From NCBI RefSeq assembly GCF_001854245.1, contig NZ_CP015381.1:1266001-1330000 (forward strand): DNA of 64,000 nt, read 5' to 3'. The position numbers and the translations under genes are program-made. Numbering within the stretch: position 1 is the first letter of the stretch; the number at the start of each line of letters is the position of its first letter. This stretch comes from Desulfococcus multivorans. GTDB taxonomy: Bacteria; Desulfobacterota; Desulfobacteria; Desulfobacterales; Desulfococcaceae. The notes under the pieces are model-generated. The model was given only the letters and a program-made list of their open reading frames with translations. It was not told the origin of the DNA and searched no databases. Positions 1 to 64,000 of the stretch are shown piece by piece.

Positions 1-495
1 AGCCTGCCGCAACCATGGAAAGGTTTGATTTCATTTGTAATCAATGTTTGTTTAGCGTACCTCATCGCCCTGTTCTGTGTCAAGATCGCCCCGTTGTGGC
101 TGCCCCATGACGTTATCCATCACCTGCAAGAGGCGAAACCCGAGAATGCCGAACTGCTTCGGTTCCTTTGGTATCACGCCGCGGAAATCGCCGGATTTAC
201 CCTGATCCCGTTTCTGGCGTGGCATCATTATTTTGACGACATGGTTCCCATGGCGGACAAGGATTCCTGGGCGGCCTTCTGGTTCAGGACCGTGGGCGTT
301 CTGGTATTCTGCGCCATCGGCTACATCATTTTCTATTATATCGGCTGGGGAGATTGGGCTCTCGGGAATCCTCACTGGGATCACAAATTCGTTCACGGCG
401 AGTCCCTCATCTGGAACTTCTGGTGGATCATTCCCCTGCTCTGGAACGAATGGTTCTTCCATAAGTGGCCGTTTTATACCCATGAAGGTCATTGA
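1..495 (+). CDS. C-terminal part of a multi-pass membrane protein, 5' end outside the window
   Basis: The reading frame is already open at base 1 and reads through S-L-P-Q-P-W-K-G before a possible TTG at 25, so the gene most likely begins upstream and is cut by the window edge. The visible 165 residues contain about four hydrophobic helices, many aromatic residues and scattered histidines (WYHAAE, AWHHYFDD, PHWDHKF, HKWPFYTHEGH). The family is not recognised. The His and Asp pairs between helices could bind a metal, but that is inference. It ends 17 bases before a strong terminator, so it closes its own transcription unit. Confidence 0.6.
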   Translation, partial: SLPQPWKGLISFVINVCLAYLIALFCVKIAPLWLPHDVIHHLQEAKPENAELLRFLWYHAAEIAGFTLIPFLAWHHYFDDMVPMADKDSWAAFWFRTVGVLVFCAIGYIIFYYIGWGDWALGNPHWDHKFVHGESLIWNFWWIIPLLWNEWFFHKWPFYTHEGH

Positions 496-512
496 TTGAA
501 GGCATAATTCAG

Positions 513-545
513 CGCCGGCGGGGACGTTACCGCCGGCGGTTTTTC
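513..545 (+). terminator. Rho-independent terminator
   Basis: A perfect 9-bp stem, CGCCGGCGG (513-521) with CCGCCGGCG (530-538), closes an 8-base loop and is followed by GTTTTT. It lies directly after the membrane-protein gene and before the Shine-Dalgarno of the next small gene, separating the two transcription units. Confidence 0.9.
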
Positions 546-587
546 TGAGAAGTTTGATCCAACGGCAATGAACGAAGGAGGAATGAG

Positions 588-779
588 ATGACACTGGAAG
601 AGATCAAGCAAGCGGTGCTGAAGTTGAGTCCGGCAGACCAGAAGCGGTTGATTCTTGAGGTCGTTCCCGAGATTTGGGGCGAGGCCTGTAAAGATGAAGC
701 GTGTGTGCTCAAAATTCGCAGTCTGGTGGACGAGGATACGGTCAAAAAATATCGCCAGCAGCACATGAATGGCATCTAG
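588..779 (+). CDS. small conserved-looking hypothetical protein (63 aa)
   Basis: A strong AAGGAGG at about 574-581 precedes the ATG by a normal spacing. The product is a short, charged, helical protein (LEEIKQAVLKLSPADQKRL, then EIWGEACKDEACVLKI, with two cysteines four residues apart). The N-terminal segment resembles the short helical start common in small addiction or regulatory proteins, but no family is assigned. It sits 17 bases before the acyl-CoA synthetase gene and is probably co-transcribed with it. Confidence 0.6.
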   Translation: MTLEEIKQAVLKLSPADQKRLILEVVPEIWGEACKDEACVLKIRSLVDEDTVKKYRQQHMNGI

Positions 780-796
780 GGGAGAGGAAAATCCGC

Positions 797-2407
797 ATGT
801 CCGACAAAAGCGTCTATTATGATATCCTGACACCTGTTCATTTCATCAGCCGGTCTGCCGCTGTGTATGATGATAAAATCGCCGTCATTTATGGGGACAA
901 AAGTTATTCCTACACGGAGTTCTATCAACGCGTGAACCGTTTGGCCAGCGCGCTTAAGAAGATCGGCATCGGTAAAGGGGACAAGGTGGCGTTCATCTGC
1001 CCCAACACCCCACCCATGCTGGAAGCCCATTATGCCGTTCCCATGATCGGCGCGGCCCTGGTCAGTATCAACATCCGCCTGTCTGCAGGAGAGATCGCTT
1101 ATATCATCGATCACTCGGACGCCAAGGCCGTGTTTGCGGACAATGAATTCGCCGAACTCGTTGCGCCTGTTACCGGTGAACTGCCCAAGGTCAAGACCTA
1201 TGTCAATATCTGCGATATCAGCCGGGATCGACCCCTGGACGGCATGGAATACGAGGAATTTCTGAACACCGGATCCCCCGACCCCATCGTGCCGGATATC
1301 GATGACGAATATCAGGTGAGCACCATCAATTATACCTCCGGCACCACGGGTCGGCCTAAAGGGGTGATGTACCACCATCGGGGGGCTTATCTCAACGCTC
1401 TGGGCGAACAACTGGAGTTCGGGACCAACAGCCGATCGATCTATCTCTGGACCCTTCCCATGTTTCATTGCAACGGCTGGTGCTTCACCTGGGGGATTAC
1501 CGCCATGGGCGCTACCCACCTGTGCCTTCGTAAGGTGGTACCGGAAGAGATCTATCGACTGATCCGGGAAAAAGGGGTGACGCACCTCTGCGCTGCGCCG
1601 ACGATTCTGATCGGCATGTCCACCTATGCCACTCAGCACAATATAAAATTGGATCATCGCCTTGAGATCATGACGGCCGGAGCGCCCCCGGCACCGACGG
1701 TTATCCAGAACATGGAGGACATCGGCGCCAATATTACCCAGACGTATGGACTGACCGAAGTTTTCGGCCCCCACAGCGTATGCCAGTGGCAGGCAAAATG
1801 GGATGACCTCCCCCTTGAAGAGAGAGCGCAGATCAAGGCTCGGCAGGGCGTTCCCTATATTGTCGCCATGTACATGGATGTCGTGGATCCCATTACCATG
1901 CAGCCGGTCCCCAGGGACGGACAGACCATCGGCGAGATCGTCATGCGGGGCAACAACGTGATGCTCGGATATTACAAGGACCCGGAGGCGACTGCGGAAG
2001 CCTTCAAGGGCGGGTGGTTCCACAGCGGCGACCTGGCTGTCATGCATCCGAACAATTACGCCCAGATCATGGACCGGAAAAAGGACATTATCATCAGCGG
2101 CGGCGAGAATATCTCGACGGTGGAGGTGGAAAACATCATTTACAAGCATCCCGATGTCATGGAGGTGGCCGTCATTCCCATCCCCGATGAAAAATGGGGC
2201 GAGGTTCCCAAGGCATTCGTCGTTCCGAAGCCCGGCAGCAATCCTTCCGCTGAAGACATCATCAGTTTCTGCAAAGAGAACCTTGCGCGGTTCAAAGCCC
2301 CGAAATCCGTGGAATTTGGAGAACTTCCCAAAACCGCCACCGGCAAAATTCAGAAATTCAAGCTGAGGGACAAGGAGTGGGCAGGACGAAAGCGGAAGGT
2401 GAACTGA
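797..2407 (+). CDS. AMP-forming acyl-CoA synthetase (fatty-acid CoA ligase)
   Basis: This 536-residue member of the ANL adenylating superfamily should activate a carboxylic acid to its CoA thioester through an acyl-AMP intermediate in the cytoplasm. The phosphate-binding loop YTSGTTGRPKGVMYHH, the YGLTEVFGPH aromatic-acid motif, the hinge region HSGDLAVMHPNNYAQIMDRK and the C-terminal TATGKIQKFK with the catalytic lysine are all present. Overall features resemble the AlkK/DmdB-like branch (medium-chain or methylthioalkanoate ligases); the substrate cannot be read from the sequence. The ATG at 797 follows GGGGAGAGG and gives the usual family N-terminus; an upstream extension in the same frame overlaps the previous gene and is unlikely. 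Confidence 0.92.
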   Translation: MSDKSVYYDILTPVHFISRSAAVYDDKIAVIYGDKSYSYTEFYQRVNRLASALKKIGIGKGDKVAFICPNTPPMLEAHYAVPMIGAALVSINIRLSAGEIAYIIDHSDAKAVFADNEFAELVAPVTGELPKVKTYVNICDISRDRPLDGMEYEEFLNTGSPDPIVPDIDDEYQVSTINYTSGTTGRPKGVMYHHRGAYLNALGEQLEFGTNSRSIYLWTLPMFHCNGWCFTWGITAMGATHLCLRKVVPEEIYRLIREKGVTHLCAAPTILIGMSTYATQHNIKLDHRLEIMTAGAPPAPTVIQNMEDIGANITQTYGLTEVFGPHSVCQWQAKWDDLPLEERAQIKARQGVPYIVAMYMDVVDPITMQPVPRDGQTIGEIVMRGNNVMLGYYKDPEATAEAFKGGWFHSGDLAVMHPNNYAQIMDRKKDIIISGGENISTVEVENIIYKHPDVMEVAVIPIPDEKWGEVPKAFVVPKPGSNPSAEDIISFCKENLARFKAPKSVEFGELPKTATGKIQKFKLRDKEWAGRKRKVN

Positions 2408-2589
2408 TTTTGCTTTCGTGGTCACGTTTGAATAATACGAGGGATGAAATGGACGTGAAGTTTGCCGTATCTCCGGGAATTCGCGTCCGATTTTATATTT
2501 AACGGAACGAAAACGGATCGTTGTCCTTCGCATCGAAAAAAGCAACGACAATATCCTGCTCGGACCCACGAAATTGAGGGAGAAGTGTT

Positions 2590-4269
2590 ATGCAGCTACC
2601 ACAGTTTGAAGTCGGTAAAACCACCATCGGTCAATTGGTCGATCTGGTTGCGGACCAGTTTGGCGACAGCAAGGCATTGATGTATCACGACTACGGGATC
2701 GACTATACCTATCGGGATTTTCAAAAGGTCTGTAACGATGTTGCAAAAGGGTTCATGGCCCTCGGGGTAGAAAAGGGAGAGCACATCGCCATATGGGCCA
2801 ACAACGTTCCGGAATGGGTGCTGTCCCAGTTCGGTACCGGAAAAATGGGCGCTGTCCTGGTCACCGTCAACACCAGCTATCGCAGTTTTGAGCTGGAGTA
2901 TCTGATGAAACAGTCCGATGCTACGACGCTTGTGCTGATCAGCGGGCTTCGGGAGCCTGACGAGTACCTCAAGGTTGTCTACGATGTCTGTCCCGAGCTG
3001 AAGGATTGCGAGCCCGGGAAGCTCGAAAGCGCCAGACTCCCGAAGTTGAAAAATGTGGTCCTCCTGTCCAAGGAGCGCCAGCCGGGAATGTTTATCTGGG
3101 ACGACGTTATTGAAATGGGGCGTTCCATTTCCGATGCCGAGCTCAAAGCGCGGCAGGATTCGATGGATCCTCATGACGTGATCAATATGCAGTATACCTC
3201 GGGGACCACCGGATATCCCAAAGGCGTTATGTTGACCCACACCAACTTGATCGGCAACGCAAAGAGCATGGCTGAGTGCATGGCGTTGTCATCGAAAGAC
3301 AACCTTTGTATAACGGTTCCTTTTTTCCATTGTTTCGGCTGCGTTATCGGTACATTGTGTTCCGTTGTTTCGGCCACCTGCATGTCGCCGGTGCCGTCAT
3401 TTTCAGCCAAGGCGGTGTTGGAGGTTGTCGAGCGCAACAAATGTACGGCGCTTCACGGTGTTCCGACCATGTTTATCGCAGAACTCGAGGAGATGGAAAA
3501 GCGATCCTACGATACCTCTTCATTGAGGACCGGTGTCATGGCGGGGTCGCCATGCCCCATCGAGGTGATGAAAAAGGTTGTGGACGTCATGGGGGCCAAG
3601 GAAATGACCATTGTTTACGGGCAAACCGAGGCTTCCCCCGGGATCACGCAGACGCGTCGCGAGGATTCGCTGGAACTCCGGGTGAGCACCGTCGGGCGGG
3701 CCCTGCCCAATGTCGAGGTCAAAATCGTCGATCCGGCCACGGGAGAGACGGTGGCGCCGGGTGTTCCGGGCGAGCTGTGCTCGCGAGGATATCATGTCAT
3801 GAAGGGGTACTACAAGAACCCCGAGGCCACAGCCGAGGCCGTCGATGCCGATGGGTGGCTGCACACGGGAGACCTGGCGATCATGGATGCCAACGGATAT
3901 TGCAAGATCACGGGACGCATCAAGGATATGATCATACGCGGCGGTGAAAACATCTATCCCAGGGAGATCGAGGAGTTCCTCTACACCCATCCCAAGGTCC
4001 TGGATGTTCAGGTTGTGGGCGTTCCGAGCACCAAATACGGGGAAGAGGTGGCCGCTTTCATCAAACTCAAAGAGGGGTATACGGCAGATGAAAATGAGAT
4101 GCGGGCCTTTTGTAAAGACAAGATCGCCTTTCACAAGATTCCGGCATTCTTCCTTTTTGTGACGGAGTATCCCACCACCGCCAGCGGCAAGATTCAGAAA
4201 TACAAGCTGAGAGAAGAGGCGACCAAGGCTCTGGGACGTGAGGAGGCTGCCAAGATCGAAACGGCTTAA
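2590..4269 (+). CDS. AMP-forming acyl-CoA synthetase, second copy (ACSF2/FadD-like)
   Basis: This 559-residue ANL-family ligase follows the first synthetase after a 182-base gap in which no gene is evident. It shows YTSGTTGYPKGVMLTH, the YGQTEASPGITQT motif, HTGDLAIMDANGYCKITGR, the GGENIYPREIEE turn and the catalytic lysine in TASGKIQKYK. It resembles the medium-chain ACSF2 / YngI branch. The two synthetases are only distantly alike, so they probably take different acids rather than being a recent duplication. The start is set by GAGGGAGAAG before the ATG. A terminator follows 41 bases after the stop codon. Confidence 0.92.
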   Translation: MQLPQFEVGKTTIGQLVDLVADQFGDSKALMYHDYGIDYTYRDFQKVCNDVAKGFMALGVEKGEHIAIWANNVPEWVLSQFGTGKMGAVLVTVNTSYRSFELEYLMKQSDATTLVLISGLREPDEYLKVVYDVCPELKDCEPGKLESARLPKLKNVVLLSKERQPGMFIWDDVIEMGRSISDAELKARQDSMDPHDVINMQYTSGTTGYPKGVMLTHTNLIGNAKSMAECMALSSKDNLCITVPFFHCFGCVIGTLCSVVSATCMSPVPSFSAKAVLEVVERNKCTALHGVPTMFIAELEEMEKRSYDTSSLRTGVMAGSPCPIEVMKKVVDVMGAKEMTIVYGQTEASPGITQTRREDSLELRVSTVGRALPNVEVKIVDPATGETVAPGVPGELCSRGYHVMKGYYKNPEATAEAVDADGWLHTGDLAIMDANGYCKITGRIKDMIIRGGENIYPREIEEFLYTHPKVLDVQVVGVPSTKYGEEVAAFIKLKEGYTADENEMRAFCKDKIAFHKIPAFFLFVTEYPTTASGKIQKYKLREEATKALGREEAAKIETA

Positions 4270-4310
4270 CTTTTTCGACATGACCGACGGCGCGGCCTGA
4301 CGCCGTCCTG

Positions 4311-4350
4311 AAAGCACCTGCTTTTTGTTGCGCGGGTGCTTTTTTTTTTA
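4311..4350 (+). terminator. Rho-independent terminator
   Basis: The stem AAAGCACC (4311-4318) pairs with GGTGCTTT (4335-4342) and runs into an uninterrupted T tract up to 4349. It ends the acyl-CoA synthetase unit. Confidence 0.88.
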
Positions 4351-4434
4351 TATCGGATCTGGTAAGTAGTGCCTGTATTCCGCCGCACGCCGCCAGGGTC
4401 GGGCGGCCGCCATGACCTCTATAAAGGAGAGATG

Positions 4435-4779
4435 ATGACACCGTTTGAGTTGGTCAACACTATTAACAAGGAAATTTCGACTTACACACCGAAACTGTCG
4501 GCGGCCGTCAACAAGGCCTTGCTCTATTACGGAGACGGCAGTGCGTTGGTCGGCGTCGGTCATGGAAAAAACGAAAACGACGAGATCTCTATCAATGAAC
4601 ATGAATCCATCATCGTCAAGCCCGATGAATCGCCGTTGGTCATGCTGAAGATTATGCAGGCGGCGGACCTGATGGAATCCCATTCAGCCTGGAAACTCAT
4701 CGTGGACGCCAAACCCGCCGATAGGAACGGTCGAATGGAATTGAGATATACCCTCATTCGCAACAAGAGTCTTTTCTGA
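4435..4779 (+). CDS. hypothetical protein (114 aa)
   Basis: An AAAGGAG at about 4423-4429 supports the second of two adjacent in-frame ATGs (4432 and 4435). The protein is soluble with no signal peptide. It starts TPFELVNTINKEISTY, has a Gly-rich segment YGDGSALVGVGHGKNEND in the middle and a C-terminal beta-rich half. No family is recognised. It stands alone between a terminator and an intergenic-repeat cluster and converges on the phosphatidyltransferase gene. Confidence 0.6.
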   Translation: MTPFELVNTINKEISTYTPKLSAAVNKALLYYGDGSALVGVGHGKNENDEISINEHESIIVKPDESPLVMLKIMQAADLMESHSAWKLIVDAKPADRNGRMELRYTLIRNKSLF

Positions 4780-4785
4780 TATCCG

Positions 4786-4857
4786 CAACTTTCGACTTTC
4801 ATAGGCCGTATCCTCCCGGCACAGCTATCCGGTCACCATCATGAAAGCCGAAAGTTA
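4786..4857. repeat. intergenic inverted repeat, copy A
   Basis: The left arm CAACTTTCGACTTTCAT (4786-4802) and the imperfect right arm ATGAAAGCCGAAAGTTA (4841-4857) flank a core containing GTATCCTCCCGGCA and GGTCACCATC. The same arms and core words recur at 4924-4971, 6715-6797, 9002-9040, 13012-13062 and 18329-18381, always between genes. Confidence 0.85.
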
Positions 4858-4858
4858 A

Positions 4859-4971
4859 GGCTGAAGGTTAGAGAAATGGACCCGTAACAAACGGGATTGC
4901 CTATCCCCCTTCAGCCTTCAGCCTTCGACGTTCAGCCTCTATCCAGTCGCCATCATGAAAGTCGAAAGTTG
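4859..4971. repeat. intergenic inverted repeat, copy B, with internal GGCTGAAGG / CCTTCAGCC repeats
   Basis: The right arm ATGAAAGTCGAAAGTTG (4955-4971) is perfect. Upstream, GGCTGAAGG (4859-4867) faces two overlapping copies of its complement CCTTCAGCC (4908-4916 and 4915-4923). The left arm is replaced by CCTTCGACGTTCAG, so this copy seems rearranged or fused to copy A. Copies A and B fill most of the gap between the two convergent genes. Confidence 0.7.
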
Positions 4972-5056
4972 AATGATATCGTTGTGCCGAGGCTTGCCTT
5001 CCATGTATTCGCGATTGAAAATAAAAAGCATCGGCCGTGAACGGCGGCGGACGCAA

Positions 5057-6565
5057 TCATCGGGTCTGTATGTCCGAATGATTTTCTTTGGCGGCAACCT
5101 CGGGATCGATGCGCCAGGTGACAAGCGGTGACAATAGATACAGGAAAAGATAGCAAACGGCCATGTGTCCCAGGTACGGGGTGAAAACAAACGTCAACAA
5201 CAGCAGCATGCTCCCACGGGCAAACCAGGGCCGTCGGCTCATGAAACGGCCCAGGTGAAGATAGCGGATCGGATAGATATTCATGATAACGCCGTTCAGG
5301 ACCATGAGGACGGCGCAGAATACGGCCCAGAATCGGACCCAGTCCGTCGATCCCTGCGCTGCTGCCTGGCTAAGCATGATGAGAGGCGCCGTCACAAAGA
5401 GAGCGGCCGCCGGCGTGGGCATTCCCTTGAAAAATCCTGGAATCGGGGATTTATCAAGGGTGAAGTAGATGAGCCGGATGATCCCCATGAGCGCGTAAAA
5501 AATGGCGATAGGACCAGCGGCAAGCTTTTGAACGAAAGGATCTTCGATGCCGGAGAACGCGATGTAAAACATCCATGCGGGGACGATGCAGAAACTGACC
5601 CCGTCCGCCAGGTCGTCCATGATGCTTCCCAGGTTGATTTTGGGCTTGGATTTGTTTTCGGCTTTCGGCAGCGGCGTCGTAAGTCCAAGTCGCCGTGCCA
5701 TCGCGCCGTCGAGTTTATCAAAGATGGCAGCGCCGATCAATAGCAGGTAAGCCTCTCGAAACCGCCCCTGATTCGCGAAAAATACCCCCAGGAGTCCCAT
5801 CATTGCATTCATCACCGTAAGTGCGTTGGGCAAAAGCGATAGAATCTGCCGGCGCAGGACGTCGTCATCCAGACAGAGGTCGTCCAGACAATAACTGCCG
5901 TATTTCCGACAGTAGGCCGCAATGGACCCAAAGGTAATGATAAGAAACAGAATTTCGATGAAAAAGAGTCCGCGAACCGGCAGACTCCCCAACCATGAGA
6001 TCCAGGCATACAAGCGGGACGCGGCCGAGCCCAAAGGAACCTCGGGGACATAAAAGGCATGGGCGTAAAGCAGCGCACTGACGGGTGCCGCTACAATGGT
6101 CCTGAGGCGCGTGAACTCGCTGGGTTCCGGTTCCTGCCCCTGGCGGATGGCAAAATTCCGCATGAAACTGGCAAAATTATCTCGTATTAAAACGGCAATG
6201 CACATGAACAATACGAAGATGGCGTGGAGAAGTTCGATGCGATTGAAATCCGATGAAAAGTTGACCAGTCGCCACATCATGCCCACTGCGATCAACGGGA
6301 ATATGATTGAGTAGACGATTTTGTCCATGATGCGGTCGGCAAGTTGCGCCAATGTCGGGTGGGGTTGAAAGCGAGCGGCGAACCAGCCGTCCACCAGATC
6401 AAAGGTCATGGAAATGAAAAGCAGGGTGACACCCAGCGTGTATAGGGCGGGGCTGCGGTTCCATATGACGCCGACGGCACAGAGCATGCCTCCGAAAACG
6501 AGAAGGGGACGACTGTAGATCAAAATGGTCGTGGCTTTTTTGGATATCAATAACTTGCGCGACAT
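5057..6565 (-). CDS. CDP-alcohol phosphatidyltransferase family protein with two tandem domains
   Basis: This integral membrane protein of about 502 residues should transfer a phosphatidyl group from a CDP-activated lipid to an alcohol. The second half carries the family signature D-K-L-D-G-A-M-A-R, then G-S-I-M-D-D-L-A-D after a longer than usual spacer. The first half has a related but altered copy, D-L-V-D-G-W-F-A-A-R followed by Q-L-A-D-R-I-M-D, so two catalytic modules appear fused. About twelve hydrophobic helices are visible. The family is usually 180-260 residues. The ATG at 6565 gives the short N-terminus MSRKLLIS; a GTG at 6610 is possible, and neither has a strong Shine-Dalgarno. 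The product lipid cannot be predicted. Confidence 0.75.
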   Translation of the reverse strand: MSRKLLISKKATTILIYSRPLLVFGGMLCAVGVIWNRSPALYTLGVTLLFISMTFDLVDGWFAARFQPHPTLAQLADRIMDKIVYSIIFPLIAVGMMWRLVNFSSDFNRIELLHAIFVLFMCIAVLIRDNFASFMRNFAIRQGQEPEPSEFTRLRTIVAAPVSALLYAHAFYVPEVPLGSAASRLYAWISWLGSLPVRGLFFIEILFLIITFGSIAAYCRKYGSYCLDDLCLDDDVLRRQILSLLPNALTVMNAMMGLLGVFFANQGRFREAYLLLIGAAIFDKLDGAMARRLGLTTPLPKAENKSKPKINLGSIMDDLADGVSFCIVPAWMFYIAFSGIEDPFVQKLAAGPIAIFYALMGIIRLIYFTLDKSPIPGFFKGMPTPAAALFVTAPLIMLSQAAAQGSTDWVRFWAVFCAVLMVLNGVIMNIYPIRYLHLGRFMSRRPWFARGSMLLLLTFVFTPYLGHMAVCYLFLYLLSPLVTWRIDPEVAAKENHSDIQTR

Positions 6566-6714
6566 AAGATTCTTTCTTCGGTCTTCAATCCGATTGAAGT
6601 TGATCCTCACACGGTTCCCCGATGTTCAGTACTTCCCATCTCCTGAAAAATAAGAGAAAATTCCTGGAAGAGGTTCGCATAGAATTCCTAGATAACATAA
6701 ATGATAACTATACT

Positions 6715-6797
6715 CAACTTTCGACTTTCATGATGGTGATCGGATAGCGGGGCGCGGGCCGTATCCTCCCTATACCGGCCTATGAAAGTCAAAAATA
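6715..6797. repeat. intergenic inverted repeat, copy C
   Basis: A perfect left arm CAACTTTCGACTTTCAT (6715-6731) and a partly decayed right arm ATGAAAGTCAAAAAT (6782-6796) surround a core with GATGGTGATCGGATAGC, GCGCGGGCCGTATCCTCC and CCGGCCT. This is the fullest copy in the window, about 82 bases. Confidence 0.85.
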
Positions 6798-6818
6798 AAA
6801 AATTGCAAAAAAAAAGCG

Positions 6819-6832
6819 CTTGACATGTCAAG
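6819..6832. promoter_or_regulatory. 14-bp perfect palindrome upstream of nifU
   Basis: CTTGACATGTCAAG is fully self-complementary and contains a TTGACA that could be a -35 box. It follows an A-rich stretch and lies 155 bases before the nifU start. A dimeric regulator of iron-sulfur genes could bind here, but no known operator is recognised and no convincing -10 box follows at 17 bases. Confidence 0.4.
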
Positions 6833-6986
6833 AAACTGGAAAGTTGCCGTTGTGAAATTCCATGGATGTGGGTTTTATTTTTCTTCTCGATGATTATTAT
6901 TAGTTGTTAGATTAAAATCAAAATGTTAAATGGGAAAACGATGTATAGGACAACACTGTGAATCGCGTTTAAGCCGGGAGGGCATA

Positions 6987-7811
6987 ATGTGGGAATATTC
7001 TGATAAAGTAAAAGAGCATTTTCTGAATCCCCGAAACGTTGGGGTTATCGAGGACGCCGACGGAGTGGGGGAGGTCGGCTCCATATCCTGTGGAGATGCA
7101 TTGAAGTTGACCTTCAAGGTGGATGAGAATGAACGGATCGTCGATGTCAAGTTCCAGACCTTTGGGTGCGCCAGCGCCATCGCGTCGTCATCCGCCTTGA
7201 CAGAGATGCTGAAAGGAAAAACGATTGAGGAGGCCGAAAAGATCACCAACGACGATATCGCCAATTATTTGGGAGGCCTCCCCAAGGAGAAAATGCATTG
7301 TTCGGTCATGGGACAGGAGGCCCTGGAAAAAGCCATTGCATGTTACCGGGGTAAACCTCTCTCGGAAAAGGAAGGGGAGATCGTCTGTGAGTGCTTCGGT
7401 GTGACCGATGTCGAAATTCGACGCGCCTTGACGGAGCATCGTCTTTCGGCCGTTGAGGACGTAACCCACTACATCAAGGCCGGCGGTGGGTGCGGGAACT
7501 GCCACGATCGAATCCAGGAACTCATCAACGAGGTGACGGGGCAAGCACCATCGGTCCGGACCCTACCCCCCAAGATGACCAATATCCAGAAGATTCGACT
7601 GATCGAAGAGACCTTGGAACGAGAGATCAAACCCGCCCTCAAACAGGATGGGGGCGATATCGAGCTGGTTGATGTTGAAGGCACGCGGGTTCAGGTGAAG
7701 CTCCATGGCTCCTGCTCCAGTTGCAGCGCCGCCCAGATAACCCTCAAGGACTTCGTGGAAAAAAAGCTTCGGGAATTCGTTCTGCCGGAACTCGTTGTAG
7801 AGGAGGTGTAA
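6987..7811 (+). CDS. nifU: NifU, modular iron-sulfur cluster scaffold
   Basis: This 274-residue protein has the full three-part NifU architecture and receives sulfur from NifS to assemble Fe-S clusters. An IscU-like scaffold domain carries Cys35, Cys61 and Cys105. A central BFD-like [2Fe-2S] domain has the ligands Cys134, Cys136 (CEC), Cys169 and Cys172 (CGNC). A C-terminal Nfu domain carries CSSC at 243-246. The ATG at 6987 follows GGGAGGG. nifS begins 3 bases after the stop, so the pair is translationally coupled. No nitrogenase gene is nearby; such pairs serve general Fe-S assembly in Epsilonproteobacteria and some anaerobes. Confidence 0.95.
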   Translation: MWEYSDKVKEHFLNPRNVGVIEDADGVGEVGSISCGDALKLTFKVDENERIVDVKFQTFGCASAIASSSALTEMLKGKTIEEAEKITNDDIANYLGGLPKEKMHCSVMGQEALEKAIACYRGKPLSEKEGEIVCECFGVTDVEIRRALTEHRLSAVEDVTHYIKAGGGCGNCHDRIQELINEVTGQAPSVRTLPPKMTNIQKIRLIEETLEREIKPALKQDGGDIELVDVEGTRVQVKLHGSCSSCSAAQITLKDFVEKKLREFVLPELVVEEV

Positions 7812-7813
7812 TG

Positions 7814-8983
7814 ATGAAAACGGTCTATCTCGACAACAACGCCACGACCGCCGTAGCGCCGGAAGTGCTGGAGGCGATGCTCCCATACCTCAAAGATCAT
7901 TATGGAAACCCTTCAAGCATGTACGGCATGGCCAGACGAGTGTCGACGGCCCTCAACCAGGCACGCACGCAGACGGCCCGGATCCTTGGTGCGTCTCCGG
8001 AGGAGATTGTTTTTACGAGTTGCGGCACGGAGAGCGATAATGCCGCCATCTGGGCCGCTATCCGGTCGAATCCCCTCAAGCGGCATATCATCACCAGCCG
8101 CGTGGAACATTCCGCTGTGAAGAATCTTTGCGAGTATCTCAGTCACAACGGGTATCAGGTAACCTTTGTGCCGGTGGACGGCAAAGGCCGGCTTGATCTC
8201 GATTACCTTTACGATCATCTCAGCGAAGATACCGCCGTGGTCAGCCTGATGTGGGCCAACAACGAAACCGGCGTCATGTTTCCAGTGGAAGAGATTGCCC
8301 GGGAGGTCAAGAATAAAGGGGTGGTGTTTCATACGGATGCGGTCCAGGCTGTTGGGAAGGTCCCCATGGATATCGGTCGAACCGGCATCGATATGCTTTC
8401 GCTGTCCGGGCACAAGCTGCACGCCCCCAAAGGCGTGGGGGCGCTCTATGTGCGGAAAGGCACCAAGTTCACCCCCTTCCTTGTCGGCGGCCACCAGGAG
8501 CAGAATCGGAGAGGCGGGACGGAAAATGTGGCATCCATCGTGGCGTTGGGAAAGGCTGCGGAACTCGCCGGCAATCTCATGGCGGAGGAAAATACCCGGG
8601 TGAAAGCGCTCAGGGATCGCCTGGAGACCGGTATTCTGGCGGCCGTCCCCCATGCCGACGTTAACGGCGATACGGATCGGCGGCTCCCTAATACGACCAA
8701 TATCTCTTTTGAGTTCATCGAGGGTGAATCGATTCTGCTGATGATGGATGAGATCGGTATCTGTGCCTCGTCGGGGTCCGCATGCACCTCGGGTTCTTTG
8801 GAACCGTCCCATGTGCTTCGGGCCATGGGCGTGCCTTATACCGCCGCCCATGGGTCCGTGAGGTTCAGCCTCAGCGTGTACAACACCCGGCAGGAAATCG
8901 ATTACGTCATCGAGAAGCTTCCGCCGATTATAGAGCGGCTCAGGCAGATGTCGCCGTTCTGGAAATCGGTCCAGGCCGGCTGA
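7814..8983 (+). CDS. nifS: NifS-type cysteine desulfurase
   Basis: This 389-residue PLP-dependent class V aminotransferase-fold enzyme removes sulfur from cysteine and passes the persulfide to NifU. The PLP lysine is Lys201 in SLSGHKLHAPKG. The catalytic cysteine is Cys324 in the SSGSACTSGS loop, which is the NifS/IscS-type arrangement. AGGAGGTG (7801-7808) favours the second of two ATGs (7811 and 7814); the first overlaps the nifU stop codon. A degenerate intergenic repeat lies just after the gene. Confidence 0.95.
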   Translation: MKTVYLDNNATTAVAPEVLEAMLPYLKDHYGNPSSMYGMARRVSTALNQARTQTARILGASPEEIVFTSCGTESDNAAIWAAIRSNPLKRHIITSRVEHSAVKNLCEYLSHNGYQVTFVPVDGKGRLDLDYLYDHLSEDTAVVSLMWANNETGVMFPVEEIAREVKNKGVVFHTDAVQAVGKVPMDIGRTGIDMLSLSGHKLHAPKGVGALYVRKGTKFTPFLVGGHQEQNRRGGTENVASIVALGKAAELAGNLMAEENTRVKALRDRLETGILAAVPHADVNGDTDRRLPNTTNISFEFIEGESILLMMDEIGICASSGSACTSGSLEPSHVLRAMGVPYTAAHGSVRFSLSVYNTRQEIDYVIEKLPPIIERLRQMSPFWKSVQAG

Positions 8984-9001
8984 CAGTGAATATCGCGTAT
9001 T

Positions 9002-9040
9002 GTATTCTCCCGGCACCGGCCTATGACAGTCGAAAGCTGA
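9002..9040. repeat. intergenic inverted repeat, copy D (fragment)
   Basis: GTATTCTCCCGGCACCGGCCT is followed by a diverged right arm ATGACAGTCGAAAGCTG (9023-9039). The left half is absent and the nifS stop codon lies 19 bases upstream. It is in the same orientation as copy C. Confidence 0.7.
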
Positions 9041-9197
9041 GACATCGGAATCACTTTTGAATCGATACTGTTTTTACCGCGGGAAACTTGCCCCGGCATT
9101 TATTGAAACTTGATTGAGCGACCGTTGTAAGCTTCTGCACGATTGGTTGCAGAGGGTTCGCATCCTATACACGGAATCGACCTGGGAATGGAGGGTT

Positions 9198-11870
9198 ATG
9201 GGGGAGGCGACCGATATTGAGACGGCAGAGGACCTGACGGTGATCACGACCCATATGAATGCCGATTTTGACGCCATGGCGTGCATGCTTGCGGCGCAGA
9301 AACTCTATCCCGACAGCATTGTCGTTTTTCCCGGATCCCATGAAAAGACGCTTCGAAATTTTTTTGTCCAATCAATGGTTTACCTGTTCAACATGGCCGA
9401 TATCCGGGACATCGATTTTCAGAAAATCCGACGGCTGGTGCTGGTCGACACTCGGCAGCCCGCGCGAATCGGCCGGTTCGCGGAGATCCTGGGGAAGGAA
9501 GACCTCGAGATTCACATCTACGATCACCATTCCGCTTTCAAAAATGACATTAAAGGCCATGTGGAGGTCGTTGAGCCTACCGGTGCGGCCATCAGCATTC
9601 TCACACGCATCATCCGAGAGCGGGAAATTCCCTTGTCCCCCGACGAGGCTACGATCATGTGTTTGGGTATATATGAAGACACCGGCTCATTCACCTTTTC
9701 CTCGACGACGGAGGCCGATTTTCTCGCGGCGGCGTTTCTGCTGGGCCAAGGCGCCAAGCTCGACATCATTTCCAATCTCACCGCTCGAGAGATGAGTTTC
9801 GAGCAGGTGGGGTTGCTGAACGATATGGTCCAGGCCCTCGTCCGTCGTCATATCAAGGGCGTCGAGATCGCCATGACCATCGTCAGCACCGAACATTACG
9901 TGCCGGACTTCGCTTTTCTGGTTCACAAGATGGTCAAAATGGAAAACATTCCCGTCATTTTCGCCATCGGCCGCATGGACAGCAAAATCTACGTCGTGGC
10001 CAGGAGTCGGATTTCGGATGTGGATGTCGGCGTCATTATCGGCAAAATGGGCGGCGGAGGGCACGCATTCGCTGCATCGGCATCCATTAAGGACAAGACG
10101 CTCGTCCAGGTGGAACAGGAACTGCTTGACATTCTATATCGGGAGATCAACTCGAGCAAGCAGGCCCGGGATCTGATGTCCTCCCCGGCGATTCGAGTCG
10201 ATGCCGACATACCACTGGAGGAGGCGCGCAACCTCATGACCCGCTATAATGTCAACGCGCTTCTGGTGACCGAATCCCAAAGGGATCAGGAGGCTCTTCT
10301 GGGATACATCTCCAGGCAGATCATCGCCAAGGCGCTCTATCTCAAGTTGGACAAGGCCGTGGTGCGGGAGTATATGTCGACGGAGTTGGGGACTGTGGGG
10401 CCGGACGCCGAGCTTCCGGACATCCAGGAACAGATCATCGAAAACAAACAGCGAATTCTCCCGGTTATGGAGAACGGTAAAATCCTGGGGGTCATCACCC
10501 GGACCGATCTGCTCAACATCCTGATCCAACAGACCGATTATGCCGAGAAGAAACAGCCGGACCCCTTCATGGAAATGGTGAACGCCCGGACCCGAAGCAT
10601 TCTTCGACTGATGAAGGAACGGCTGTCGGACTACATCATGGAGATTCTTGTCAGCGCCGGCCAGGTGGCGGATCAGCTGGGATTCGGGGCCTACGCCGTT
10701 GGCGGGTTTGTCCGCGATCTATTTCTTTACCGGGTCAACGAGGACATTGACATCGTTATCGAAGGCAACGGGATCGAGTTTGCCAAAACCTACGCGCGGC
10801 TCAAAAAGGCCCGCATCCATACCTATGAGAAATTCGGTACCGCCGTCGTGATTTTTCCCGACGGTTTCAAGATCGACATCGCTACGGCGCGGATGGAGTA
10901 TTACCGATTTCCTGCGGATTTGCCCAATGTGGAGATGAGCTCCATAAAGCTGGACCTGTTCAGAAGAGACTTTACCATCAATACCCTGGCCGTCCAGCTG
11001 AATGCTGTCAAATTCGGTATTCTGATCGATTTTTTTGCTGCACAGAAGGATCTCAAGGAAAAGGTCATCCGCATTCTTCACAACCTCAGTTTTGTGGAGG
11101 ACCCGACGCGAATTTTCAGAGCGATCCGGTTTGAGCAGCGCTTCGGCTTCAGTATCGGCAAGCTGACCGCGGGGCTCATCAAGAATGCGGTAAAAATGGA
11201 TCTTTTCAACAAGCTCAGCGGCCGGAGGATCTTCAATGAACTCCGCCAGATTCTTGAAGAGGCGGATCCGACACCGGCTGTTCAGCGGATGCATGACTTT
11301 GACCTGCTCAAGTACATTCACCCAGAGCTGAAACCTTCCGCAAAGCTTCTGTCCAATTTTCAGGCTGTCAAAAAGGTTCTGGACTGGCATGATCTGCTCT
11401 TTCTGGACGAAGAATACCTTCAATGGGCGGTCTATCTCATGGTGATGCTTCGACAGTTCAAGCCGGATACCACGCGGGCGATCTGTGAAAGGTTCGAAAT
11501 GGCGTCTCGGTACCAGGTTATATTCTGCGAGGAGCGATACCGGGGAGACCAATGCCTTTTCTGGCTGCGGCGGAACCTGCCCATCGAAAACAGCAAAATA
11601 TACCGGGAACTTTCGGAATTTCGGGTGGAGGTGCTGTTATATATGATGGCGGTAACCCGAAACGAAGCGGTACGGAAGGCCATCTCCAACTATTTCACTC
11701 AACTTCGGCAGGTCGCTATCTCGATCCGGGGGAAGGACCTTCAGCGGATCGGCGTCAAACCGGGGCCGGTCTATCGCGAAATTCTCGATGCCGCATTGAA
11801 TGCCAAGCTGAACGGACGGATCAAGACGCGAAGCGACGAACTCAACTTTGTCCGCAACTATGTGGCGTGA
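9198..11870 (+). CDS. DHH-CBS-tRNA nucleotidyltransferase fusion (CCA- or A-adding type)
   Basis: This protein of about 890 residues joins three units. The N-terminal DHH phosphoesterase has TTHMNADFDAMA, LVDTRQ, IYDHHSAF and the DHHA1 motif GKMGGGGHAFAAS. Two CBS repeats follow (about residues 330-450). The C-terminal class II polymerase-beta-type nucleotidyltransferase has GGFVRDLFL and the metal-binding D-I-D pair near residue 520. It should add nucleotides to tRNA 3' ends. In relatives such as Geobacter and Aquifex, A-adding and CC-adding activities are split between paralogues, so its exact activity is open. The ATG at 9198 follows GGAGGG. Confidence 0.85.
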   Translation: MGEATDIETAEDLTVITTHMNADFDAMACMLAAQKLYPDSIVVFPGSHEKTLRNFFVQSMVYLFNMADIRDIDFQKIRRLVLVDTRQPARIGRFAEILGKEDLEIHIYDHHSAFKNDIKGHVEVVEPTGAAISILTRIIREREIPLSPDEATIMCLGIYEDTGSFTFSSTTEADFLAAAFLLGQGAKLDIISNLTAREMSFEQVGLLNDMVQALVRRHIKGVEIAMTIVSTEHYVPDFAFLVHKMVKMENIPVIFAIGRMDSKIYVVARSRISDVDVGVIIGKMGGGGHAFAASASIKDKTLVQVEQELLDILYREINSSKQARDLMSSPAIRVDADIPLEEARNLMTRYNVNALLVTESQRDQEALLGYISRQIIAKALYLKLDKAVVREYMSTELGTVGPDAELPDIQEQIIENKQRILPVMENGKILGVITRTDLLNILIQQTDYAEKKQPDPFMEMVNARTRSILRLMKERLSDYIMEILVSAGQVADQLGFGAYAVGGFVRDLFLYRVNEDIDIVIEGNGIEFAKTYARLKKARIHTYEKFGTAVVIFPDGFKIDIATARMEYYRFPADLPNVEMSSIKLDLFRRDFTINTLAVQLNAVKFGILIDFFAAQKDLKEKVIRILHNLSFVEDPTRIFRAIRFEQRFGFSIGKLTAGLIKNAVKMDLFNKLSGRRIFNELRQILEEADPTPAVQRMHDFDLLKYIHPELKPSAKLLSNFQAVKKVLDWHDLLFLDEEYLQWAVYLMVMLRQFKPDTTRAICERFEMASRYQVIFCEERYRGDQCLFWLRRNLPIENSKIYRELSEFRVEVLLYMMAVTRNEAVRKAISNYFTQLRQVAISIRGKDLQRIGVKPGPVYREILDAALNAKLNGRIKTRSDELNFVRNYVA

Positions 11871-11960
11871 TCCTTCCCGGGTGCGATTGACATTCGTCGA
11901 AGGGATGTTAGGTTATTTGACAGAGATATCCAACTCAAACGTCAGGAAAGGGAGGTTAAG

Positions 11961-12194
11961 ATGCAAGCATTGGCTACACCCCCCCAAAAAATCATATTGG
12001 ATCTTCAAAAGCTCAATGAACTCAACTCAAAAGGGTATGCCGGAAAATTCTGCCTGGGCGATACGGTAGTTCTGGCCTGCGGCGGATGGGAAGGCGGCCC
12101 TCGATATATCCATGAAAGGGAAGCCGTCTACGACAAAGCCACGCAAAGCTACATCGAGCGCAAGTGTTATGCCGCGCGGAAGATCAACGACTAG
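11961..12194 (+). CDS. small hypothetical protein (77 aa)
   Basis: AAAGGGAGG precedes the ATG by a good distance. The product is soluble, with a hydrophobic Gly/Cys segment VVLACGGWEGGPRYIHERE and a second cysteine near the end (RKCYAARK). No family is recognised. It lies 90 bases after the nucleotidyltransferase gene and is followed by a strong terminator, which supports it being a real transcribed gene. Confidence 0.65.
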   Translation: MQALATPPQKIILDLQKLNELNSKGYAGKFCLGDTVVLACGGWEGGPRYIHEREAVYDKATQSYIERKCYAARKIND

Positions 12195-12228
12195 AATCCA
12201 GACCGACCCTGTGAAATCCCAGGGAGCG

Positions 12229-12268
12229 AGGCGGCATTTTTCGATGGATCGGGAGTGCCGCCTTTTTT
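12229..12268 (+). terminator. Rho-independent terminator
   Basis: The stem AGGCGGCA (12229-12236) pairs perfectly with TGCCGCCT (12256-12263), followed by six T. It ends the unit containing the small 77-residue gene and faces the convergent rhodanese gene. Confidence 0.88.
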
Positions 12269-12277
12269 ATGCTTCCA

Positions 12278-12847
12278 TTACCGCTTCATAAAAATCCGAT
12301 CAAAACGATTGAACATAACGCTGGTATAGCCCGCCGGTGGATAATTCCACTCTTCGCCATAAACATGGATCCGTCGGGTTTCGCCGCCGGCATCATAAAT
12401 CTTTCCTCCCTCTAGAACCCATGCCAGCAGTCCGCCGGTTAGATTGTACATTCTTACACCCTCTTCGGCCATTTTCTCCGCAAATTTTCCGCTGCGGTAA
12501 CTGATGGTACAGTATCCGACGACAAGATCGTTCCGATAGGCCTTTGGCTGCTTCAAGAAGACTGTTTTCGGCAAGGCGCCGGGCAGCATCGATACAGCCA
12601 TCTCCTCAGGGGTGCGCGTATCTACGAAAACGACCTTGCCGGTGTTCATCAGCGCCATAATCCGGGGTGCGGAGATGTCCTGGACGGTCGGGAATCCTTT
12701 TTTGTAGCGTTCGTACATCTCATAGACGATCTTTTTCTTGTCCGCGTCCGAGAGAGCGGGATCCTCGGACGCCGCCTGCGGTGTGCAGATGATTACCGCC
12801 CCGATTATGATGATAAGGCTTGTCTTGATGATTCTGGTTAATGTCAT
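12278..12847 (-). CDS. periplasmic rhodanese-domain protein
   Basis: This 189-residue protein has a hydrophobic signal peptide (TSLIIIIGAVIICTPQAAS, possible cleavage after QAA) and one rhodanese domain. It has FVDTRTPEE at about residues 74-82 and the active-site loop GYCTISYRSG with Cys113. It should act on sulfur or as a persulfide carrier outside the cytoplasm. The C-terminus (EEWNYPPAGY) is typical of exported single-domain rhodaneses. The ATG at 12847 is preferred to an in-frame TTG at 12853; neither has a clear Shine-Dalgarno. Confidence 0.85.
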   Translation of the reverse strand: MTLTRIIKTSLIIIIGAVIICTPQAASEDPALSDADKKKIVYEMYERYKKGFPTVQDISAPRIMALMNTGKVVFVDTRTPEEMAVSMLPGALPKTVFLKQPKAYRNDLVVGYCTISYRSGKFAEKMAEEGVRMYNLTGGLLAWVLEGGKIYDAGGETRRIHVYGEEWNYPPAGYTSVMFNRFDRIFMKR

Positions 12848-13011
12848 GTCCAAGATCGCTTCAGAGCCGATATGTAATCCGAAATCATGAATACAAACTC
12901 AACGCGGCTTTCGTCTTTACCGGAAAGCGCTGGCGTTTGAGACTGAAGGGGAATAGCGTCTTGTTTGCAGAAATATCCCTTCACCCGTTTTCCTGATGCA
13001 ACGGCGCGGGT

Positions 13012-13062
13012 CATTTCCTCCCGGCACCGCTTTCCGGTCATCATCATGAAATTCGGAAGTTG
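13012..13062. repeat. intergenic inverted repeat, copy E (fragment)
   Basis: The core words CATTTCCTCCCGGCACCG and CCGGTCATCATC lead into a right arm ATGAAATTCGGAAGTTG (13046-13062) with two changes from the consensus. The left arm is not recognisable. It lies upstream of the rhodanese gene. Confidence 0.7.
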
Positions 13063-13268
13063 AGTTAAATATTAGTATGATAATCTCCTGGTGAGCTGTC
13101 AACCGAACATCCACGGCTCAATGCGGGAAGATCCGGAATCGAATCACGGAATTTTGTTTTACATTCCCGGATAAATGGCCTATAGATGCTGACGTGAGAT
13201 CATGGGTATCATGAAAGATTCGAACATTTTGGGGCAGGTTTGACATATCTGCCGCCACGGAGATCGTG

Positions 13269-14648
13269 ATGGACCTTGTATCCCTTTCCCGTCTGCAGTT
13301 TGCTTTTACAACGGCGTTCCATATTTTATTCCCGACATTCACCATCGGACTTGCGTTTTTTCTGGTGATCCTGGAAATTCTATGGCTCAGAAGCAAGGAC
13401 GAAATGTTCTACCGCATGTACCGTTTCTGGGTAAAAATATTTGCACTCCATTTTGCCGTAGGAGTGGTAAGCGGCATTACCCTGGAATTTGAATTCGGCA
13501 CCAACTTCGCCCTGTTTTCACAGTATGTGGCGAATGTCATGGCGCCCCTTTTGGCTTTCGAAGGCATGACCGCCTTTTTTCTGGAGGCCGGTTTTCTGGG
13601 AATCATGCTCTTCGGGTGGAACCGAGTGTCGCCGGGGATTCATTTCCTTTCAACCTGTCTCGTGGCCCTGGGAGCGACGCTTTCATCTTTCTGGATTATG
13701 GCTGCCAACGCCTGGATGCAGACCCCGTCGGGATTTGATATTGTCGATGGTGAGCTGATGGTGAGAAGTTTCAGGGAAGTCATCTTCAACCCGGCCTTCC
13801 CCACCCATCTCGGCCACATGGTTCTGGCGGCTTACGAGACCACCGCGTTCGCCGTTGCCGGGATTTCCGCATGGTTTCTACTGAAAAATGAGCATGTCGC
13901 CTTCTATCGGCGGTCCCTTAAGATCGCCCTGATGATGGCGGTTGTGGTTGCGCCGGCCCAGGTATTCATCGGAGACATGAAGGGCTTGGTCACTGCACGT
14001 CATCAGCCGGCAAAATTGGCTGCTATGGAGGGGCATTGGGAGACCAATACCGAAGGAGGGGCCGCTTTCAATCTTTTTGCCGTCCCCGACATGGCTGCGG
14101 AGCGTAATCGTCTGGAACTTTCAATCCCCAACGGTCTGAGTCTGCTCATCACCCACTCCAGGGACGGACAGGTCCAGGGACTCAAGGACTTTCCCAGGGA
14201 AGACAGACCCAACGCCCTGATCACCTACTGGTCATTTCGGATTATGGTTGGCATCGGTTTCCTGTTCATCGGGGTGATGATCTGGGCGGCGATCCTCGCG
14301 TTTCGAAAGCGTGTGTATGAATCCACCCGGTTTTTGAAAACGCTGATCTTCATCCAGCCGATGGGATTTTTGGCTGTTGTTATGGGTTGGATAACCACCG
14401 AGGTCGGCAGACAACCCTGGGCGGTATATGGTCTGATGCGCACGACAGATGGCGTGTCGCCCATTCATGCCGGAAACGTGCTCTGGTCGCTGGGGATGTT
14501 CATCGCATTTTTCGTCATCATCGGATCGAGCTATTTTCATTATATCTTCAGGATCCTGCGGAATGGGCCGGACCTCACCAGCCCCATCCCGCCTGTTCAG
14601 ATTCCGTCGGGTATGCGGCCTGTAGAGGAGGCCCTAAAGGAGGCATAA
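13269..14648 (+). CDS. cydA: cytochrome bd quinol oxidase subunit I
   Basis: This 459-residue, roughly nine-helix membrane protein carries the haems of a bd-type oxidase that reduces oxygen with electrons from quinol. It has the N-terminal LSRLQFAFTTAFHILFP with the haem-ligand His, the GLVTARHQPAKLAAMEG quinol/haem region, and GRQPWAVYGLMRT near the C-terminus. The quinol loop is of the short type. In an anaerobe this enzyme usually detoxifies oxygen. The ATG at 13269 is chosen over the adjacent GTG at 13266; GGAG lies about 8 bases upstream. cydB follows 5 bases after the stop. Confidence 0.95.
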   Translation: MDLVSLSRLQFAFTTAFHILFPTFTIGLAFFLVILEILWLRSKDEMFYRMYRFWVKIFALHFAVGVVSGITLEFEFGTNFALFSQYVANVMAPLLAFEGMTAFFLEAGFLGIMLFGWNRVSPGIHFLSTCLVALGATLSSFWIMAANAWMQTPSGFDIVDGELMVRSFREVIFNPAFPTHLGHMVLAAYETTAFAVAGISAWFLLKNEHVAFYRRSLKIALMMAVVVAPAQVFIGDMKGLVTARHQPAKLAAMEGHWETNTEGGAAFNLFAVPDMAAERNRLELSIPNGLSLLITHSRDGQVQGLKDFPREDRPNALITYWSFRIMVGIGFLFIGVMIWAAILAFRKRVYESTRFLKTLIFIQPMGFLAVVMGWITTEVGRQPWAVYGLMRTTDGVSPIHAGNVLWSLGMFIAFFVIIGSSYFHYIFRILRNGPDLTSPIPPVQIPSGMRPVEEALKEA

Positions 14649-14653
14649 AGGAT

Positions 14654-15652
14654 ATGGTGGACCTGGTTCAGCTATGGATGGCCCTGGTCGGACTGGTGGT
14701 CATTCTCTACGTGATTCTGGACGGTTTCGGACTCGGGATCGGGATGTTGTTTCCTACCGCCAAAAATGAGGCGGAGCGCGATACGCTCATGAACACCATC
14801 GCACCCATATGGGATGCCAATCAGACATGGATCGTCTTTGGCGGGGGAGCGCTGTTTGCAGCGTTTCCGAAAATTTACACGGTGCTGTTCAGTGCGCTCT
14901 ATATCCCGATTTTGACGTTTCTGTTTGGTTTGATCTTTCGGGGCGTTGCGTTCGAATTCCGGGCCAATAGCCGGCGCAAGACGGCATGGAACCGTGCTTT
15001 CTTCTTTGGTAGTCTGGTGGCCGCACTTGGCCAGGGATTTACCCTGGGCGGATATATTTCGGGCGTTCAGGTCGTTGACGGCGCTTTTGCCGGGGGCCCC
15101 CTTGACTGGCTGAATCCTTTTACCCTTGCCGTGGGGCTGGCTCTGGTGGTCGGCTATATGCTTCTGGGAGCAACTTTCCTGATCATCAAAACCGATGGGG
15201 CCGTTCAGGATCGGGCCTACCGACAAGCGTTCCAGGCGGCGGTGATCACGGCCGGTTTCATGTTTCTGGTGAGTGTCTGGACACCTCACCATGCTCCCGA
15301 TTTAACGGCACGCTGGTTCACAGCGCCGCGGGTCTATTTTGTGTGGAATTTCCCATTGCTGGGTATCATCGCCTTTGTTATGCTGTTATGGAGCCTGAAG
15401 CGTCGAAAGGAAATCCTTCCCTTCTTCAGCAGCATTTTGTTGTTCATATCGGCATACCTGGGGTTGGAGGCGGCAGTCTATCCCATGGCGATTCCACCGG
15501 CTCTTACTATCTATGAGGCCGCGGCCCAGCGGGAGACCCAGATATTCACGCTCTGGGGGGTTGCGGTGGTACTGCCGGTGGTGTTGAGCTATACCCTGTA
15601 CAGTTACCGGGTTTTCCGCGGCAAGGTTGCGGATGGCGAGGGATATCATTAG
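14654..15652 (+). CDS. cydB: cytochrome bd quinol oxidase subunit II
   Basis: This 332-residue multi-pass protein pairs with CydA. It has the family N-terminus LVVILYVILDGFGLGIGMLFP, then IAPIWDANQTWIVFGGGALF and FRGVAFEFR, all typical of CydB. TAAAGGAT precedes the ATG. No cydX-like short gene or cydCD exporter is visible next to it. The small gene that follows 95 bases later is probably independent. Confidence 0.95.
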   Translation: MVDLVQLWMALVGLVVILYVILDGFGLGIGMLFPTAKNEAERDTLMNTIAPIWDANQTWIVFGGGALFAAFPKIYTVLFSALYIPILTFLFGLIFRGVAFEFRANSRRKTAWNRAFFFGSLVAALGQGFTLGGYISGVQVVDGAFAGGPLDWLNPFTLAVGLALVVGYMLLGATFLIIKTDGAVQDRAYRQAFQAAVITAGFMFLVSVWTPHHAPDLTARWFTAPRVYFVWNFPLLGIIAFVMLLWSLKRRKEILPFFSSILLFISAYLGLEAAVYPMAIPPALTIYEAAAQRETQIFTLWGVAVVLPVVLSYTLYSYRVFRGKVADGEGYH

Positions 15653-15747
15653 AAACGACATGCCGGGGCTTTTGAGGACTATGTCTTGATGTGCCGGCGA
15701 TGATTCGGTCGGATCGAAAAACAGAGAAGAAACAGAAAGGACGGCCC

Positions 15748-15966
15748 ATGGAAGATCCCCGACCCACTTTGATGATCAATGCTACCGTGGAGATTACCGC
15801 CCGGGCGCTGGAAGCCATCGTGGAAAACGCGAAACAGATCGCCGGATGCGATGAAAAGGGGCGATATCATGTGGATACGGCGGACAAGGTGGGAGAGATG
15901 ATCTCTCGATTTCTATTCGAGAAGGATTTTGAGTCGTATGTTCAGCAGCGTGAGAATTTCATGTGA
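15748..15966 (+). CDS. small hypothetical protein (72 aa)
   Basis: AGAAAGGACG precedes the ATG at 15748. The protein begins MEDPRPTLMINATVEI and is mainly helical and charged, with one cysteine (QIAGCDEKG). No family is recognised. An in-frame ATG at 15700 would extend it by 16 residues but has no better ribosome-binding site. It sits between cydB and the rubredoxin gene. Confidence 0.55.
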   Translation: MEDPRPTLMINATVEITARALEAIVENAKQIAGCDEKGRYHVDTADKVGEMISRFLFEKDFESYVQQRENFM

Positions 15967-16044
15967 TCAAAACGGGATGACCGACGAATACGGATTGGCC
16001 GGTGACGTCGTCTCCATCAACCCTTTATTAAATGAGGAGAGAAC

Positions 16045-16221
16045 ATGGCAGAAAAGAATATGAACCGGTGGGAATGTCCCTGCGGATATATTTACGATCC
16101 GGCTGAAGGTGACGCAGAGAACAACATCCTTGTGGGTACCTCGTTCGATGATCTCCCGGATGATTGGACATGCCCTAAATGCGGCGCCGAAAAAGAGTTC
16201 TTCGAGGAGCTTCGGGATTGA
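16045..16221 (+). CDS. rubredoxin with a CxC first ligand pair
   Basis: A 58-residue rubredoxin, read directly from the bases. It begins [18 protein letters not shown], then [18 protein letters not shown]. Rubredoxins bind one iron with four cysteines and carry single electrons in the cytoplasm. The second ligand pair is the usual CxxCG. The first pair is Cys11-Pro-Cys13-Gly, one residue shorter than the usual CxxCGY. The flanking YIYDP and DLPDDW are intact, so it is not a frameshift. AAATGAGGAGAG upstream supplies the ribosome-binding site. It may serve the oxygen-defence genes around it. Confidence 0.88.
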
Positions 16222-16278
16222 ATTCCGCCATCACCTCCAGATCGGTCCGGATCTTTCCAGACCGGAGGCCCCGATTTC

Positions 16279-17439
16279 ATGGGATGGGTCGTCCCGGCAA
16301 TCTTTCATGCCGATTTTACGAAAGAGCCCGTCGAAACAAGACGATACGACGTGTTGGGAATCCGGGAGGTCCCTTTGGTGGATGTCGCTTCTCCTGAAAA
16401 TCGACGGCCGAACCTGTCTTCAGAAGATTGCCGCGTCATTGCAGACTGGAACGCCGCCCTAAAGGTAAGGGCGGTGATAACGCTATTATGCACCCAGGAT
16501 GCCGGTGACGACGCCTTCATGATGTTTTGTGCCGAATTTTCAAAATGGGCTCCCAGGGTTGATGTCATCCGGGTGGCCGACGTTCCTGAACGGGCGCCGG
16601 CCATCAAGGTTAGACCAAACCTGATATACCGCGCTATTCCCACCGGATCCGAACTGAGCCCTTTCCTGGAAGCGCTTTCCGGGGCATCGCAGTGGCCGGC
16701 CACAATAGAAGCGGTTCTTTTGGACAAGATCCGGTCGCCCGTTTCCATCAAGCTTTATATTGCCGATGGCTGTCCATTTTGTCCGAGCGCGGTTCGGCAG
16801 ATTTTGCCGTTGGCCGGAAAAGAGGTGCCCGTTGTGCTGACCGTCATCGATGCGGGCATGTTCCCTGAAGATGCGGATACCGACGGTATTCAGTCGGTGC
16901 CCACATTGGTTTGCCGCGATTCCGCGGGGACGGATATGCTTCGATGGACGGGAGTCCCGAATCTTTCCGAGGTGCTGGCTTCCATTGCGACCGGTGATCC
17001 TTACCGGATGGGGGGCAAATCCATGGAACAGATGCTTCAGGAGGGAAACGCGCCGCTGCTTGCCCGAATGATGCTGGAAAAGCAAATGATATTTCCGGGA
17101 TTTGTCGACCTTCTGACCCATGAGAAATGGCCTGTGCGTCTGGGAGCCATGGTGGTTGTCGAATCCCTTGCCGACGGCGGCGACATGCTATGCCGAGCCC
17201 TGATCGAGCCCTTATGGGCGCGATTTAATGATGTCGACGACACGGTGAAAGGCGATATTCTTTATGTGTTGGGCATGGTGGGCGACGAGAGACTTCCGGC
17301 TCGCCTGGGGTCGGTTTTGGCCGGATCTTATTCGATGGAGGTGAAGGAAGCGGCACAAGATGCCGTTCGGGTTCTTCGTGACCGCCTGGAAGATATGGCG
17401 CATGATACCGCCGACGCGGGAGAGGAAGGTGTTATATGA
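16279..17439 (+). CDS. glutaredoxin-like thioredoxin-fold protein with C-terminal HEAT-like repeats
   Basis: This 386-residue soluble protein appears to have two thioredoxin-fold halves, as in archaeal protein disulfide oxidoreductases and the N-terminal domain of AhpF. The first half lacks a CxxC. The second has the active site CPFCP at Cys165/Cys168, followed by the cis-proline segment IQSVPTLVC. About 120 C-terminal residues look like HEAT repeats (LARMMLEKQMIFPGFVDLL, EKWPVRLGAMVVVESLAD). It probably reduces disulfides, perhaps fed by the neighbouring rubredoxin. The start ATG has a weak ribosome-binding site. Confidence 0.72.
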   Translation: MGWVVPAIFHADFTKEPVETRRYDVLGIREVPLVDVASPENRRPNLSSEDCRVIADWNAALKVRAVITLLCTQDAGDDAFMMFCAEFSKWAPRVDVIRVADVPERAPAIKVRPNLIYRAIPTGSELSPFLEALSGASQWPATIEAVLLDKIRSPVSIKLYIADGCPFCPSAVRQILPLAGKEVPVVLTVIDAGMFPEDADTDGIQSVPTLVCRDSAGTDMLRWTGVPNLSEVLASIATGDPYRMGGKSMEQMLQEGNAPLLARMMLEKQMIFPGFVDLLTHEKWPVRLGAMVVVESLADGGDMLCRALIEPLWARFNDVDDTVKGDILYVLGMVGDERLPARLGSVLAGSYSMEVKEAAQDAVRVLRDRLEDMAHDTADAGEEGVI

Positions 17440-17672
17440 ATGACATCCGTATGAAAGGGGAACTCAGGACCGACTATGAATGCGAGGTAACCGATCTCCC
17501 GGCCGAACGATGGGGAGAAGCCGTATTCAGGGTGGGAGAGGAAGAGATTGTACTTGAAGTCAGTGTGGAGAAGGATGTGATCGTCGCGCTGATGGCAGGC
17601 GAGGATGCCGTCTGGAAAGGAACCCTCACGGGGTTGAAAGAATTGCTCAAGAAAGGCGTTCGGCCCCGATGA
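17436..17672 (+). CDS. small hypothetical protein (78 aa) coupled to the thioredoxin-fold gene
   Basis: Its ATG overlaps the stop codon of the preceding gene (ATGA), so it is translationally coupled and likely works with it. The protein is acidic, with beta-strand-like stretches (RVGEEEIVLEVSVEKDVIV) ending LKELLKKGVRPR. There is one cysteine (YECEVTD). No family is recognised. Confidence 0.65.
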   Translation: MNDIRMKGELRTDYECEVTDLPAERWGEAVFRVGEEEIVLEVSVEKDVIVALMAGEDAVWKGTLTGLKELLKKGVRPR

Positions 17673-17721
17673 TACCGTCAACAGGGCACTGTCGATGGAT
17701 ACTTTATAAAAAGAAAGAGAT

Positions 17722-18267
17722 CTAATCGCTTTCGGGTTCGACATCTTTTTCGGTCTGGTCTCGATTGAAGGTCTCGACCTGGGCATTATACCGCGTCAAA
17801 TCCGCCTCGAAGGCTTGTCGTTTTGCCCGGTAAGCCTCGGTGTCTTTCTGAAATTGACCCAATTGCTTCCTGTAGGACCGGGATCCGATTTTGCTGTTTG
17901 AAACCCGGCGGACCTTGTCGAGCCTCTGCTGTTCCTCAATCAGGCGGGTCCGCTCTTTTTCGAGCGTCTCCCGGATTTCTTCGAGCCGCAGGCCGGCAGC
18001 ATTGAGATCGGCCTCGGTCTTCAGATCCCGGAACGACGCGTCGGGTTTGGTATCGGATACGGCTCCCGATGCCGGTTTCGACGCCTGGAACTCAATGTAT
18101 TCATCCGCTTTTTCCCGCCGGCGTTCAGGCACCCTGGTGAGATCGTCCGTGTATCGGATCTTCCCGTTTTCGTCCGCGTATCGATAAATCTCGGCCGCCA
18201 CGGGCAGAACGGATATCCACAGCATCCAGCACAACGATACGGGAATCAGGCATCTGAGCGTTTTCAT
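17722..18267 (-). CDS. exported DUF4124-type coiled-coil protein
   Basis: A 181-residue protein with a signal peptide (LIPVSLCWMLWISVLPVAA) followed by a DUF4124-like motif EIYRYADENGKIRYTDDL. That small domain is common at the start of periplasmic proteins in Proteobacteria. The rest is a long charged coiled coil (about residues 85-180). The role is unknown, with cell-envelope location expected. It converges on the previous gene with about 50 bases between stops. Confidence 0.75.
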   Translation of the reverse strand: MKTLRCLIPVSLCWMLWISVLPVAAEIYRYADENGKIRYTDDLTRVPERRREKADEYIEFQASKPASGAVSDTKPDASFRDLKTEADLNAAGLRLEEIRETLEKERTRLIEEQQRLDKVRRVSNSKIGSRSYRKQLGQFQKDTEAYRAKRQAFEADLTRYNAQVETFNRDQTEKDVEPESD

Positions 18268-18328
18268 CCGCGTTCTCCTTGCATTTCCTGAGGTCGGTTA
18301 CAATGCGCCGTTGCGTTTTTGATCAATT

Positions 18329-18381
18329 CAACTTTCGACTTTCATAATGATGACCGGCATCGGCCTATGGAAGTCGACAGA
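18329..18381. repeat. intergenic inverted repeat, copy F (short form)
   Basis: A perfect left arm CAACTTTCGACTTTCAT (18329-18345) is separated by about 21 bases from a right arm ATGGAAGTCGACAG (18367-18380). The GC-rich core present in copies A and C is missing. It lies in the divergent gap between the DUF4124 gene and the lipoprotein gene. Confidence 0.8.
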
Positions 18382-18520
18382 GGAGTGATCAATATACCGA
18401 GGTTTTGTCTTGATCTCAACACGGAAATTGGCCCTCATAAAAAATTTTATAAGTAATGTTCTGGGTGCATCCTTCAACATCGTGCCGAACGGATAAAACC
18501 CATCAGACCGAGATATCGTT

Positions 18521-20341
18521 ATGAATCTTAGAAAAATTTCCATTGTGGCTGCCGTACTGCTTTTGACGGCATGTGTATCGACCGATCCCGGCCTTGATCG
18601 AACGGAACCCGGGGCGGAACTGTTTGCTCGCGCCGAAAGAAGTTTTCGATCCGGATCCTATCGAAAAGCCATGATCCAATACGACGACTATCTTTCACAA
18701 TTTCCAACCGGACCTCAAGCTTCGATCGCGATTTTCCGGAAAGGCGAAATTCACCACCGTTGGCGGGATTACGCAACCTCACGACAGTATTATGAACGTG
18801 TGGTCGACGAATATGCGCGAAGCCGTTTCGTCTCCTCGGCCATGCTCGGGATACTCCAGACCCTTTATGACGAGCGACGGTATCGGGAGATAATCCAGAA
18901 GGCGGATGTCTTTTTGCGGAATTCTGAAGGATTGGAGAGATCTGCACCGGTATTCACGATACTGGGGGACGCATATGCGGCACTGGATTCCCCGGCCAAC
19001 GCCGTCTATTTTTATGCCAAAGCCCATGAACAGTCCGCCGTCCCCGGAAATCAAGATAGCCTATCCCGACGCATGAAAGCGGCCGTCAATAAGCTTTCCA
19101 CTGCGGAGATTCTGGCGCTTTCGGAGCGCGTAACGGATTCTGCCGCCCAGGGATATCTCATCTATGCCCTTGGAATGAAAGCGGTCGACGAAAAACGATA
19201 TGACGACGCAGTGCGAACCTTGTCTCAATTCATTGCTGTCGCGCCGGAACATGAATATGCGGCCGAAGCTAGGCGGATGCTTCAGGATCTTGAAGGCGTT
19301 ACCGGCGTCATGAGCGGCCGACATACCCTTGGGTGCCTGTTACCCCTTACCGGAGCCTATGCCCACTACGGAAACAAGGCGCTGCAGGGGATCGAACTTG
19401 CCCTGAACCATGCCGGCCTCGGGGAAGCGATTGACATTCGGATCGAGGATACGGCTTCGGATTCAAATCGGGCTGCCGACGCCGTCCTTGAAATGGCCCG
19501 TGAAAACGTGACAGCCATCATCGGACCCATCAACACTGCGAAGGCGGCGGCGCTGAAAGCTCAGGACGCCCAAATCCCCATTGTCGTGCTGACGCAGAAG
19601 CCGGATATCACGAAAATCGGAGACTATGTTTTCCGAAATTTTATGACGCCGCAAATGCAGGTTCAAGCACTGGTCACCTATGCGATGCAGATGATGGGCA
19701 TCCAGAAATTTGCGATTTTGCACCCCAGGGAAAAATATGGGCAGGTGTTTCTGGAGGCGTTTCAACGGGAGTTACAGGCGTATGCCGGTAAACTGGTGAC
19801 GGTGCAATCCTATGGCGTGAAGGATTCGGATTTCAGCGCCGTCATCGGTCGGCTGCGCCGTCACGGCGATATTGAAGCATTATTCATACCTGATGGCGCC
19901 GACAAGGCCGGACTTATCATTCCACAGCTGACATATCATGGGTTTTCGAACGTCCAACTTCTCGGAACGAACCTATGGCATTCCGAAAAACTCATTCGAA
20001 CTGCAGGACGATTCGCTCAGGGCGCTATTTTTACGGATATTTTTTATTCGGCAAGCCCATCACCCGAGGTCCAGGTCTTCGTTCGAAACTTCAGGACCCG
20101 TTTTGGAGAATCGCCTGGTTTTATTGAGGCACTGGCCTACGATACCACCCTGATGATTATCGAGGCGCTTCATGCCGCGAAAGGTGGCGGGGGCCCGGCT
20201 GTTCGAAGGTCGATCTCCCAAATTCGGCACTTCACGGGTGCAACCGGCGAAACCCGGTTCGATGATACAGGCGATGCCGTGAAAAAACTTCAGATCTTGA
20301 AAATCGAAGGCAGTCGTTTCGAGGCGGCCGGTGTCTGGTAA
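18521..20341 (+). CDS. lipoprotein with TPR-like repeats and a periplasmic-binding (LpoA / Leu-binding-like) domain
   Basis: This 606-residue protein has a lipoprotein signal (AAVLLLTAC, lipobox cysteine at residue 18). A helical repeat region of YbgF/TPR type follows (for example SYRKAMIQYDDYLSQFPTG). The second half is a type I periplasmic-binding fold beginning TLGCLLPLTGAYAHYGNKAL. The same combination occurs in LpoA-type penicillin-binding-protein activators and in branched-chain amino-acid binding proteins. Lipid attachment with TPRs favours an envelope-assembly role over transport, and no ABC transporter genes are adjacent. A short ribosome-binding region precedes the ATG. Confidence 0.78.
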   Translation: MNLRKISIVAAVLLLTACVSTDPGLDRTEPGAELFARAERSFRSGSYRKAMIQYDDYLSQFPTGPQASIAIFRKGEIHHRWRDYATSRQYYERVVDEYARSRFVSSAMLGILQTLYDERRYREIIQKADVFLRNSEGLERSAPVFTILGDAYAALDSPANAVYFYAKAHEQSAVPGNQDSLSRRMKAAVNKLSTAEILALSERVTDSAAQGYLIYALGMKAVDEKRYDDAVRTLSQFIAVAPEHEYAAEARRMLQDLEGVTGVMSGRHTLGCLLPLTGAYAHYGNKALQGIELALNHAGLGEAIDIRIEDTASDSNRAADAVLEMARENVTAIIGPINTAKAAALKAQDAQIPIVVLTQKPDITKIGDYVFRNFMTPQMQVQALVTYAMQMMGIQKFAILHPREKYGQVFLEAFQRELQAYAGKLVTVQSYGVKDSDFSAVIGRLRRHGDIEALFIPDGADKAGLIIPQLTYHGFSNVQLLGTNLWHSEKLIRTAGRFAQGAIFTDIFYSASPSPEVQVFVRNFRTRFGESPGFIEALAYDTTLMIIEALHAAKGGGGPAVRRSISQIRHFTGATGETRFDDTGDAVKKLQILKIEGSRFEAAGVW

Positions 20342-20365
20342 TCCTTGTCACCCGGTCAGGCGCTG

Positions 20366-20405
20366 AAGCGAAGCGGAGACATAAATCGGCCGAATCGCTT
20401 TTTTT
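20366..20405 (+). terminator. probable Rho-independent terminator
   Basis: AAGCGAAGCGG (20366-20376) pairs with CCGAATCGCTT (20390-20400) except for two internal mismatches, and a T tract runs to 20405. It is 25 bases after the lipoprotein stop codon. Confidence 0.6.
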
Positions 20406-20535
20406 GTGCTGGATTCTTTCCTGATTACATCTCCAAAGGCCTTACCCATAGTGCCCGTCGTCAGCCGGAATAGATTGTGGTGAGCAGTGGTGAAAGACAC
20501 GCCTATCCTCGCGGCTGATTTTTTTTCTTAAATAC

Positions 20536-20585
20536 TTGACATGGGGCGATAGGATATGATAACGCATGACTGAGCGCTCGTTCAG
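20536..20585 (+). promoter_or_regulatory. promoter with overlapping TetR-type operator
   Basis: A TTGACA -35 box (20536-20541) is followed by GATAAC at a 17-base spacing. Immediately downstream is the imperfect palindrome CTGAGCGCTCGTTCAG (20570-20585; 12 of 16 positions symmetric). This resembles the TGA...TCA operators of fatty-acid TetR repressors. Being just ahead of the TetR gene, it fits autoregulation of the downstream acyl-CoA block. This is inferred. Confidence 0.5.
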
Positions 20586-20632
20586 ATATTGTGACTTACC
20601 TATCGCGAGGATTGGAGAACAGGATTGCGGAT

Positions 20633-21274
20633 ATGACGGGACAAGGCGGCAAGATGAAAGAAATCCCCACTCAAATAAAGAATCCCGAACTGGTGAAACG
20701 CAGGCGGCGTCAAATCGTGGATGCCGCAGTGCAGCTTTTTATTGAAAAGGGCTTTCATAAGACGACTACGCGCCAGATTGCCAAGGCCGCGGGGTTTTCC
20801 ATAGGTTCTTTGTATGAGTATGTGGCCTCCAAGGAGGATGTTCTTTATCTGGTCTGCGATGCCATCCACGCTGAGGTGGAGCGCGGCGTCTCCCAGGCAC
20901 TGGAACGAACGACTCGGGGGCGGGAAGCCCTTGCCGAGGTGATCCGGGAGTATTTTCTGGTTTGCCACCGCATGTCCGATCACATTCTTCTCATCTATCA
21001 GGAGACCCAGTCCCTTCCACCCCAATGGCGGAAAAAGGTACTGGAAAACGAAATTCGAATCACCGGGATATTCGTCAAGGTCTTGGCCCGCCTGATCGAA
21101 GCCGGCCATTTCAGACAGCTCAACGACCGCTCAATTGAGCTGGTCGCCCACAACATTTCAGTCTTGGGACATATGTGGACCTTTCGACGGTGGTTTTTGG
21201 CACGACACTACAGTATCGAAGATTATATCGAGTTCCAGACAGACTTTATCCTGGGAATATCTACAGGTCAGTAA
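20633..21274 (+). CDS. TetR/AcrR-family transcriptional regulator
   Basis: A 213-residue repressor with an N-terminal helix-turn-helix ([19 protein letters not shown] then [19 protein letters not shown]) and a helical C-terminal ligand-binding domain. By position, directly upstream of the fused acyl-CoA mutase, it probably senses an acyl-CoA and controls the catabolic genes. The start is uncertain. ATG 20633 has GGAGAACAGG upstream, ATG 20654 gives a shorter protein, and GTG 20591 would overlap the putative operator. Confidence 0.88.
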
Positions 21275-21426
21275 ACGAGAGGCGATCGATGGCCGACAAA
21301 AGGGTTGTCGATCAATGCCGGAGGTTTCGTGTTTCAGGCGTTCGGTCGGCAGTAACCCTGTCGTTGAGCCGGCGCCGGAGACCGGTTACCCGAAACCGAA
21401 CACCTACCATAATCAAGGAGAGGCAA

Positions 21427-24400
21427 ATGAACATGGAAGTTCAACCTTACAAACCCAGGCATCACGTCCGGGTCGTTACGGCGACCTCCCTTTTTGACGG
21501 TCATGATGCATCCATCAATATTTTTCGCAGAATACTGCAGAGCACTGGCGCGGAAGTCATCCACCTCGGCCACAACCGTTCCGTGCAGGAGATCGTAGAT
21601 GCTGCGGTGGAGGAAGATGTTCAAGGTATCGCCGTATCGAGTTATCAAGGCGGGCATGTGGAATTCTTCAAGTACATGATTGACCTGTTGAATGATCGGG
21701 GTGCCGGGCATATCAAAGTGTTCGGCGGCGGCGGCGGCGTCATCGTACCCGATGAGATTCGGGAACTCGAAAGCTACGGCGTTACCAAGATCTACTCGCC
21801 CGAGGACGGTGCACGCATGGGACTGCAGGGCATTATTAACCATATGATAGAATCCATGGATTACCCCGTGTACGACGAAATGCCCGTGGACCTGTCGGAT
21901 CTGAATACCGAAAACAAGCTCAAGGTGGCCCGAATGATTTCCATTGTCGAGGAGACCGCCGTCCGAAACAATGGAAACCTTGCCAAGCTCAGGTCCGACA
22001 TCGAAAAAATGATTGGGGACCGAAAAGTACCCGTGATCGGTATCACCGGCACCGGCGGCGCCGGCAAATCATCCCTGACCGACGAGTTGATAGTACGGAT
22101 TCTCCACGATATCGGCGAGATCCATGTGGCGATCATCAGTTCGGATCCCTCCCGGCGCAAGACCGGCGGCGCTTTGTTGGGAGACCGCATCCGTATGAAC
22201 GCCATCAACAGCCCTCGGGTGTATATGCGTTCAGTGGCGACTCGCCAATCCAATTCCGAGATACCCGAGTTTTTAGGCGATGCCGTTAACGTGATCAAGG
22301 CCGCAGGGTTCGATCTCGTCATTGTGGAAACCGCCGGTATCGGCCAGGGGGATTCCAAAATAAGCGATCTCGTCGACGTTTCGGTTTATGTTATGACCAG
22401 TGAATTCGGTGCCGCCTCTCAATTGGAAAAGATCGACATGCTCGATTATGCCGACCTGGTGGTGGTCAATAAATTTGAAAAGCGCGGCGGAGAAGATGCT
22501 GTTCGGGACGTGCGAAAGCAAGTCCAGCGAAACCGGCAAGCCTGGAGCGTGAAACCGGAGGATTTGCCCGTTTTCGGCACCATCGCCTCCAAATTCAACG
22601 ACGACGGCGTTACAGCATTTTACCATGCACTGATTGATGCCGTTGAAGAGAAAACCGGTGTCGGTTTTGAAACCTGTCTGCCCCGGCCGGAGGCCAAGAC
22701 ATCGAGCTCCAAAACCATCATCATCCCACCGGAGCGGACCCGCTACCTGTCAGAAATCGCCGAAGCCATCCGAGACTATCACAAAAAAACCGAACGGCAA
22801 GCTCAGGCGGTTCGGAAGTCATGGCACCTCAAGGAGGCCATGGCCGCCCTGGGCGGTGGGCTCGAAGGGGATGCGCCGACCCTTCTGAACCGCTTTCGCA
22901 AGGAGTTGGCGGCGGCCGAAGCCGCCCTGGAAAACGAGACCCGGGACCTTCTCGCCCAATGGAAGCGTTTCAAGGAGAGTTACACTCAGGACGAGTTGGT
23001 GTATACGGTTCGGGACAGGGAAATCCGGGTTCCTCTTTATACCGAGTCCCTATGCCATAAGAAAATTCCGAAGGTGGCTCTGCCGGGCTATACCGACCCC
23101 GGGGAGATCTATCGATGGATGCGACGTGAAAACCTGCCCGGCTATTTTCCGTATACTGCAGGGGTGTTCCCCCTTAAGCGCGTGGGGGAAGATCCGACCC
23201 GGATGTTCGCCGGTGAGGGGGATCCGGCCCGAACCAACCGCCGCTTCAAACTGCTATCCGGCGAATATGAGGCCAAGCGCCTTTCCACGGCCTTCGATTC
23301 CGTAACGCTTTATGGTTACGATCCGGATCGACGTCCGGATATCTATGGCAAGGTCGGGAACTCGGGCGTCAGCATCTGCACCCTGGATGACGTTAAGGTC
23401 CTTTACGACGGATTCGAGCTCTGTGCGCCGAACACCTCCGTATCGATGACCATCAACGGCCCGGCGCCGATCATGCTTGCCATGTTCCTCAATACGGCGA
23501 TTGACCAGCAGGTTGACGCCTTCAAGGCAAAACACGGTCGAGAGCCGTTTTCCGAGGAGTACGAGGAGATTCGTTCCATGGTTCTGTCCAATGTTCGAGG
23601 GACGGTTCAGGCGGATATCCTTAAGGAGGACCAGGGCCAGAACACCTGCATTTTCTCCATCGAATTCGCCCTGAAGATGATGGGGGATATCCAGGAGTTC
23701 TTCATGCAAAACAATGTCCGGAATTTCTATTCCGTTTCAATTTCCGGTTACCACATCGCCGAGGCGGGAGCCAACCCCATTTCACAGCTGACATTCACCC
23801 TTGCCAACGGATTTACGTATGTGGAGTACTACCTGTCCCGAGGCATGGATCTGGATAGTTTTGGCCCCAACCTCTCGTTTTTCTTTTCAAACGGGATGGA
23901 GCCCGAATACACGGTGATCGGCCGGGTAGCCCGAAGGATATGGGCGGTTGCCATGAGGGAAAAATACGGTGCCTCGGAGAGATCCCAGAAGCTGAAATAT
24001 CATATCCAAACCTCAGGCCGTTCGCTTCATAGTCAGGACATTCAGTTCAATGACATCCGAACGACGCTTCAGGCTCTCTGTGCTATCTACGACAATTGCA
24101 ACAGCCTCCATACCAATGCTTTCGATGAGGCCATTACCACGCCCAGCACCGAGTCGGTCCGTCGCGCCCTGGCGATTCAGCTGATTATCAACCGGGAATG
24201 GGGGCTTGCCAAAAACGAGAATCCGCTTCAGGGAAGCTTTATTGTCGAGGCACTGACGGATTTGGTGGAAGAGGCCGTACTGGCGGAGTTCGACCGGATA
24301 ACAGCACGGGGCGGCGTACTGGGGGCCATGGAAACCGGATATCAGCGAAGCAAGATCCAGGAGGAATCCATCTACTATGAGACCCTCAAGCACACGGGAG

Positions 24401-24711
24401 AGATGCCTATCATCGGCGTCAACACGTTCAGGGATCCGCACGCCGACAACCAGGACCTGGTCGAAGGGGGCGGTTGTCTCGAACTGGCACGGGCAACACC
24501 CGAGGAGAAAGAATCTCAACTGCAACGCCTTTCGGGATTTCAAAAAGCCCACGAGACGGAAGCGCCTGGTGCTTTGAAGCGACTTCAAGAGGCGGCGTTG
24601 TCCGGCCAAAACGTTTTTGCCGAGATGATGAACGCGGTCCGGTGCTGTTCCCTGGGGCAGATCACACAAGCCCTTTACGATGTCGGTGGGAAATACAGAC
24701 GGAATATGTAA
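21427..24711 (+). CDS. icmF: fused adenosylcobalamin-dependent isobutyryl-CoA mutase (IcmF)
   Basis: This 1094-residue protein has the IcmF order. First is a B12-binding domain with DGHDASI (residues 24-30) and [13 protein letters not shown]. Next is a MeaI-like GTPase chaperone with the P-loop GTGGAGKSS (208-216), [10 protein letters not shown] and NKFEKRGG. Last is the TIM-barrel mutase. Known IcmF enzymes interconvert isobutyryl- and n-butyryl-CoA, and to a lesser extent isovaleryl- and pivalyl-CoA. The residue matching Arg207 of methylmalonyl-CoA mutase is Gln (LKEDQGQNT), which excludes a methylmalonyl substrate. The segment GVFPLKR has Leu where I recall Phe in characterised IcmF. AGGAGAGGCAA before ATG 21427 sets the start. 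Confidence 0.93.
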
Positions 24712-24803
24712 CACCGGGCCGGCAAGGATTTTTTCGCCGGCTATCGGGACGGGGTCTACGATAGCCGGCCCACAGGACAGGAATACCAAACCAGGGAGTA
24801 GAT

Positions 24804-25979
24804 ATGAGAGAAGCGGTAATTGTGAGTGCGGTGAGAACCCCCTTAGGCGCCTTCAATGGCGCCCTCGGCAACATCGGCGCCACGGATCTGGGCGGGATGG
24901 TCATCGCCGAGGCCGTCAAGCGAGCTGGAATCGCCAAGGAGGCGGTGGACGAGGTGTTGATGGGACAGGTTTTGCCTTGCGGATATGGACAGAATCCCGC
25001 CAAACAGGCGGCGGTCAAGGCCGGTCTGCCGTGGGAGGCCGAATGCATCACTGTAAACAAGGTGTGCGGTTCGGCTCTCAAAACCGTCATGTTGGCTGCT
25101 CAGGCTGTCCAGGTTGGGGATGCGGATATCGTCGTGGCCGGCGGCATGGAAAATATGAGCCTGGCACCCTATTATCTTGAAAAGGCCCGCTTCGGCTACC
25201 GGATGGGACCTGGAAAACTTCAGGATTCCATGATTCATGACGGCCTGTGGGACATCGTCAATGATTTTCACATGGGGATGTCCAATGAACTCTGCTCCGA
25301 AAAATACGGTGTGACTCGAGAAGATCAGGATCGGTATGCCGCGGAGTCCTACCGTCGTGCCGTAGCCGCCATCTCCTCCGGACGCTTTAAGGATGAGATT
25401 CTTCCGGTGGAGATTCCCCAACGGAAAGGCGCACCGAAGATTTTCGATCAGGATGAATGTGCCCGAGAGACGTCCTACGAGGCCCTTTCCCGAATGAGCG
25501 GCGCCTTCAAAAAAGGCGGGCTCGGCACTGCCGGAAACGCCTCTATCATCAGCGACGGTGCGGCGGCCGTGGTCGTCATGGCGAGGGAAAAGGCCGAGAC
25601 CCTGGGGTGTCGTGTTCTGGCGACCATCGGTGCTCAGGCATCCTACGGCATCGATATGAAGTATGTCCTCGTGGCTCCCATATGGGCCATCCCCAAGTGC
25701 CTCGCGAAAGAAGGCATCTCCATGGATGAGGTTGATCTTTTCGAGATTAACGAGGCCTTCAGCGGATCCAGTGTGGCCATCCTGAAAGAACTCAAGATAG
25801 ATGCCGCCAAGGTCAACGTAAACGGTGGCGCGGTGGCCCTGGGACATCCCATTGGCGCCAGCGGTTGCCGGGTGCTCGTGACCCTGCTTTACGAAATGGC
25901 CCGGCAGGACAAGAAAATCGGGCTGGCATCCCTCTGTCTGGGCGGCGGAGAAGCCGTAGCCATGATTGTAAAGCGATAG
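24804..25979 (+). CDS. acetyl-CoA C-acyltransferase (thiolase)
   Basis: This 391-residue thiolase cleaves acetoacetyl-CoA or 3-ketoacyl-CoA to acetyl-CoA. The acylated cysteine is Cys88 in NKVCGSALK. The His motif is NGGAVALGHPIGASG. The second catalytic cysteine is Cys378 in SLCLGGGEA. The sequence resembles the biosynthetic/short-chain AtoB-ThlA branch. It lies 92 bases after icmF in the same direction and is followed by the 3-hydroxyacyl-CoA dehydrogenase, giving the last two steps of butyryl-CoA oxidation. Confidence 0.93.
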   Translation: MREAVIVSAVRTPLGAFNGALGNIGATDLGGMVIAEAVKRAGIAKEAVDEVLMGQVLPCGYGQNPAKQAAVKAGLPWEAECITVNKVCGSALKTVMLAAQAVQVGDADIVVAGGMENMSLAPYYLEKARFGYRMGPGKLQDSMIHDGLWDIVNDFHMGMSNELCSEKYGVTREDQDRYAAESYRRAVAAISSGRFKDEILPVEIPQRKGAPKIFDQDECARETSYEALSRMSGAFKKGGLGTAGNASIISDGAAAVVVMAREKAETLGCRVLATIGAQASYGIDMKYVLVAPIWAIPKCLAKEGISMDEVDLFEINEAFSGSSVAILKELKIDAAKVNVNGGAVALGHPIGASGCRVLVTLLYEMARQDKKIGLASLCLGGGEAVAMIVKR

Positions 25980-26036
25980 TCGTGGTAATGTGGGACGATT
26001 TTAAATCAATTCCATTGGAAGAAGGGACATAACATA

Positions 26037-26888
26037 ATGGAGATCAAAACATTTGGCGTCGTCGGCGCCGGACAGATGGGAAACGGTATTGCCCAAGTGG
26101 CGGCCATGAGCGGCCTCAACGTCATCATGAATGATATCAAGGAGGAATTCGTTCAGAGAGGACTGGCCAACATTACAAAATTGCTCGGGAAAAGCGTCGA
26201 AAAAGGGAAAATGGATGCAGCGGAAAAGGACGCCGTGATTGCCCGCATCCGCACCAGCGTATCCCTGAAGGACATGGCCGACGCAGACTTTGTCGTGGAG
26301 GCAGCCACTGAAAACGAAACTCTTAAGTTCAATATTTTTAAAGAGTTGGATGACGTCTGCAAACCGCATGTGATTCTTTCGAGCAACACCTCATCCATTC
26401 CTATTGGGCGAATCGCCGCCCAGACCCGTCGGCCGGACAAGGTCATCGGTATGCACTTCATGAATCCCGTTCCCGTGATGCGTTTGGTGGAGGTGATCCG
26501 AGGGCTCGCCACATCGGAGGAAACCTTCAAGACCACCTGGGATCTTTCGGTTAAATTCGGCAAAACGCCTGCGGAGGCCAATGACTTTCCCGGCTTTATC
26601 GCCAATCGGATCCTCCTGCCGATGATCAACGAGGCGGTTTATTGCCTCTATCACCATGTCGGCACGCCCGAAGCCATCGATACGGTCATGAAACTCGGGA
26701 TGAATCATCCGATGGGACCTTTGGCTCTGGCCGACTTGATCGGACTGGATACCTGCCTGGCCATCATGGAGACCCTTTACAACGGTTTCAAGGATTCGAA
26801 ATACCGTCCCTGTCCGCTGCTTCGAAAATATGTCGAGGCGGGGTGGTTGGGTCGGAAGACCGGTCGAGGATTTTACGTCTATGAATAG
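26037..26888 (+). CDS. 3-hydroxybutyryl-CoA dehydrogenase
   Basis: This 283-residue NAD(P)-dependent enzyme oxidises 3-hydroxybutyryl-CoA to acetoacetyl-CoA. The Rossmann motif VVGAGQMGNGIAQ is at residues 7-19. The catalytic histidine lies in IGMHFMNPVPVM and the NDFPGFIANRIL segment is intact. The length is that of the single-domain bacterial Hbd. It is 57 bases after the thiolase gene. A matching crotonase is not present in this window. Confidence 0.94.
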   Translation: MEIKTFGVVGAGQMGNGIAQVAAMSGLNVIMNDIKEEFVQRGLANITKLLGKSVEKGKMDAAEKDAVIARIRTSVSLKDMADADFVVEAATENETLKFNIFKELDDVCKPHVILSSNTSSIPIGRIAAQTRRPDKVIGMHFMNPVPVMRLVEVIRGLATSEETFKTTWDLSVKFGKTPAEANDFPGFIANRILLPMINEAVYCLYHHVGTPEAIDTVMKLGMNHPMGPLALADLIGLDTCLAIMETLYNGFKDSKYRPCPLLRKYVEAGWLGRKTGRGFYVYE

Positions 26889-27008
26889 ACGTGCGGTCTG
26901 ATGCTTTTTGTCTTGAAGCGGATGTCTCAACACAAGACAATTCCGGTTGGGGGCATGGGGCTATCGGATCCGACAAGGAGAACGGTGAACGGTTTGCCGG
27001 CTCACCTT

Positions 27009-27037
27009 GCAGGGGCAGGGTATCGACCTGCCCCTGC
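27009..27037 (+). promoter_or_regulatory. strong hairpin in the leader of the XRE-cupin gene
   Basis: GCAGGGGCAGG (27009-27019) pairs perfectly with CCTGCCCCTGC (27027-27037) around a 7-base loop. No T tract follows, so it is not a standard terminator. The ribosome-binding site begins about 14 bases later, so it could influence processing or translation of the mRNA between hbd and the regulator. Confidence 0.45.
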
Positions 27038-27071
27038 GTCATTCAAAAACAAGGAGATAGTGGAGATAATA

Positions 27072-27611
27072 ATGACGTCACAATTGATGCCGATCGGAAA
27101 AAAAATCAGGCAGGCAAGGCTCGATAAGGGGTTTACGCTCGACCGCATTGCCAACGAGACAGGTTATTCCATCGATTACCTGAAACGCATCGAAGCGGGA
27201 GAGGAGATGCCGCCCGTGGGTGCACTGCTCCAGCTTGCCCGGGCGCTGCAGATCGACTCGGGATTTTTTCTGAGAGAGCAGGAAGCCAGCATGAAGGATC
27301 GGGTCAGGGAATACACAAAGCGCACTGACGACTATGCCTACGAGACATTGACGCCTGGGGCCGAAAACAAACATTTGAAGGCATTCCGGGTGACCATTGA
27401 TCCTATGGAGGAGCATACCGGCGTGGGATACCAGCATGAAGGTGAGGAATTTAATTATGTGCTGAAGGGAAAGGTTCAGGTCATGGTGGGCGACCATATC
27501 AACACCTTGAACCAGGGAGACTATCTTCACTTCAATTCCGCCATCAAACACCAGTTGAAGAATATCGGCCAGGAGACGGCGGAATTATTGGTGATCATTT
27601 ATACCCCATGA
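27072..27611 (+). CDS. XRE-family regulator with C-terminal cupin domain
   Basis: A 179-residue protein with an N-terminal helix-turn-helix (IGKKIRQARLDKGFTLDRIA then YSIDYLKRIEAGEEMPP) and a C-terminal cupin barrel (GYQHEGEEFNYVLKGKVQV, GDYLHFNSAIKHQLKN). This architecture senses a small molecule in the cupin and controls nearby metabolic genes, as in PuuR-type proteins. In Desulfobacterota such proteins often sit beside acyl-CoA genes. It lies between hbd and an acyl-CoA dehydrogenase and is a second candidate regulator of the block. The ATG has AAGGAG and GGAG upstream. Confidence 0.88.
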   Translation: MTSQLMPIGKKIRQARLDKGFTLDRIANETGYSIDYLKRIEAGEEMPPVGALLQLARALQIDSGFFLREQEASMKDRVREYTKRTDDYAYETLTPGAENKHLKAFRVTIDPMEEHTGVGYQHEGEEFNYVLKGKVQVMVGDHINTLNQGDYLHFNSAIKHQLKNIGQETAELLVIIYTP

Positions 27612-27688
27612 ACGGCTGTCGGCAATCACAGAGACATATGGCGCAAAAGGCACTGACTTAAAGAAAATGGGAAACCGGAGAGTGATGT

Positions 27689-28846
27689 ATGGCTTTTTTT
27701 AAACTGACAGACGAGCAATTGATGATTCAAAGCATGGTTCGGGAGTTTTCGCGGAAAGTTGTCGCAGCGACGGCGGCCGAACGTGATAAATCCAAGGAAT
27801 TTCCCGCGGAGAACCTGAAGCAGATGGGCGAGCTTGGTCTCATGGGAATGATGGTCCCCGTGGAATACGGCGGCGAAGGGGCAGACACCATCAGCTACGT
27901 TCTTGCTCTTTCCGAAATCGCCTATTCTTGCGCCTCCACGGCGGTCGTCATGTCCGTTCACAACTCCATTGTGTGTGAGAGCATTCTTAATTTTGGCTCG
28001 GAAGCACAGAAAAAGCGATTTTTGCCGCGCATGACGGATGCCGAAATTATCGGCGCTTTTGCACTGACCGAACCTCATGCCGGTTCCGATCCAGTCTCTC
28101 AGTTGACTACAGCCGTCAAGGACGGGGATCATTATGTCATCAACGGCACTAAACGCTTCATTACAACGGGGAAGAACTGTGGGTTGGTGATCGTCACGGC
28201 CAAAACGGATGAGGCGGAAAAACACAGAGGCATCAGTGCGTTTATCGTTGAAAAGGGAACTCCCGGACTGATCGTTGGAAATGTTGAGGACAAGATGGGA
28301 CTGCGGGCCTCTGATACCACGGACCTCATCTTCGAGGATTGTCGCGTTCCGGCGGAGAACCTCCTGGGACGGGAAGGCGATGGATTCAAAATCGCCATGA
28401 AAGGGTTGGACGGCGGGCGGATCGGCATCGCAGCCCAGTCCGTCGGCGTGGCTCAGGCCGCCCTGGACAACGCTGTCAAATATGCCAAGGGAAGGGATCA
28501 GTTCGGCCAGAAGATTTCAAAATTCCAAGGCATTCGGTGGTATATCGCCGACATGGCTACGGAAATCGAAGCCGCCCGCCAGTTGATGTTTTCTGCTGCT
28601 GCGATGAAGGATCGCGGTGAAAAATATACCCAGCAGGCCTCCATGGCCAAGCTGTTCGCTTCGGAGATGGTCAATCGCATTACGGGAAAATGTCTCCAGA
28701 TTCATGGTGGTTACGGCTTTACCAAGGATTACGTCATTGAGCGCCTATACAGGGATGCCCGCGTATTCACGATCTATGAGGGAACTTCGGAGATCCAGCG
28801 GGTTGTAATATCGAACAATATACTGAAAGACAAGAGAAAACATTGA
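27689..28846 (+). CDS. acyl-CoA dehydrogenase (short-chain / branched-chain type)
   Basis: This 385-residue FAD enzyme removes hydrogens from C2 and C3 of an acyl-CoA, probably butyryl- or isobutyryl-CoA given its neighbours. It has FALTEPHAGSDP, RFITTGKNCGLVIV, GGYGFTKDYVIERLYRDAR and the catalytic-base segment IYEGTSEIQR. Electrons would normally pass to electron-transfer flavoprotein, which is not encoded here. It is in line with icmF, thiolase and hbd and completes the set apart from enoyl-CoA hydratase. Confidence 0.93.
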   Translation: MAFFKLTDEQLMIQSMVREFSRKVVAATAAERDKSKEFPAENLKQMGELGLMGMMVPVEYGGEGADTISYVLALSEIAYSCASTAVVMSVHNSIVCESILNFGSEAQKKRFLPRMTDAEIIGAFALTEPHAGSDPVSQLTTAVKDGDHYVINGTKRFITTGKNCGLVIVTAKTDEAEKHRGISAFIVEKGTPGLIVGNVEDKMGLRASDTTDLIFEDCRVPAENLLGREGDGFKIAMKGLDGGRIGIAAQSVGVAQAALDNAVKYAKGRDQFGQKISKFQGIRWYIADMATEIEAARQLMFSAAAMKDRGEKYTQQASMAKLFASEMVNRITGKCLQIHGGYGFTKDYVIERLYRDARVFTIYEGTSEIQRVVISNNILKDKRKH

Positions 28847-28931
28847 TTCTTTCGCGCATCTCATCCACCCGTGAAGAGGGGATGGGGTCGATATCGCCCA
28901 CCCCTCTCTCCCGATAATGTTGGAGGCGTTC

Positions 28932-29111
28932 ATGACCATCCGGATGATTGCGGAAGAGCTTTATCGCCTCATCAAGAACGTGGAAGAACTGGAACGGGCT
29001 CTCCGGAATGCACCCTTGGAGAAGCGGGCGGAGATAGAGGATCGACTTCGTAAAGCGAGAGCCGAGCGAAATCGCCTTCGGGCGATTCTTGAAAATAAAA
29101 AAAAAGGGTGA
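28932..29111 (+). CDS. small coiled-coil protein (59 aa)
   Basis: TTGGAGGCG precedes the ATG at 28932. The product is almost entirely charged helix (LYRLIKNVEELERALRNA, then EDRLRKARAERNRLRAILE), with heptad-like leucine spacing, and is probably oligomeric. No family is recognised. It ends in a lysine run and is followed by a long non-coding gap. Confidence 0.55.
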   Translation: MTIRMIAEELYRLIKNVEELERALRNAPLEKRAEIEDRLRKARAERNRLRAILENKKKG

Positions 29112-29163
29112 GGCCTCTTTAGCGGTTTGCACGATGTGTATCTCCACGAAAATTTCCACTGCG

Positions 29164-29183
29164 TGTCAAATAAATATTTGACA
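29164..29183. promoter_or_regulatory. 20-bp palindrome, possible operator
   Basis: TGTCAAATA (29164-29172) and TATTTGACA (29175-29183) are exact complements separated by AA. The sequence also contains TTGACA. Its regulator is unknown. Confidence 0.4.
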
Positions 29184-29531
29184 AACGATCGCCTTTGGAC
29201 TATCAAGGCAGAAATCGTCGAGATCATCGTTGCCGCTGGTGCTGATGGTCTGTATCAACATTCCGACCATTTACACGTGTTGAAGGTGATGTAAATATGC
29301 GCAACGCATGACCATCCCCGTTCAAGAGGAAGCGTTTGCCTCAGTTTTCCTTCGTTTTATCAAATGGTAAGTGATAGAACATCCAAAGCCAAATTTTTCA
29401 ATGAAGATTCCTGGAGTGATTCCCGCATAAATGAAACCGCCGTCTACGGGCTGGACCGTCCTGCCGGATATATGCCTATATGTACCACCTGCCCCTTTAT
29501 TGTAATGTTGCATTCTCCCTGATGATTGTAT

Positions 29532-29549
29532 CGATAAATCGATTTATCG
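29532..29549. promoter_or_regulatory. 18-bp perfect palindrome, possible operator
   Basis: CGATAAATCGATTTATCG is fully self-complementary. It lies 55 bases before the start of the small gene at 29604, where a dimeric regulator could control the promoter. No known consensus is recognised. Confidence 0.45.
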
Positions 29550-29603
29550 TGGTCTGATTTGTATGGTGTTGCAGCGTATTCAAAAGAAAGAATTGAGGAA
29601 CGA

Positions 29604-29768
29604 ATGGATATTGTGAAACGAACTGAAATTGAAGAAAAACTGCGGAAGCTGATTGAAGACGAGTTAAAGAAAGACGATGCCCGGAAAATTTCGGCACCCA
29701 AGGTGCCGTGCAACGTCATTCGTCGAAGAAAGGGAGAAAAGGATAAACGGATCTACGCTTTGAATTAG
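29604..29768 (+). CDS. small basic/acidic hypothetical protein (54 aa)
   Basis: TTGAGGAACGA precedes the ATG at 29604. The product is a charged helix ([19 protein letters not shown]) followed by a short basic tail with one cysteine ([19 protein letters not shown]). No family is recognised. It lies 110 bases upstream of the cold-shock gene. Confidence 0.5.
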
Positions 29769-29877
29769 GAGGTTCTTCGAGCGAAAGCCTCTTATGTCCA
29801 TATGGACCGCTCCAGAATCATCCGTTTTCCGGGAACGGTTCAGCTATCAGGGGATTCATAATCATGGAGGTAGACTT

Positions 29878-30078
29878 ATGGCAAACGGCGTCGTGAAATG
29901 GTTCAATGATAAAAAAGGCTACGGCTTTATCGAGAAGGACGAGGGGGGCGACGTCTTCGTTCACTACTCTGCGATCAACATGGGCGGCTACAAATCCTTG
30001 AATGAAGGAGATCGGGTTTCCTTTGAGATTGAAAACGGCGATAAAGGGCCTGCGGCAGCAAATGTCGTCAAGATATAG
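29878..30078 (+). CDS. cold-shock domain protein
   Basis: A 66-residue single cold-shock domain with both RNA-binding motifs, KGYGFI (RNP1) and DVFVHYSAI (RNP2). It begins [13 protein letters not shown] like other CspA-family RNA chaperones. GGAGG lies 7 bases before the ATG, and a strong terminator follows, so it can be expressed on its own. Confidence 0.95.
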
Positions 30079-30103
30079 CCATCCATAACCATATCCGTTT
30101 ATC

Positions 30104-30138
30104 AGGCATCCCGGCTTCCTCGCTTGGATGCCTTTTTT
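30104..30138 (+). terminator. Rho-independent terminator
   Basis: AGGCATCC (30104-30111) pairs with GGATGCCT (30126-30133), followed by a T tract. It lies 26 bases after the cold-shock gene and 41 bases before the next start codon. Confidence 0.88.
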
Positions 30139-30178
30139 GTTTTTTCTCACAACTGTGCCGTTATCAAGGAGATCACCC

Positions 30179-31567
30179 GTGTTGAATTTTCGCTTAAGCG
30201 AGGAACAGGAAAGGCTGAGACAATCGGCGAGGCGTTTTTCTCTGGAGGAAGTGCTGCCGGTTGCATGGCATTACGACGAAAAGGACGGCATCCCCATCGA
30301 TGTCCTTAAAAAGGCCTTTGAACGGGGAATCATGAATACCGACATCCCGCGGGAATATGGCGGAAAGGGACTGGGTCTCATTGAAGCAGCCCTGATTACC
30401 GAGGAGATCGCGGCAGCCTGCCCGGGGGTGGCAACCTCTCTTTTTGACAATTCCTTGGGCATGGAACCCTTATTCCTATCGAAAAATGAAAAGGTGAAGG
30501 CAAAGTATCTTCCCAGGATTGCAAATGAGTTCAAACTGATATGCTTCGCCACATCTGAGCCGACCATGGGGAGTGACGTGTCGGGAATCCGGTGTCGCGC
30601 CCAAAAAGACGGGGAAGACTACATCTTGAATGGAACGAAGTATTGGATTACCAACGGCGGTGTCGCCGACTATATGACCATCTTCGCTACCGTGGACCCC
30701 AAACGCAAGCACGACGGTATCTGTGCCTTTGTCGTCGAGAAAGAATGGGCGGGGGTTTCCGTCGGACGCCCGATCCCCAAGATGGGCCAGCGGTGTTCGA
30801 ACACCACCGCGCTGAATCTGAAGGCGGTTCGGGTGCCGAAGGAAAACGTCATTGCCGAGCCGGGTGAAGGATTTACTCTGGCGATGAAGACATTTTCAAG
30901 AACCCGCCCCATCATTGGTGCTTTCGCAGTCGGAGCCGCTCGATCATGTATGGAATTTGCCATTGACTACGTCAAGGGGAGAAAGGCGTTCGGCGTACCG
31001 ATTGGCGATTTTCAGTCGCTTCAGTTCAAAATAGCGGAGATGTACCAGAAGATCGAAACGTCGCGGCTTCTGGTCTGGAAATCGGCCTGGGAGGCTGACA
31101 ACGGGATGGATCCGACCCTATCCGCCTCCATCGCCAAATTTTACGCCACAGAGTCAGCCCTCGATGTGGCTAACGAGGCGCTCCAGGTCTTTGGCGGATA
31201 CGGTTATACGCAAATGTTTCCCATCGAAAAGTTTCTTCGGGATATCCGATTGTACCGGATTTACGAGGGCACGAGCGAAGTACAGCGAACGATCGTGGCC
31301 GGCCATGCCATGAAGGTTTATTCACCGGTCATGCCCCTACTTGAGGATCTGCCCGTTATGCGGGCGAAAACGCCTTTCCAGGCCGAGGTCGAAGGCCAGG
31401 GGATCTGGCGTTGCCGGATGTGCGGTTATGTTCATTATGGGGATAAGCCGCCTCAGGAGTGTCCCTACTGTTTTTTTCCGGAAACGGCATTCAAGCCCTA
31501 TTCCCCCAAAGGGCTGAACCGTCGGAAGGATTCCGAATCCGAAGACGCCGGATCGTTGCCTCAGTGA
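30179..31567 (+). CDS. acyl-CoA dehydrogenase fused to a C-terminal rubredoxin domain
   Basis: The first 390 or so residues are a full acyl-CoA dehydrogenase (CFATSEPTMGSDVSG, GGYGYTQMFPIEKFLRDIR, catalytic-base segment IYEGTSEVQR). The last 54 residues form a rubredoxin-type iron site: Cys412-x-x-Cys415-Gly-Tyr and Cys428-Pro-Tyr-Cys431. The iron could take electrons from the reduced flavin without electron-transfer flavoprotein, or pass them between the two; this is inference. The GTG at 30179 follows AAGGAG by 7 bases; a TTG at 30182 is the alternative. A terminator separates it from cspA, so it has its own promoter. Confidence 0.9.
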   Translation: MLNFRLSEEQERLRQSARRFSLEEVLPVAWHYDEKDGIPIDVLKKAFERGIMNTDIPREYGGKGLGLIEAALITEEIAAACPGVATSLFDNSLGMEPLFLSKNEKVKAKYLPRIANEFKLICFATSEPTMGSDVSGIRCRAQKDGEDYILNGTKYWITNGGVADYMTIFATVDPKRKHDGICAFVVEKEWAGVSVGRPIPKMGQRCSNTTALNLKAVRVPKENVIAEPGEGFTLAMKTFSRTRPIIGAFAVGAARSCMEFAIDYVKGRKAFGVPIGDFQSLQFKIAEMYQKIETSRLLVWKSAWEADNGMDPTLSASIAKFYATESALDVANEALQVFGGYGYTQMFPIEKFLRDIRLYRIYEGTSEVQRTIVAGHAMKVYSPVMPLLEDLPVMRAKTPFQAEVEGQGIWRCRMCGYVHYGDKPPQECPYCFFPETAFKPYSPKGLNRRKDSESEDAGSLPQ

Positions 31568-31684
31568 CACCGCACGCGGAACCTTCCGAATTCGGTCCGC
31601 CTCGCCAATTTCCGTCGAGCCGCCTTGATTTTTGAGGTAATCGTCTTAAAATTAAGGCTAAACCTCAAAACAAAGGAGGTCTGT

Positions 31685-31888
31685 ATGGACTGCCGTTATC
31701 ATTACGAAAAATTCAGCAGCGGAAGCGATGAGTTCGAGACGGAATTCACGCAGTACCTGAACCGGAAGCGCTCGGAGAATTGGTGCGTGCAATCCTGTGC
31801 TTACAGCCGGGATTCCGAAAACAGCACCATGCATGCCGATTGTATCTTTACCGGGGGATCCACTGCCGGACAGTCGATAATATCCTGA
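31685..31888 (+). CDS. small cysteine-containing hypothetical protein (67 aa)
   Basis: A textbook AAAGGAGG precedes the ATG at 31685. The product has five-six-residue-spaced cysteines (MDCRYHYEKF, NWCVQSCAYS, HADCIF) and no signal peptide. Metal or disulfide chemistry is possible. No family is recognised. Confidence 0.62.
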   Translation: MDCRYHYEKFSSGSDEFETEFTQYLNRKRSENWCVQSCAYSRDSENSTMHADCIFTGGSTAGQSIIS

Positions 31889-31903
31889 TCAACAACTTTG
31901 ACA

Positions 31904-31930
31904 AAGGCCGCACCCATACAGTGCGGCCTT
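31904..31930 (+). promoter_or_regulatory. 10-bp perfect hairpin in front of htpX
   Basis: AAGGCCGCAC (31904-31913) pairs with GTGCGGCCTT (31921-31930) around CCATACA. Only two T follow, so termination would be weak. It lies 26 bases before the htpX start and 15 bases after the previous stop. It could be a leaky terminator or a leader structure. Confidence 0.45.
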
Positions 31931-31956
31931 CAGCGTCATTGGAGGAGCGAAAAACG

Positions 31957-32868
31957 ATGGGGAACCAGATACGGACGACCATACTTTTGGGGGTCATGAC
32001 GGCCTTTTTGGTGGGAATCGGGGGGCTGATCGGCGGTCGAGGCGGCATGATAACGGCCCTGATTCTGGCAGCCGGCATGAATTTTTTCAGTTACTGGTTT
32101 TCCGACCGGATCGTTCTGGGCATGTACCGGGCCAGGGAGATCACCCCGGGGGAAGCTCCGGAGCTTTACGATATCGTGCGGATCCTGGCCGAACGGGCGG
32201 GATTGCCTATGCCCCGTATCTACGTTATCCCGGCGGAGGCGCCAAACGCCTTCGCAACAGGCCGGAATCCCGATAACGCAGTGGTAGCGGTGACCGAGGG
32301 GCTCATTCACCTCATGGATCGAGAAGAGATCATGGGGGTCCTCGCCCATGAACTGGGTCATGTTCGGAACAGGGACATCCTCATCGGATCCATTGCGGCG
32401 ACCATGGCCGGTGCTGTGATGCTGCTGGCCGACATGGCCCGATGGTCTGCCGTTTTCGGCGGGTTCAGAGACAACGAAAAGGGCGGCGGTCTTGGCGGCG
32501 TCGGCTTGATCGTGATGTCGATTCTGGCACCCGTTGCGGCCCTCCTCATTCAGATGGGGATCAGCCGGTCCCGGGAATATCTGGCGGATGAAACCGCAGC
32601 GCAACTGGTCGGCAGCCCTGACGGCCTGAGCCGGGCACTGGAGAAACTGGGCGCTTATGCCGGGCAACTGCCCATGCCTGCACGGCCCGAAACCGCACAC
32701 ATGTTCATTGTCAATCCGCTTTCGGGACGTGGCTTGATGCACTTGTTTTCCACCCATCCACCTCTGGCGGATCGAATTGCAAGGCTTCGAAAGCGATCGG
32801 TTGGGGGCAACGGAAAACGCGGCACCGTGAAGGAGCCTGAAAACATATGGGAGCGCCTTTCGGGTTGA
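31957..32868 (+). CDS. htpX: membrane zinc protease HtpX
   Basis: This 303-residue M48-family protease degrades damaged membrane proteins. It has two N-terminal membrane helices, the zinc motif HELGH (His131, Glu132, His135), two further helices and the third ligand in SREYLADE. The C-terminal STHPPLADRI segment is family-typical. GGAGGAG precedes the ATG. It is usually stress-induced, and the hairpin just upstream may contribute. Confidence 0.95.
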   Translation: MGNQIRTTILLGVMTAFLVGIGGLIGGRGGMITALILAAGMNFFSYWFSDRIVLGMYRAREITPGEAPELYDIVRILAERAGLPMPRIYVIPAEAPNAFATGRNPDNAVVAVTEGLIHLMDREEIMGVLAHELGHVRNRDILIGSIAATMAGAVMLLADMARWSAVFGGFRDNEKGGGLGGVGLIVMSILAPVAALLIQMGISRSREYLADETAAQLVGSPDGLSRALEKLGAYAGQLPMPARPETAHMFIVNPLSGRGLMHLFSTHPPLADRIARLRKRSVGGNGKRGTVKEPENIWERLSG

Positions 32869-32910
32869 TTCGGCTTTGTGACGGAATCGGCCGGCATGGT
32901 GGAAAGGACG

Positions 32911-33546
32911 TCACGGATTTTGAGACTGATGAGATTCGAAAATACCGCAGGCTTGACCCAAAACAACGGCGTTGGCTTTCGGGTCCGGGGCCCTCGAAAT
33001 GAAGCTGATGACCGCGATCCCGGCTGCACCGGTATCGAGACAGGCGCGGGTGTTGTGAGCGGTGATGCCCCCAATGGCTACTACAGGGAGAGGAGCGGCA
33101 TCGACGATGGCCTTGAGCCCTGAAAGCCCTTTGACCGCCTTGGCATCGGTTTTGGTGCCGGTGGGAAAGATCGGGCCGGTGCCGATGTAATCGCATGACG
33201 ACAGGTCGGTGTTACGCAGCTCATCGAGATTTGAGACGGAGACACCGATAATGGCCTCCCCGCCCAACCGTTGGCGCGCGACAGTGGGGGATATATCCTC
33301 CTGGCCGACGTGAATACCGTCGGCCCCCACGCGTTCGGCCAAGCCTATGTCGTCGTTGATGACTAATGGGATGCCCCACTCGCTGCAGAGCCATCGGATT
33401 TGAAGGATTTCGGGCAAAAAAGCGTCGGAAAATGACTTGTTGCGGTATTGGATCATCGTTGCCCCTGCACCAAGAGCGATCCGGGTCTGTTGTATGGGGG
33501 GACAGCTCGGTGCGTTGTCGTCCGTAATGAAGTAGAAACGCAACAT
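32911..33546 (-). CDS. thiE: thiamine-phosphate synthase
   Basis: This protein of about 211 residues couples HMP pyrophosphate to THZ phosphate to make thiamine phosphate. It has the TIM-barrel motifs YRNKSF, LVINDDIGLAERVGADGIHVGQED and the phosphate-binding YIGTGPIFPTGTK and VVAIGGITAHN. The ATG at 33546 is preceded by AGGA; an ATG at 33570 would add eight residues. No other thiamine gene and no THI-box sequence are seen nearby. It converges on htpX. Confidence 0.93.
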   Translation of the reverse strand: MLRFYFITDDNAPSCPPIQQTRIALGAGATMIQYRNKSFSDAFLPEILQIRWLCSEWGIPLVINDDIGLAERVGADGIHVGQEDISPTVARQRLGGEAIIGVSVSNLDELRNTDLSSCDYIGTGPIFPTGTKTDAKAVKGLSGLKAIVDAAPLPVVAIGGITAHNTRACLDTGAAGIAVISFISRAPDPKANAVVLGQACGIFESHQSQNP

Positions 33547-33800
33547 TTTCCTAAGTGGGCGACACTTCATTTATCTACCGTTCCGTAAAAATTTCCGAGA
33601 AATTTCAGACAGTGCCGCTCCAGCTGTATCCGAGACCATTCTGCTCTCTATGCCAGTGCCGAAGCAAGCGAGTGTCTGGAATATACATAAAGAATATATC
33701 TTGTTGTGGCTAAAAAAACAAGCCGTTATGCAATTGCCGGAACAAACCGGCAAAAGTGATAGCATCTCCTGAGCGGCCCAATTCCAAAAAAGAATGAAAT

Positions 33801-34085
33801 TCACAGAGGGGCCGTCGGCGCCGCTTCTCTGCCGTCATTTTCCGTAACGGCGATTTTTTTTATGAAAATACGTTTGTCCCCCTTTTTGCTGGTGATAATC
33901 GGCCCTGACGCCTGGATGCATTTCCCCACCATGTTCAGAAAAAATTCGCTGTTTTCAATGCTGTAAGTCTCTTCGTTTGTGGTCTGGATCTCCATCTCAA
34001 GGACAATGCCCTCATCGTCCCACGCACAGGGGATCAATATGCCTTCTACCGTATGTGTTTCTCTTCTATTTTTGTTCTTCATCAT
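33801..34085 (-). CDS. hypothetical protein (94 aa)
   Basis: AAAAAGGG precedes a TTG-ATG-ATG start region; the ATG at 34085 is preferred. The protein begins with a basic stretch (MMKNKNRRETHTVEG) and continues as a beta-rich domain (GIVLEMEIQTTNEETYSIE). There is no signal peptide. No family is recognised. About 250 bases without a gene separate it from thiE; that stretch holds only a small hairpin (TGCCGG / CCGGCA near 33733). Confidence 0.5.
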   Translation of the reverse strand: MMKNKNRRETHTVEGILIPCAWDDEGIVLEMEIQTTNEETYSIENSEFFLNMVGKCIQASGPIITSKKGDKRIFIKKIAVTENDGREAAPTAPL

Positions 34086-34278
34086 CAACCCTTTTTATCA
34101 TTGCAGCGTTGGTTTCAAGCCGAATCGAATCCTTAAAAAGGGCACAGCAAATAATATGCCGACAAATTAAATCAAAAGTCAAAAAGAGATTTAAGTGAAA
34201 CAAATCTTATAAAAAGATTCTGCCCATGATCCGATTCATCCCCGTTTTGAAGCCCCGTCTGAAGGCGCCTGAATTTGA

Positions 34279-34431
34279 TGGTGTTACAGGAACCCGGAAT
34301 TCCGAATTGCCATGGCATGTGAACTGGAAGTTCCGGTCTCCAAGGCCTGTGAGATCATCGAATCAGATGACGTCGGGGTCGGGCGGCGCTTGCTGCCGAC
34401 GAATCAGGGGTATGGTCTGATAAAAAATTGA
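34279..34431 (+). pseudogene. possible remnant of an ISL3-like transposase
   Basis: An open stretch ends at 34431 and reads PEFRIAMACELEVPVSKA, then CEIIESDDVGVGRRLL. The pattern resembles the helix-turn-helix segment in the middle of ISL3-family transposases (FEALA..LCRELPVAAVA..., then a D-x-R-[VL]-W-R-V-L region). Nothing recognisable of that transposase lies on either side, and no inverted repeats were found. The surrounding 34086-34549 gap is otherwise featureless. The resemblance is by eye and may be chance. Confidence 0.25.
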
Positions 34432-34549
34432 GATGCCGCTGGATTGCAGTTGAATTTGGCGTGAAAGCAACATAAAAGAGGAACTTTAAATTCCGGAGTG
34501 TTCAAAAAGACCCGGTTTACAGGTGGATCGATAGGATTTGGGAGTATCA

Positions 34550-35941
34550 ATGGAGTCCGTTCTTGTGATTTGCCGGAACAAGGAAGCCCTTCAGGCCATC
34601 ATATCCGCTTTTCCGAAGGATAGCCGGGTCGATAGGGCTGCAAACCCATCCCGTGCGATGACCTTCTTAAAGAAAAATTCCTATGAATTCGTGTTCATCG
34701 ATATCGATATCCTTCAGGCGTCCTATCCGGATTTACCGATCGATGAAGCGCTGACCGTCTTTCGCAAGGGGCATGAGGCCTCTGAATTTATCGTTATGTC
34801 TTCCAAAAGCCAAATCCGACAGATGGTCAAGGCATTGAAATTCGGGGCCGCCGACTATCTTACCTATCCCGTTGAACCGGAGGAGGTCGCCCTGGTGCTG
34901 AAAAACCTTCGGGAGTCGATGATGCTTGCCTCCGAATTGGCTTATCTAAGAGAGCGTCATTTCCAGGAGGCGGCCTATGAGCTCATCGATTCTCAAAATA
35001 CGGCCATGATCAAGGTGTTTAACAGCATCCGGATGGTTGCTCCGACACGGACCCCCATACTGTTGGTGGGAGAGACCGGTGTCGGGAAAGGGGTTCTGGC
35101 GAGATTGATCCATCGCCAGAGTCATCGTAAGAATGCGCAGTTTATCAGTGTCCATTGCGGTGCAATTCCGGAAACCCTGGTGGAAAATGAACTGTTTGGC
35201 CATGAGAAAGGCGCATTCACCGGCGCTGGTCACAGGAAACTCGGAAAGTTCGAAATCGCAAGTGAAGGTACGATTTTTCTGGATGAGATCGGTACCGTCA
35301 CGCCTCTCATTCAAATCAAACTGCTTCAGGTTCTCCAGGACGGAACCTTCAGCAGACTGGGTGGAGAGGAGGAACTGAAGACCCAGGCCAGGGTGATCGC
35401 CGCTACGAACGCCGATCTGAAACAGATGAGCCAGGAGGGACAGTTTCGGAAAGATCTGTACTATCGCCTCAATGTTTTCCCCATCGAGATTCCCCCGTTA
35501 CGAAAGCGGCTCGAGGACATTCCTTTTTTCGTGGAAATGTTCCTTAAAAAATTGAATCGGCTCTATTGCAAGGAGATCAAGGGAGCGCATCCGTCGGTCA
35601 TTGATGCATTGATGCATTACAGCTGGCCTGGAAACATCCGGGAACTCGAAAATCTGATCGAGCGAGCCTATATCGTGGAAACCTCCAGGTTGCTGACACC
35701 TGAAAGTTTTTCGGTGGAATTGATTGAGGCTGAAGCGGCGACAAAGACAATCCATTCGGGTGCCTCCCTGGCTGAGGGGCGGCGTCGGGCTGTCGAGGTT
35801 TTTGAAAAGCAGTACCTGACGGAGCTTTTGGCACGGCACAGGGGAAGGGTTAAAAGTGCCGCTGCGGATGCCGGCGTCAGCACACGGCAGTTAAGCAAAC
35901 TGATGTTGAAATACGCTCTTAGAAAAGAGGTTTTCAAATAG
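34550..35941 (+). CDS. sigma-54-dependent transcriptional activator with degenerate receiver
   Basis: A 463-residue NtrC-type activator. Residues 1-125 resemble a response-regulator receiver. The usual acidic pair near the start is missing (VLVICRNKEA) and the conserved Lys of DYLxKP is Tyr (DYLTYPVEPEE), so phosphorylation control is doubtful. The AAA+ domain has Walker A GETGVGKG (about 173), the sigma-54 loop GAFTGA (about 220), FLDEIGTV and RLNVFPIEIPPLRKR. A C-terminal Fis-type helix-turn-helix ends AAADAGVSTRQLSKLM. GGGAG precedes ATG 34550. A sigma-54 promoter lies 365 bases downstream, a likely target. Confidence 0.9.
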   Translation: MESVLVICRNKEALQAIISAFPKDSRVDRAANPSRAMTFLKKNSYEFVFIDIDILQASYPDLPIDEALTVFRKGHEASEFIVMSSKSQIRQMVKALKFGAADYLTYPVEPEEVALVLKNLRESMMLASELAYLRERHFQEAAYELIDSQNTAMIKVFNSIRMVAPTRTPILLVGETGVGKGVLARLIHRQSHRKNAQFISVHCGAIPETLVENELFGHEKGAFTGAGHRKLGKFEIASEGTIFLDEIGTVTPLIQIKLLQVLQDGTFSRLGGEEELKTQARVIAATNADLKQMSQEGQFRKDLYYRLNVFPIEIPPLRKRLEDIPFFVEMFLKKLNRLYCKEIKGAHPSVIDALMHYSWPGNIRELENLIERAYIVETSRLLTPESFSVELIEAEAATKTIHSGASLAEGRRRAVEVFEKQYLTELLARHRGRVKSAAADAGVSTRQLSKLMLKYALRKEVFK

Positions 35942-36183
35942 CTATCGTTCCATGGCAACTTTCAGTCGGAATATCAATTTATTGGCTAAGACATTTCTCC
36001 GCTTGGTCGAAGTAATTCCAGGCACGATCTTCCCGAATGCCGGCTTTCGTTCGACAATTATCCCGATGACATTCCCGCCGACAACTCCCAGCGCATAAAC
36101 AAGCGAAAGCTCCTCGACAACAGGAACGACGGTCCAAGGGGCACTCCTGCGATGATATCTTCGAAGTCAAAGGCAAATTTCAT
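35942..36183 (-). pseudogene. possible frameshifted small gene
   Basis: On the minus strand an ATG at 36183 opens MKFAFDFEDIIAGVPLGP, but the protein-like continuation is in another frame. Positions 36166-35942 are open for 74 codons and read TVVPVVEELSLVYALGVVGG, then ERKPAFGKIVPG, with no normal start codon. An AGGAGG at 36214-36219 is too far from the ATG. This could be a decayed gene or chance. It converges on the sigma-54 activator gene. Confidence 0.25.
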
Positions 36184-36305
36184 CCCAACAGCACAGGATT
36201 TTTTTTAAGCGATCCTCCTGGATTTGTTCTCGTGATAGATGGTTTCATCGGTGTGACGCGCCTTTCATAAGTCAAATGTCCGGCAATCACCAATCTATTA
36301 AACCG

Positions 36306-36322
36306 TTGGCACGTTCGTTGCT
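36306..36322 (+). promoter_or_regulatory. sigma-54 (-24/-12) promoter
   Basis: TTGGCACGTTCGTTGCT matches the consensus YTGGCACG-N4-TTGCW at every defined position, with GG and GC elements at the required spacing. Transcription should begin near 36333, about 170 bases before the zinc-ribbon gene at 36507. The leader contains an inverted ACGTCAA / TTGACGT pair around 36407-36442. The upstream enhancer-binding protein gene supports it. Confidence 0.75.
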
Positions 36323-36506
36323 GTAGTTTGACGCTACAGGATGGAACGATGTATCCACCATCGATGTCCTGACAATTAAGCTGTTATGATGTCAGCGCTT
36401 CCAAGACGTCAATCGATTTCTTGACGTGATGCTGTGGGTATATTTTTTGATTGGATGCTTGTTTATGCCGTCCGGCGACAGGATTTGATTTGAGAGGAAG
36501 GGAGAT

Positions 36507-36752
36507 ATGAGAGTGATACGAAAAGAACAAAAGAAAAAATCGGGTCCTTTGGCATATGCCGATGAACCTGTCCGCGGACTGAAGCCCAGGAAAAAATCGG
36601 CGCGCAAATGCAAGATTTGCGGAAAGGATCCCTCTCCGAATTATTTTTACTGCCCCTCCTGCCATCACCGGGTCAGCCATCATTCGGTGGAGATGGAGGA
36701 AGAGCGGGAGGAATTCGGCATTTCGGAGTGTCAGAACACCTCATCCTATTAG
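36507..36752 (+). CDS. small zinc-ribbon protein (81 aa)
   Basis: A basic N-terminal tail (MRVIRKEQKKKSGP, GLKPRKKSARK) precedes a CxxC-x10-CxxC zinc ribbon (CKICGKDPSPNYFYCPSC, then HHRVSHH) and an acidic end. It may bind nucleic acid or act as a metal-binding adaptor. GAGGAAGGGAG supplies the ribosome-binding site. It is the only gene directly downstream of the sigma-54 promoter on this strand and overlaps the convergent methyltransferase by 12 bases. Confidence 0.7.
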   Translation: MRVIRKEQKKKSGPLAYADEPVRGLKPRKKSARKCKICGKDPSPNYFYCPSCHHRVSHHSVEMEEEREEFGISECQNTSSY

Positions 36753-37514
36753 ATGTGACGGCAACCTGTGTCGAGGAATGGACGGTTGGCGCGACGGCGG
36801 ATGAAGGGTGCTTTTCCTGCCGTAAACCACGAGGCTTTTCCCCATCACGACATTCAACAACTGTTCCAGAAAGCGGGTGACCTTGGGATGCCGCATCATG
36901 TCCCACACCAGGAAGCGATGATACGTATTGACAAGAAGCCGGTCGGTCCGATGAAGACCCAGAAGGCATTTCAACCACCAGTAGGGAACATGGAGGCTAT
37001 GGGCGCGATGACATCCTTGCAGCTGGACCTTCGATGCGGTGATGAGGTGCTGTATCGCTTCGCGGCTGTAAATCCGGATATGGCCTCCGGGGGTTGATCG
37101 ATAGGTTTTTGAGAGTGTCCAGCATATTTTTTCAGGAAGATAGCAGGGTACGCTGATAACGAGATCGCCGCCGGGTTTCAGGACGCGAACGAGTTCGGTG
37201 ACGGCGGCCCGGTGAGCAGGGATGTGTTCCAATACTTCGGAGCAGATCACGAGATCGAAGGCGGCGTCGGCGAAGGGCAGGGCAGTGATATCGGCTATTC
37301 CCAGCCGCCACAAACCTCGAATCTCTCCGATTTTGTCCAGCTCGGCCAAACGGTTTCTGGCGTCCAGAAGATCCTTTCCGTTGATGTCGGTTCCCACGGT
37401 CATCGTATCCGGACGGCGGACGGTTTCCGCCATGTGGCGGCCCGTGCCACAACCGACATCCAGAATCCGATGACCGGGTTTGATGGGAATCCGTCTGAAA
37501 TCAACGGTAATCAT
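36741..37514 (-). CDS. class I SAM-dependent methyltransferase
   Basis: A protein of about 257 residues with the Rossmann SAM-binding motif ILDVGCGTGRHM near its start, VGTDINGKDL, and LVICSEVLEHIP, typical of the Methyltransf_11 / UbiE-like fold. The C-terminal half is rich in aromatic residues and may contact a membrane or lipid-linked substrate. AGGAGGTGATTG precedes ATG 37514, and the start lies inside the end of the glycosyltransferase gene (14-base overlap). The two are thus coupled and probably modify the same glycan or lipid. Confidence 0.88.
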   Translation of the reverse strand: MITVDFRRIPIKPGHRILDVGCGTGRHMAETVRRPDTMTVGTDINGKDLLDARNRLAELDKIGEIRGLWRLGIADITALPFADAAFDLVICSEVLEHIPAHRAAVTELVRVLKPGGDLVISVPCYLPEKICWTLSKTYRSTPGGHIRIYSREAIQHLITASKVQLQGCHRAHSLHVPYWWLKCLLGLHRTDRLLVNTYHRFLVWDMMRHPKVTRFLEQLLNVVMGKSLVVYGRKSTLHPPSRQPSIPRHRLPSHLIG

Positions 37515-38751
37515 CAATCACCTCCTGATAAGCGATCGCCGTTTTGACGGCGGCTTCCTGCCACGTAAAATTTTCCTGAACCCGTTTGCGTCCTTTCATC
37601 CCCAGTTCCCACGCGTGGTCAGGATTGTCCATCAGCCGCTGAATCGCCAGGCCGAGGGCATCGGGATCGGCCGGAGGTACCAGTATGCCGGCATCCCCAA
37701 CCACTTCCGGCAGAGCACCGCCGGTGGTCGAAATGACAGGGACACCACAGGCCATCGCCTCTCCCGCCGGAAGACCAAATCCTTCATATACGGAGGGTAC
37801 GACGGCCATTCCGGCTTTTGCATACTCAATAACAAACGCCGCGTCGGTGATTCTTCCGGTGAAGCGGATGTGATCTCCGATGCCGAGTCTGCGGATAAGC
37901 TTGACGACACCGCCGTTCCTTTTGGGCGTTCCGACGACGATGAGTTTCAGATCCGGGGTTTTCCCAGCGATATCTGCGATGGCTTGAAGGAGATAATAGA
38001 GTCCTTTCAAGGGCATGTCGGCGCTGTTGGTCACGATGATCCGACGGGGATCCCGACGGATTTCAGGAACGGGGTGGAACACGTCGGTGTCAATACCGTT
38101 GGGAATAACCCTGAAGCGGTGGTCGGGGATGGAAAACTCCCGGCTGATGTCTGCTCTGGTTCGCTCGGATACGGTGATGATGCGGGAGAATTTCCGGGCT
38201 ACCCGGATTTGCATCCCGATGAATGAATACCATCGTCGGTGCTTCAATTTTTTCCACCATGATCGAACCGATCGGACCGCCACATCCCGGTCAACGGTGA
38301 TGGGATGATGGATCGTGACAATGGCGGGTATTCGGTTTTTGAGTGCCCACACCCCGTAAGAAAGGCTCTGGTTGTCATGGATAATGTCATATCGGTCCAG
38401 CCGGTTTCGTAGAAACTGAAAGGCGCGAATGCCAAAGGTCATGGGTTCGGGAAACCCCATGGTGGAGACGCCGGTCCATTCCAGCAGGTTGATCGGATCC
38501 CGGAGTTCTCGGAGGGAAGGCGTTCTGAACAGATTTTCAGGGTTGTAGAGATCCAGACCGGGCAGGTAGATAATACGGACTCTTTTATCCAGGATCGGCA
38601 GCGGCGGTCCGGAAATGACATCCACTTGATGCCCGAGATTCGTGAGCGCCTTGCTCAGATGTCGGATATAAACCCCTTGCCCGCCGCAATGAGGGTTGCT
38701 CCGATAACTGAGCAGGCAGACTCTCAGCGGCCTCCGGTGACGTTCCGGCAT
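37501..38751 (-). CDS. GT4-family glycosyltransferase
   Basis: This 416-residue GT-B fold enzyme has a Gly-rich N-terminus (SNPHCGGQGVYIRHLSKAL), VIPNGIDTDVFHP, and the E-x7-E donor-binding motif EGFGLPAGEAMACGVPV, typical of retaining GT4 enzymes. It should transfer a sugar from a nucleotide donor on the cytoplasmic side. AAAAAGGATGTC precedes the ATG. It forms a two-gene unit with the methyltransferase. About 290 bases without a gene separate its start from the divergent HMG-CoA lyase. Confidence 0.92.
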   Translation of the reverse strand: MPERHRRPLRVCLLSYRSNPHCGGQGVYIRHLSKALTNLGHQVDVISGPPLPILDKRVRIIYLPGLDLYNPENLFRTPSLRELRDPINLLEWTGVSTMGFPEPMTFGIRAFQFLRNRLDRYDIIHDNQSLSYGVWALKNRIPAIVTIHHPITVDRDVAVRSVRSWWKKLKHRRWYSFIGMQIRVARKFSRIITVSERTRADISREFSIPDHRFRVIPNGIDTDVFHPVPEIRRDPRRIIVTNSADMPLKGLYYLLQAIADIAGKTPDLKLIVVGTPKRNGGVVKLIRRLGIGDHIRFTGRITDAAFVIEYAKAGMAVVPSVYEGFGLPAGEAMACGVPVISTTGGALPEVVGDAGILVPPADPDALGLAIQRLMDNPDHAWELGMKGRKRVQENFTWQEAAVKTAIAYQEVIDDYR

Positions 38752-39045
38752 GACATCCTTTTTCCTTTCAAAGGTATTGAACCTTCCCAGAGGGAATGGC
38801 GATTGGCGAGGGTCTTACAGCGCTCCTTTCGTTTTCGTCAAGTGCTTTTTCATGGATAATGGGGGATAGCGGCGCTGTTTTTTCTTGACCGGTCATGCCG
38901 TCGTTTCCTAAAACAGGCGTGATTCATAGAGCGGCTTCCCGAGCGCATGAACTGCGCGCCTGGATTTTTTTCGTTTTCCGTGATGTTGATCTGGAATGGT
39001 TTGCATCTTATATCTATTGTAAAAGCGACTCAATGGAAGAGGCTT

Positions 39046-39936
39046 ATGGCGATCCCCGAAAAGGTCACCCTGGTGGAAGTGGGCCCTCGCGACGGCTTCC
39101 AGCTGGAACCCAAAATTATTCCTACGGACCTCAAGCTTGAGATGATCACCCGCCTGGCGGCATCCGGACTCAAATACATTCAAGTGGCGTCTTTCGTCAA
39201 TCCCCGGCGGGTGCCCCAGATGGCTGATGCCGATGATCTTGTCCGGCGACTCCCACAGATGCCTTCGGTGACATTTTTCGGTTTGGCGTTGAATGCGGTT
39301 GGGGTGGAACGCGCTTGGCTGTCCGGTCTGAAGTGTATCGAGGTGTCGATTTCCGCAAGTGATGCCCACAGTCGAAGGAATGCGGGTCTGTCCTACGCAT
39401 CGGCCTTACGGGAGGGAGAAAATATGGCTTCCATTGCGGCCGCCGCTGGCATGACGGTAACGGCCAGCGTTCAGTGCGCCTTTGGGTGCGTTTTCGAAGG
39501 TGAGATTTCGATGTCGCGTGTCCTGGACGCCGCCCGAATGTTCACGGCTGCCGGTGTGGCGCGGCTGACGCTGGCCGACACAACGGGAATGGGAACGCCG
39601 CCTGCGGTGGAACGAATGCTTCGTGAATTCGACACGGCGAACCTCGATCTTCCCGTCGGCCTCCATCTCCATGACACCCGGGGTCTGGGCCTGGTCAATG
39701 CGGCCGTCGGGCTTCGGTGCGGTGTCTCTTTCTTTGACACCGCCCTGGGGGGAATGGGTGGCTGCCCTTTTGTCCCCGGGGCTGCCGGAAACATTGCGAC
39801 GGAGGACACCGCTTACCTGATGTCGGCAATGGGCGTCGAAACGGGTGTAGACTGGAAGGCGGTGGCGTCCTGCACGCGGCGCCTGTCCGCCTTTTTGGGT
39901 CGTGACTTGCCGGGCAAACTCTACCGGATGGCTTGA
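39046..39936 (+). CDS. hydroxymethylglutaryl-CoA lyase
   Basis: A 296-residue member of the DRE-TIM metallolyase family that splits HMG-CoA to acetoacetate and acetyl-CoA, the last step of leucine breakdown. It has VEVGPRDGFQ (catalytic Arg-Asp), YIQVASFVNPRRVPQMAD, LHLHDTRGLGL and the glycine-rich GGMGGCPFVPGAAGN containing the catalytic cysteine. GGAAGAGG precedes ATG 39046. It stands alone on this strand but fits the acyl-CoA catabolism elsewhere in the window. Confidence 0.9.
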   Translation: MAIPEKVTLVEVGPRDGFQLEPKIIPTDLKLEMITRLAASGLKYIQVASFVNPRRVPQMADADDLVRRLPQMPSVTFFGLALNAVGVERAWLSGLKCIEVSISASDAHSRRNAGLSYASALREGENMASIAAAAGMTVTASVQCAFGCVFEGEISMSRVLDAARMFTAAGVARLTLADTTGMGTPPAVERMLREFDTANLDLPVGLHLHDTRGLGLVNAAVGLRCGVSFFDTALGGMGGCPFVPGAAGNIATEDTAYLMSAMGVETGVDWKAVASCTRRLSAFLGRDLPGKLYRMA

Positions 39937-39953
39937 TGCTGTCGCCAAAAGTG

Positions 39954-40490
39954 TCATCCGCCAGGGGGGTAAAGCGGCGATTGTCCCTCCCGTGCATGGT
40001 ATCGACGAATGAATTTCCGGTGGCTGCTGAAGGCCAGTTCCGGCAACGCTGCGGGAAGAAAGAAACCGACATCGTCTGCATCGTCGCCCGGGACCGGCCT
40101 GCCGTGGAATTCCTTCACCAGGTAACATACCAGGGCCACTGTGTGATAGATTCTGCTGGGATTGGCGTCGGCGTCCAGGATGCGGTCGATGCGGCCGACA
40201 AGGCCCGTTTCCTCCCTGAGTTCCCTCAAAGCCGTCTCCTCTGGTGTCTCTCCCAGTTCCATATATCCCCCGGGAAGGCACCAAAGGCCCCGTTTGGGTT
40301 CAACCCCGCGCCGAACCAAAAGAAGACGGCCCTCGCCGTCGACGGTGATGACGCAGGCGGCGGGGATGGGATTCTCATAGAGGGGCGCGTCGCATCGAAT
40401 GCAGAAGAGGCGCCGACGTCCCTCCCAATCCTTCCGGATCAGTGGATGACGACAGAAGGGACAGTATATTTTTTCAAGGATGCCGTTAAT
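39954..40490 (-). CDS. Nudix hydrolase with N-terminal zinc ribbon, probable ATT start
   Basis: The protein (about 178 residues) has a zinc ribbon (Cys10-Pro-Phe-Cys13, Cys30-Ile-Arg-Cys33) and a full Nudix box, G-G-Y-M-E-L-G-E...R-E-L-R-E-E-T-G, at about 75-96. It should cleave a nucleoside diphosphate derivative, like NADH pyrophosphatases. No ATG, GTG or TTG lies in frame upstream of the ribbon. The best start is ATT at 40490, nine bases after AAAGGAG and overlapping the aldolase stop codon. A TTG at 40319 would remove the ribbon and part of the fold. Translation is probably coupled to fba. Confidence 0.78.
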   Translation of the reverse strand: MNGILEKIYCPFCRHPLIRKDWEGRRRLFCIRCDAPLYENPIPAACVITVDGEGRLLLVRRGVEPKRGLWCLPGGYMELGETPEETALRELREETGLVGRIDRILDADANPSRIYHTVALVCYLVKEFHGRPVPGDDADDVGFFLPAALPELAFSSHRKFIRRYHAREGQSPLYPPGG

Positions 40491-41760
40491 CGTCGAAATC
40501 TCCTTTAGGTCCCTTGCTGCCGGTCAGCAGGGCACCGCGTTCATGGATGCTCTCGGGGGTCCACGCGGCGGGGTCCTCGATCCGTTCAGCCTTGGGACCT
40601 GGATCATGGCTGCCGGTCTTCAGTATGGTTTCGATGGCGATATCCGCCGTATCCCCGGCGTTGAAGACGCGGGTCATCATGGTGTAGGCGAAGTCCTCCA
40701 CGCGACGGGACATGCGTTCACGAATTTCACGAGGTTGTCCCAGCAGCTTGTTTTCAAAAGGCAAATTCAGCTTTTTGAAATTGCCGCCCTTCCAGCCTTG
40801 AGCGGCGGCATAGGCGATCATATCGGCCCACATCTCCTCGGAAACCCCTTCGTCCTTCACCTTAATAAAATTACCATCGGCGTCCATGATGGCGTTGCCG
40901 TAATCGTTTACCGACACGCCCCAGGAGATCATCTGCAGGGCCGTGGCGACATTTGCCTTGGTAGTCCGGGTCTTCTGGGCGATCTCACGAAGTCTCTCGG
41001 AATCATTGCCGGAGGTGCCGTGCTGGGCTCCGGAAACCCGATATTTTTCCAGTGCGGCATGGATCTCTGCGGTCAGTTCCACTTGGATGCCCTGATCGCT
41101 TGCCTGGATACCGTGGGTTGTGCCGTTGTTAAGAGCGATCCAGTTGGGGAAAATATCATGGGCGTTGAGCCCCTGGATAAGAAAGCGGGCCTCGTCTACG
41201 GTGGAAAGCCCTTCCTTGCCCTTGATCTCACCCACCTCGGTTTCCAGACCGGCCCAGGCCGGCACGACGCTTTTGATGATGTCGATGCTGGCCAGAAGGT
41301 TTTCGTCATCGGGCATGTGGGAGGCGTCAATGGCGATGGAAGTGATCCCGGCGTCGAAAATGGAGGGAATTTCGATCCTGGCCGGAGTGATATCGGCGGT
41401 TTTTTTAATGCCGTAATGATCTGCATGAACCGCCACGGGGATAGTGATGCCGAGTTCGTTGCAGACAGCATCAACCTGTCGGGCGATGTTCCAGAAGTTG
41501 ACTCCGCAATAGGCGGAGGCACCGCCTTCGGAGCGGGCGATTTCGATGATCACCGCGCTGTTGGCCCGCTGAGCCGCAGCCAGGACGCCGCGGATGATAA
41601 AATGATTCCGGCCGTTGGCCGCCATACAGATGGCGTGGCCCTTTTGGATCATCGCCAGATCGATGAATTTGCCGCTGACGAGCAGCGCTTTGGAGTGGGG
41701 AAAAATTTTTTTGACGTTGGGGGGGCGACCGATGTCCAGGGCGCGTTCAAAATCTGTCAT
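40486..41760 (-). CDS. fba: class II fructose-bisphosphate aldolase (long form)
   Basis: A 424-residue zinc-dependent aldolase of glycolysis and gluconeogenesis. It has the zinc-site motif VAVHADHYG, ETEVGEIKGKEG and NNGTTHGIQ. It is longer than the common 340-360-residue enzymes, as is usual for this branch in anaerobic Desulfobacterota. AAAGGAGG precedes the ATG. The gene overlaps the Nudix gene at its 3' end. About 190 bases without a gene lie between its start and the DUF2007-like gene. Confidence 0.9.
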   Translation of the reverse strand: MTDFERALDIGRPPNVKKIFPHSKALLVSGKFIDLAMIQKGHAICMAANGRNHFIIRGVLAAAQRANSAVIIEIARSEGGASAYCGVNFWNIARQVDAVCNELGITIPVAVHADHYGIKKTADITPARIEIPSIFDAGITSIAIDASHMPDDENLLASIDIIKSVVPAWAGLETEVGEIKGKEGLSTVDEARFLIQGLNAHDIFPNWIALNNGTTHGIQASDQGIQVELTAEIHAALEKYRVSGAQHGTSGNDSERLREIAQKTRTTKANVATALQMISWGVSVNDYGNAIMDADGNFIKVKDEGVSEEMWADMIAYAAAQGWKGGNFKKLNLPFENKLLGQPREIRERMSRRVEDFAYTMMTRVFNAGDTADIAIETILKTGSHDPGPKAERIEDPAAWTPESIHERGALLTGSKGPKGDFDD

Positions 41761-41949
41761 TGGTGAACCTCCTTTATGGCGTTAAAAGATAATTGTGACG
41801 GTTTCGCGGTCATTGCAAAGGCATCTATTATGAAACATATCAAATATAGTAGCGCATCTTCAGGCAAATTCAATGAGATCAGCGGAAAAAAACGTACGAC
41901 GTCTGTGGATGGGTAGTGCTTATGACATCTCACGAAAAAAAATGACGTT

Positions 41950-42198
41950 CTAATTCTCCCCCCGGATTTCCCTCAGAATGTCAAGGACTTGTTCTCTGAA
42001 AACTTCCGGCGTGCGGAGCTCTCCCCACCCCAGTTGCATCTGGAAAAGGCCGTCGTAGGCGGTGTCGTGATAGCTTCGCAATTCATGGGGGATGTCCTCC
42101 TGTCGGAGGACGTTGCTAACGACCTGGGCTTCGATAGCATTTTCGATGACGGCGGTACGAATGAAACTCATGTCGGCAGATGATTTTTTTGTCGCCAT
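41950..42198 (-). CDS. DUF2007-like small protein (82 aa)
   Basis: AGGAGG precedes ATG 42198. After a basic start (MATKKSSADMSF) the sequence IENAIEAQVVSNVLRQEDIPHELRS has the layout of the DUF2007 'signal transducing' ferredoxin-fold domain, in which a gene product compares short and long forms of a strand-helix unit. The assignment is by pattern. It overlaps the end of truA by 31 bases and closes the four-gene run. Confidence 0.65.
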   Translation of the reverse strand: MATKKSSADMSFIRTAVIENAIEAQVVSNVLRQEDIPHELRSYHDTAYDGLFQMQLGWGELRTPEVFREQVLDILREIRGEN

Positions 42199-42956
42199 GA
42201 CGGCTGAACCTCCTCGCCGGCATACCAGACCTGCATAAGGAAAAGCCCTTGGGGCGGGGCCGTGGCGCCGGCACATCGTCGATCCCGGGAATCCAGTATT
42301 TTTTTGAACCGGGCCGGGGTCGTCTTGCGGTGCCCGACATCCACCAGGCTTCCGACGATATTTCTTACCATGAAGCGCAGGAAGCCGTTGGCGGAAATCT
42401 GGAAAACGATGATCCCCTCGACACTTTTCATGAGATTCGCCTCAGTGATGCACCGGATCGAATGGGATCGAGGACTTCCGGCACCCTCGAACGCGCTGAA
42501 ATCATGTTCTCCCAGGAGGTGGTCGGCGGCCTCCTGCATGGCGGTCGTGTCCAGCGGTCGACGGATGAACCAGACATGTCGTCTGTGGATGGCAGAGGGT
42601 AGTGCATGGTTCAGGATGTGGTAATGGTAGGTCTTGCCCTTTGCATCGAAACGAGCGTGAAAACCGTCGGGGGCTTCACGGCAGTCCCGAATCACGATGT
42701 CACCGTCCAGCATGCTGTTCAGTCCTTTCTGGATAATTTCCGGTGAAAGTCGGGTTTCACAGCGAAAACCGGCAACCTGTCCCAAGGCATGGACGCCGGC
42801 GTCGGTTCTTCCGGAGGCGGCAAGGCGAACCGGTACTCCGACCATGGTCTCCAAGGCCGACTCGATTTCGCCCTGGACGGTCCTCCGGCGAGGTTGGTAT
42901 TGCCAGCCGGCGAAACCGCCGCCGTCGTATTCAATGGTCATTCTGAAATTCTTCAC
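42168..42956 (-). CDS. truA: tRNA pseudouridine(38-40) synthase
   Basis: A 262-residue enzyme that isomerises uridines 38-40 in the anticodon arm. The catalytic aspartate is Asp52 in SGRTDAGVHALGQ. FRMTIEYDGGGFAGWQ near the start and NGFLRFMVRNIVGSL are family hallmarks. The GTG at 42956 follows GAGGGGTAAG; the ATG at 42941 would remove five residues. It starts 8 bases after the AEC permease gene. Confidence 0.95.
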   Translation of the reverse strand: MKNFRMTIEYDGGGFAGWQYQPRRRTVQGEIESALETMVGVPVRLAASGRTDAGVHALGQVAGFRCETRLSPEIIQKGLNSMLDGDIVIRDCREAPDGFHARFDAKGKTYHYHILNHALPSAIHRRHVWFIRRPLDTTAMQEAADHLLGEHDFSAFEGAGSPRSHSIRCITEANLMKSVEGIIVFQISANGFLRFMVRNIVGSLVDVGHRKTTPARFKKILDSRDRRCAGATAPPQGLFLMQVWYAGEEVQPSWRQKNHLPT

Positions 42957-42964
42957 CTTACCCC

Positions 42965-43879
42965 TCACGGCAACAGCAGCACAATGGACAGGGACATGAA
43001 CGACAGAACCGTCGACATCGCGATGGTTGCCGATGCCAGATCCGTGCTGCTGTTGAGCTGTGAGGACAACACGTAAATGGCCGTGGAGGTCGGCAGTGCG
43101 AAGAAGATCATCCCCACTTTGAAAGGAATGTCTGAAACGCCGTAATACTTCAGGCAAATATAGCCGACTATCGGAAAGATAAGGAGTTTGGCGAACGCTG
43201 CAACCAGAGACAATTTCAGGTGTCCTTTGAGGGTTTCAAGGTTCAGTGCACCGCCGATGGAAATGAGTGCCAGAGGCAGGGTGACCGAAGCAGCCAGTTT
43301 AAAGGTGTTGTTGATGAACACGGGAAAGTATCCGACAAGTCTGGCATAAAGAATGCCGGCGACGCAGGCGAGAATCAGCGGGTTATGAATCAATGCCCGG
43401 GCGGTCATTCGAACACGCTTCCCCGGGGAAAAATTTTTTCCGGAATACCAGATCAGGGTGGAGACCGCCAGGACATTGATGAAAGGAATGGCAAAACCCA
43501 CCATGATACTGAAGTGCCGGGCACCTTCCTCGCCTATTGCGTTGAGGATGATGGCCATGCCGATATAAGTGTTGAAGCGATAGCAACTCTGGGAAAAAGA
43601 GCCGGCTTCGAATTGGGGCACGGTGAAACGGATGTAGACGGCGCTCAGGATGTAGATGACACATACGGTCGTCAGAACCGCCAGACATAAGTTCCAGTCG
43701 ATACCGCCGTCAGATCGGGCTCCGGCGATCTTCCAAAAGAGCATGACCGGGAAAAAAATATAATAGACCAGCCTGTCCGAGGTATTCAGAAACGTGTCAT
43801 TGGTCAGACGAAATTTCTTAAGCCCGCCTCCGAGAACCAGAAGTGCAAAGACCGGAAAAAGGCCGTTTAATACGATCAT
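42965..43879 (-). CDS. AEC-family (auxin efflux carrier-like) permease
   Basis: A 304-residue, about ten-helix membrane protein with the AEC family layout: MIVLNGLFPVFALLVLGGG at the start, a central loop, and SIGGALNLETLKGHL in the second half. Bacterial members move dicarboxylates or other small anions. It follows the putative selenoprotein by 18 bases and precedes truA by 8, so it belongs to the same transcript. The substrate is unknown. Confidence 0.85.
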   Translation of the reverse strand: MIVLNGLFPVFALLVLGGGLKKFRLTNDTFLNTSDRLVYYIFFPVMLFWKIAGARSDGGIDWNLCLAVLTTVCVIYILSAVYIRFTVPQFEAGSFSQSCYRFNTYIGMAIILNAIGEEGARHFSIMVGFAIPFINVLAVSTLIWYSGKNFSPGKRVRMTARALIHNPLILACVAGILYARLVGYFPVFINNTFKLAASVTLPLALISIGGALNLETLKGHLKLSLVAAFAKLLIFPIVGYICLKYYGVSDIPFKVGMIFFALPTSTAIYVLSSQLNSSTDLASATIAMSTVLSFMSLSIVLLLP

Positions 43880-43897
43880 CAGTATAAGGACCTGATG

Positions 43898-44095
43898 TTA
43901 CAGCCGGTTGCAGGGGATGTCAGCCAATTGTTCCTCCAGGTCGTCATCCATGGTATCGGCGAGTTGATCGAGAGTGAAGCGGCGGCTGCAGAACCTGCAG
44001 CAAAAAAAGGTTTGCCGTCATGTTCTTCCGATGTCCAGCGCCCCCCCGCATTCGGGGCAGCGCATGCTGTTTCGACGTGTAATACCACGGTACAT
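43898..44095 (-). CDS. putative dual-CxxC small selenoprotein (in-frame UGA at codon 26)
   Basis: AGGAGG and an 8-base spacer precede ATG 44095. The 65-codon frame reads MRCPECGGALDIGRT, then UGA (44018-44020), then RQTFFCCRFCSRRFTLDQ and an acidic helix ending ADIPCNRL. Both CxxC pairs and the tail lie in one frame on either side of the stop. The layout matches what I recall as the 'dual CXXC motif small (seleno)protein' family of Desulfobacterota, in which Cys or Sec fills this position before the second CxxC. A SECIS-like hairpin follows. Alternatives: a nonsense-mutated copy, or paired indels in the 7-base G and 7-base T runs that flank the UGA. Confidence 0.65.
43985..44001 (-). promoter_or_regulatory. 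SECIS-like stem-loop downstream of the UGA codon
   Basis: On the minus strand GCTGCAG-GTT-CTGCAGC forms a perfect 7-bp stem with a GUU loop beginning 24 bases after the UGA. Bacterial SECIS elements are short stems with a loop 16-37 bases after UGA and a G in the first loop positions. The position and the loop G fit; the sequence is also palindromic, so chance cannot be excluded. Confidence 0.5.
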
Positions 44096-44260
44096 GGAGT
44101 GATCCTCCTGTGTTGGGGCCTCAATGGTGCATCAAAATCCAAAGCGCCAAAGCGATTGACAAGCGCATACGATTCTGTCAAATGAGAAGCTTTGGATGAA
44201 TTAACTTTTTATTAAACTCACAATACTAAATCAATTCGTCGTGAAAGTCAAAATATAGAG

Positions 44261-45454
44261 ATGGTGGATATGGAAAAACCGAGATGTGCGGGGTTTAGAT
44301 TTTCAGGGATTGCCGCGGGCATCAAGAAAAAAGGGGGCAAGGATCTGGGGCTGATCGTTTCGGAAGTCCCGGCATCCGTTGCCGGAGTGTTCACGCGGAA
44401 CCGGATCCAGGCTGCTCCGGTATTGTTGGACCGGCATCGCATACGAACCGGGCGATGTCAGGCCGTGATTGTCAATAGCGGAAACGCCAACTGTTGCACG
44501 GGTGATGCAGGCCTTCGGGATGCCGAAGCCATGTGTCGTCGTGCGGCGGAGGCTCTGGGTATTTCAGAGGAACTCGTCTGCGTCGCGTCGACCGGCGTCA
44601 TTGGACAGCCCATGCCCATCGAAACCGTCCTCGCCGCTGTTCCCGAACTGGCGGGAGCCCTTTCATCTGAAGGTCTCGACGATTTTGCCGAGGCGATCAT
44701 GACCACCGATCTTGTCCCCAAGGTCGTCACGGTTCAAGGAGAGATTGATGAAACCCCTTACACCGTGACAGGGGTCGCCAAAGGGTCGGGCATGATCCGG
44801 CCGGACATGGCCACCATGCTCTGTTTCGTGGTCACGGATCTGTCGGTTCCGCCGAAGATTCTTCAGGAAAGCCTTGTGGCCGGCGTTGATCGATCCTTCA
44901 ACCGTATCACCGTCGACGGCGACACCAGCACCAACGACACCGTGTTGTTGATGGCCGGCGGCCGCTCCGGTGCGACCATAGAGACTCCCGAGGCCCTGGC
45001 CGCATTCCAGAGACATCTGGATCAGGTTCTGACAGGGCTGGCCCGCATGGTCGTCAAAGACGGCGAGGGGGCCACGAAACTGGTTGATATCTCTGTAGTC
45101 GGGGCGGCCTCCGAAGGGGATGCCCGACAGGTGGCGGATACCGTGGCCCATTCCAATCTTGTCAAGACCGCGCTTTTCGGCGAAGATGCCAACTGGGGCC
45201 GAATCATCGCTGCTGCCGGGCGATCGGGGGTGCCGGTGGTGCCGGATGCCATCGACATCCGTTTTGACGACGTGACCATGTGCCGCAACGGAATGAGCTG
45301 TGGTCCCGAGGCGGAGAGTGCGGCCACGGCCGTGCTGAAAAAAAACGAATATCGCATCACCATCGATCTCCATATGGGGCCGGCGTCGGCGTCGGTGTTG
45401 ACCTGTGATTTTTCCATTGATTATGTCAAAATCAATGCGGATTATCGTTCCTGA
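44261..45454 (+). CDS. argJ: bifunctional ornithine acetyltransferase / N-acetylglutamate synthase
   Basis: A 397-residue precursor that cleaves itself into two chains and recycles the acetyl group in arginine synthesis. It has VNSGNANCCTGDAG, the autocleavage site KGSGMIRPDMATML (Thr185 nucleophile) and VDGDTSTNDTV. The C-terminal GEDANWGRIIAAAGRSG is typical. ATG 44261 is used; ATG 44270 with GGTGG upstream is an equally possible start. It is divergent from the selenoprotein unit; TTGACA and TGTCAA form an inverted pair between them (44156-44181). Confidence 0.95.
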   Translation: MVDMEKPRCAGFRFSGIAAGIKKKGGKDLGLIVSEVPASVAGVFTRNRIQAAPVLLDRHRIRTGRCQAVIVNSGNANCCTGDAGLRDAEAMCRRAAEALGISEELVCVASTGVIGQPMPIETVLAAVPELAGALSSEGLDDFAEAIMTTDLVPKVVTVQGEIDETPYTVTGVAKGSGMIRPDMATMLCFVVTDLSVPPKILQESLVAGVDRSFNRITVDGDTSTNDTVLLMAGGRSGATIETPEALAAFQRHLDQVLTGLARMVVKDGEGATKLVDISVVGAASEGDARQVADTVAHSNLVKTALFGEDANWGRIIAAAGRSGVPVVPDAIDIRFDDVTMCRNGMSCGPEAESAATAVLKKNEYRITIDLHMGPASASVLTCDFSIDYVKINADYRS

Positions 45455-45476
45455 TCCTCATGGAGAAGGCTGAACG

Positions 45477-46223
45477 ATGGGATTGATGCGCCTTCAGAAA
45501 TTCCTGTCCGCCGCAGGTGTCTGCTCGAGACGGCGGGGAGAAGCATACATCCAGGCCGGACGAGTCCGGGTCAACGGGACGGTGGTTCGTGTTCTCGGCG
45601 TGAAAGTGGATCCCGAAAAAGACAGCGTCCTCGTGGACGGCAGCCCGGTGTCTCTCGAGGCGCAACTCATCTATATCGCCTTGAACAAACCGGTGGGATA
45701 TGTGACCAGCTGTGATCAGCCCGGTGAGCGGATCGTCGTGGATCTGATCGACATCCCCCAGAGGGTTTATCCCGTTGGTCGCCTGGACAAGGATTCGACG
45801 GGCCTGTTGCTGCTGACCAACGACGGCCGTCTTCATCATCAACTGTCCCACCCCTCCTTTGACCATGAAAAGGAATACGAAGTCAGTACGACCCACCCCA
45901 TGCCCGAAGGCGCTCTCAGGAAAATGGCGGAGGGTGTGCCGCTCATGGGAAGCCTCACCCGGACCGCCCGAGTCCGGCGGGTTTCATCGACGCGGTTTCG
46001 CATTGTTCTGAAGGAAGGCCGAAACCGCCAGGTTCGACGAATGGTCCGAAAGGTGGGCGGGCATGTGGCGACGCTGAAGCGAATCCGCGTTGCCGGCATC
46101 CGATTGGGAAACCTGGCCGAAGGCACCTGGCGATATCTGACAGCGGCCGAGATTTCCACCCTGGGGGTGCCGGTGCCGTCCGAGGCGGAAGCGCGGAGGA
46201 AACCCTCGACACAAGGGTCATAG
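45477..46223 (+). CDS. RsuA/RluB-family pseudouridine synthase
   Basis: A 248-residue rRNA-modifying enzyme with an N-terminal S4 domain (MRLQKFLSAAGVCSRRRGE) and the RsuA/RluB/E/F catalytic motif VYPVGRLDKDSTGLLLLTNDG containing the nucleophilic Asp. KEGRNRQVRRMVRKVG is also family-typical. It most resembles RluB, which modifies 23S rRNA, but the subtype was not tested. It lies 22 bases after argJ and overlaps the convergent ATPase gene by 6 bases. Confidence 0.9.
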   Translation: MGLMRLQKFLSAAGVCSRRRGEAYIQAGRVRVNGTVVRVLGVKVDPEKDSVLVDGSPVSLEAQLIYIALNKPVGYVTSCDQPGERIVVDLIDIPQRVYPVGRLDKDSTGLLLLTNDGRLHHQLSHPSFDHEKEYEVSTTHPMPEGALRKMAEGVPLMGSLTRTARVRRVSSTRFRIVLKEGRNRQVRRMVRKVGGHVATLKRIRVAGIRLGNLAEGTWRYLTAAEISTLGVPVPSEAEARRKPSTQGS

Positions 46224-46742
46224 GTGATTCAGAACATAATCAGTGCGCGCCGCTGCCGGAAGGACCGGGACCCGGATGATCGGATAACCCAGTGTTTGAT
46301 AGGCCGATTGGAGGAGCGTGTCCAGACGGGCAACGGTTTCGGGATTCTCGTTTCGGATGCCGTCCCGAATCCAGGGCAGGCGTTCGAAAAAAAAGATTCG
46401 CCGATACCGGACGTGACGGGCGTGGGCCAGGGGCTCCTCCGGGTCGAGACCGAAGAATTGAAAATAGGCAATGCTGTCGGGAATGCCGCGGTCGATGAAG
46501 ATCGTCGCCCTTGTCGGTAACTTACGCTCCAGGGTGAGCTTCGCTTGCAGAATGCGTCGCTGAAAGTCAAGGGGGCTTTCACGGATCTCCCTGAGGGACA
46601 TTCCTGCTGCAATCCCCTCCTCGACAGCCTTTCGGGCGGCTTCGTGCACCACCCTGTATCCCTGTCGCTCGAGGCTGAGGATAACCGTGGTTTTTCCCGA
46701 ACAGGGCGCACCGGTGATGACGCACCAGTGGGTTTTGCGCAT
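46218..46742 (-). CDS. P-loop NTPase (AAA_28-like)
   Basis: A protein of about 174 residues beginning MRKTHWCVITGAPCSGKTTV, with the Walker A motif GAPCSGKT near the start and FIDRGIPDSIAYF in the middle. The fold resembles AAA_28 / thymidylate-kinase-like ATPases that phosphorylate small molecules. The substrate is unknown. A GTG at 46817 would add 25 residues that do not look like the family; neither start has a clear ribosome-binding site. Confidence 0.75.
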   Translation of the reverse strand: MRKTHWCVITGAPCSGKTTVILSLERQGYRVVHEAARKAVEEGIAAGMSLREIRESPLDFQRRILQAKLTLERKLPTRATIFIDRGIPDSIAYFQFFGLDPEEPLAHARHVRYRRIFFFERLPWIRDGIRNENPETVARLDTLLQSAYQTLGYPIIRVPVLPAAARTDYVLNHL

Positions 46743-47070
46743 AAGATGTAAACTGCCTGGATAACGGGTGGAAAAATCAATAGGGGCGACAGCCGCCCCT
46801 TGTCGATTTCGAGTCACCGTATGTCATGGGACCGAAGTTCCGCAACCTTATTGAGGCTCGAGTTCGACCCTGCTATAGCAGACAACGGCTGGAATATCCA
46901 GACGACTGAAGGCCGTCGAGGCATTCAAGATGCCGATTCTTGAATACCATAAGTTGAGATCGGTGATTGATGGTTTTGGAGGAAAGGCGGCATGTTGAAC
47001 TTTCTGCGAAACCGTTCGGAAATCGACTTGCGACTGCATCATTATTTTTCATCAGGATGTGGAGACCAAC

Positions 47071-48381
47071 ATGATTACATCAGAAGGCGTATTCAACAAA
47101 ACCGAGAAGATTGCCGTTGTGGGTTTGGGCTATGTCGGCCTTCCCCTGGCGATACACCTGGCCGGACATTTTAATGTGGTGGGTTATGATCTGAAGACGG
47201 AGCGGATTCGGGAACTGGCGTCCGGGTACGACCGAACCCTGGAGGTGACTCGTGAAGCATTGGCCTCCGCGACCGTTGTCTTTACGGACGATCCGACCGA
47301 GCTCTCTGCGTGCCGTTTTATCATCGTAGCTGTACCGACGCCCATTGATGTCTACCGGATTCCGGATTTATCCCCCCTTCGCGGCGCCTCCCGCATCGTT
47401 GGGCGGCACATGTCGGCGGGCAGCTGCGTGGTCTTCGAGTCTACGGTCTACCCCGGCGCGACGGAGGAGGTCTGCGTTCCCATCCTCGAGGAGGAATCGG
47501 GGCTTGTCTTTGGCCGTGATTTCACGGTGGGCTACTCTCCGGAGCGCATCAATCCAGGTGATAGGGAGCATACTTTCGACAAGATTTTGAAGATTGTGTC
47601 GGGATCCGACGAAGCGACCCTCCATCTTTTGACTCAGATTTACGGACGGGTGGTCAAGGCCGGCCTTCATCAGGCGTCCTCCATCAAGGTTGCCGAAGCC
47701 GCCAAGGTGATCGAAAATACCCAGCGGGATCTCAACATCGCGCTGATGAACGAACTGGCCATGATCTTCGACAAGATGCACATCGACACCACAGAGGTTC
47801 TCGAAGCGGCCGGGACCAAGTGGAACTTTCTTCCTTTCAAACCCGGGCTTGTGGGCGGCCACTGCATCGGCGTCGATCCTTACTATCTGACGTTCAAGGC
47901 GGAGTCCATAGGATATCACCCCGATATGATACTCGCCGGCCGGCGTATCAACGACGGCATGGGAAAATTCGTGGCGGAGCGCACGGTCAAGATGCTCATC
48001 AAAACGGGTAAGCCCATTCGGGGGGCTAAAATCGCCGTCCTCGGACTGACATTCAAGGAGGACGTTCCTGACCTGCGGAACACCCGTGTGGTGGACATCG
48101 TTTCCGAACTTCGGGACTACGGCATCGAGGTCGGAATTCACGATCCCATGGCGGATCCCGATGAGGCCCTGCGGTACTACGGTCTGGACCTGGTTTCCCT
48201 TGAGGACCTGTCGGGGGTGGACGGTGTCATTCTGGCTGTTATGCACCGTACCTATCGGGAGATGGGCCTTGCCCGAATCGCGGCTCTCTGCGGTGGGAGA
48301 AGGCCCCTGGTCGTCGATATCAAAAGCGCTTTCAGCGTTTCGGACGCAATGGCCCAGGGCATTGAATATTGGCGGTTATAA
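47071..48381 (+). CDS. UDP-glucose/GDP-mannose-type nucleotide-sugar dehydrogenase (WbpO/TviB-like)
   Basis: A 436-residue NAD-dependent enzyme that oxidises a UDP-sugar C6 alcohol to the acid in two steps. It has the Rossmann motif VVGLGYVGLPLA, VAVPTPID, GYSPERINPGD and the catalytic cysteine in GLVGGHCIGVDPYYL. GYSPERINPGD and KVIENTQRDLNIALMNE are typical of the UDP-HexNAc branch (UDP-GalNAcA or UDP-GlcNAcA formation). TGTGGAG precedes ATG 47071. The upstream 46818-47070 gap has a perfect ATTCAAGA / TCTTGAAT hairpin (46923-46945). Confidence 0.92.
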   Translation: MITSEGVFNKTEKIAVVGLGYVGLPLAIHLAGHFNVVGYDLKTERIRELASGYDRTLEVTREALASATVVFTDDPTELSACRFIIVAVPTPIDVYRIPDLSPLRGASRIVGRHMSAGSCVVFESTVYPGATEEVCVPILEEESGLVFGRDFTVGYSPERINPGDREHTFDKILKIVSGSDEATLHLLTQIYGRVVKAGLHQASSIKVAEAAKVIENTQRDLNIALMNELAMIFDKMHIDTTEVLEAAGTKWNFLPFKPGLVGGHCIGVDPYYLTFKAESIGYHPDMILAGRRINDGMGKFVAERTVKMLIKTGKPIRGAKIAVLGLTFKEDVPDLRNTRVVDIVSELRDYGIEVGIHDPMADPDEALRYYGLDLVSLEDLSGVDGVILAVMHRTYREMGLARIAALCGGRRPLVVDIKSAFSVSDAMAQGIEYWRL

Positions 48382-48385
48382 CACC

Positions 48386-49564
48386 TTGAGGTTTCTGCTT
48401 CTGGAACCGTTTTTCGGAGGATCCCACCGGGATTTTGCCGAGGGGCTCGTCAAGCATTCCCGTCACGAGATCGATCTTGTGACGCTTCCCCCCCGGTTCT
48501 GGAAATGGCGTATGCGGGGTGCCGCTCTCCATTTCTGGGGAAAGCTCCGCAACCCGGCATCCAAAGGCGGCGTGTGGCCGGGATCTTATGACGGGTTGAT
48601 CGTCAGCGGACTCATGAGCCTTGCGGACTTCAAATCCATGGCGGGCGCCGCTTGTCCCCCCGCCATGGTCTATTTCCATGAAAGTCAGTTGACCTACCCC
48701 CTTGCGACGGATGAGGCCTTTGATGCTCAGTTCGGGTTTACGGACATCACCACTGCCCTCGCGGCCGATCGGGTGGTGTTCAATTCCCAGACGCATTTCG
48801 ATTCCTTTTTCGACCGGCTTCCCGGTTTTCTGGGCATGATGCCCGACTACCGGCCCAATTGGGTGATGGGCGAGATTCGACGAAAGGCGTGTGTGCTCCA
48901 CCCCGGCTGCTCTCTGCCCCTGTATGAAAAGCCGGTTCAATCCAGAGGGACCGGTCCGCCGCTCATCGTTTGGAATCATCGGTGGGAGTTCGACAAGAAC
49001 CCGGAAGCCTTTTTCGAGGGATTGTACGCGCTGCTGGATCGGGGAGACGACTTTCGCGTGGCGCTGATGGGAGAACGGTATCGGCGCATCCCTCCTGCCT
49101 TTGACCGCGCCGGAACGATTCTCGGGGATCGAATCGTCCACGACGCTTATATCACGGATAAGGACGCCTACCATGGCATGCTCCGCAGAGGTGATATTGT
49201 TGTCAGCACGGCCTTTCAGGAAAATTTCGGGATATCGGTGGTGGAAGCCGTTGCGGCGGGATGCCTGCCCCTGCTGCCGCGACGGCTTTCTTATCCTGAG
49301 ATTCTTCCCCCCGCGTTTCATCGCGACTTTCTTTACGAGGGGCCCGAGGATTTCATTGAAAAACTATCCCGACTGATTGCCGGCGGCCACCGGATGTCCA
49401 TGGCGCGTGAGCAGCTCGTCCGGGCTATGGGCGCCTATGCCTGGAGCCGTGCCGCGGCTCGTTATGACACGCTTTTAAGCGAGATGGCCGCATTGAAGGG
49501 TGCCCCTTGTAAAAGGCCGACGACGTCGGTCGGCAGCAATTCGGGGCTTGACAAATGCGAATGA
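48386..49564 (+). CDS. DUF3524 / QTMAN-like glycosyltransferase
   Basis: A protein of about 392 residues starting MRFLLLEPFFGGSHRDFAEG. That N-terminus, PPRFWKWRMRG, the MVYFHESQLTYP segment and the GT-B region WNHRWEFDKNPEAFF match the DUF3524 family. Its animal member GTDC1/QTMAN mannosylates queuosine in tRNA-Asp. Bacterial members are not well characterised, so tRNA or glycan is equally open. The TTG at 48386 gives the family N-terminus. An in-frame TTG at 48362 inside the previous gene is the alternative. It follows the nucleotide-sugar dehydrogenase by 4 bases. Confidence 0.85.
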   Translation: MRFLLLEPFFGGSHRDFAEGLVKHSRHEIDLVTLPPRFWKWRMRGAALHFWGKLRNPASKGGVWPGSYDGLIVSGLMSLADFKSMAGAACPPAMVYFHESQLTYPLATDEAFDAQFGFTDITTALAADRVVFNSQTHFDSFFDRLPGFLGMMPDYRPNWVMGEIRRKACVLHPGCSLPLYEKPVQSRGTGPPLIVWNHRWEFDKNPEAFFEGLYALLDRGDDFRVALMGERYRRIPPAFDRAGTILGDRIVHDAYITDKDAYHGMLRRGDIVVSTAFQENFGISVVEAVAAGCLPLLPRRLSYPEILPPAFHRDFLYEGPEDFIEKLSRLIAGGHRMSMAREQLVRAMGAYAWSRAAARYDTLLSEMAALKGAPCKRPTTSVGSNSGLDKCE

Positions 49565-49888
49565 CTTGGGTAGTGATCCACATCCAGGATATACAGTTTA
49601 TAAAGGAACGGGTTGAGCATGACACACCGACAGTGGCGCGGGTGGCGGCAGACAACATGATGCCTGCTCACCACCGTTGACGCGACGTTTGAGACACAAA
49701 CGTCCAGACGATGACTTAAGGCCGTGAGCGGCTTCAGCGACAGACGCGGAAGATGCTTGCGGCTTTTTTTGTTGCGGCAAGGCCGAGCTTCCATGCGGAG
49801 TTTCGGCTTTTGTTTTATAGGGAGAGCAGATCATATCGACCGGGGTCTGGCGGTTTGAGCCTGCCTTCCGTGTCAGAAAGGGGATCGG
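49565..49888 (+). other. long structured leader before the iorAB operon
   Basis: These 324 bases hold no supported gene. They contain a perfect 8-bp hairpin (GACGTTTG 49684-49691, CAAACGTC 49697-49704), a GTGG...GCAG / CTGC...CACCAC stem around 49647-49677, and a terminator-like structure ending in TTTTTTT at 49770. The order of hairpins before a terminator resembles an attenuator or riboswitch leader, but no known class is recognised. Confidence 0.4.
49718..49770 (+). terminator. terminator-like structure in the iorA leader
   Basis: AAGGCCG (49718-49724) can pair with CGGCTTT (49760-49766) with one G-T pair, enclosing an inner GCCG-TGAG-CGGC stem, and ends in seven T. It lies 118 bases before iorA. 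It may end the upstream gene's transcript or attenuate iorAB. Confidence 0.45.
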
Positions 49889-51703
49889 GTGAAGGAACGA
49901 AAATTGTTGCTGGGCAATGAGGCAATGGCATTGGGACTACTGGAAAACGGATGCTCGGTAGCGACGTCCTATCCCGGTACTCCGGCGTCGGAGATACTCG
50001 CTTCGGCGGCTTCCTTGAAAAAGATTCACGGGCTCTCTATGCACGTTCAATGGGCGGTCAACGAAAAAATTGCCTTTGAGATCGCCTATGCCGCAGCCAT
50101 TACGGGGCTTCGTACGGCTGTCAGCATGAAGCAGGTGGGGCTGAACGTGGCTTCGGATCCACTTATGAGTGCGGCCTATATGGGAACTAAAGGCGGTTTC
50201 ATCCTCATCAGCGCCGACGATCCAGGGCCCCACTCTTCCCAAACGGAACAGGACAGCCGACTCATGGCCGTTATGGCCAAGATTCCCGTTCTGGATCCCG
50301 ACTCTCCATCTCAGGCCAGATATATGGCGGCTCTCGGCTACGAAATGTCGGAGGCCTTCGAGATCCCGGTTATGATCCGTCCGACGACCCGGGTCTGTCA
50401 CAGTCGACAGGATATCGCCGTTGGGCCGATTTCTGTCGAGCCGCGAACGGCCGATTTTGAGCGGAATCCTGTTCGATGGGCCGCAACACCCAAGTTCAGG
50501 CATCAATTACACCGGCAGCTCGAGGAAAAGCTGGATGCCATGAGCCGCTATGCAAAGACGGCGCCGGTATGGCTGAATTCCGGGAAGCGGTTTTCGCGGG
50601 CACTGGTCGTCTCGGGCGTGGCGGCCGCCCACACGCGAGAGATCGTCGAGGAGATGGGGCTTTGGGGCACGATCTCGGTTTACCAGGTGCTGCAGCCATT
50701 TCCCCTTCATGCCGATTTTATCTCCGAGCTTCTTTCCAATCACGACGACATCCTCGTTATAGAGGAGAGCACCGGCGTCATAGAGATGCAGCTCGCCGAC
50801 CGTTATCGTGTCAAAGGACGGAACAGCCGGGATGTGCCGCGAGTCGGAGAGCTGTTGCCGGAGGATGTCGAGCGATTGATCAGTGAATTTGCGGACCTTC
50901 CCGTAAAAACCGTCTCGATACCGGCCCCGTCCCCGGGTCGTCGACCGACCCTCTGCGCAGGCTGTCCCCACCGAGCCAGTTTCTATGCCATCAAGCGGGC
51001 GGCGCGTAAGGGCATCTATACCTCGGATATCGGCTGCTATACACTGGGTCTCAACCTGGGCGTCGTGGATACCGTCCTTTGTATGGGGGCCGCCATTTCA
51101 CAGGCCGCCGGATTTTATCACGCTTATAGGGATATGGAAAATCGTCCGGATATCGTCGCCACCATGGGGGACTCCACATTTTTTCACGCCGGTATACCGG
51201 CACTTATCGATGCGGTGGTGCAGCAGGTCCGGTTTCTTCTGGTTATCCTGGACAACCGTACGACAGCCATGACGGGAAGTCAGCCCACGCCGTCGACGGG
51301 GGTGGGGGTGTGCGGAGAGACCCTGAATAGCGTCGACATCGAGGCCGTGGTGCGGGCTTGTGGCGTTCAATACTGCGAGACAGGCAATCCCTATCAACTG
51401 AAGGCGTTTATCCCCCTGTTGAAGGAAGCGGTCGCCTATAGTCGGGATTCCGGACCTGCCGTGGTGATCTCCCGTTATCCCTGCATCCTGGATCGTCGCA
51501 GTCGGAACGAGCGGACACCGGGGATTTCCGTCGCCGTCAACGATCGGTGTGACGGGTGTGCCCACTGTGTGGAACAGTTCGAGTGCCCGGCGCTGATATT
51601 GGATACCACGGCCCATCGGGTCGATATCGATCCCATGGTATGTGTCGGCTGCGGGGTCTGTATTCATGTTTGTCCCAAAGGGGCCATCGAGGAGGTAAAA
51701 TAA
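49889..51703 (+). CDS. iorA: indolepyruvate ferredoxin oxidoreductase, alpha subunit
   Basis: A 604-residue thiamine-diphosphate enzyme that oxidatively decarboxylates aryl 2-oxo acids from Trp, Phe and Tyr to aryl-acyl-CoA, reducing ferredoxin. The N-terminus has the transketolase-like pyrimidine domain (LLGNEAMALGLLENGCSVA, SYPGTPASEIL). The ThDP-binding core includes ATMGDSTFFHAGIPALIDA. The last 60 residues hold two [4Fe-4S] clusters, CDGCAHC with CP and CVGCGVCIHVCP. The GTG at 49889 has AGAAAGGGG upstream. iorB starts 2 bases after the stop. Confidence 0.94.
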   Translation: MKERKLLLGNEAMALGLLENGCSVATSYPGTPASEILASAASLKKIHGLSMHVQWAVNEKIAFEIAYAAAITGLRTAVSMKQVGLNVASDPLMSAAYMGTKGGFILISADDPGPHSSQTEQDSRLMAVMAKIPVLDPDSPSQARYMAALGYEMSEAFEIPVMIRPTTRVCHSRQDIAVGPISVEPRTADFERNPVRWAATPKFRHQLHRQLEEKLDAMSRYAKTAPVWLNSGKRFSRALVVSGVAAAHTREIVEEMGLWGTISVYQVLQPFPLHADFISELLSNHDDILVIEESTGVIEMQLADRYRVKGRNSRDVPRVGELLPEDVERLISEFADLPVKTVSIPAPSPGRRPTLCAGCPHRASFYAIKRAARKGIYTSDIGCYTLGLNLGVVDTVLCMGAAISQAAGFYHAYRDMENRPDIVATMGDSTFFHAGIPALIDAVVQQVRFLLVILDNRTTAMTGSQPTPSTGVGVCGETLNSVDIEAVVRACGVQYCETGNPYQLKAFIPLLKEAVAYSRDSGPAVVISRYPCILDRRSRNERTPGISVAVNDRCDGCAHCVEQFECPALILDTTAHRVDIDPMVCVGCGVCIHVCPKGAIEEVK

Positions 51704-51704
51704 G

Positions 51705-52298
51705 ATGAACACAAGGCAGCAGATCGTGATCAGCGGTGTAGGCGGCCAGGGCATCCTCTTCGTCACCCGTCTTCTGGCGGAGGCGGCCATTCTGAACGGG
51801 CTTCCGGTGTTGACCTCCGAAACCCATGGAATGGCCCAGCGAGGCGGGACCGTGGTTTCTCACCTCAAGGTCGGTAACTTTACGAGCCCTCTCATTCGTC
51901 CGGGGGCGGCGGACGGTCTTCTCATCATGAAAGCCGAAAACGCCGCTTTGCACGGCTATTTTTTGAAACCTGGCGGATGGGCGGTGGTCAACTGTCCGAA
52001 ACACACGGCCTGTGATCTGACCCGCTGCACGGTGGATGCCGACGGAATTGCGGTCCATCTGGACAACCCCAAAGCCGTCAATCTGGTCATGCTGGGGTTC
52101 GCTTTAGCCCAGAGTCCGGAGATGTTCTGCCGGGCGGACGATATGCGGCGGATCCTCGAACGTCGGTTGACAGGGAACGGCCCCATGCGAACGGCGGCCT
52201 TGGATGCCTTTGAAGCCGGATGCACGGCGGCTTCCGGCGAAAACGGATCCAACGTCCAGGATCCATTCCACACACAAGGAGGGCAAGAAGATGAGTAG
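51705..52298 (+). CDS. iorB: indolepyruvate ferredoxin oxidoreductase, beta subunit
   Basis: A 197-residue gamma/beta-type domain of 2-oxoacid:ferredoxin oxidoreductases. It begins QIVISGVGGQGILFVTRLL and has SETHGMAQRGGTVVSHLKVG, both hallmarks of IorB. It pairs with IorA to form the CoA-binding and catalytic complex. AGGAGG precedes the ATG. Its 3' end overlaps the dctP start by 8 bases. Confidence 0.94.
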   Translation: MNTRQQIVISGVGGQGILFVTRLLAEAAILNGLPVLTSETHGMAQRGGTVVSHLKVGNFTSPLIRPGAADGLLIMKAENAALHGYFLKPGGWAVVNCPKHTACDLTRCTVDADGIAVHLDNPKAVNLVMLGFALAQSPEMFCRADDMRRILERRLTGNGPMRTAALDAFEAGCTAASGENGSNVQDPFHTQGGQEDE

Positions 52299-53316
52299 AC
52301 CCAAAGTGTTATACGTTTTAGCGGCATGTACGCTTCTGCTATCGACCGGATTCTTCCCGGTGCAGGATGCGGCGGCCGATACGATTCAACTTCGATATGC
52401 CAATTTCCCCCCCGCTCCGACCTTTCCCTGCGTCCAGATGGAGCGATGGAAGGCCGAGGTGGAAAAACGGACGAACGGCCAGGTTCGGATTCAGACCTTT
52501 CCCGGCGGCACCCTTCTCGATGCCAAGGACATGATGGACGGCGTCATCGCCGGCCAGGCGGATATCGGATGTTTTTCCATGGCCTACCAGCCGGGACGTT
52601 TCTTTCTGACCAACGCGCTCAGCCTGCCCCTCGACATTCCCAGCGCCAAGGTAGGGAGTCTGGTCCTTTGGGACATCTACCAGGCCTACCAACCTGAATC
52701 TTTTGCCAAGGTCAAGGTGCTGACGATGTTTACCACGGCACCCGCCAACATCATGTCCAAAACGCCGGTCAGGACCCTTGCGGGCCTGAGAGGGCTTGAC
52801 CTTCGTGCTTCAGGGGGCGCGGCCCAGATCCTCAAGGCCTGGGGGGCGAATCAGGTGGGGATGCCCATGTCCGACACCCCGGAAGCGCTTCAAAAAGGGG
52901 TGGTGCAAGGGCTGTTTTCCTCTCTGGAGGTCATGAAGGATCTCAAATTTGCCGAGATCTGTCGGTATGTCACCATGACGGATACCGTGATCTATCCATT
53001 TGCCGTGGTCATGAACCTGGATGCGTGGAACGGTCTGCCCGAATCGGTCCGGAATGTGATGGACGATCTGCGGGTTGAGCAGGCCCAATGGACCGGCGAG
53101 TATATGGATCAGCATGTCGAGGCGGCTCTCAAGTGGTCCAAGGCGGAGCACGGCGTCGAGGTGATTCGGCTGTCCTCGGAGGAAAAGGTTCGGTGGGACG
53201 CGCTCCTGACGCCGATCATCGACAAATGGATCGAAGAGGCAAAGGCTAAGGGACTCCCGGCCGAGGCCATTATCAAGGATATCCGAACGCGGTTGGCCGT
53301 GCGCGGCGGCCGATAG
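52291..53316 (+). CDS. dctP: TRAP transporter solute-binding protein (DctP type)
   Basis: A 341-residue protein with a signal peptide (LAACTLLLSTGFF, AAADTIQLRY) and the DctP fold (GQVRIQTFPGGTLLDAKDM, LSLPLDIPS). It binds an anionic substrate in the periplasm for the TRAP permease. The conserved substrate-carboxylate Arg is probably in LRASGG. AAGGAGGG precedes ATG 52291. Being fused into the iorAB operon, it probably brings in aryl or branched 2-oxo acids or other carboxylates used by IorAB. Confidence 0.92.
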   Translation: MSRPKVLYVLAACTLLLSTGFFPVQDAAADTIQLRYANFPPAPTFPCVQMERWKAEVEKRTNGQVRIQTFPGGTLLDAKDMMDGVIAGQADIGCFSMAYQPGRFFLTNALSLPLDIPSAKVGSLVLWDIYQAYQPESFAKVKVLTMFTTAPANIMSKTPVRTLAGLRGLDLRASGGAAQILKAWGANQVGMPMSDTPEALQKGVVQGLFSSLEVMKDLKFAEICRYVTMTDTVIYPFAVVMNLDAWNGLPESVRNVMDDLRVEQAQWTGEYMDQHVEAALKWSKAEHGVEVIRLSSEEKVRWDALLTPIIDKWIEEAKAKGLPAEAIIKDIRTRLAVRGGR

Positions 53317-53331
53317 GTCGACCGCGGTTCG

Positions 53332-53859
53332 ATGAAAGGACGGGGGGTGACACCGCCTCTCGGGTATCGGGACATGATCGATAAACTCTCAACGAGAATC
53401 AATCGGGTATTGGTCGCTCTGGGCGGGATCTTTCTTTTGGCGATGGTTCTGCTGACCTGCGGAAACATCCTGCTCCGTATCATATGGGTACCCATACGCG
53501 GCACCTTCGAGCTGATGGGCTTTTTCGGGGCTGTCACCGTCAGTTGTGCCCTGGGATACACCCAGATGCGTAAAGGGCATATTGCGGTGGATGTGCTGGT
53601 CCGGCGATTTCCGACCCGGATCGCCCGACGGCTGGATGGCATCAACCATCTGGTCTGCGCCCTCTTTTTCGGTGTCGCGGCCTGGCAGTTATTTGAAAAG
53701 GGCCAGGTCCTCTTCCGTACGGGGGAGGTGACGGAAACCTTGCGTATCATCTATTATCCCTTCACTTTTGGTACGGCGTTGGGGTGCGGCGTTTTATCGC
53801 TCATTTTGATTGGGCAGCTGATCAGGGTGTTGATGCCGAAGATGGGAGACGGAGCATGA
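53332..53859 (+). CDS. dctQ: TRAP transporter small membrane subunit (DctQ type)
   Basis: A 175-residue, four-helix protein with the DctQ core LLTCGNILLRIIW and GYTQMRKGHIAVDVLV. It forms the small part of the permease. The start is uncertain: ATG 53332, a GTG at 53347 with GGACGGGG upstream, and ATG 53374, giving MIDKLSTRINRVLV, are all possible. dctM overlaps its stop codon by four bases. Confidence 0.9.
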   Translation: MKGRGVTPPLGYRDMIDKLSTRINRVLVALGGIFLLAMVLLTCGNILLRIIWVPIRGTFELMGFFGAVTVSCALGYTQMRKGHIAVDVLVRRFPTRIARRLDGINHLVCALFFGVAAWQLFEKGQVLFRTGEVTETLRIIYYPFTFGTALGCGVLSLILIGQLIRVLMPKMGDGA

Positions 53860-55160
53860 GCCTTGCAATGACGGGCGTCGTCGGCATAGTTCTGCTGTTG
53901 GGCATTCTTTTTTTTCTGGGCATGCCGGTGGGCTTTGCCATGGGGGTTGTCGGCTTTTTAGGGTTTTGTCATGTGATTTCCCTTCAAGCCGGACTGAATA
54001 TGCTGGGATCCGTGGTATGGGACACCTTTTCCAAATATGGGCTCACGGTGATTCCACTTTTCATTTTCATGGGTCAGATCGCTTTTCATTGCGGCGTCAA
54101 CGAGAAACTTTACAAAGCCGCCTATGCGTGGTTCGGCCATATCCGCGGAGGCATCGCCATGTCGACCATCATGGCCTGTTCCGCTTTTTCGGCCATCTGC
54201 GGCTCCAATGTGGCGACGGCGGCCACCATGAGCACCGTGGCCTTGCCACAGATGAAAAAATATCGATATCATCCCCAATTGAGCACCGGCGCCGTGGCGT
54301 GCGGATCCACCCTTGGGGTGGTGATTCCACCCAGCGTGGTCCTGATCGTAATCGGACTTTCCACTGAACAATCCATTGCCAAACTCTTTTACGGGAGCAT
54401 TGGTGCCGGAGTGGTTCTGGCCTTGCTGATGTTGGGAACGGTGGCATTGATCTGCCGGCGTCATCCCGACTGGGGGCCGGTGGGGCCGGCTACCGGATGG
54501 CGGGAAAAAATAAGATCGCTTGCCGGCGCGCTGGAGATGCTGGTGCTGTTTCTCCTGGTCATGGTCGGACTTTATCTGGGTGTCTTTACACCCGCGGAAG
54601 CCGGGGCCGCAGGATCGTTTTTCGCTCTCGTCATCAGTCTTTTCCAGGGTACTTTGACGTGGCGAAAATTTCTCGCTTCGGTGACGGACACCCTCGGGAT
54701 CTCGTGCATGGTCATTACCATCGTCATGGGTGCCGTGATTTTCGGCCGATTCCTGGCGGTGACGCGCATTCCTTACGACATCGCCGGATGGGTGGTATCC
54801 CTTCCCGTACCCAAGGCAGGTGTCATGATGATTATCTTTTTCATCTATATCCTTGGGGGAGCGGTCATGGACGCCTTGGCCCTTCTGCTCATCACGATTC
54901 CGATATTTTTCCCGGTGGCCGTCGAACTGGGCTATGATCCCATCTGGTTCGGCGTCACCATCACCGTAGTGACCACATTGGGCGCCGTGACGCCTCCCGT
55001 GGGAGCGACGACTTACGTGGTGGCGGGAATGGCGGACGGCGTTTATCTGGAGGATGTCTTCCGGGGCATTGTCTATTTTCTTCCCGCGTATCTGATCTGC
55101 ATCCTGCTTCTGATGGTCGTCCCCGAGGTGGTCACCGTGCTTCCCCGCTTGTTGAGGTGA
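53856..55160 (+). CDS. dctM: TRAP transporter large permease subunit (DctM type)
   Basis: A 434-residue protein of about twelve membrane helices. GILFFLGMPVGFAMGVVGF at the start, CSAFSAICGSNVATAATMS in the first half and TPPVGATTYVVAGM near the end are typical DctM motifs. It uses a sodium or proton gradient to drive uptake of the ligand delivered by DctP. The ATG overlaps the dctQ stop (ATGA). It ends the five-gene operon. Confidence 0.94.
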   Translation: MSLAMTGVVGIVLLLGILFFLGMPVGFAMGVVGFLGFCHVISLQAGLNMLGSVVWDTFSKYGLTVIPLFIFMGQIAFHCGVNEKLYKAAYAWFGHIRGGIAMSTIMACSAFSAICGSNVATAATMSTVALPQMKKYRYHPQLSTGAVACGSTLGVVIPPSVVLIVIGLSTEQSIAKLFYGSIGAGVVLALLMLGTVALICRRHPDWGPVGPATGWREKIRSLAGALEMLVLFLLVMVGLYLGVFTPAEAGAAGSFFALVISLFQGTLTWRKFLASVTDTLGISCMVITIVMGAVIFGRFLAVTRIPYDIAGWVVSLPVPKAGVMMIIFFIYILGGAVMDALALLLITIPIFFPVAVELGYDPIWFGVTITVVTTLGAVTPPVGATTYVVAGMADGVYLEDVFRGIVYFLPAYLICILLLMVVPEVVTVLPRLLR

Positions 55161-55187
55161 CGGCGGAGGAAAGCCGTAACAAGCGCC

Positions 55188-56201
55188 CTATCCGCCGATG
55201 GAGGACATAGTGGCCCTGATCTCTTCGGGCTCGCCGGTGTCGACGTGATGCTCCATGGGTTTGAATCGGACGGCCTGAAGGAACAGCTTGACAATATCGC
55301 CGTCAAGACATCCTTTTCGAATGATGCCTTTGAGATCCTCCTGGCGATCTGAGAGGAGGCATGGACGCAACTGTCCGCCGGCCGTGAGCCGAAGTCGATT
55401 ACAGAGGTGGCAGAAATGGTTGCTGAGCGGTTGGATGATACCGATTTCTCCTTGGGCGTCCCTGAATCGGTATCGTTCGGCCGGACCGCCGTCAATATCC
55501 CTGCGGATCGGTACCAGTTCACCTAGAGGGCTGATGCGTTCGATGATCTCCGGAGCCAAAATGCGGACGTTCCTGTCAAGATGATGGTCTCCAATGGGCA
55601 TGTATTCAATGAATCTCATATGGAAGGGATAGGTAAACGAAAGTTTGGCGATGTTGATGAGTTCATCATCGTTGATGCCTTTCATGGCCACGGTATTGAT
55701 TTTGATGGGGGAAAATCCCATTGAATGGGCGGCCTCGATGCCTTCCCATACCCGAGAAAAACAATCGTATCCCGTGATTCTCTCGAAGCGTTCGGGATAC
55801 AGGCTGTCAAGGCTGACGTTCAATCTCTTGATGCCCGCATTTTGAATCCGGGCAAGATTGTCCTTCAGAAGAACGCCGTTGGTCGTCAGAGAAATATCTT
55901 TCAACCCTTCAATTCTTCCCAATTCCGCGAGAAAATCATAGACCCCTTTCCGCACCAGAGGCTCCCCACCGGTCACGCGGATTTTGGTGATGCCGAGTTG
56001 AACACCAATCCGAACGATGCGGAGGATCTCTTCATAACGCAGAACTTCGCTGTGAGCGAGTCTTGGAATGAGCGCCCGAGGGGGCACACAGTACATGCAC
56101 CGCAAATTGCATCGGTCGGTGATTGATACCCGAAGATAGGTGAGATTACGGTTGAACGAGTCGATAAGTCTGGGATGTTTCACGATCCGGCGTCCTTTCA
56201 T
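55188..56201 (-). CDS. moaA: GTP 3',8-cyclase, molybdenum cofactor synthesis
   Basis: A 337-residue radical SAM enzyme that starts molybdopterin synthesis. The N-terminal cluster motif is CNLRCMYC (Cys31, 35, 38). The second cluster ligands are in FCHLCNRLRLTAGGQLRPCL. The protein ends SSIGG with the double glycine needed for activity. GGAGACGC precedes the ATG. The gene converges on dctM with 27 bases between stop codons. Confidence 0.96.
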   Translation of the reverse strand: MKGRRIVKHPRLIDSFNRNLTYLRVSITDRCNLRCMYCVPPRALIPRLAHSEVLRYEEILRIVRIGVQLGITKIRVTGGEPLVRKGVYDFLAELGRIEGLKDISLTTNGVLLKDNLARIQNAGIKRLNVSLDSLYPERFERITGYDCFSRVWEGIEAAHSMGFSPIKINTVAMKGINDDELINIAKLSFTYPFHMRFIEYMPIGDHHLDRNVRILAPEIIERISPLGELVPIRRDIDGGPAERYRFRDAQGEIGIIQPLSNHFCHLCNRLRLTAGGQLRPCLLSDRQEDLKGIIRKGCLDGDIVKLFLQAVRFKPMEHHVDTGEPEEIRATMSSIGG

Positions 56202-56252
56202 GCGTCTCCTGAAACGCTAAGCATCATAACGGGTAAAGAAAAGGCGGCTCCT

Positions 56253-56492
56253 CTATTTATTTTCGGTTTTCAGCGAATTCAGGAACAGGCCGATGCCGCC
56301 CATCCATAACCCCAGGATCATGATCAACTCGAACGACGACATGTCACGCAGCCTGAATTGAATGCTTGAGACGATGCCGAAGAGAAGCATAGCCAGGGTG
56401 GTTGCGACCAGAATCCAACCCAGGGGATTTTTGGCGTTGTAAAAGATCATGCCGATATCGCCGTTGGTCCCCCCTGCGCCGCTCAATGTCAT
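56253..56492 (-). CDS. small two-helix membrane protein (79 aa)
   Basis: After a Gly-rich start (TLSGAGGTNGDIG) two membrane helices are visible (WILVATTLAMLLFGIV and LIMILGLWMGGIGLFL). GAGGATATC supplies the ribosome-binding site. No family is recognised. It follows the TPR gene by 60 bases on the same strand and may belong to the secretion operon. Confidence 0.65.
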   Translation of the reverse strand: MTLSGAGGTNGDIGMIFYNAKNPLGWILVATTLAMLLFGIVSSIQFRLRDMSSFELIMILGLWMGGIGLFLNSLKTENK

Positions 56493-56552
56493 GATCGATA
56501 TCCTCGGTGGTATAGTGAATGGATTTTGCAGTTACCCGCGACAGCGCCGGAT

Positions 56553-57512
56553 CTAGAAAGAATAACGCAACGAAAGTAATGCGCCTCCCCGGGTAGGGGA
56601 AAGTGACAGATCGAGCTTGTAACGGGTACGGATATCGGAAATGAATCGTTCGGTCTGATCCTGGTTGTACTTGTGGGCGCTCGTGATCGAACCGTAAATG
56701 TTTCCACTGTAAAACCCAGATTCCACAAGCGCCAGAAGTCCGCCCAGTGCGGGATTGTCGTTTCGGAAGGCCGTGTAGGTTGCCAGCATCATTCCGCTGT
56801 TCAGAAAAAACGATACCAATGCATCCCGGTACCGTTCGCAGTAAAGGTATCCCAAACCCGGAATTACGGCGAGAGCGCCTGCGAAGCCGGGTTTTTTCCG
56901 GGAAATATTCTGATATTCCCCCATGGCATCGAAGAGCTCGGGGAGGCCGTAACGCTCTTGTCGTTCAGTGTCGATCTCATTGAAGGCGAGGGCGGCATTC
57001 TTCCAGAGTCCGGCTTCCAAAAGAACCCATCCCATTCGGTATCGAACCTCGTCTCTGATCTGGTGGGAATCGGTCAGGGCGGCAAGATTGTTGAGCGTGT
57101 TGACGGCTTGTCCCGTTGCACCCATGCGAACATAGCATTCGCTGATGCGGTAGTATGCCCGGAGAACGGTGTCGGATTCGGATATCGGCCGAGTCCCGTG
57201 TCGATCTGCAATCCGGGAAAAGGCCTCGACGGCATCCGGGTATCTTCCGGATCGGAAATAAGCCGTCCCGATCTGATACATCGCATCCACTACGCGGTCG
57301 TTGTCTGGGAAGAGGAAAATAAAGCGCTCATATTCGGTGACGGCGCGATCATAATCCGCCTTGTCAAACAGGTGTCCGGCAAAATCGAACTGACGGTCGG
57401 CGTCTACCTCCAATATCCGACCGGCCGAGGCGGGGCCGGACTGAACCAGCAGGAAACCGCACATCAGAAGGATAGGAACGGTGTACCCAGGATTGAAGAA
57501 AGACGGCCTCAT
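56553..57512 (-). CDS. exported TPR protein, secretion-associated
   Basis: A 319-residue protein with a signal peptide (ILLMCGFLLVQSGPASA) and four to five TPR/YbgF-like repeats (YDRAVTEYERFIFLFPDN, YPDAVEAFSRIADRHG). A C-terminal segment with Gly and hydrophobic residues ends in aromatic Phe (LLSLRYSF), as seen in outer-membrane-associated proteins. It begins directly after the gspE stop codon, so it is coupled to the secretion genes. Homologues beside gsp genes are known in Desulfobacterota; the precise role is open. Confidence 0.8.
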   Translation of the reverse strand: MRPSFFNPGYTVPILLMCGFLLVQSGPASAGRILEVDADRQFDFAGHLFDKADYDRAVTEYERFIFLFPDNDRVVDAMYQIGTAYFRSGRYPDAVEAFSRIADRHGTRPISESDTVLRAYYRISECYVRMGATGQAVNTLNNLAALTDSHQIRDEVRYRMGWVLLEAGLWKNAALAFNEIDTERQERYGLPELFDAMGEYQNISRKKPGFAGALAVIPGLGYLYCERYRDALVSFFLNSGMMLATYTAFRNDNPALGGLLALVESGFYSGNIYGSITSAHKYNQDQTERFISDIRTRYKLDLSLSPTRGGALLSLRYSF

Positions 57513-59246
57513 TTACTGTTGCGTCACCCGGACGACCTCCTCAATGGTGGTCAATCCTTTGAGCACCTTCTGGATGCCGTCCTGCCGAAGCGTGATCATA
57601 TCCTTGGCATGGCTTTTGATAACATTGGAATCAAAGGTCGTCAGAACCACGCTTTTGAGATTTTCATCCATCAGCATGATCTCAATGATGGCCACGCGTC
57701 CCTTATACCCCGTATGGAAGCAATTGGGGCATCCTTTGGCCTGGTAAATGGTATGATGCTTCAGAAGGGATTTGTCGATACCGATCCCTTCCAACATGAT
57801 GTCACTGGGGGTATAAGGCTCCTTGCATTCAGGACACAGGACGCGAACCAGTCGCTGGGCCGCGACGGCGATAACCGATGACGAGATCAGAAAAGGCTCC
57901 ACACCGATATCCACGAGGCGGGTAATGGCGCTGGCCGAGTCGTTGGTGTGAAGGGTCGAAAAGACGAGGTGGCCGGTCAGGGCCGACTGTACGGCGATAT
58001 TGGCCGTTTCCCGGTCCCGGATCTCCCCTACGAGAATCACGTCCGGATCCTGTCGGACGATGGAGCGGAGGCCTCGCGCAAAGGTCAGATCGATTTTCGG
58101 GTTGACCTGGATCTGGCTGATTCCTTTCAACTGGTACTCGATAGGATCCTCGATGGTGATGATATTGATTTCAGGCTTGTTGATGGAAGAAAGCACTGCG
58201 TAGAGGGTGGTGGTCTTGCCGCTGCCGGTGGGTCCGGTAACGAGAATAATGCCGTTGGGCGCCGACATCAGTTTCTTCAGAAGATCGAGCCGCTCGGGGG
58301 ACAACCCCAGTTCCGTCAATTCGAGTAAGGATGACGACTTGTTGAGCAGGCGCATAACGACGCGTTCGCCAAAGGCTGTGGGGAGCGTCGAGATCCGAAC
58401 ATCGATATCCTGGTCGCCGATTTTGACTTGGAGGCGGCCATCCTGAGGCAGTCGTTTTTCGGCGATATTCATGTTGGACATGACCTTGATCCGTGAGATC
58501 AGCGCTGCCTGAATGCCTTTGGGGGGAGTCAGCAGGTCGTAAAGAATGCCGTCGACCCGATACCGGATCTTGAAACTGTCCTGGTATGGCTCGATATGAA
58601 TATCGCTGGCGCGGGCTTTGGCAGCCTGAGAGATGACGTGGTTGACGAGCTTGATGATGGGGGCGTCGCTGGTATCGTCCAGAAGGTCTGCGGTATCTTC
58701 GATGTCCGAAAGAATGAGGGATTCATTTTCCTCCATGTCCTGTACCAACTGCTCGGCGGAGTCCCGGTTCAGGTCGTAGGAAATGTTGATGGCCGAAAAA
58801 ATAGCCTCTCGAGTGGAGAGGACCACCTGAACAGACTGTTTTCCAATAATCCGTATGACGTCGTCTATGGGTTGGAAAGATGTGGGATCGTTCACTGCGA
58901 TGATCACCGATGGACGATGATTTCCGGCGTCGATGATTGCCTTGTCGGTCAATCCCTCCGGCCCTTCGTTTTCCAGGGGCACCATGACGTATTTTTTAAG
59001 AAACTGTATGGGAATGTTCTGGATGACCGTACTGCGTGAGTTGCCGACGGGAAGCCGCTCTATCACCGGAAGATCGTAGACGCCGCTTAAGGTTTCGAGC
59101 CACTGGGCCTCCGTCAACATTTTCTTTTTGATGAGAATCTCTCCAAGACTGCCGCCTTTCTCCGATTGGATCAGGCGCACCTCTTCAAGAGTCTCTCGGG
59201 AGAGGCCTGTTTTCTCATGAAGAACGTCAAGTAATGTTTGTTGCAT
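57513..59246 (-). CDS. gspE: type II secretion ATPase GspE
   Basis: A 577-residue secretion ATPase. After an N-terminal domain (LLDVLHEKTGLSRETLEE) it has the nucleotide-binding site GPTGSGKTTTLYAVLS, the Asp box ITIEDPIEYQLKG, and LVGEIRDRETANIA. The zinc tetracysteine motif is CPECKE and CPNCFH. It drives pseudopilus assembly from the cytoplasm. ATG 59246 gives the expected N-terminus although no ribosome-binding site is clear; the upstream frame to 59447 crosses the end of gspD and is rejected. Confidence 0.94.
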   Translation of the reverse strand: MQQTLLDVLHEKTGLSRETLEEVRLIQSEKGGSLGEILIKKKMLTEAQWLETLSGVYDLPVIERLPVGNSRSTVIQNIPIQFLKKYVMVPLENEGPEGLTDKAIIDAGNHRPSVIIAVNDPTSFQPIDDVIRIIGKQSVQVVLSTREAIFSAINISYDLNRDSAEQLVQDMEENESLILSDIEDTADLLDDTSDAPIIKLVNHVISQAAKARASDIHIEPYQDSFKIRYRVDGILYDLLTPPKGIQAALISRIKVMSNMNIAEKRLPQDGRLQVKIGDQDIDVRISTLPTAFGERVVMRLLNKSSSLLELTELGLSPERLDLLKKLMSAPNGIILVTGPTGSGKTTTLYAVLSSINKPEINIITIEDPIEYQLKGISQIQVNPKIDLTFARGLRSIVRQDPDVILVGEIRDRETANIAVQSALTGHLVFSTLHTNDSASAITRLVDIGVEPFLISSSVIAVAAQRLVRVLCPECKEPYTPSDIMLEGIGIDKSLLKHHTIYQAKGCPNCFHTGYKGRVAIIEIMLMDENLKSVVLTTFDSNVIKSHAKDMITLRQDGIQKVLKGLTTIEEVVRVTQQ

Positions 59247-59286
59247 GGGTTGATGGGTCTTTGGAATGCTTGGTCGCACAAGCCCG

Positions 59287-61305
59287 TCAGGGTTGGTCGA
59301 GCAGCTCCGGAATTGAGGGGACGGTATCGTAGTCACCTGTTTTTCTTTCATTATAGAGTTTAATGCCGCCCTCCTTGTCCGCTGCGTTGACCTCGTTTTG
59401 CTTCCTCTCCAAAATAACCGCCGCTTCCTCCCGATTTTTGACGACATGGGGGGTGAGAAAGATGAAAAGATTGGTTTTTTCCCTGCCCCGGTTCATGGAT
59501 TTGAATGCCCATCCCAGGCCGGGAACATCCCCGAGACATGGAATCTTGCTTTGGGATTCCGAAAAGGTATCGTCGATAAGGCCCCCAATGACGATGGTGT
59601 TCGTGTCGTGGACAATGACCGTGGTGTTGACCTCCCGTTTGAAGGTGGTGGGGCGCTCGTCGCTGGAGGTGTTTGCGGCCTGGTCCAGCTTGGTGAGGGT
59701 CTGTTCGATTTTCATGCGAATGAGCCGGTCCTTGCTGATCTGGGGCGTCACCTTGAGTGTAATTCCAACATCTCGATATTCATAGGTATTATAGGTTTCC
59801 GAAGTGGATGTGGTACCGGTTTTGGTCTGGTAGGGCACGTTTTTCCCGACGTTGATAAAGGCTTCCTCATTGTCTGTGGTCAGCAATTGAGGCGTTGAAA
59901 GGATATGGGTGGACGTGTCTTTTCGGAAAAACTGCGCAACCGCCCCGATATTCTGGAAGGTGAGACCGCCGATTTCGATGGTTTCCCCGAAAACCCCCAT
60001 GCTGAATCCCTGAGGCAACCCTACGGCTCCTGTCGCAGCGGCGCCGGCGATACCTCCCAGAATGGAATAGGGGCTGTCGCCGCCGCCGGACCAGCCGCCG
60101 CCCACCCAGGCATCCTTGCCGCTGCCGTATCCCACTTTGCCGCCGGCGATCCACTCGGTGCCGATACCGAATCCTTTGGTTACGTCCACTTCCATGATGA
60201 GTGCCTCAATATAGACCATTGCCCTGGGAATGTCGAGGCGTTTGATGATATCCTCGATGACCGCATATTCGTCTTTTTCGGCGGAAATGATGAGAGAATT
60301 GGTCGGCTTGTCCGAGGTGATCTGAACGGTTTCCGGTACAAGCGGAACGTCCTTCTTACCCGTATCTTTTTGTCCGCCGCCCTTGTCAGACAGGGATTGC
60401 AGGGTTTTGGCCAGATCCTCTGCGGTGGCGTGTTCCAGATAATAGACGTGAATGCCTTCGCTGCCCCGAGGGAGTTCCCTGTCCAGTCGACTGATCAGAC
60501 GCCGGATTTTAACGCTGTCATCTTCGCTCGCCAGAATAATCACCGAGTTGGTGCGTTCATCCGATACGAATTTTGCGCCGTCATCCGGTGAAGACGGCTT
60601 TCTGGCGGTCTTCTGGGCTTGAAAGACGGTCGACAACGTTCGGACCATCTTTTCGGCATCGGCATTTTCGAGGGGGATAACGGAAATTTCCTGGCCTACG
60701 CCGACGACGTCGATGGTTTTGAGAATATTGATAAGCCGGATGATGTTCGAGTAGACATCCGTGATGATCAGTGTGTTGGTGGGTTGATAGGCCAGGATGA
60801 CGCTGCTCTTGGATACCAGCGGCGCGAAAAGACGCTTGATATCTTCCGGATCGGCATATCGCAGGGGGATCAGTTGGGTCACGACTTTGTCATCCGGTGA
60901 GCGGACATCGTCTCGGAACAGGGTTTCGATATCGCGAGTGCGGGCATCGGGGGACGGGATAACCTTGGTGATTTCGCCGGATTCAACCGTTGTGTATCCG
61001 TGAACCTCCAAGACCGATTCGAAAACCCTGTAAGCCTCCTTGACGGAAATTTTTGAGGGGGAAATGATGGTGACCTTGCCTTTGACGCGTCGATCGATGA
61101 TGAAATTGCGATGGGTCAATTCGCTGATGAATTTGATAAATACATTGATATCCACATCGTTGAAATCGATGGAAACAAAGCGTTCCTTGCCGTTCTCATT
61201 TCCACTTTGCGCGAATACGAACATCGGACATGCCAGAAACATCAATACGAAACTGATGGTACAGATCCGTATCCATCGCCTATTAAGCGTGTCGTAAGAT
61301 TTCAT
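59287..61305 (-). CDS. gspD: type II secretion outer-membrane secretin GspD
   Basis: A protein of about 672 residues with a signal peptide (TISFVLMFLACPMFVFA), N0 and N1-N3 domains (FVSIDFNDVDINVFIKFISE), and a C-terminal secretin domain (GALIMEVDV-type segment, DNEEAFINVGKNVPYQT, VIGGLIDDTF). A Gly/Ser-rich stretch (VGGGWSGGGDS) lies in the gate region. It forms the outer-membrane pore. ATG 61305 is used; a TTG at 61311 is the first possible start. It follows gspC. Confidence 0.93.
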   Translation of the reverse strand: MKSYDTLNRRWIRICTISFVLMFLACPMFVFAQSGNENGKERFVSIDFNDVDINVFIKFISELTHRNFIIDRRVKGKVTIISPSKISVKEAYRVFESVLEVHGYTTVESGEITKVIPSPDARTRDIETLFRDDVRSPDDKVVTQLIPLRYADPEDIKRLFAPLVSKSSVILAYQPTNTLIITDVYSNIIRLINILKTIDVVGVGQEISVIPLENADAEKMVRTLSTVFQAQKTARKPSSPDDGAKFVSDERTNSVIILASEDDSVKIRRLISRLDRELPRGSEGIHVYYLEHATAEDLAKTLQSLSDKGGGQKDTGKKDVPLVPETVQITSDKPTNSLIISAEKDEYAVIEDIIKRLDIPRAMVYIEALIMEVDVTKGFGIGTEWIAGGKVGYGSGKDAWVGGGWSGGGDSPYSILGGIAGAAATGAVGLPQGFSMGVFGETIEIGGLTFQNIGAVAQFFRKDTSTHILSTPQLLTTDNEEAFINVGKNVPYQTKTGTTSTSETYNTYEYRDVGITLKVTPQISKDRLIRMKIEQTLTKLDQAANTSSDERPTTFKREVNTTVIVHDTNTIVIGGLIDDTFSESQSKIPCLGDVPGLGWAFKSMNRGREKTNLFIFLTPHVVKNREEAAVILERKQNEVNAADKEGGIKLYNERKTGDYDTVPSIPELLDQP

Positions 61306-61372
61306 GGTCAACTTGTTGGGCTCCCCTTCCCGTGGGTGGTCATGACAAGCGAATCAAAGATCGCTCGGGAAA

Positions 61373-62272
61373 TTATTCGATCGTGTATTCAATCTGTCTC
61401 GGCCTACCTCTCCGCCTAACCTGAAGAGTGACATTTGAAGAGGACTTCAATTGGTTGTAAAATTTCATGGCATCGTCGACGGATTCGATATTCTGGCCGT
61501 CCACACTGGTAATGATATCACCGCTGCGAAGCCCCAACCGGGCGAAAATGGAGTCTCCCTGGATACGGGAGATGGTGAGACCGTCCGGTTTGCCGTTTCG
61601 AAAATGAGGCCGGATCTTGGCTTGATTCATCAGGCCGTTGAGATCGTTCATGGCCTCGCTGATCGTCTGGCGATTCAAGGATATCTGCTGGGATTCACTT
61701 GTTAACATGCCGGCAATTCCTGGAATCGCCGGGGCTCGGAGAGATGTATTTCCTGCCGGGAATTCGCCTGATCCCGTCTTTTCCATGGCCAGCACCTCGT
61801 CCTTGCCGTTCACTGTCAACACCACCTTTTCCCGAAGAATGCGTTTGATGGTTGCATTCATGATCGAATCGTTTTCCCGGTAGAGGTTTTGAAGGCGTTT
61901 TTGCTGATCCTCGATGACCGCATAGGTCTTTTCTCCTTCGCCGCTTACGGTTCCCCAGAGCTTCAGTTTTAGCTCGGTCTCCTTTAATTCCGAAATGTCG
62001 GTCTGCTCTGGAGAGGAAGCGGACGAAACCCTGACAAGATCCCCGGTTTTGAAAAGGTTGCGTTGTTCAATAACACTGTAGTCGCTCAACGGACGGAAAG
62101 GAACGGATTCCTGACGGGACTTTGAACTTTTGGCCGATAACGGGGTATCGGCCACATCTATCCCGGAAGTAACACCTTTGTAGAATGCGCTGACCCCGAG
62201 GTAGGCCGCCATTGTCACGAAAAAGAGGTTGATCAGCACGGCATAGGTTTTTTCAGTCAACGTGATATTCAT
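61373..62272 (-). CDS. gspC: type II secretion inner-membrane protein GspC
   Basis: A 299-residue protein with one N-terminal membrane helix (VLINLFFVTMAAYLGVSAF), a homology region (LKLKLWGTVSGEGEKTYAVIED) and a C-terminal PDZ domain (SIFARLGLRSGDIITSVDGQNI). It links the inner-membrane platform to the secretin. It is 67 bases upstream of gspD on the coding strand. Confidence 0.9.
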   Translation of the reverse strand: MNITLTEKTYAVLINLFFVTMAAYLGVSAFYKGVTSGIDVADTPLSAKSSKSRQESVPFRPLSDYSVIEQRNLFKTGDLVRVSSASSPEQTDISELKETELKLKLWGTVSGEGEKTYAVIEDQQKRLQNLYRENDSIMNATIKRILREKVVLTVNGKDEVLAMEKTGSGEFPAGNTSLRAPAIPGIAGMLTSESQQISLNRQTISEAMNDLNGLMNQAKIRPHFRNGKPDGLTISRIQGDSIFARLGLRSGDIITSVDGQNIESVDDAMKFYNQLKSSSNVTLQVRRRGRPRQIEYTIE

Positions 62273-62291
62273 TCGGATAGATGTACTCTTT

Positions 62292-63152
62292 TCACTGCAG
62301 TAAAAACTCAGGCGAGGCTATAGTACCTTTGATGATGAAAGGGAAGGTATTATTCCCGCCGCGATTCTGAAAAAGTATCGATATGGAACTGTCCAAACCC
62401 GAAATAAACGACGGATGGGGTTTAATGGATCCGACAAGGTCGAGTCCGCTCTCAGGATAGGGCGTCTTTATCCGGATTGTTCCCGACAAATTCCCGTTTA
62501 TCTGGCTACCCTTTGCCGACAGGGCTTCGATGCGAAGCGTAGCGGCATCGTCCGCCGCCAATTTGGCATTTACCTCGGCAAAAGTCAAATCCTTCAGGCT
62601 TGCGCCAGGTATTTCAATATCCATGCGACAAGTCGAGGCCGTAAGACTGGCCGTGAATTGACCGGCGGCATCGGACCGTTCGAAGTCGATCAACCCGGAG
62701 AGCGTTCCATCAACAGGGGTTCGTGAAAGATGCTCGACGGCCGCCATGCGACCGATCTGAATCTCGGCGAGGTCCGTGTGCAGCGCCGTCAGCTCGCCGT
62801 TTCGATCCAGAATCATCCTCCCTTTCACATGTCCGTCATAGCATAGACCGAATATGGCGAATGCAGGCGAAGATCCGAATAATGTCCGTATTTCGGGGGT
62901 GATCCTCAGCTGTTCCAAAGATATCTGCAGCGGGTCTCCCTGGCCGAATACCACTCCCGATGCTTTGATTCCCGGTGGGAAAACCGGGGATATGCGTTCG
63001 ATGGTGAGCGCTGTTCCGGGGTGGACCTGATGGAAGACGGAAATGACATTGGCTTCAATCGTCTTTGACGGAAAAAGGTGATAAAGGAAAAAAATCAGAA
63101 CGACCGCTGTGTAAAGGCCGTAACACATCCATGCTTTGTGCTTTTTGAACAT
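62292..63152 (-). CDS. gspN: type II secretion protein GspN
   Basis: A 286-residue protein with one N-terminal membrane helix (LYTAVVLIFFLYHLFPSK) and a long beta-rich periplasmic region (GQGDPLQISLEQLRITPEI), as in GspN. The family shares an AsmA-like fold. GspN is present in only some secretion systems and is common in Desulfobacterota. It lies between gspM and gspC. Confidence 0.8.
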   Translation of the reverse strand: MFKKHKAWMCYGLYTAVVLIFFLYHLFPSKTIEANVISVFHQVHPGTALTIERISPVFPPGIKASGVVFGQGDPLQISLEQLRITPEIRTLFGSSPAFAIFGLCYDGHVKGRMILDRNGELTALHTDLAEIQIGRMAAVEHLSRTPVDGTLSGLIDFERSDAAGQFTASLTASTCRMDIEIPGASLKDLTFAEVNAKLAADDAATLRIEALSAKGSQINGNLSGTIRIKTPYPESGLDLVGSIKPHPSFISGLDSSISILFQNRGGNNTFPFIIKGTIASPEFLLQ

Positions 63153-63172
63153 CGGAATTGTAAGGCTTTCTT

Positions 63173-63700
63173 TTATGCTTCGAAGGTTTCGACCTGGAGA
63201 ATGACATCGATCATTCCTTCCGTTCCGGCCTTGGTGATGGAAATCCGTCGAATAAAGACCATATTTTTGGAGGTTTCCACCATGTGAAGATAGGGGGTCA
63301 GCTGCTTCATACCGATCCCCTGAAGCTTAAGTTCCACCATGGAGAGGTTGTAAGGACTGTTTTTCGGCCGCGACTTGGATGGCTTCATGTAAGCAATGTT
63401 GTCCTTGACCCGGGCTTCACCGGCCAGTTGGTCCAGGAAGGAAAACAAGGTGAAGCCCTGGGGACGATTGGAAAAGTTCTGCTTGAAGCGTTCGTTTTCA
63501 TTCTTCAAGGACTCGTATTCCAGCTTCATGGCCTTCATGTCCGCAAGCGCCGCCTGCTTCTGACGCAGGGTCGTTTCAAGACGCGTTCGATGCGCCACGA
63601 TAGGTGCGATGATGAATTCTATGGCGACAAACACGATCAAAAAGACCGCGGCTGCATAAACGGCATATCGTTCGCGTTTGCTGAGTCGGTTCAGATTCAT
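63173..63700 (-). CDS. gspM: type II secretion protein GspM
   Basis: A 175-residue protein with an N-terminal membrane helix (YAVYAAAVFLIVFVAIEFII), a coiled-coil (RQKQAALADMKAMKLEYES) and a C-terminal ferredoxin-like domain (MVELKLQGIGMKQLTPYL), the GspM/PilO layout. It partners GspL in the inner-membrane platform. Its start overlaps the end of gspL by 4 bases. Confidence 0.85.
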   Translation of the reverse strand: MNLNRLSKRERYAVYAAAVFLIVFVAIEFIIAPIVAHRTRLETTLRQKQAALADMKAMKLEYESLKNENERFKQNFSNRPQGFTLFSFLDQLAGEARVKDNIAYMKPSKSRPKNSPYNLSMVELKLQGIGMKQLTPYLHMVETSKNMVFIRRISITKAGTEGMIDVILQVETFEA

Positions 63701-64000
63701 AGATCCACCTTCATTTTAAAACGTATCCGGTTTTCGTTTTGATCTTTATTGGTCGAGTTGATGGTCACTTTTTTGAATAGATCGATTTTCTCCAGTCGCG
63801 TCTGGATATCGTCGACGGAATTGAATGTGTCCGTGTTTCCGGAGATCAGGACATCTCCCTGGTTGATCACCATGCGTGTGAATTCCACATCAATCTCCTC
63901 CGGAATCTGTTTGCTGATCTCTTCGAGAATTTGGATAGTCAGAACATGAGCGCCGGAATCTCCCGGAATGAAGGTGTCCCGACGGAGGTCCTCCATGGCG
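63697..64000 (-). CDS. gspL: C-terminal end of type II secretion protein GspL, 5' end outside the window
   Basis: The visible part, read from the window edge, has MEDLRRDTFIPGDSGAHVLT, then ILEEISKQIPEEIDVEF and IQTRLEKIDLFKKVTIN. This is the periplasmic ferredoxin-like domain of GspL/PilN. The frame continues past base 64000. It overlaps gspM by four bases (ATGA) and is first in the visible gspL-M-N-C-D-E order. Confidence 0.8.
   Translation of the reverse strand, partial: AMEDLRRDTFIPGDSGAHVLTIQILEEISKQIPEEIDVEFTRMVINQGDVLISGNTDTFNSVDDIQTRLEKIDLFKKVTINSTNKDQNENRIRFKMKVDL

Follow-up and report, generated by a model that had tools for sequence, protein, structure and literature searches.

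Does the TGA that interrupts a short reading frame on the minus strand of this Desulfococcus multivorans window (the whole stretch of 64,000 nucleotides that was analysed) end a peptide, or does it encode a selenocysteine (Sec) within a longer protein? Re-reading the DNA, we find in a single frame a strong ribosome-binding site, a start ATG, a CPECG motif, the UGA, a CCRFC motif, an acidic tail, IPCNRL and a TAA stop (table 1), all but the stop as listed in the earlier note, at coordinates that prove right and to which only the strand had to be added. The translation of this frame, MYRGITRRNSMRCPECGGALDIGRT-U-RQTFFCCRFCSRRFTLDQLADTMDDDLEEQLADIPCNRL, comprises 65 residues with the UGA between its two halves, and presents the architecture CxxC - RxU/C - CxxC, in the form of C13xxC16, R24-T25-U26 and C33xxC36. 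Comparisons with other genomes indicate that this is very probably a genuine bacterial selenoprotein gene of the family NF041197 (OS_HP3), the UGA of which would be read as Sec; it is confirmed as one of those genes that standard gene callers usually truncate at the UGA.

Table 1. Features of the selenoprotein locus and its surroundings, in window coordinates
Feature	Position	Strand	Basis and remarks
OS_HP3/NF041197 selenoprotein gene	43898..44095	minus	65 codons followed by TAA, with Sec at position 26; ATG at 44095, TAA at 43900-43898 (frame translation); NF041197 match and relatives
In-frame UGA (Sec codon)	44018..44020	minus	Frame reading; same codon UGA in 6/6 family genomes
Ribosome-binding site AGGAGG	44104..44109	minus	Sequence 5' of ATG; 8 nt before ATG 44095
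SECIS-type hairpin GCUGCAG-GUU-CUGCAGC	43985..44001	minus	Fold and comparisons; overlaps codons of second CxxC
AEC/Mem_trans permease	42965..43879	minus	18 nt downstream of selenoprotein gene, same strand
truA-like gene	42168..42963 (start approximate)	minus	Downstream; identity from sequence and its relatives
argJ	44261..45454	plus	Divergent neighbour

When the UGA is entered as C, the protein matches profile NF041197 with 69.2 bits over positions 1-53 of 53, the curated cut-off being 40 bits; the NCBIfam name of this model, "dual CXXC motif small (seleno)protein" (CxxC_Se_CxxC), is exactly the family name that the earlier note had given. The family is listed in the literature as the selenoprotein "hypothetical protein OS_HP3", with the motif RxU (PMC13188914, PMC12013277, PMC9312934), and for this reason we consider it a known kind. 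With NF041197/OS_HP3 the gene has in common both CxxC pairs, the RxU motif, the length, the C-terminal [DN]R[LI], the exchange of Sec with Cys and a score well above the cut-off, while nothing of substance sets it apart, the D. multivorans copy having one additional cysteine (Cys32). The protein also shows a weak match to the ECs_2282 family putative zinc-binding protein (NF047912), with which it shares a similar dual-CxxC stretch; membership of that family is rejected at 16.3 bits, below the cut-off of 37. The gene is an ordinary member of a family described already, including its Sec form, and leaves the knowledge of selenoproteins unchanged. What it adds is comparative support for NF041197, a family widespread in the phylum, in terms of a UGA/Cys column, a covarying SECIS and Cys forms lacking the SECIS.

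The distribution of the UGA among relatives carries much of this support. The same codon is UGA in all six genomes of the taxonomic family that were compared, namely that of the window and five relatives having 48-67% identity to its protein. Profile searches gave a match in 112 of the 395 genomes of the phylum sample and, reading the DNA at the column, every full-length relative in the phylum has either UGA or a Cys codon and no other residue, even if other residues may be under-sampled because the search profile favours Cys there; a false match (G050) and a fragment (G356) were set aside from this count. The homologues thus answer the question raised in the earlier note, whether the column would hold Cys or Sec. 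Over the phylum sample, UGA genes number about 119 and Cys genes 28. The form of the window accounts for 67 UGA (a number that includes the false match G050) and 26 Cys; a second form contributes 45 and 2, respectively, and two minor forms contribute 4 UGA each. A tree of the Sec and Cys proteins, built on 53 columns and poorly resolved, needs only 2 changes. On viral contigs and plasmids, no relative was found at the sensitivity used. A match in Acidobacteriota (L012) was dismissed as due to chance.

The second line of evidence lies in the hairpin that follows the UGA. Its GUU loop begins on the 24th base past the UGA, the position claimed previously, and the hairpin belongs to the minimum-energy fold; it lies just 3' of the UGA and carries a G in the apical loop, the arrangement by which a SECIS is recognised. 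Taken alone it is unremarkable, as an equally good hairpin follows 20 of the 2406 TGA triplets on both strands of the window; it stands above chance because the UGA/Cys column and the stem are conserved in relatives. Folding energy taken over a whole stretch gives a z of -1.33 against dinucleotide shuffles for the window gene, with group means of -1.4 for UGA genes versus -0.65 for Cys genes, and is a weak test for a SECIS; we therefore used a position-specific hairpin score, in which each gene is compared with synonymous-codon recodings of itself. By this measure, UGA genes of the window's form score 18.4 versus 9.3 in their shuffles, whereas Cys genes score 7.0 versus 6.0 (Mann-Whitney p 2.6e-10 between the groups, a statistic inflated by the kinship of the sequences); the window gene itself has p 0.014 against its recodings. 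The cells of the stem are paired in 84% of cases in 70 UGA genes; for 25 Cys genes the figure is 55%. Of the seven stem pairs, two carry no information, as the Cys codons alone dictate them. Compensatory changes occur in 32 cells versus 9.5 after shuffling, in a set of 45 genes that were picked for one hairpin class and is hence biased, and this signal drops when the stem is slid. An Rfam scan of the window found no family. To judge from these sequence comparisons, which favour the SECIS-like hairpin proposed earlier, the predicted element behaves like a SECIS: in UGA genes it scores above the synonymous-codon controls, its stem shows covariation, and in genes with Cys it is eroded.

Bacteria decode selenoproteins by means of SelB and Sec-tRNASec. 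The genome of D. multivorans has selA, selB, a tRNASec with UCA anticodon and two selD genes, both with an in-frame TGA (G000:C1:392680-393600 and 2844887-2845810; L177, L178), so that selA, selB, selC and selD, which the earlier note had suggested looking for, are all present. SelB bound to the hairpin past the UGA would then deliver Sec-tRNASec, producing the protein of 65 residues.

How else could this UGA be explained? In the standard code it is a stop, and the fact that equally good hairpins follow other TGAs of the window would suit the production of a 25-residue peptide, the remainder of the frame being a relic. Against this, the protein and the stem 3' of the UGA are conserved across many families and the same codon is Cys in others, and we consider a true stop very improbable. 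Even less credence is due to a sequencing error, in which the loss or gain of a base would create the UGA: runs of G and T do flank the site, and the earlier note had named longer runs among the findings that would refute its reading, but unrelated assemblies have the UGA at the same codon amid quite different flanking DNA. Since independent genomes share it, a sequencing frameshift is in practice excluded.

A more serious contender concerns not whether the UGA is decoded, but as what. Pairs of selC* and selB* in Desulfobacterales and Syntrophobacterales have been reported to insert Cys at Sec UGA codons (PMC7609411, PMC11415595), and the genome of D. multivorans has a second UCA tRNA (L170; G000:C1:1716415-1716502), found by both ARAGORN and Rfam, the latter with 45.6 bits, just below the cut-off of 47. 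Like the selC* tRNACys that is accompanied by selB*, this tRNA combines the UCA anticodon with U73, a discriminator of Cys type, and is directly followed downstream by a second SelB (274 bits, 1714493-1716385; both within L183, G000:C1:1709000-1722000). Given that Cys is tolerated at the column in relatives, this selC*-like tRNA with its adjoining SelB copy might insert Cys at the UGA, in all or in part of the protein made, a reading that we regard as unlikely. In the Desulfobacterales type as published, the pair is A1:U72 and a CysRS* is adjacent, whereas the second UCA tRNA has G1:C72 and no CysRS* was seen in the 13 kb around it; of two cysS in the genome, the second, full-length one sits elsewhere. 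Moreover, in four of the five family relatives the hits examined include a standard tRNASec but not a further UCA tRNA, and the UGA is kept all the same; the fifth is an incomplete assembly. Because relatives keep the UGA without such a tRNA among their hits, the gene is independent of it. There would be just as small a chance of dual decoding in this organism, in further selenoprotein genes as well as this one: UGA would be read as Sec by tRNASec with SelB and as Cys by the selC*-like tRNA together with a SelB of its own, the protein switching between the Sec and Cys forms with selenium supply. Decoding as Sec is the reading that we prefer, and the presence of the second pair in the same genome would allow a direct test of Sec versus Cys decoding. 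As an observation in its own right, a selC*/selB*-like pair here stands alongside the standard tRNASec and SelB; the tRNA hits that were examined in the five relatives include no such pair.

As for the selenoprotein itself, a structure model built with three sequences has low confidence (pLDDT 66) and consists of two strands (residues 19-24 and 29-33) forming a beta-hairpin that turns at Sec26, followed by two C-terminal helices; its CxxC pairs lie at 13/16 and 33/36, and these four cysteines are conserved in relatives. The best PDB matches of the model include zinc ribbons, for instance small RNA polymerase subunits, with E values of 0.2 or worse and none significant, and a sequence search of the PDB returned nothing below E 0.16. 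The protein would probably be a small cytosolic zinc ribbon, in which the two CxxC pairs could hold a metal while Sec, exchangeable for Cys, would occupy the turn of the intervening beta-hairpin, most likely as a reactive residue binding metals or electrophiles, or acting in redox reactions. We infer such a redox or metal role from the likeness of the low-confidence model to a zinc ribbon whose hairpin turn carries Sec, and our belief in a reactive zinc ribbon falls somewhat short of even. The C-terminal cysteine (CNRL) is too weakly conserved to be an obligate partner.

The truA-like gene closely follows that for the AEC permease, and it is plausible that the selenoprotein gene shares a transcript with both. 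In the neighbourhood comparison, some relatives likewise have argJ and truA next to the gene while other neighbours vary, the AEC permease being absent among the recurrent ones; consequently we draw no functional link. Both argJ and truA are housekeeping genes, and no neighbour points to a function.

The NF041197 profile has one match only in the genome of D. multivorans, while many genomes of the phylum have the second form mentioned above as a paralogue ("B form": GxU, no CDRL end; e.g., L069, L072, L087, L109, L128). This paralogue is apparently the "hypothetical protein DW" of the literature (NF041197; PMC12013277, PMC13188914), equated by its GxU motif and not by alignment with the published sequence; DW shares with the gene described here the profile and Sec at the same column, but has GxU where this gene has RxU. 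In some genomes, reading by eye, the paralogue lies opposite genes resembling dsrJ/O/P. Four sequences from one taxonomic family (L148, L151, L153, L156) have the pattern C..C-UQG[LV]-xVxC..CG and keep the UGA in 4/4; the two that were scored fall under the NF041197 cut-off (25-33 bits), and the four possibly constitute an unlisted form of the selenoprotein. Another four (L081, L085, L088, L154) have an RUSG[VI] form in which the first CxxC is altered, with UGA in 4/4 and strong hairpins.
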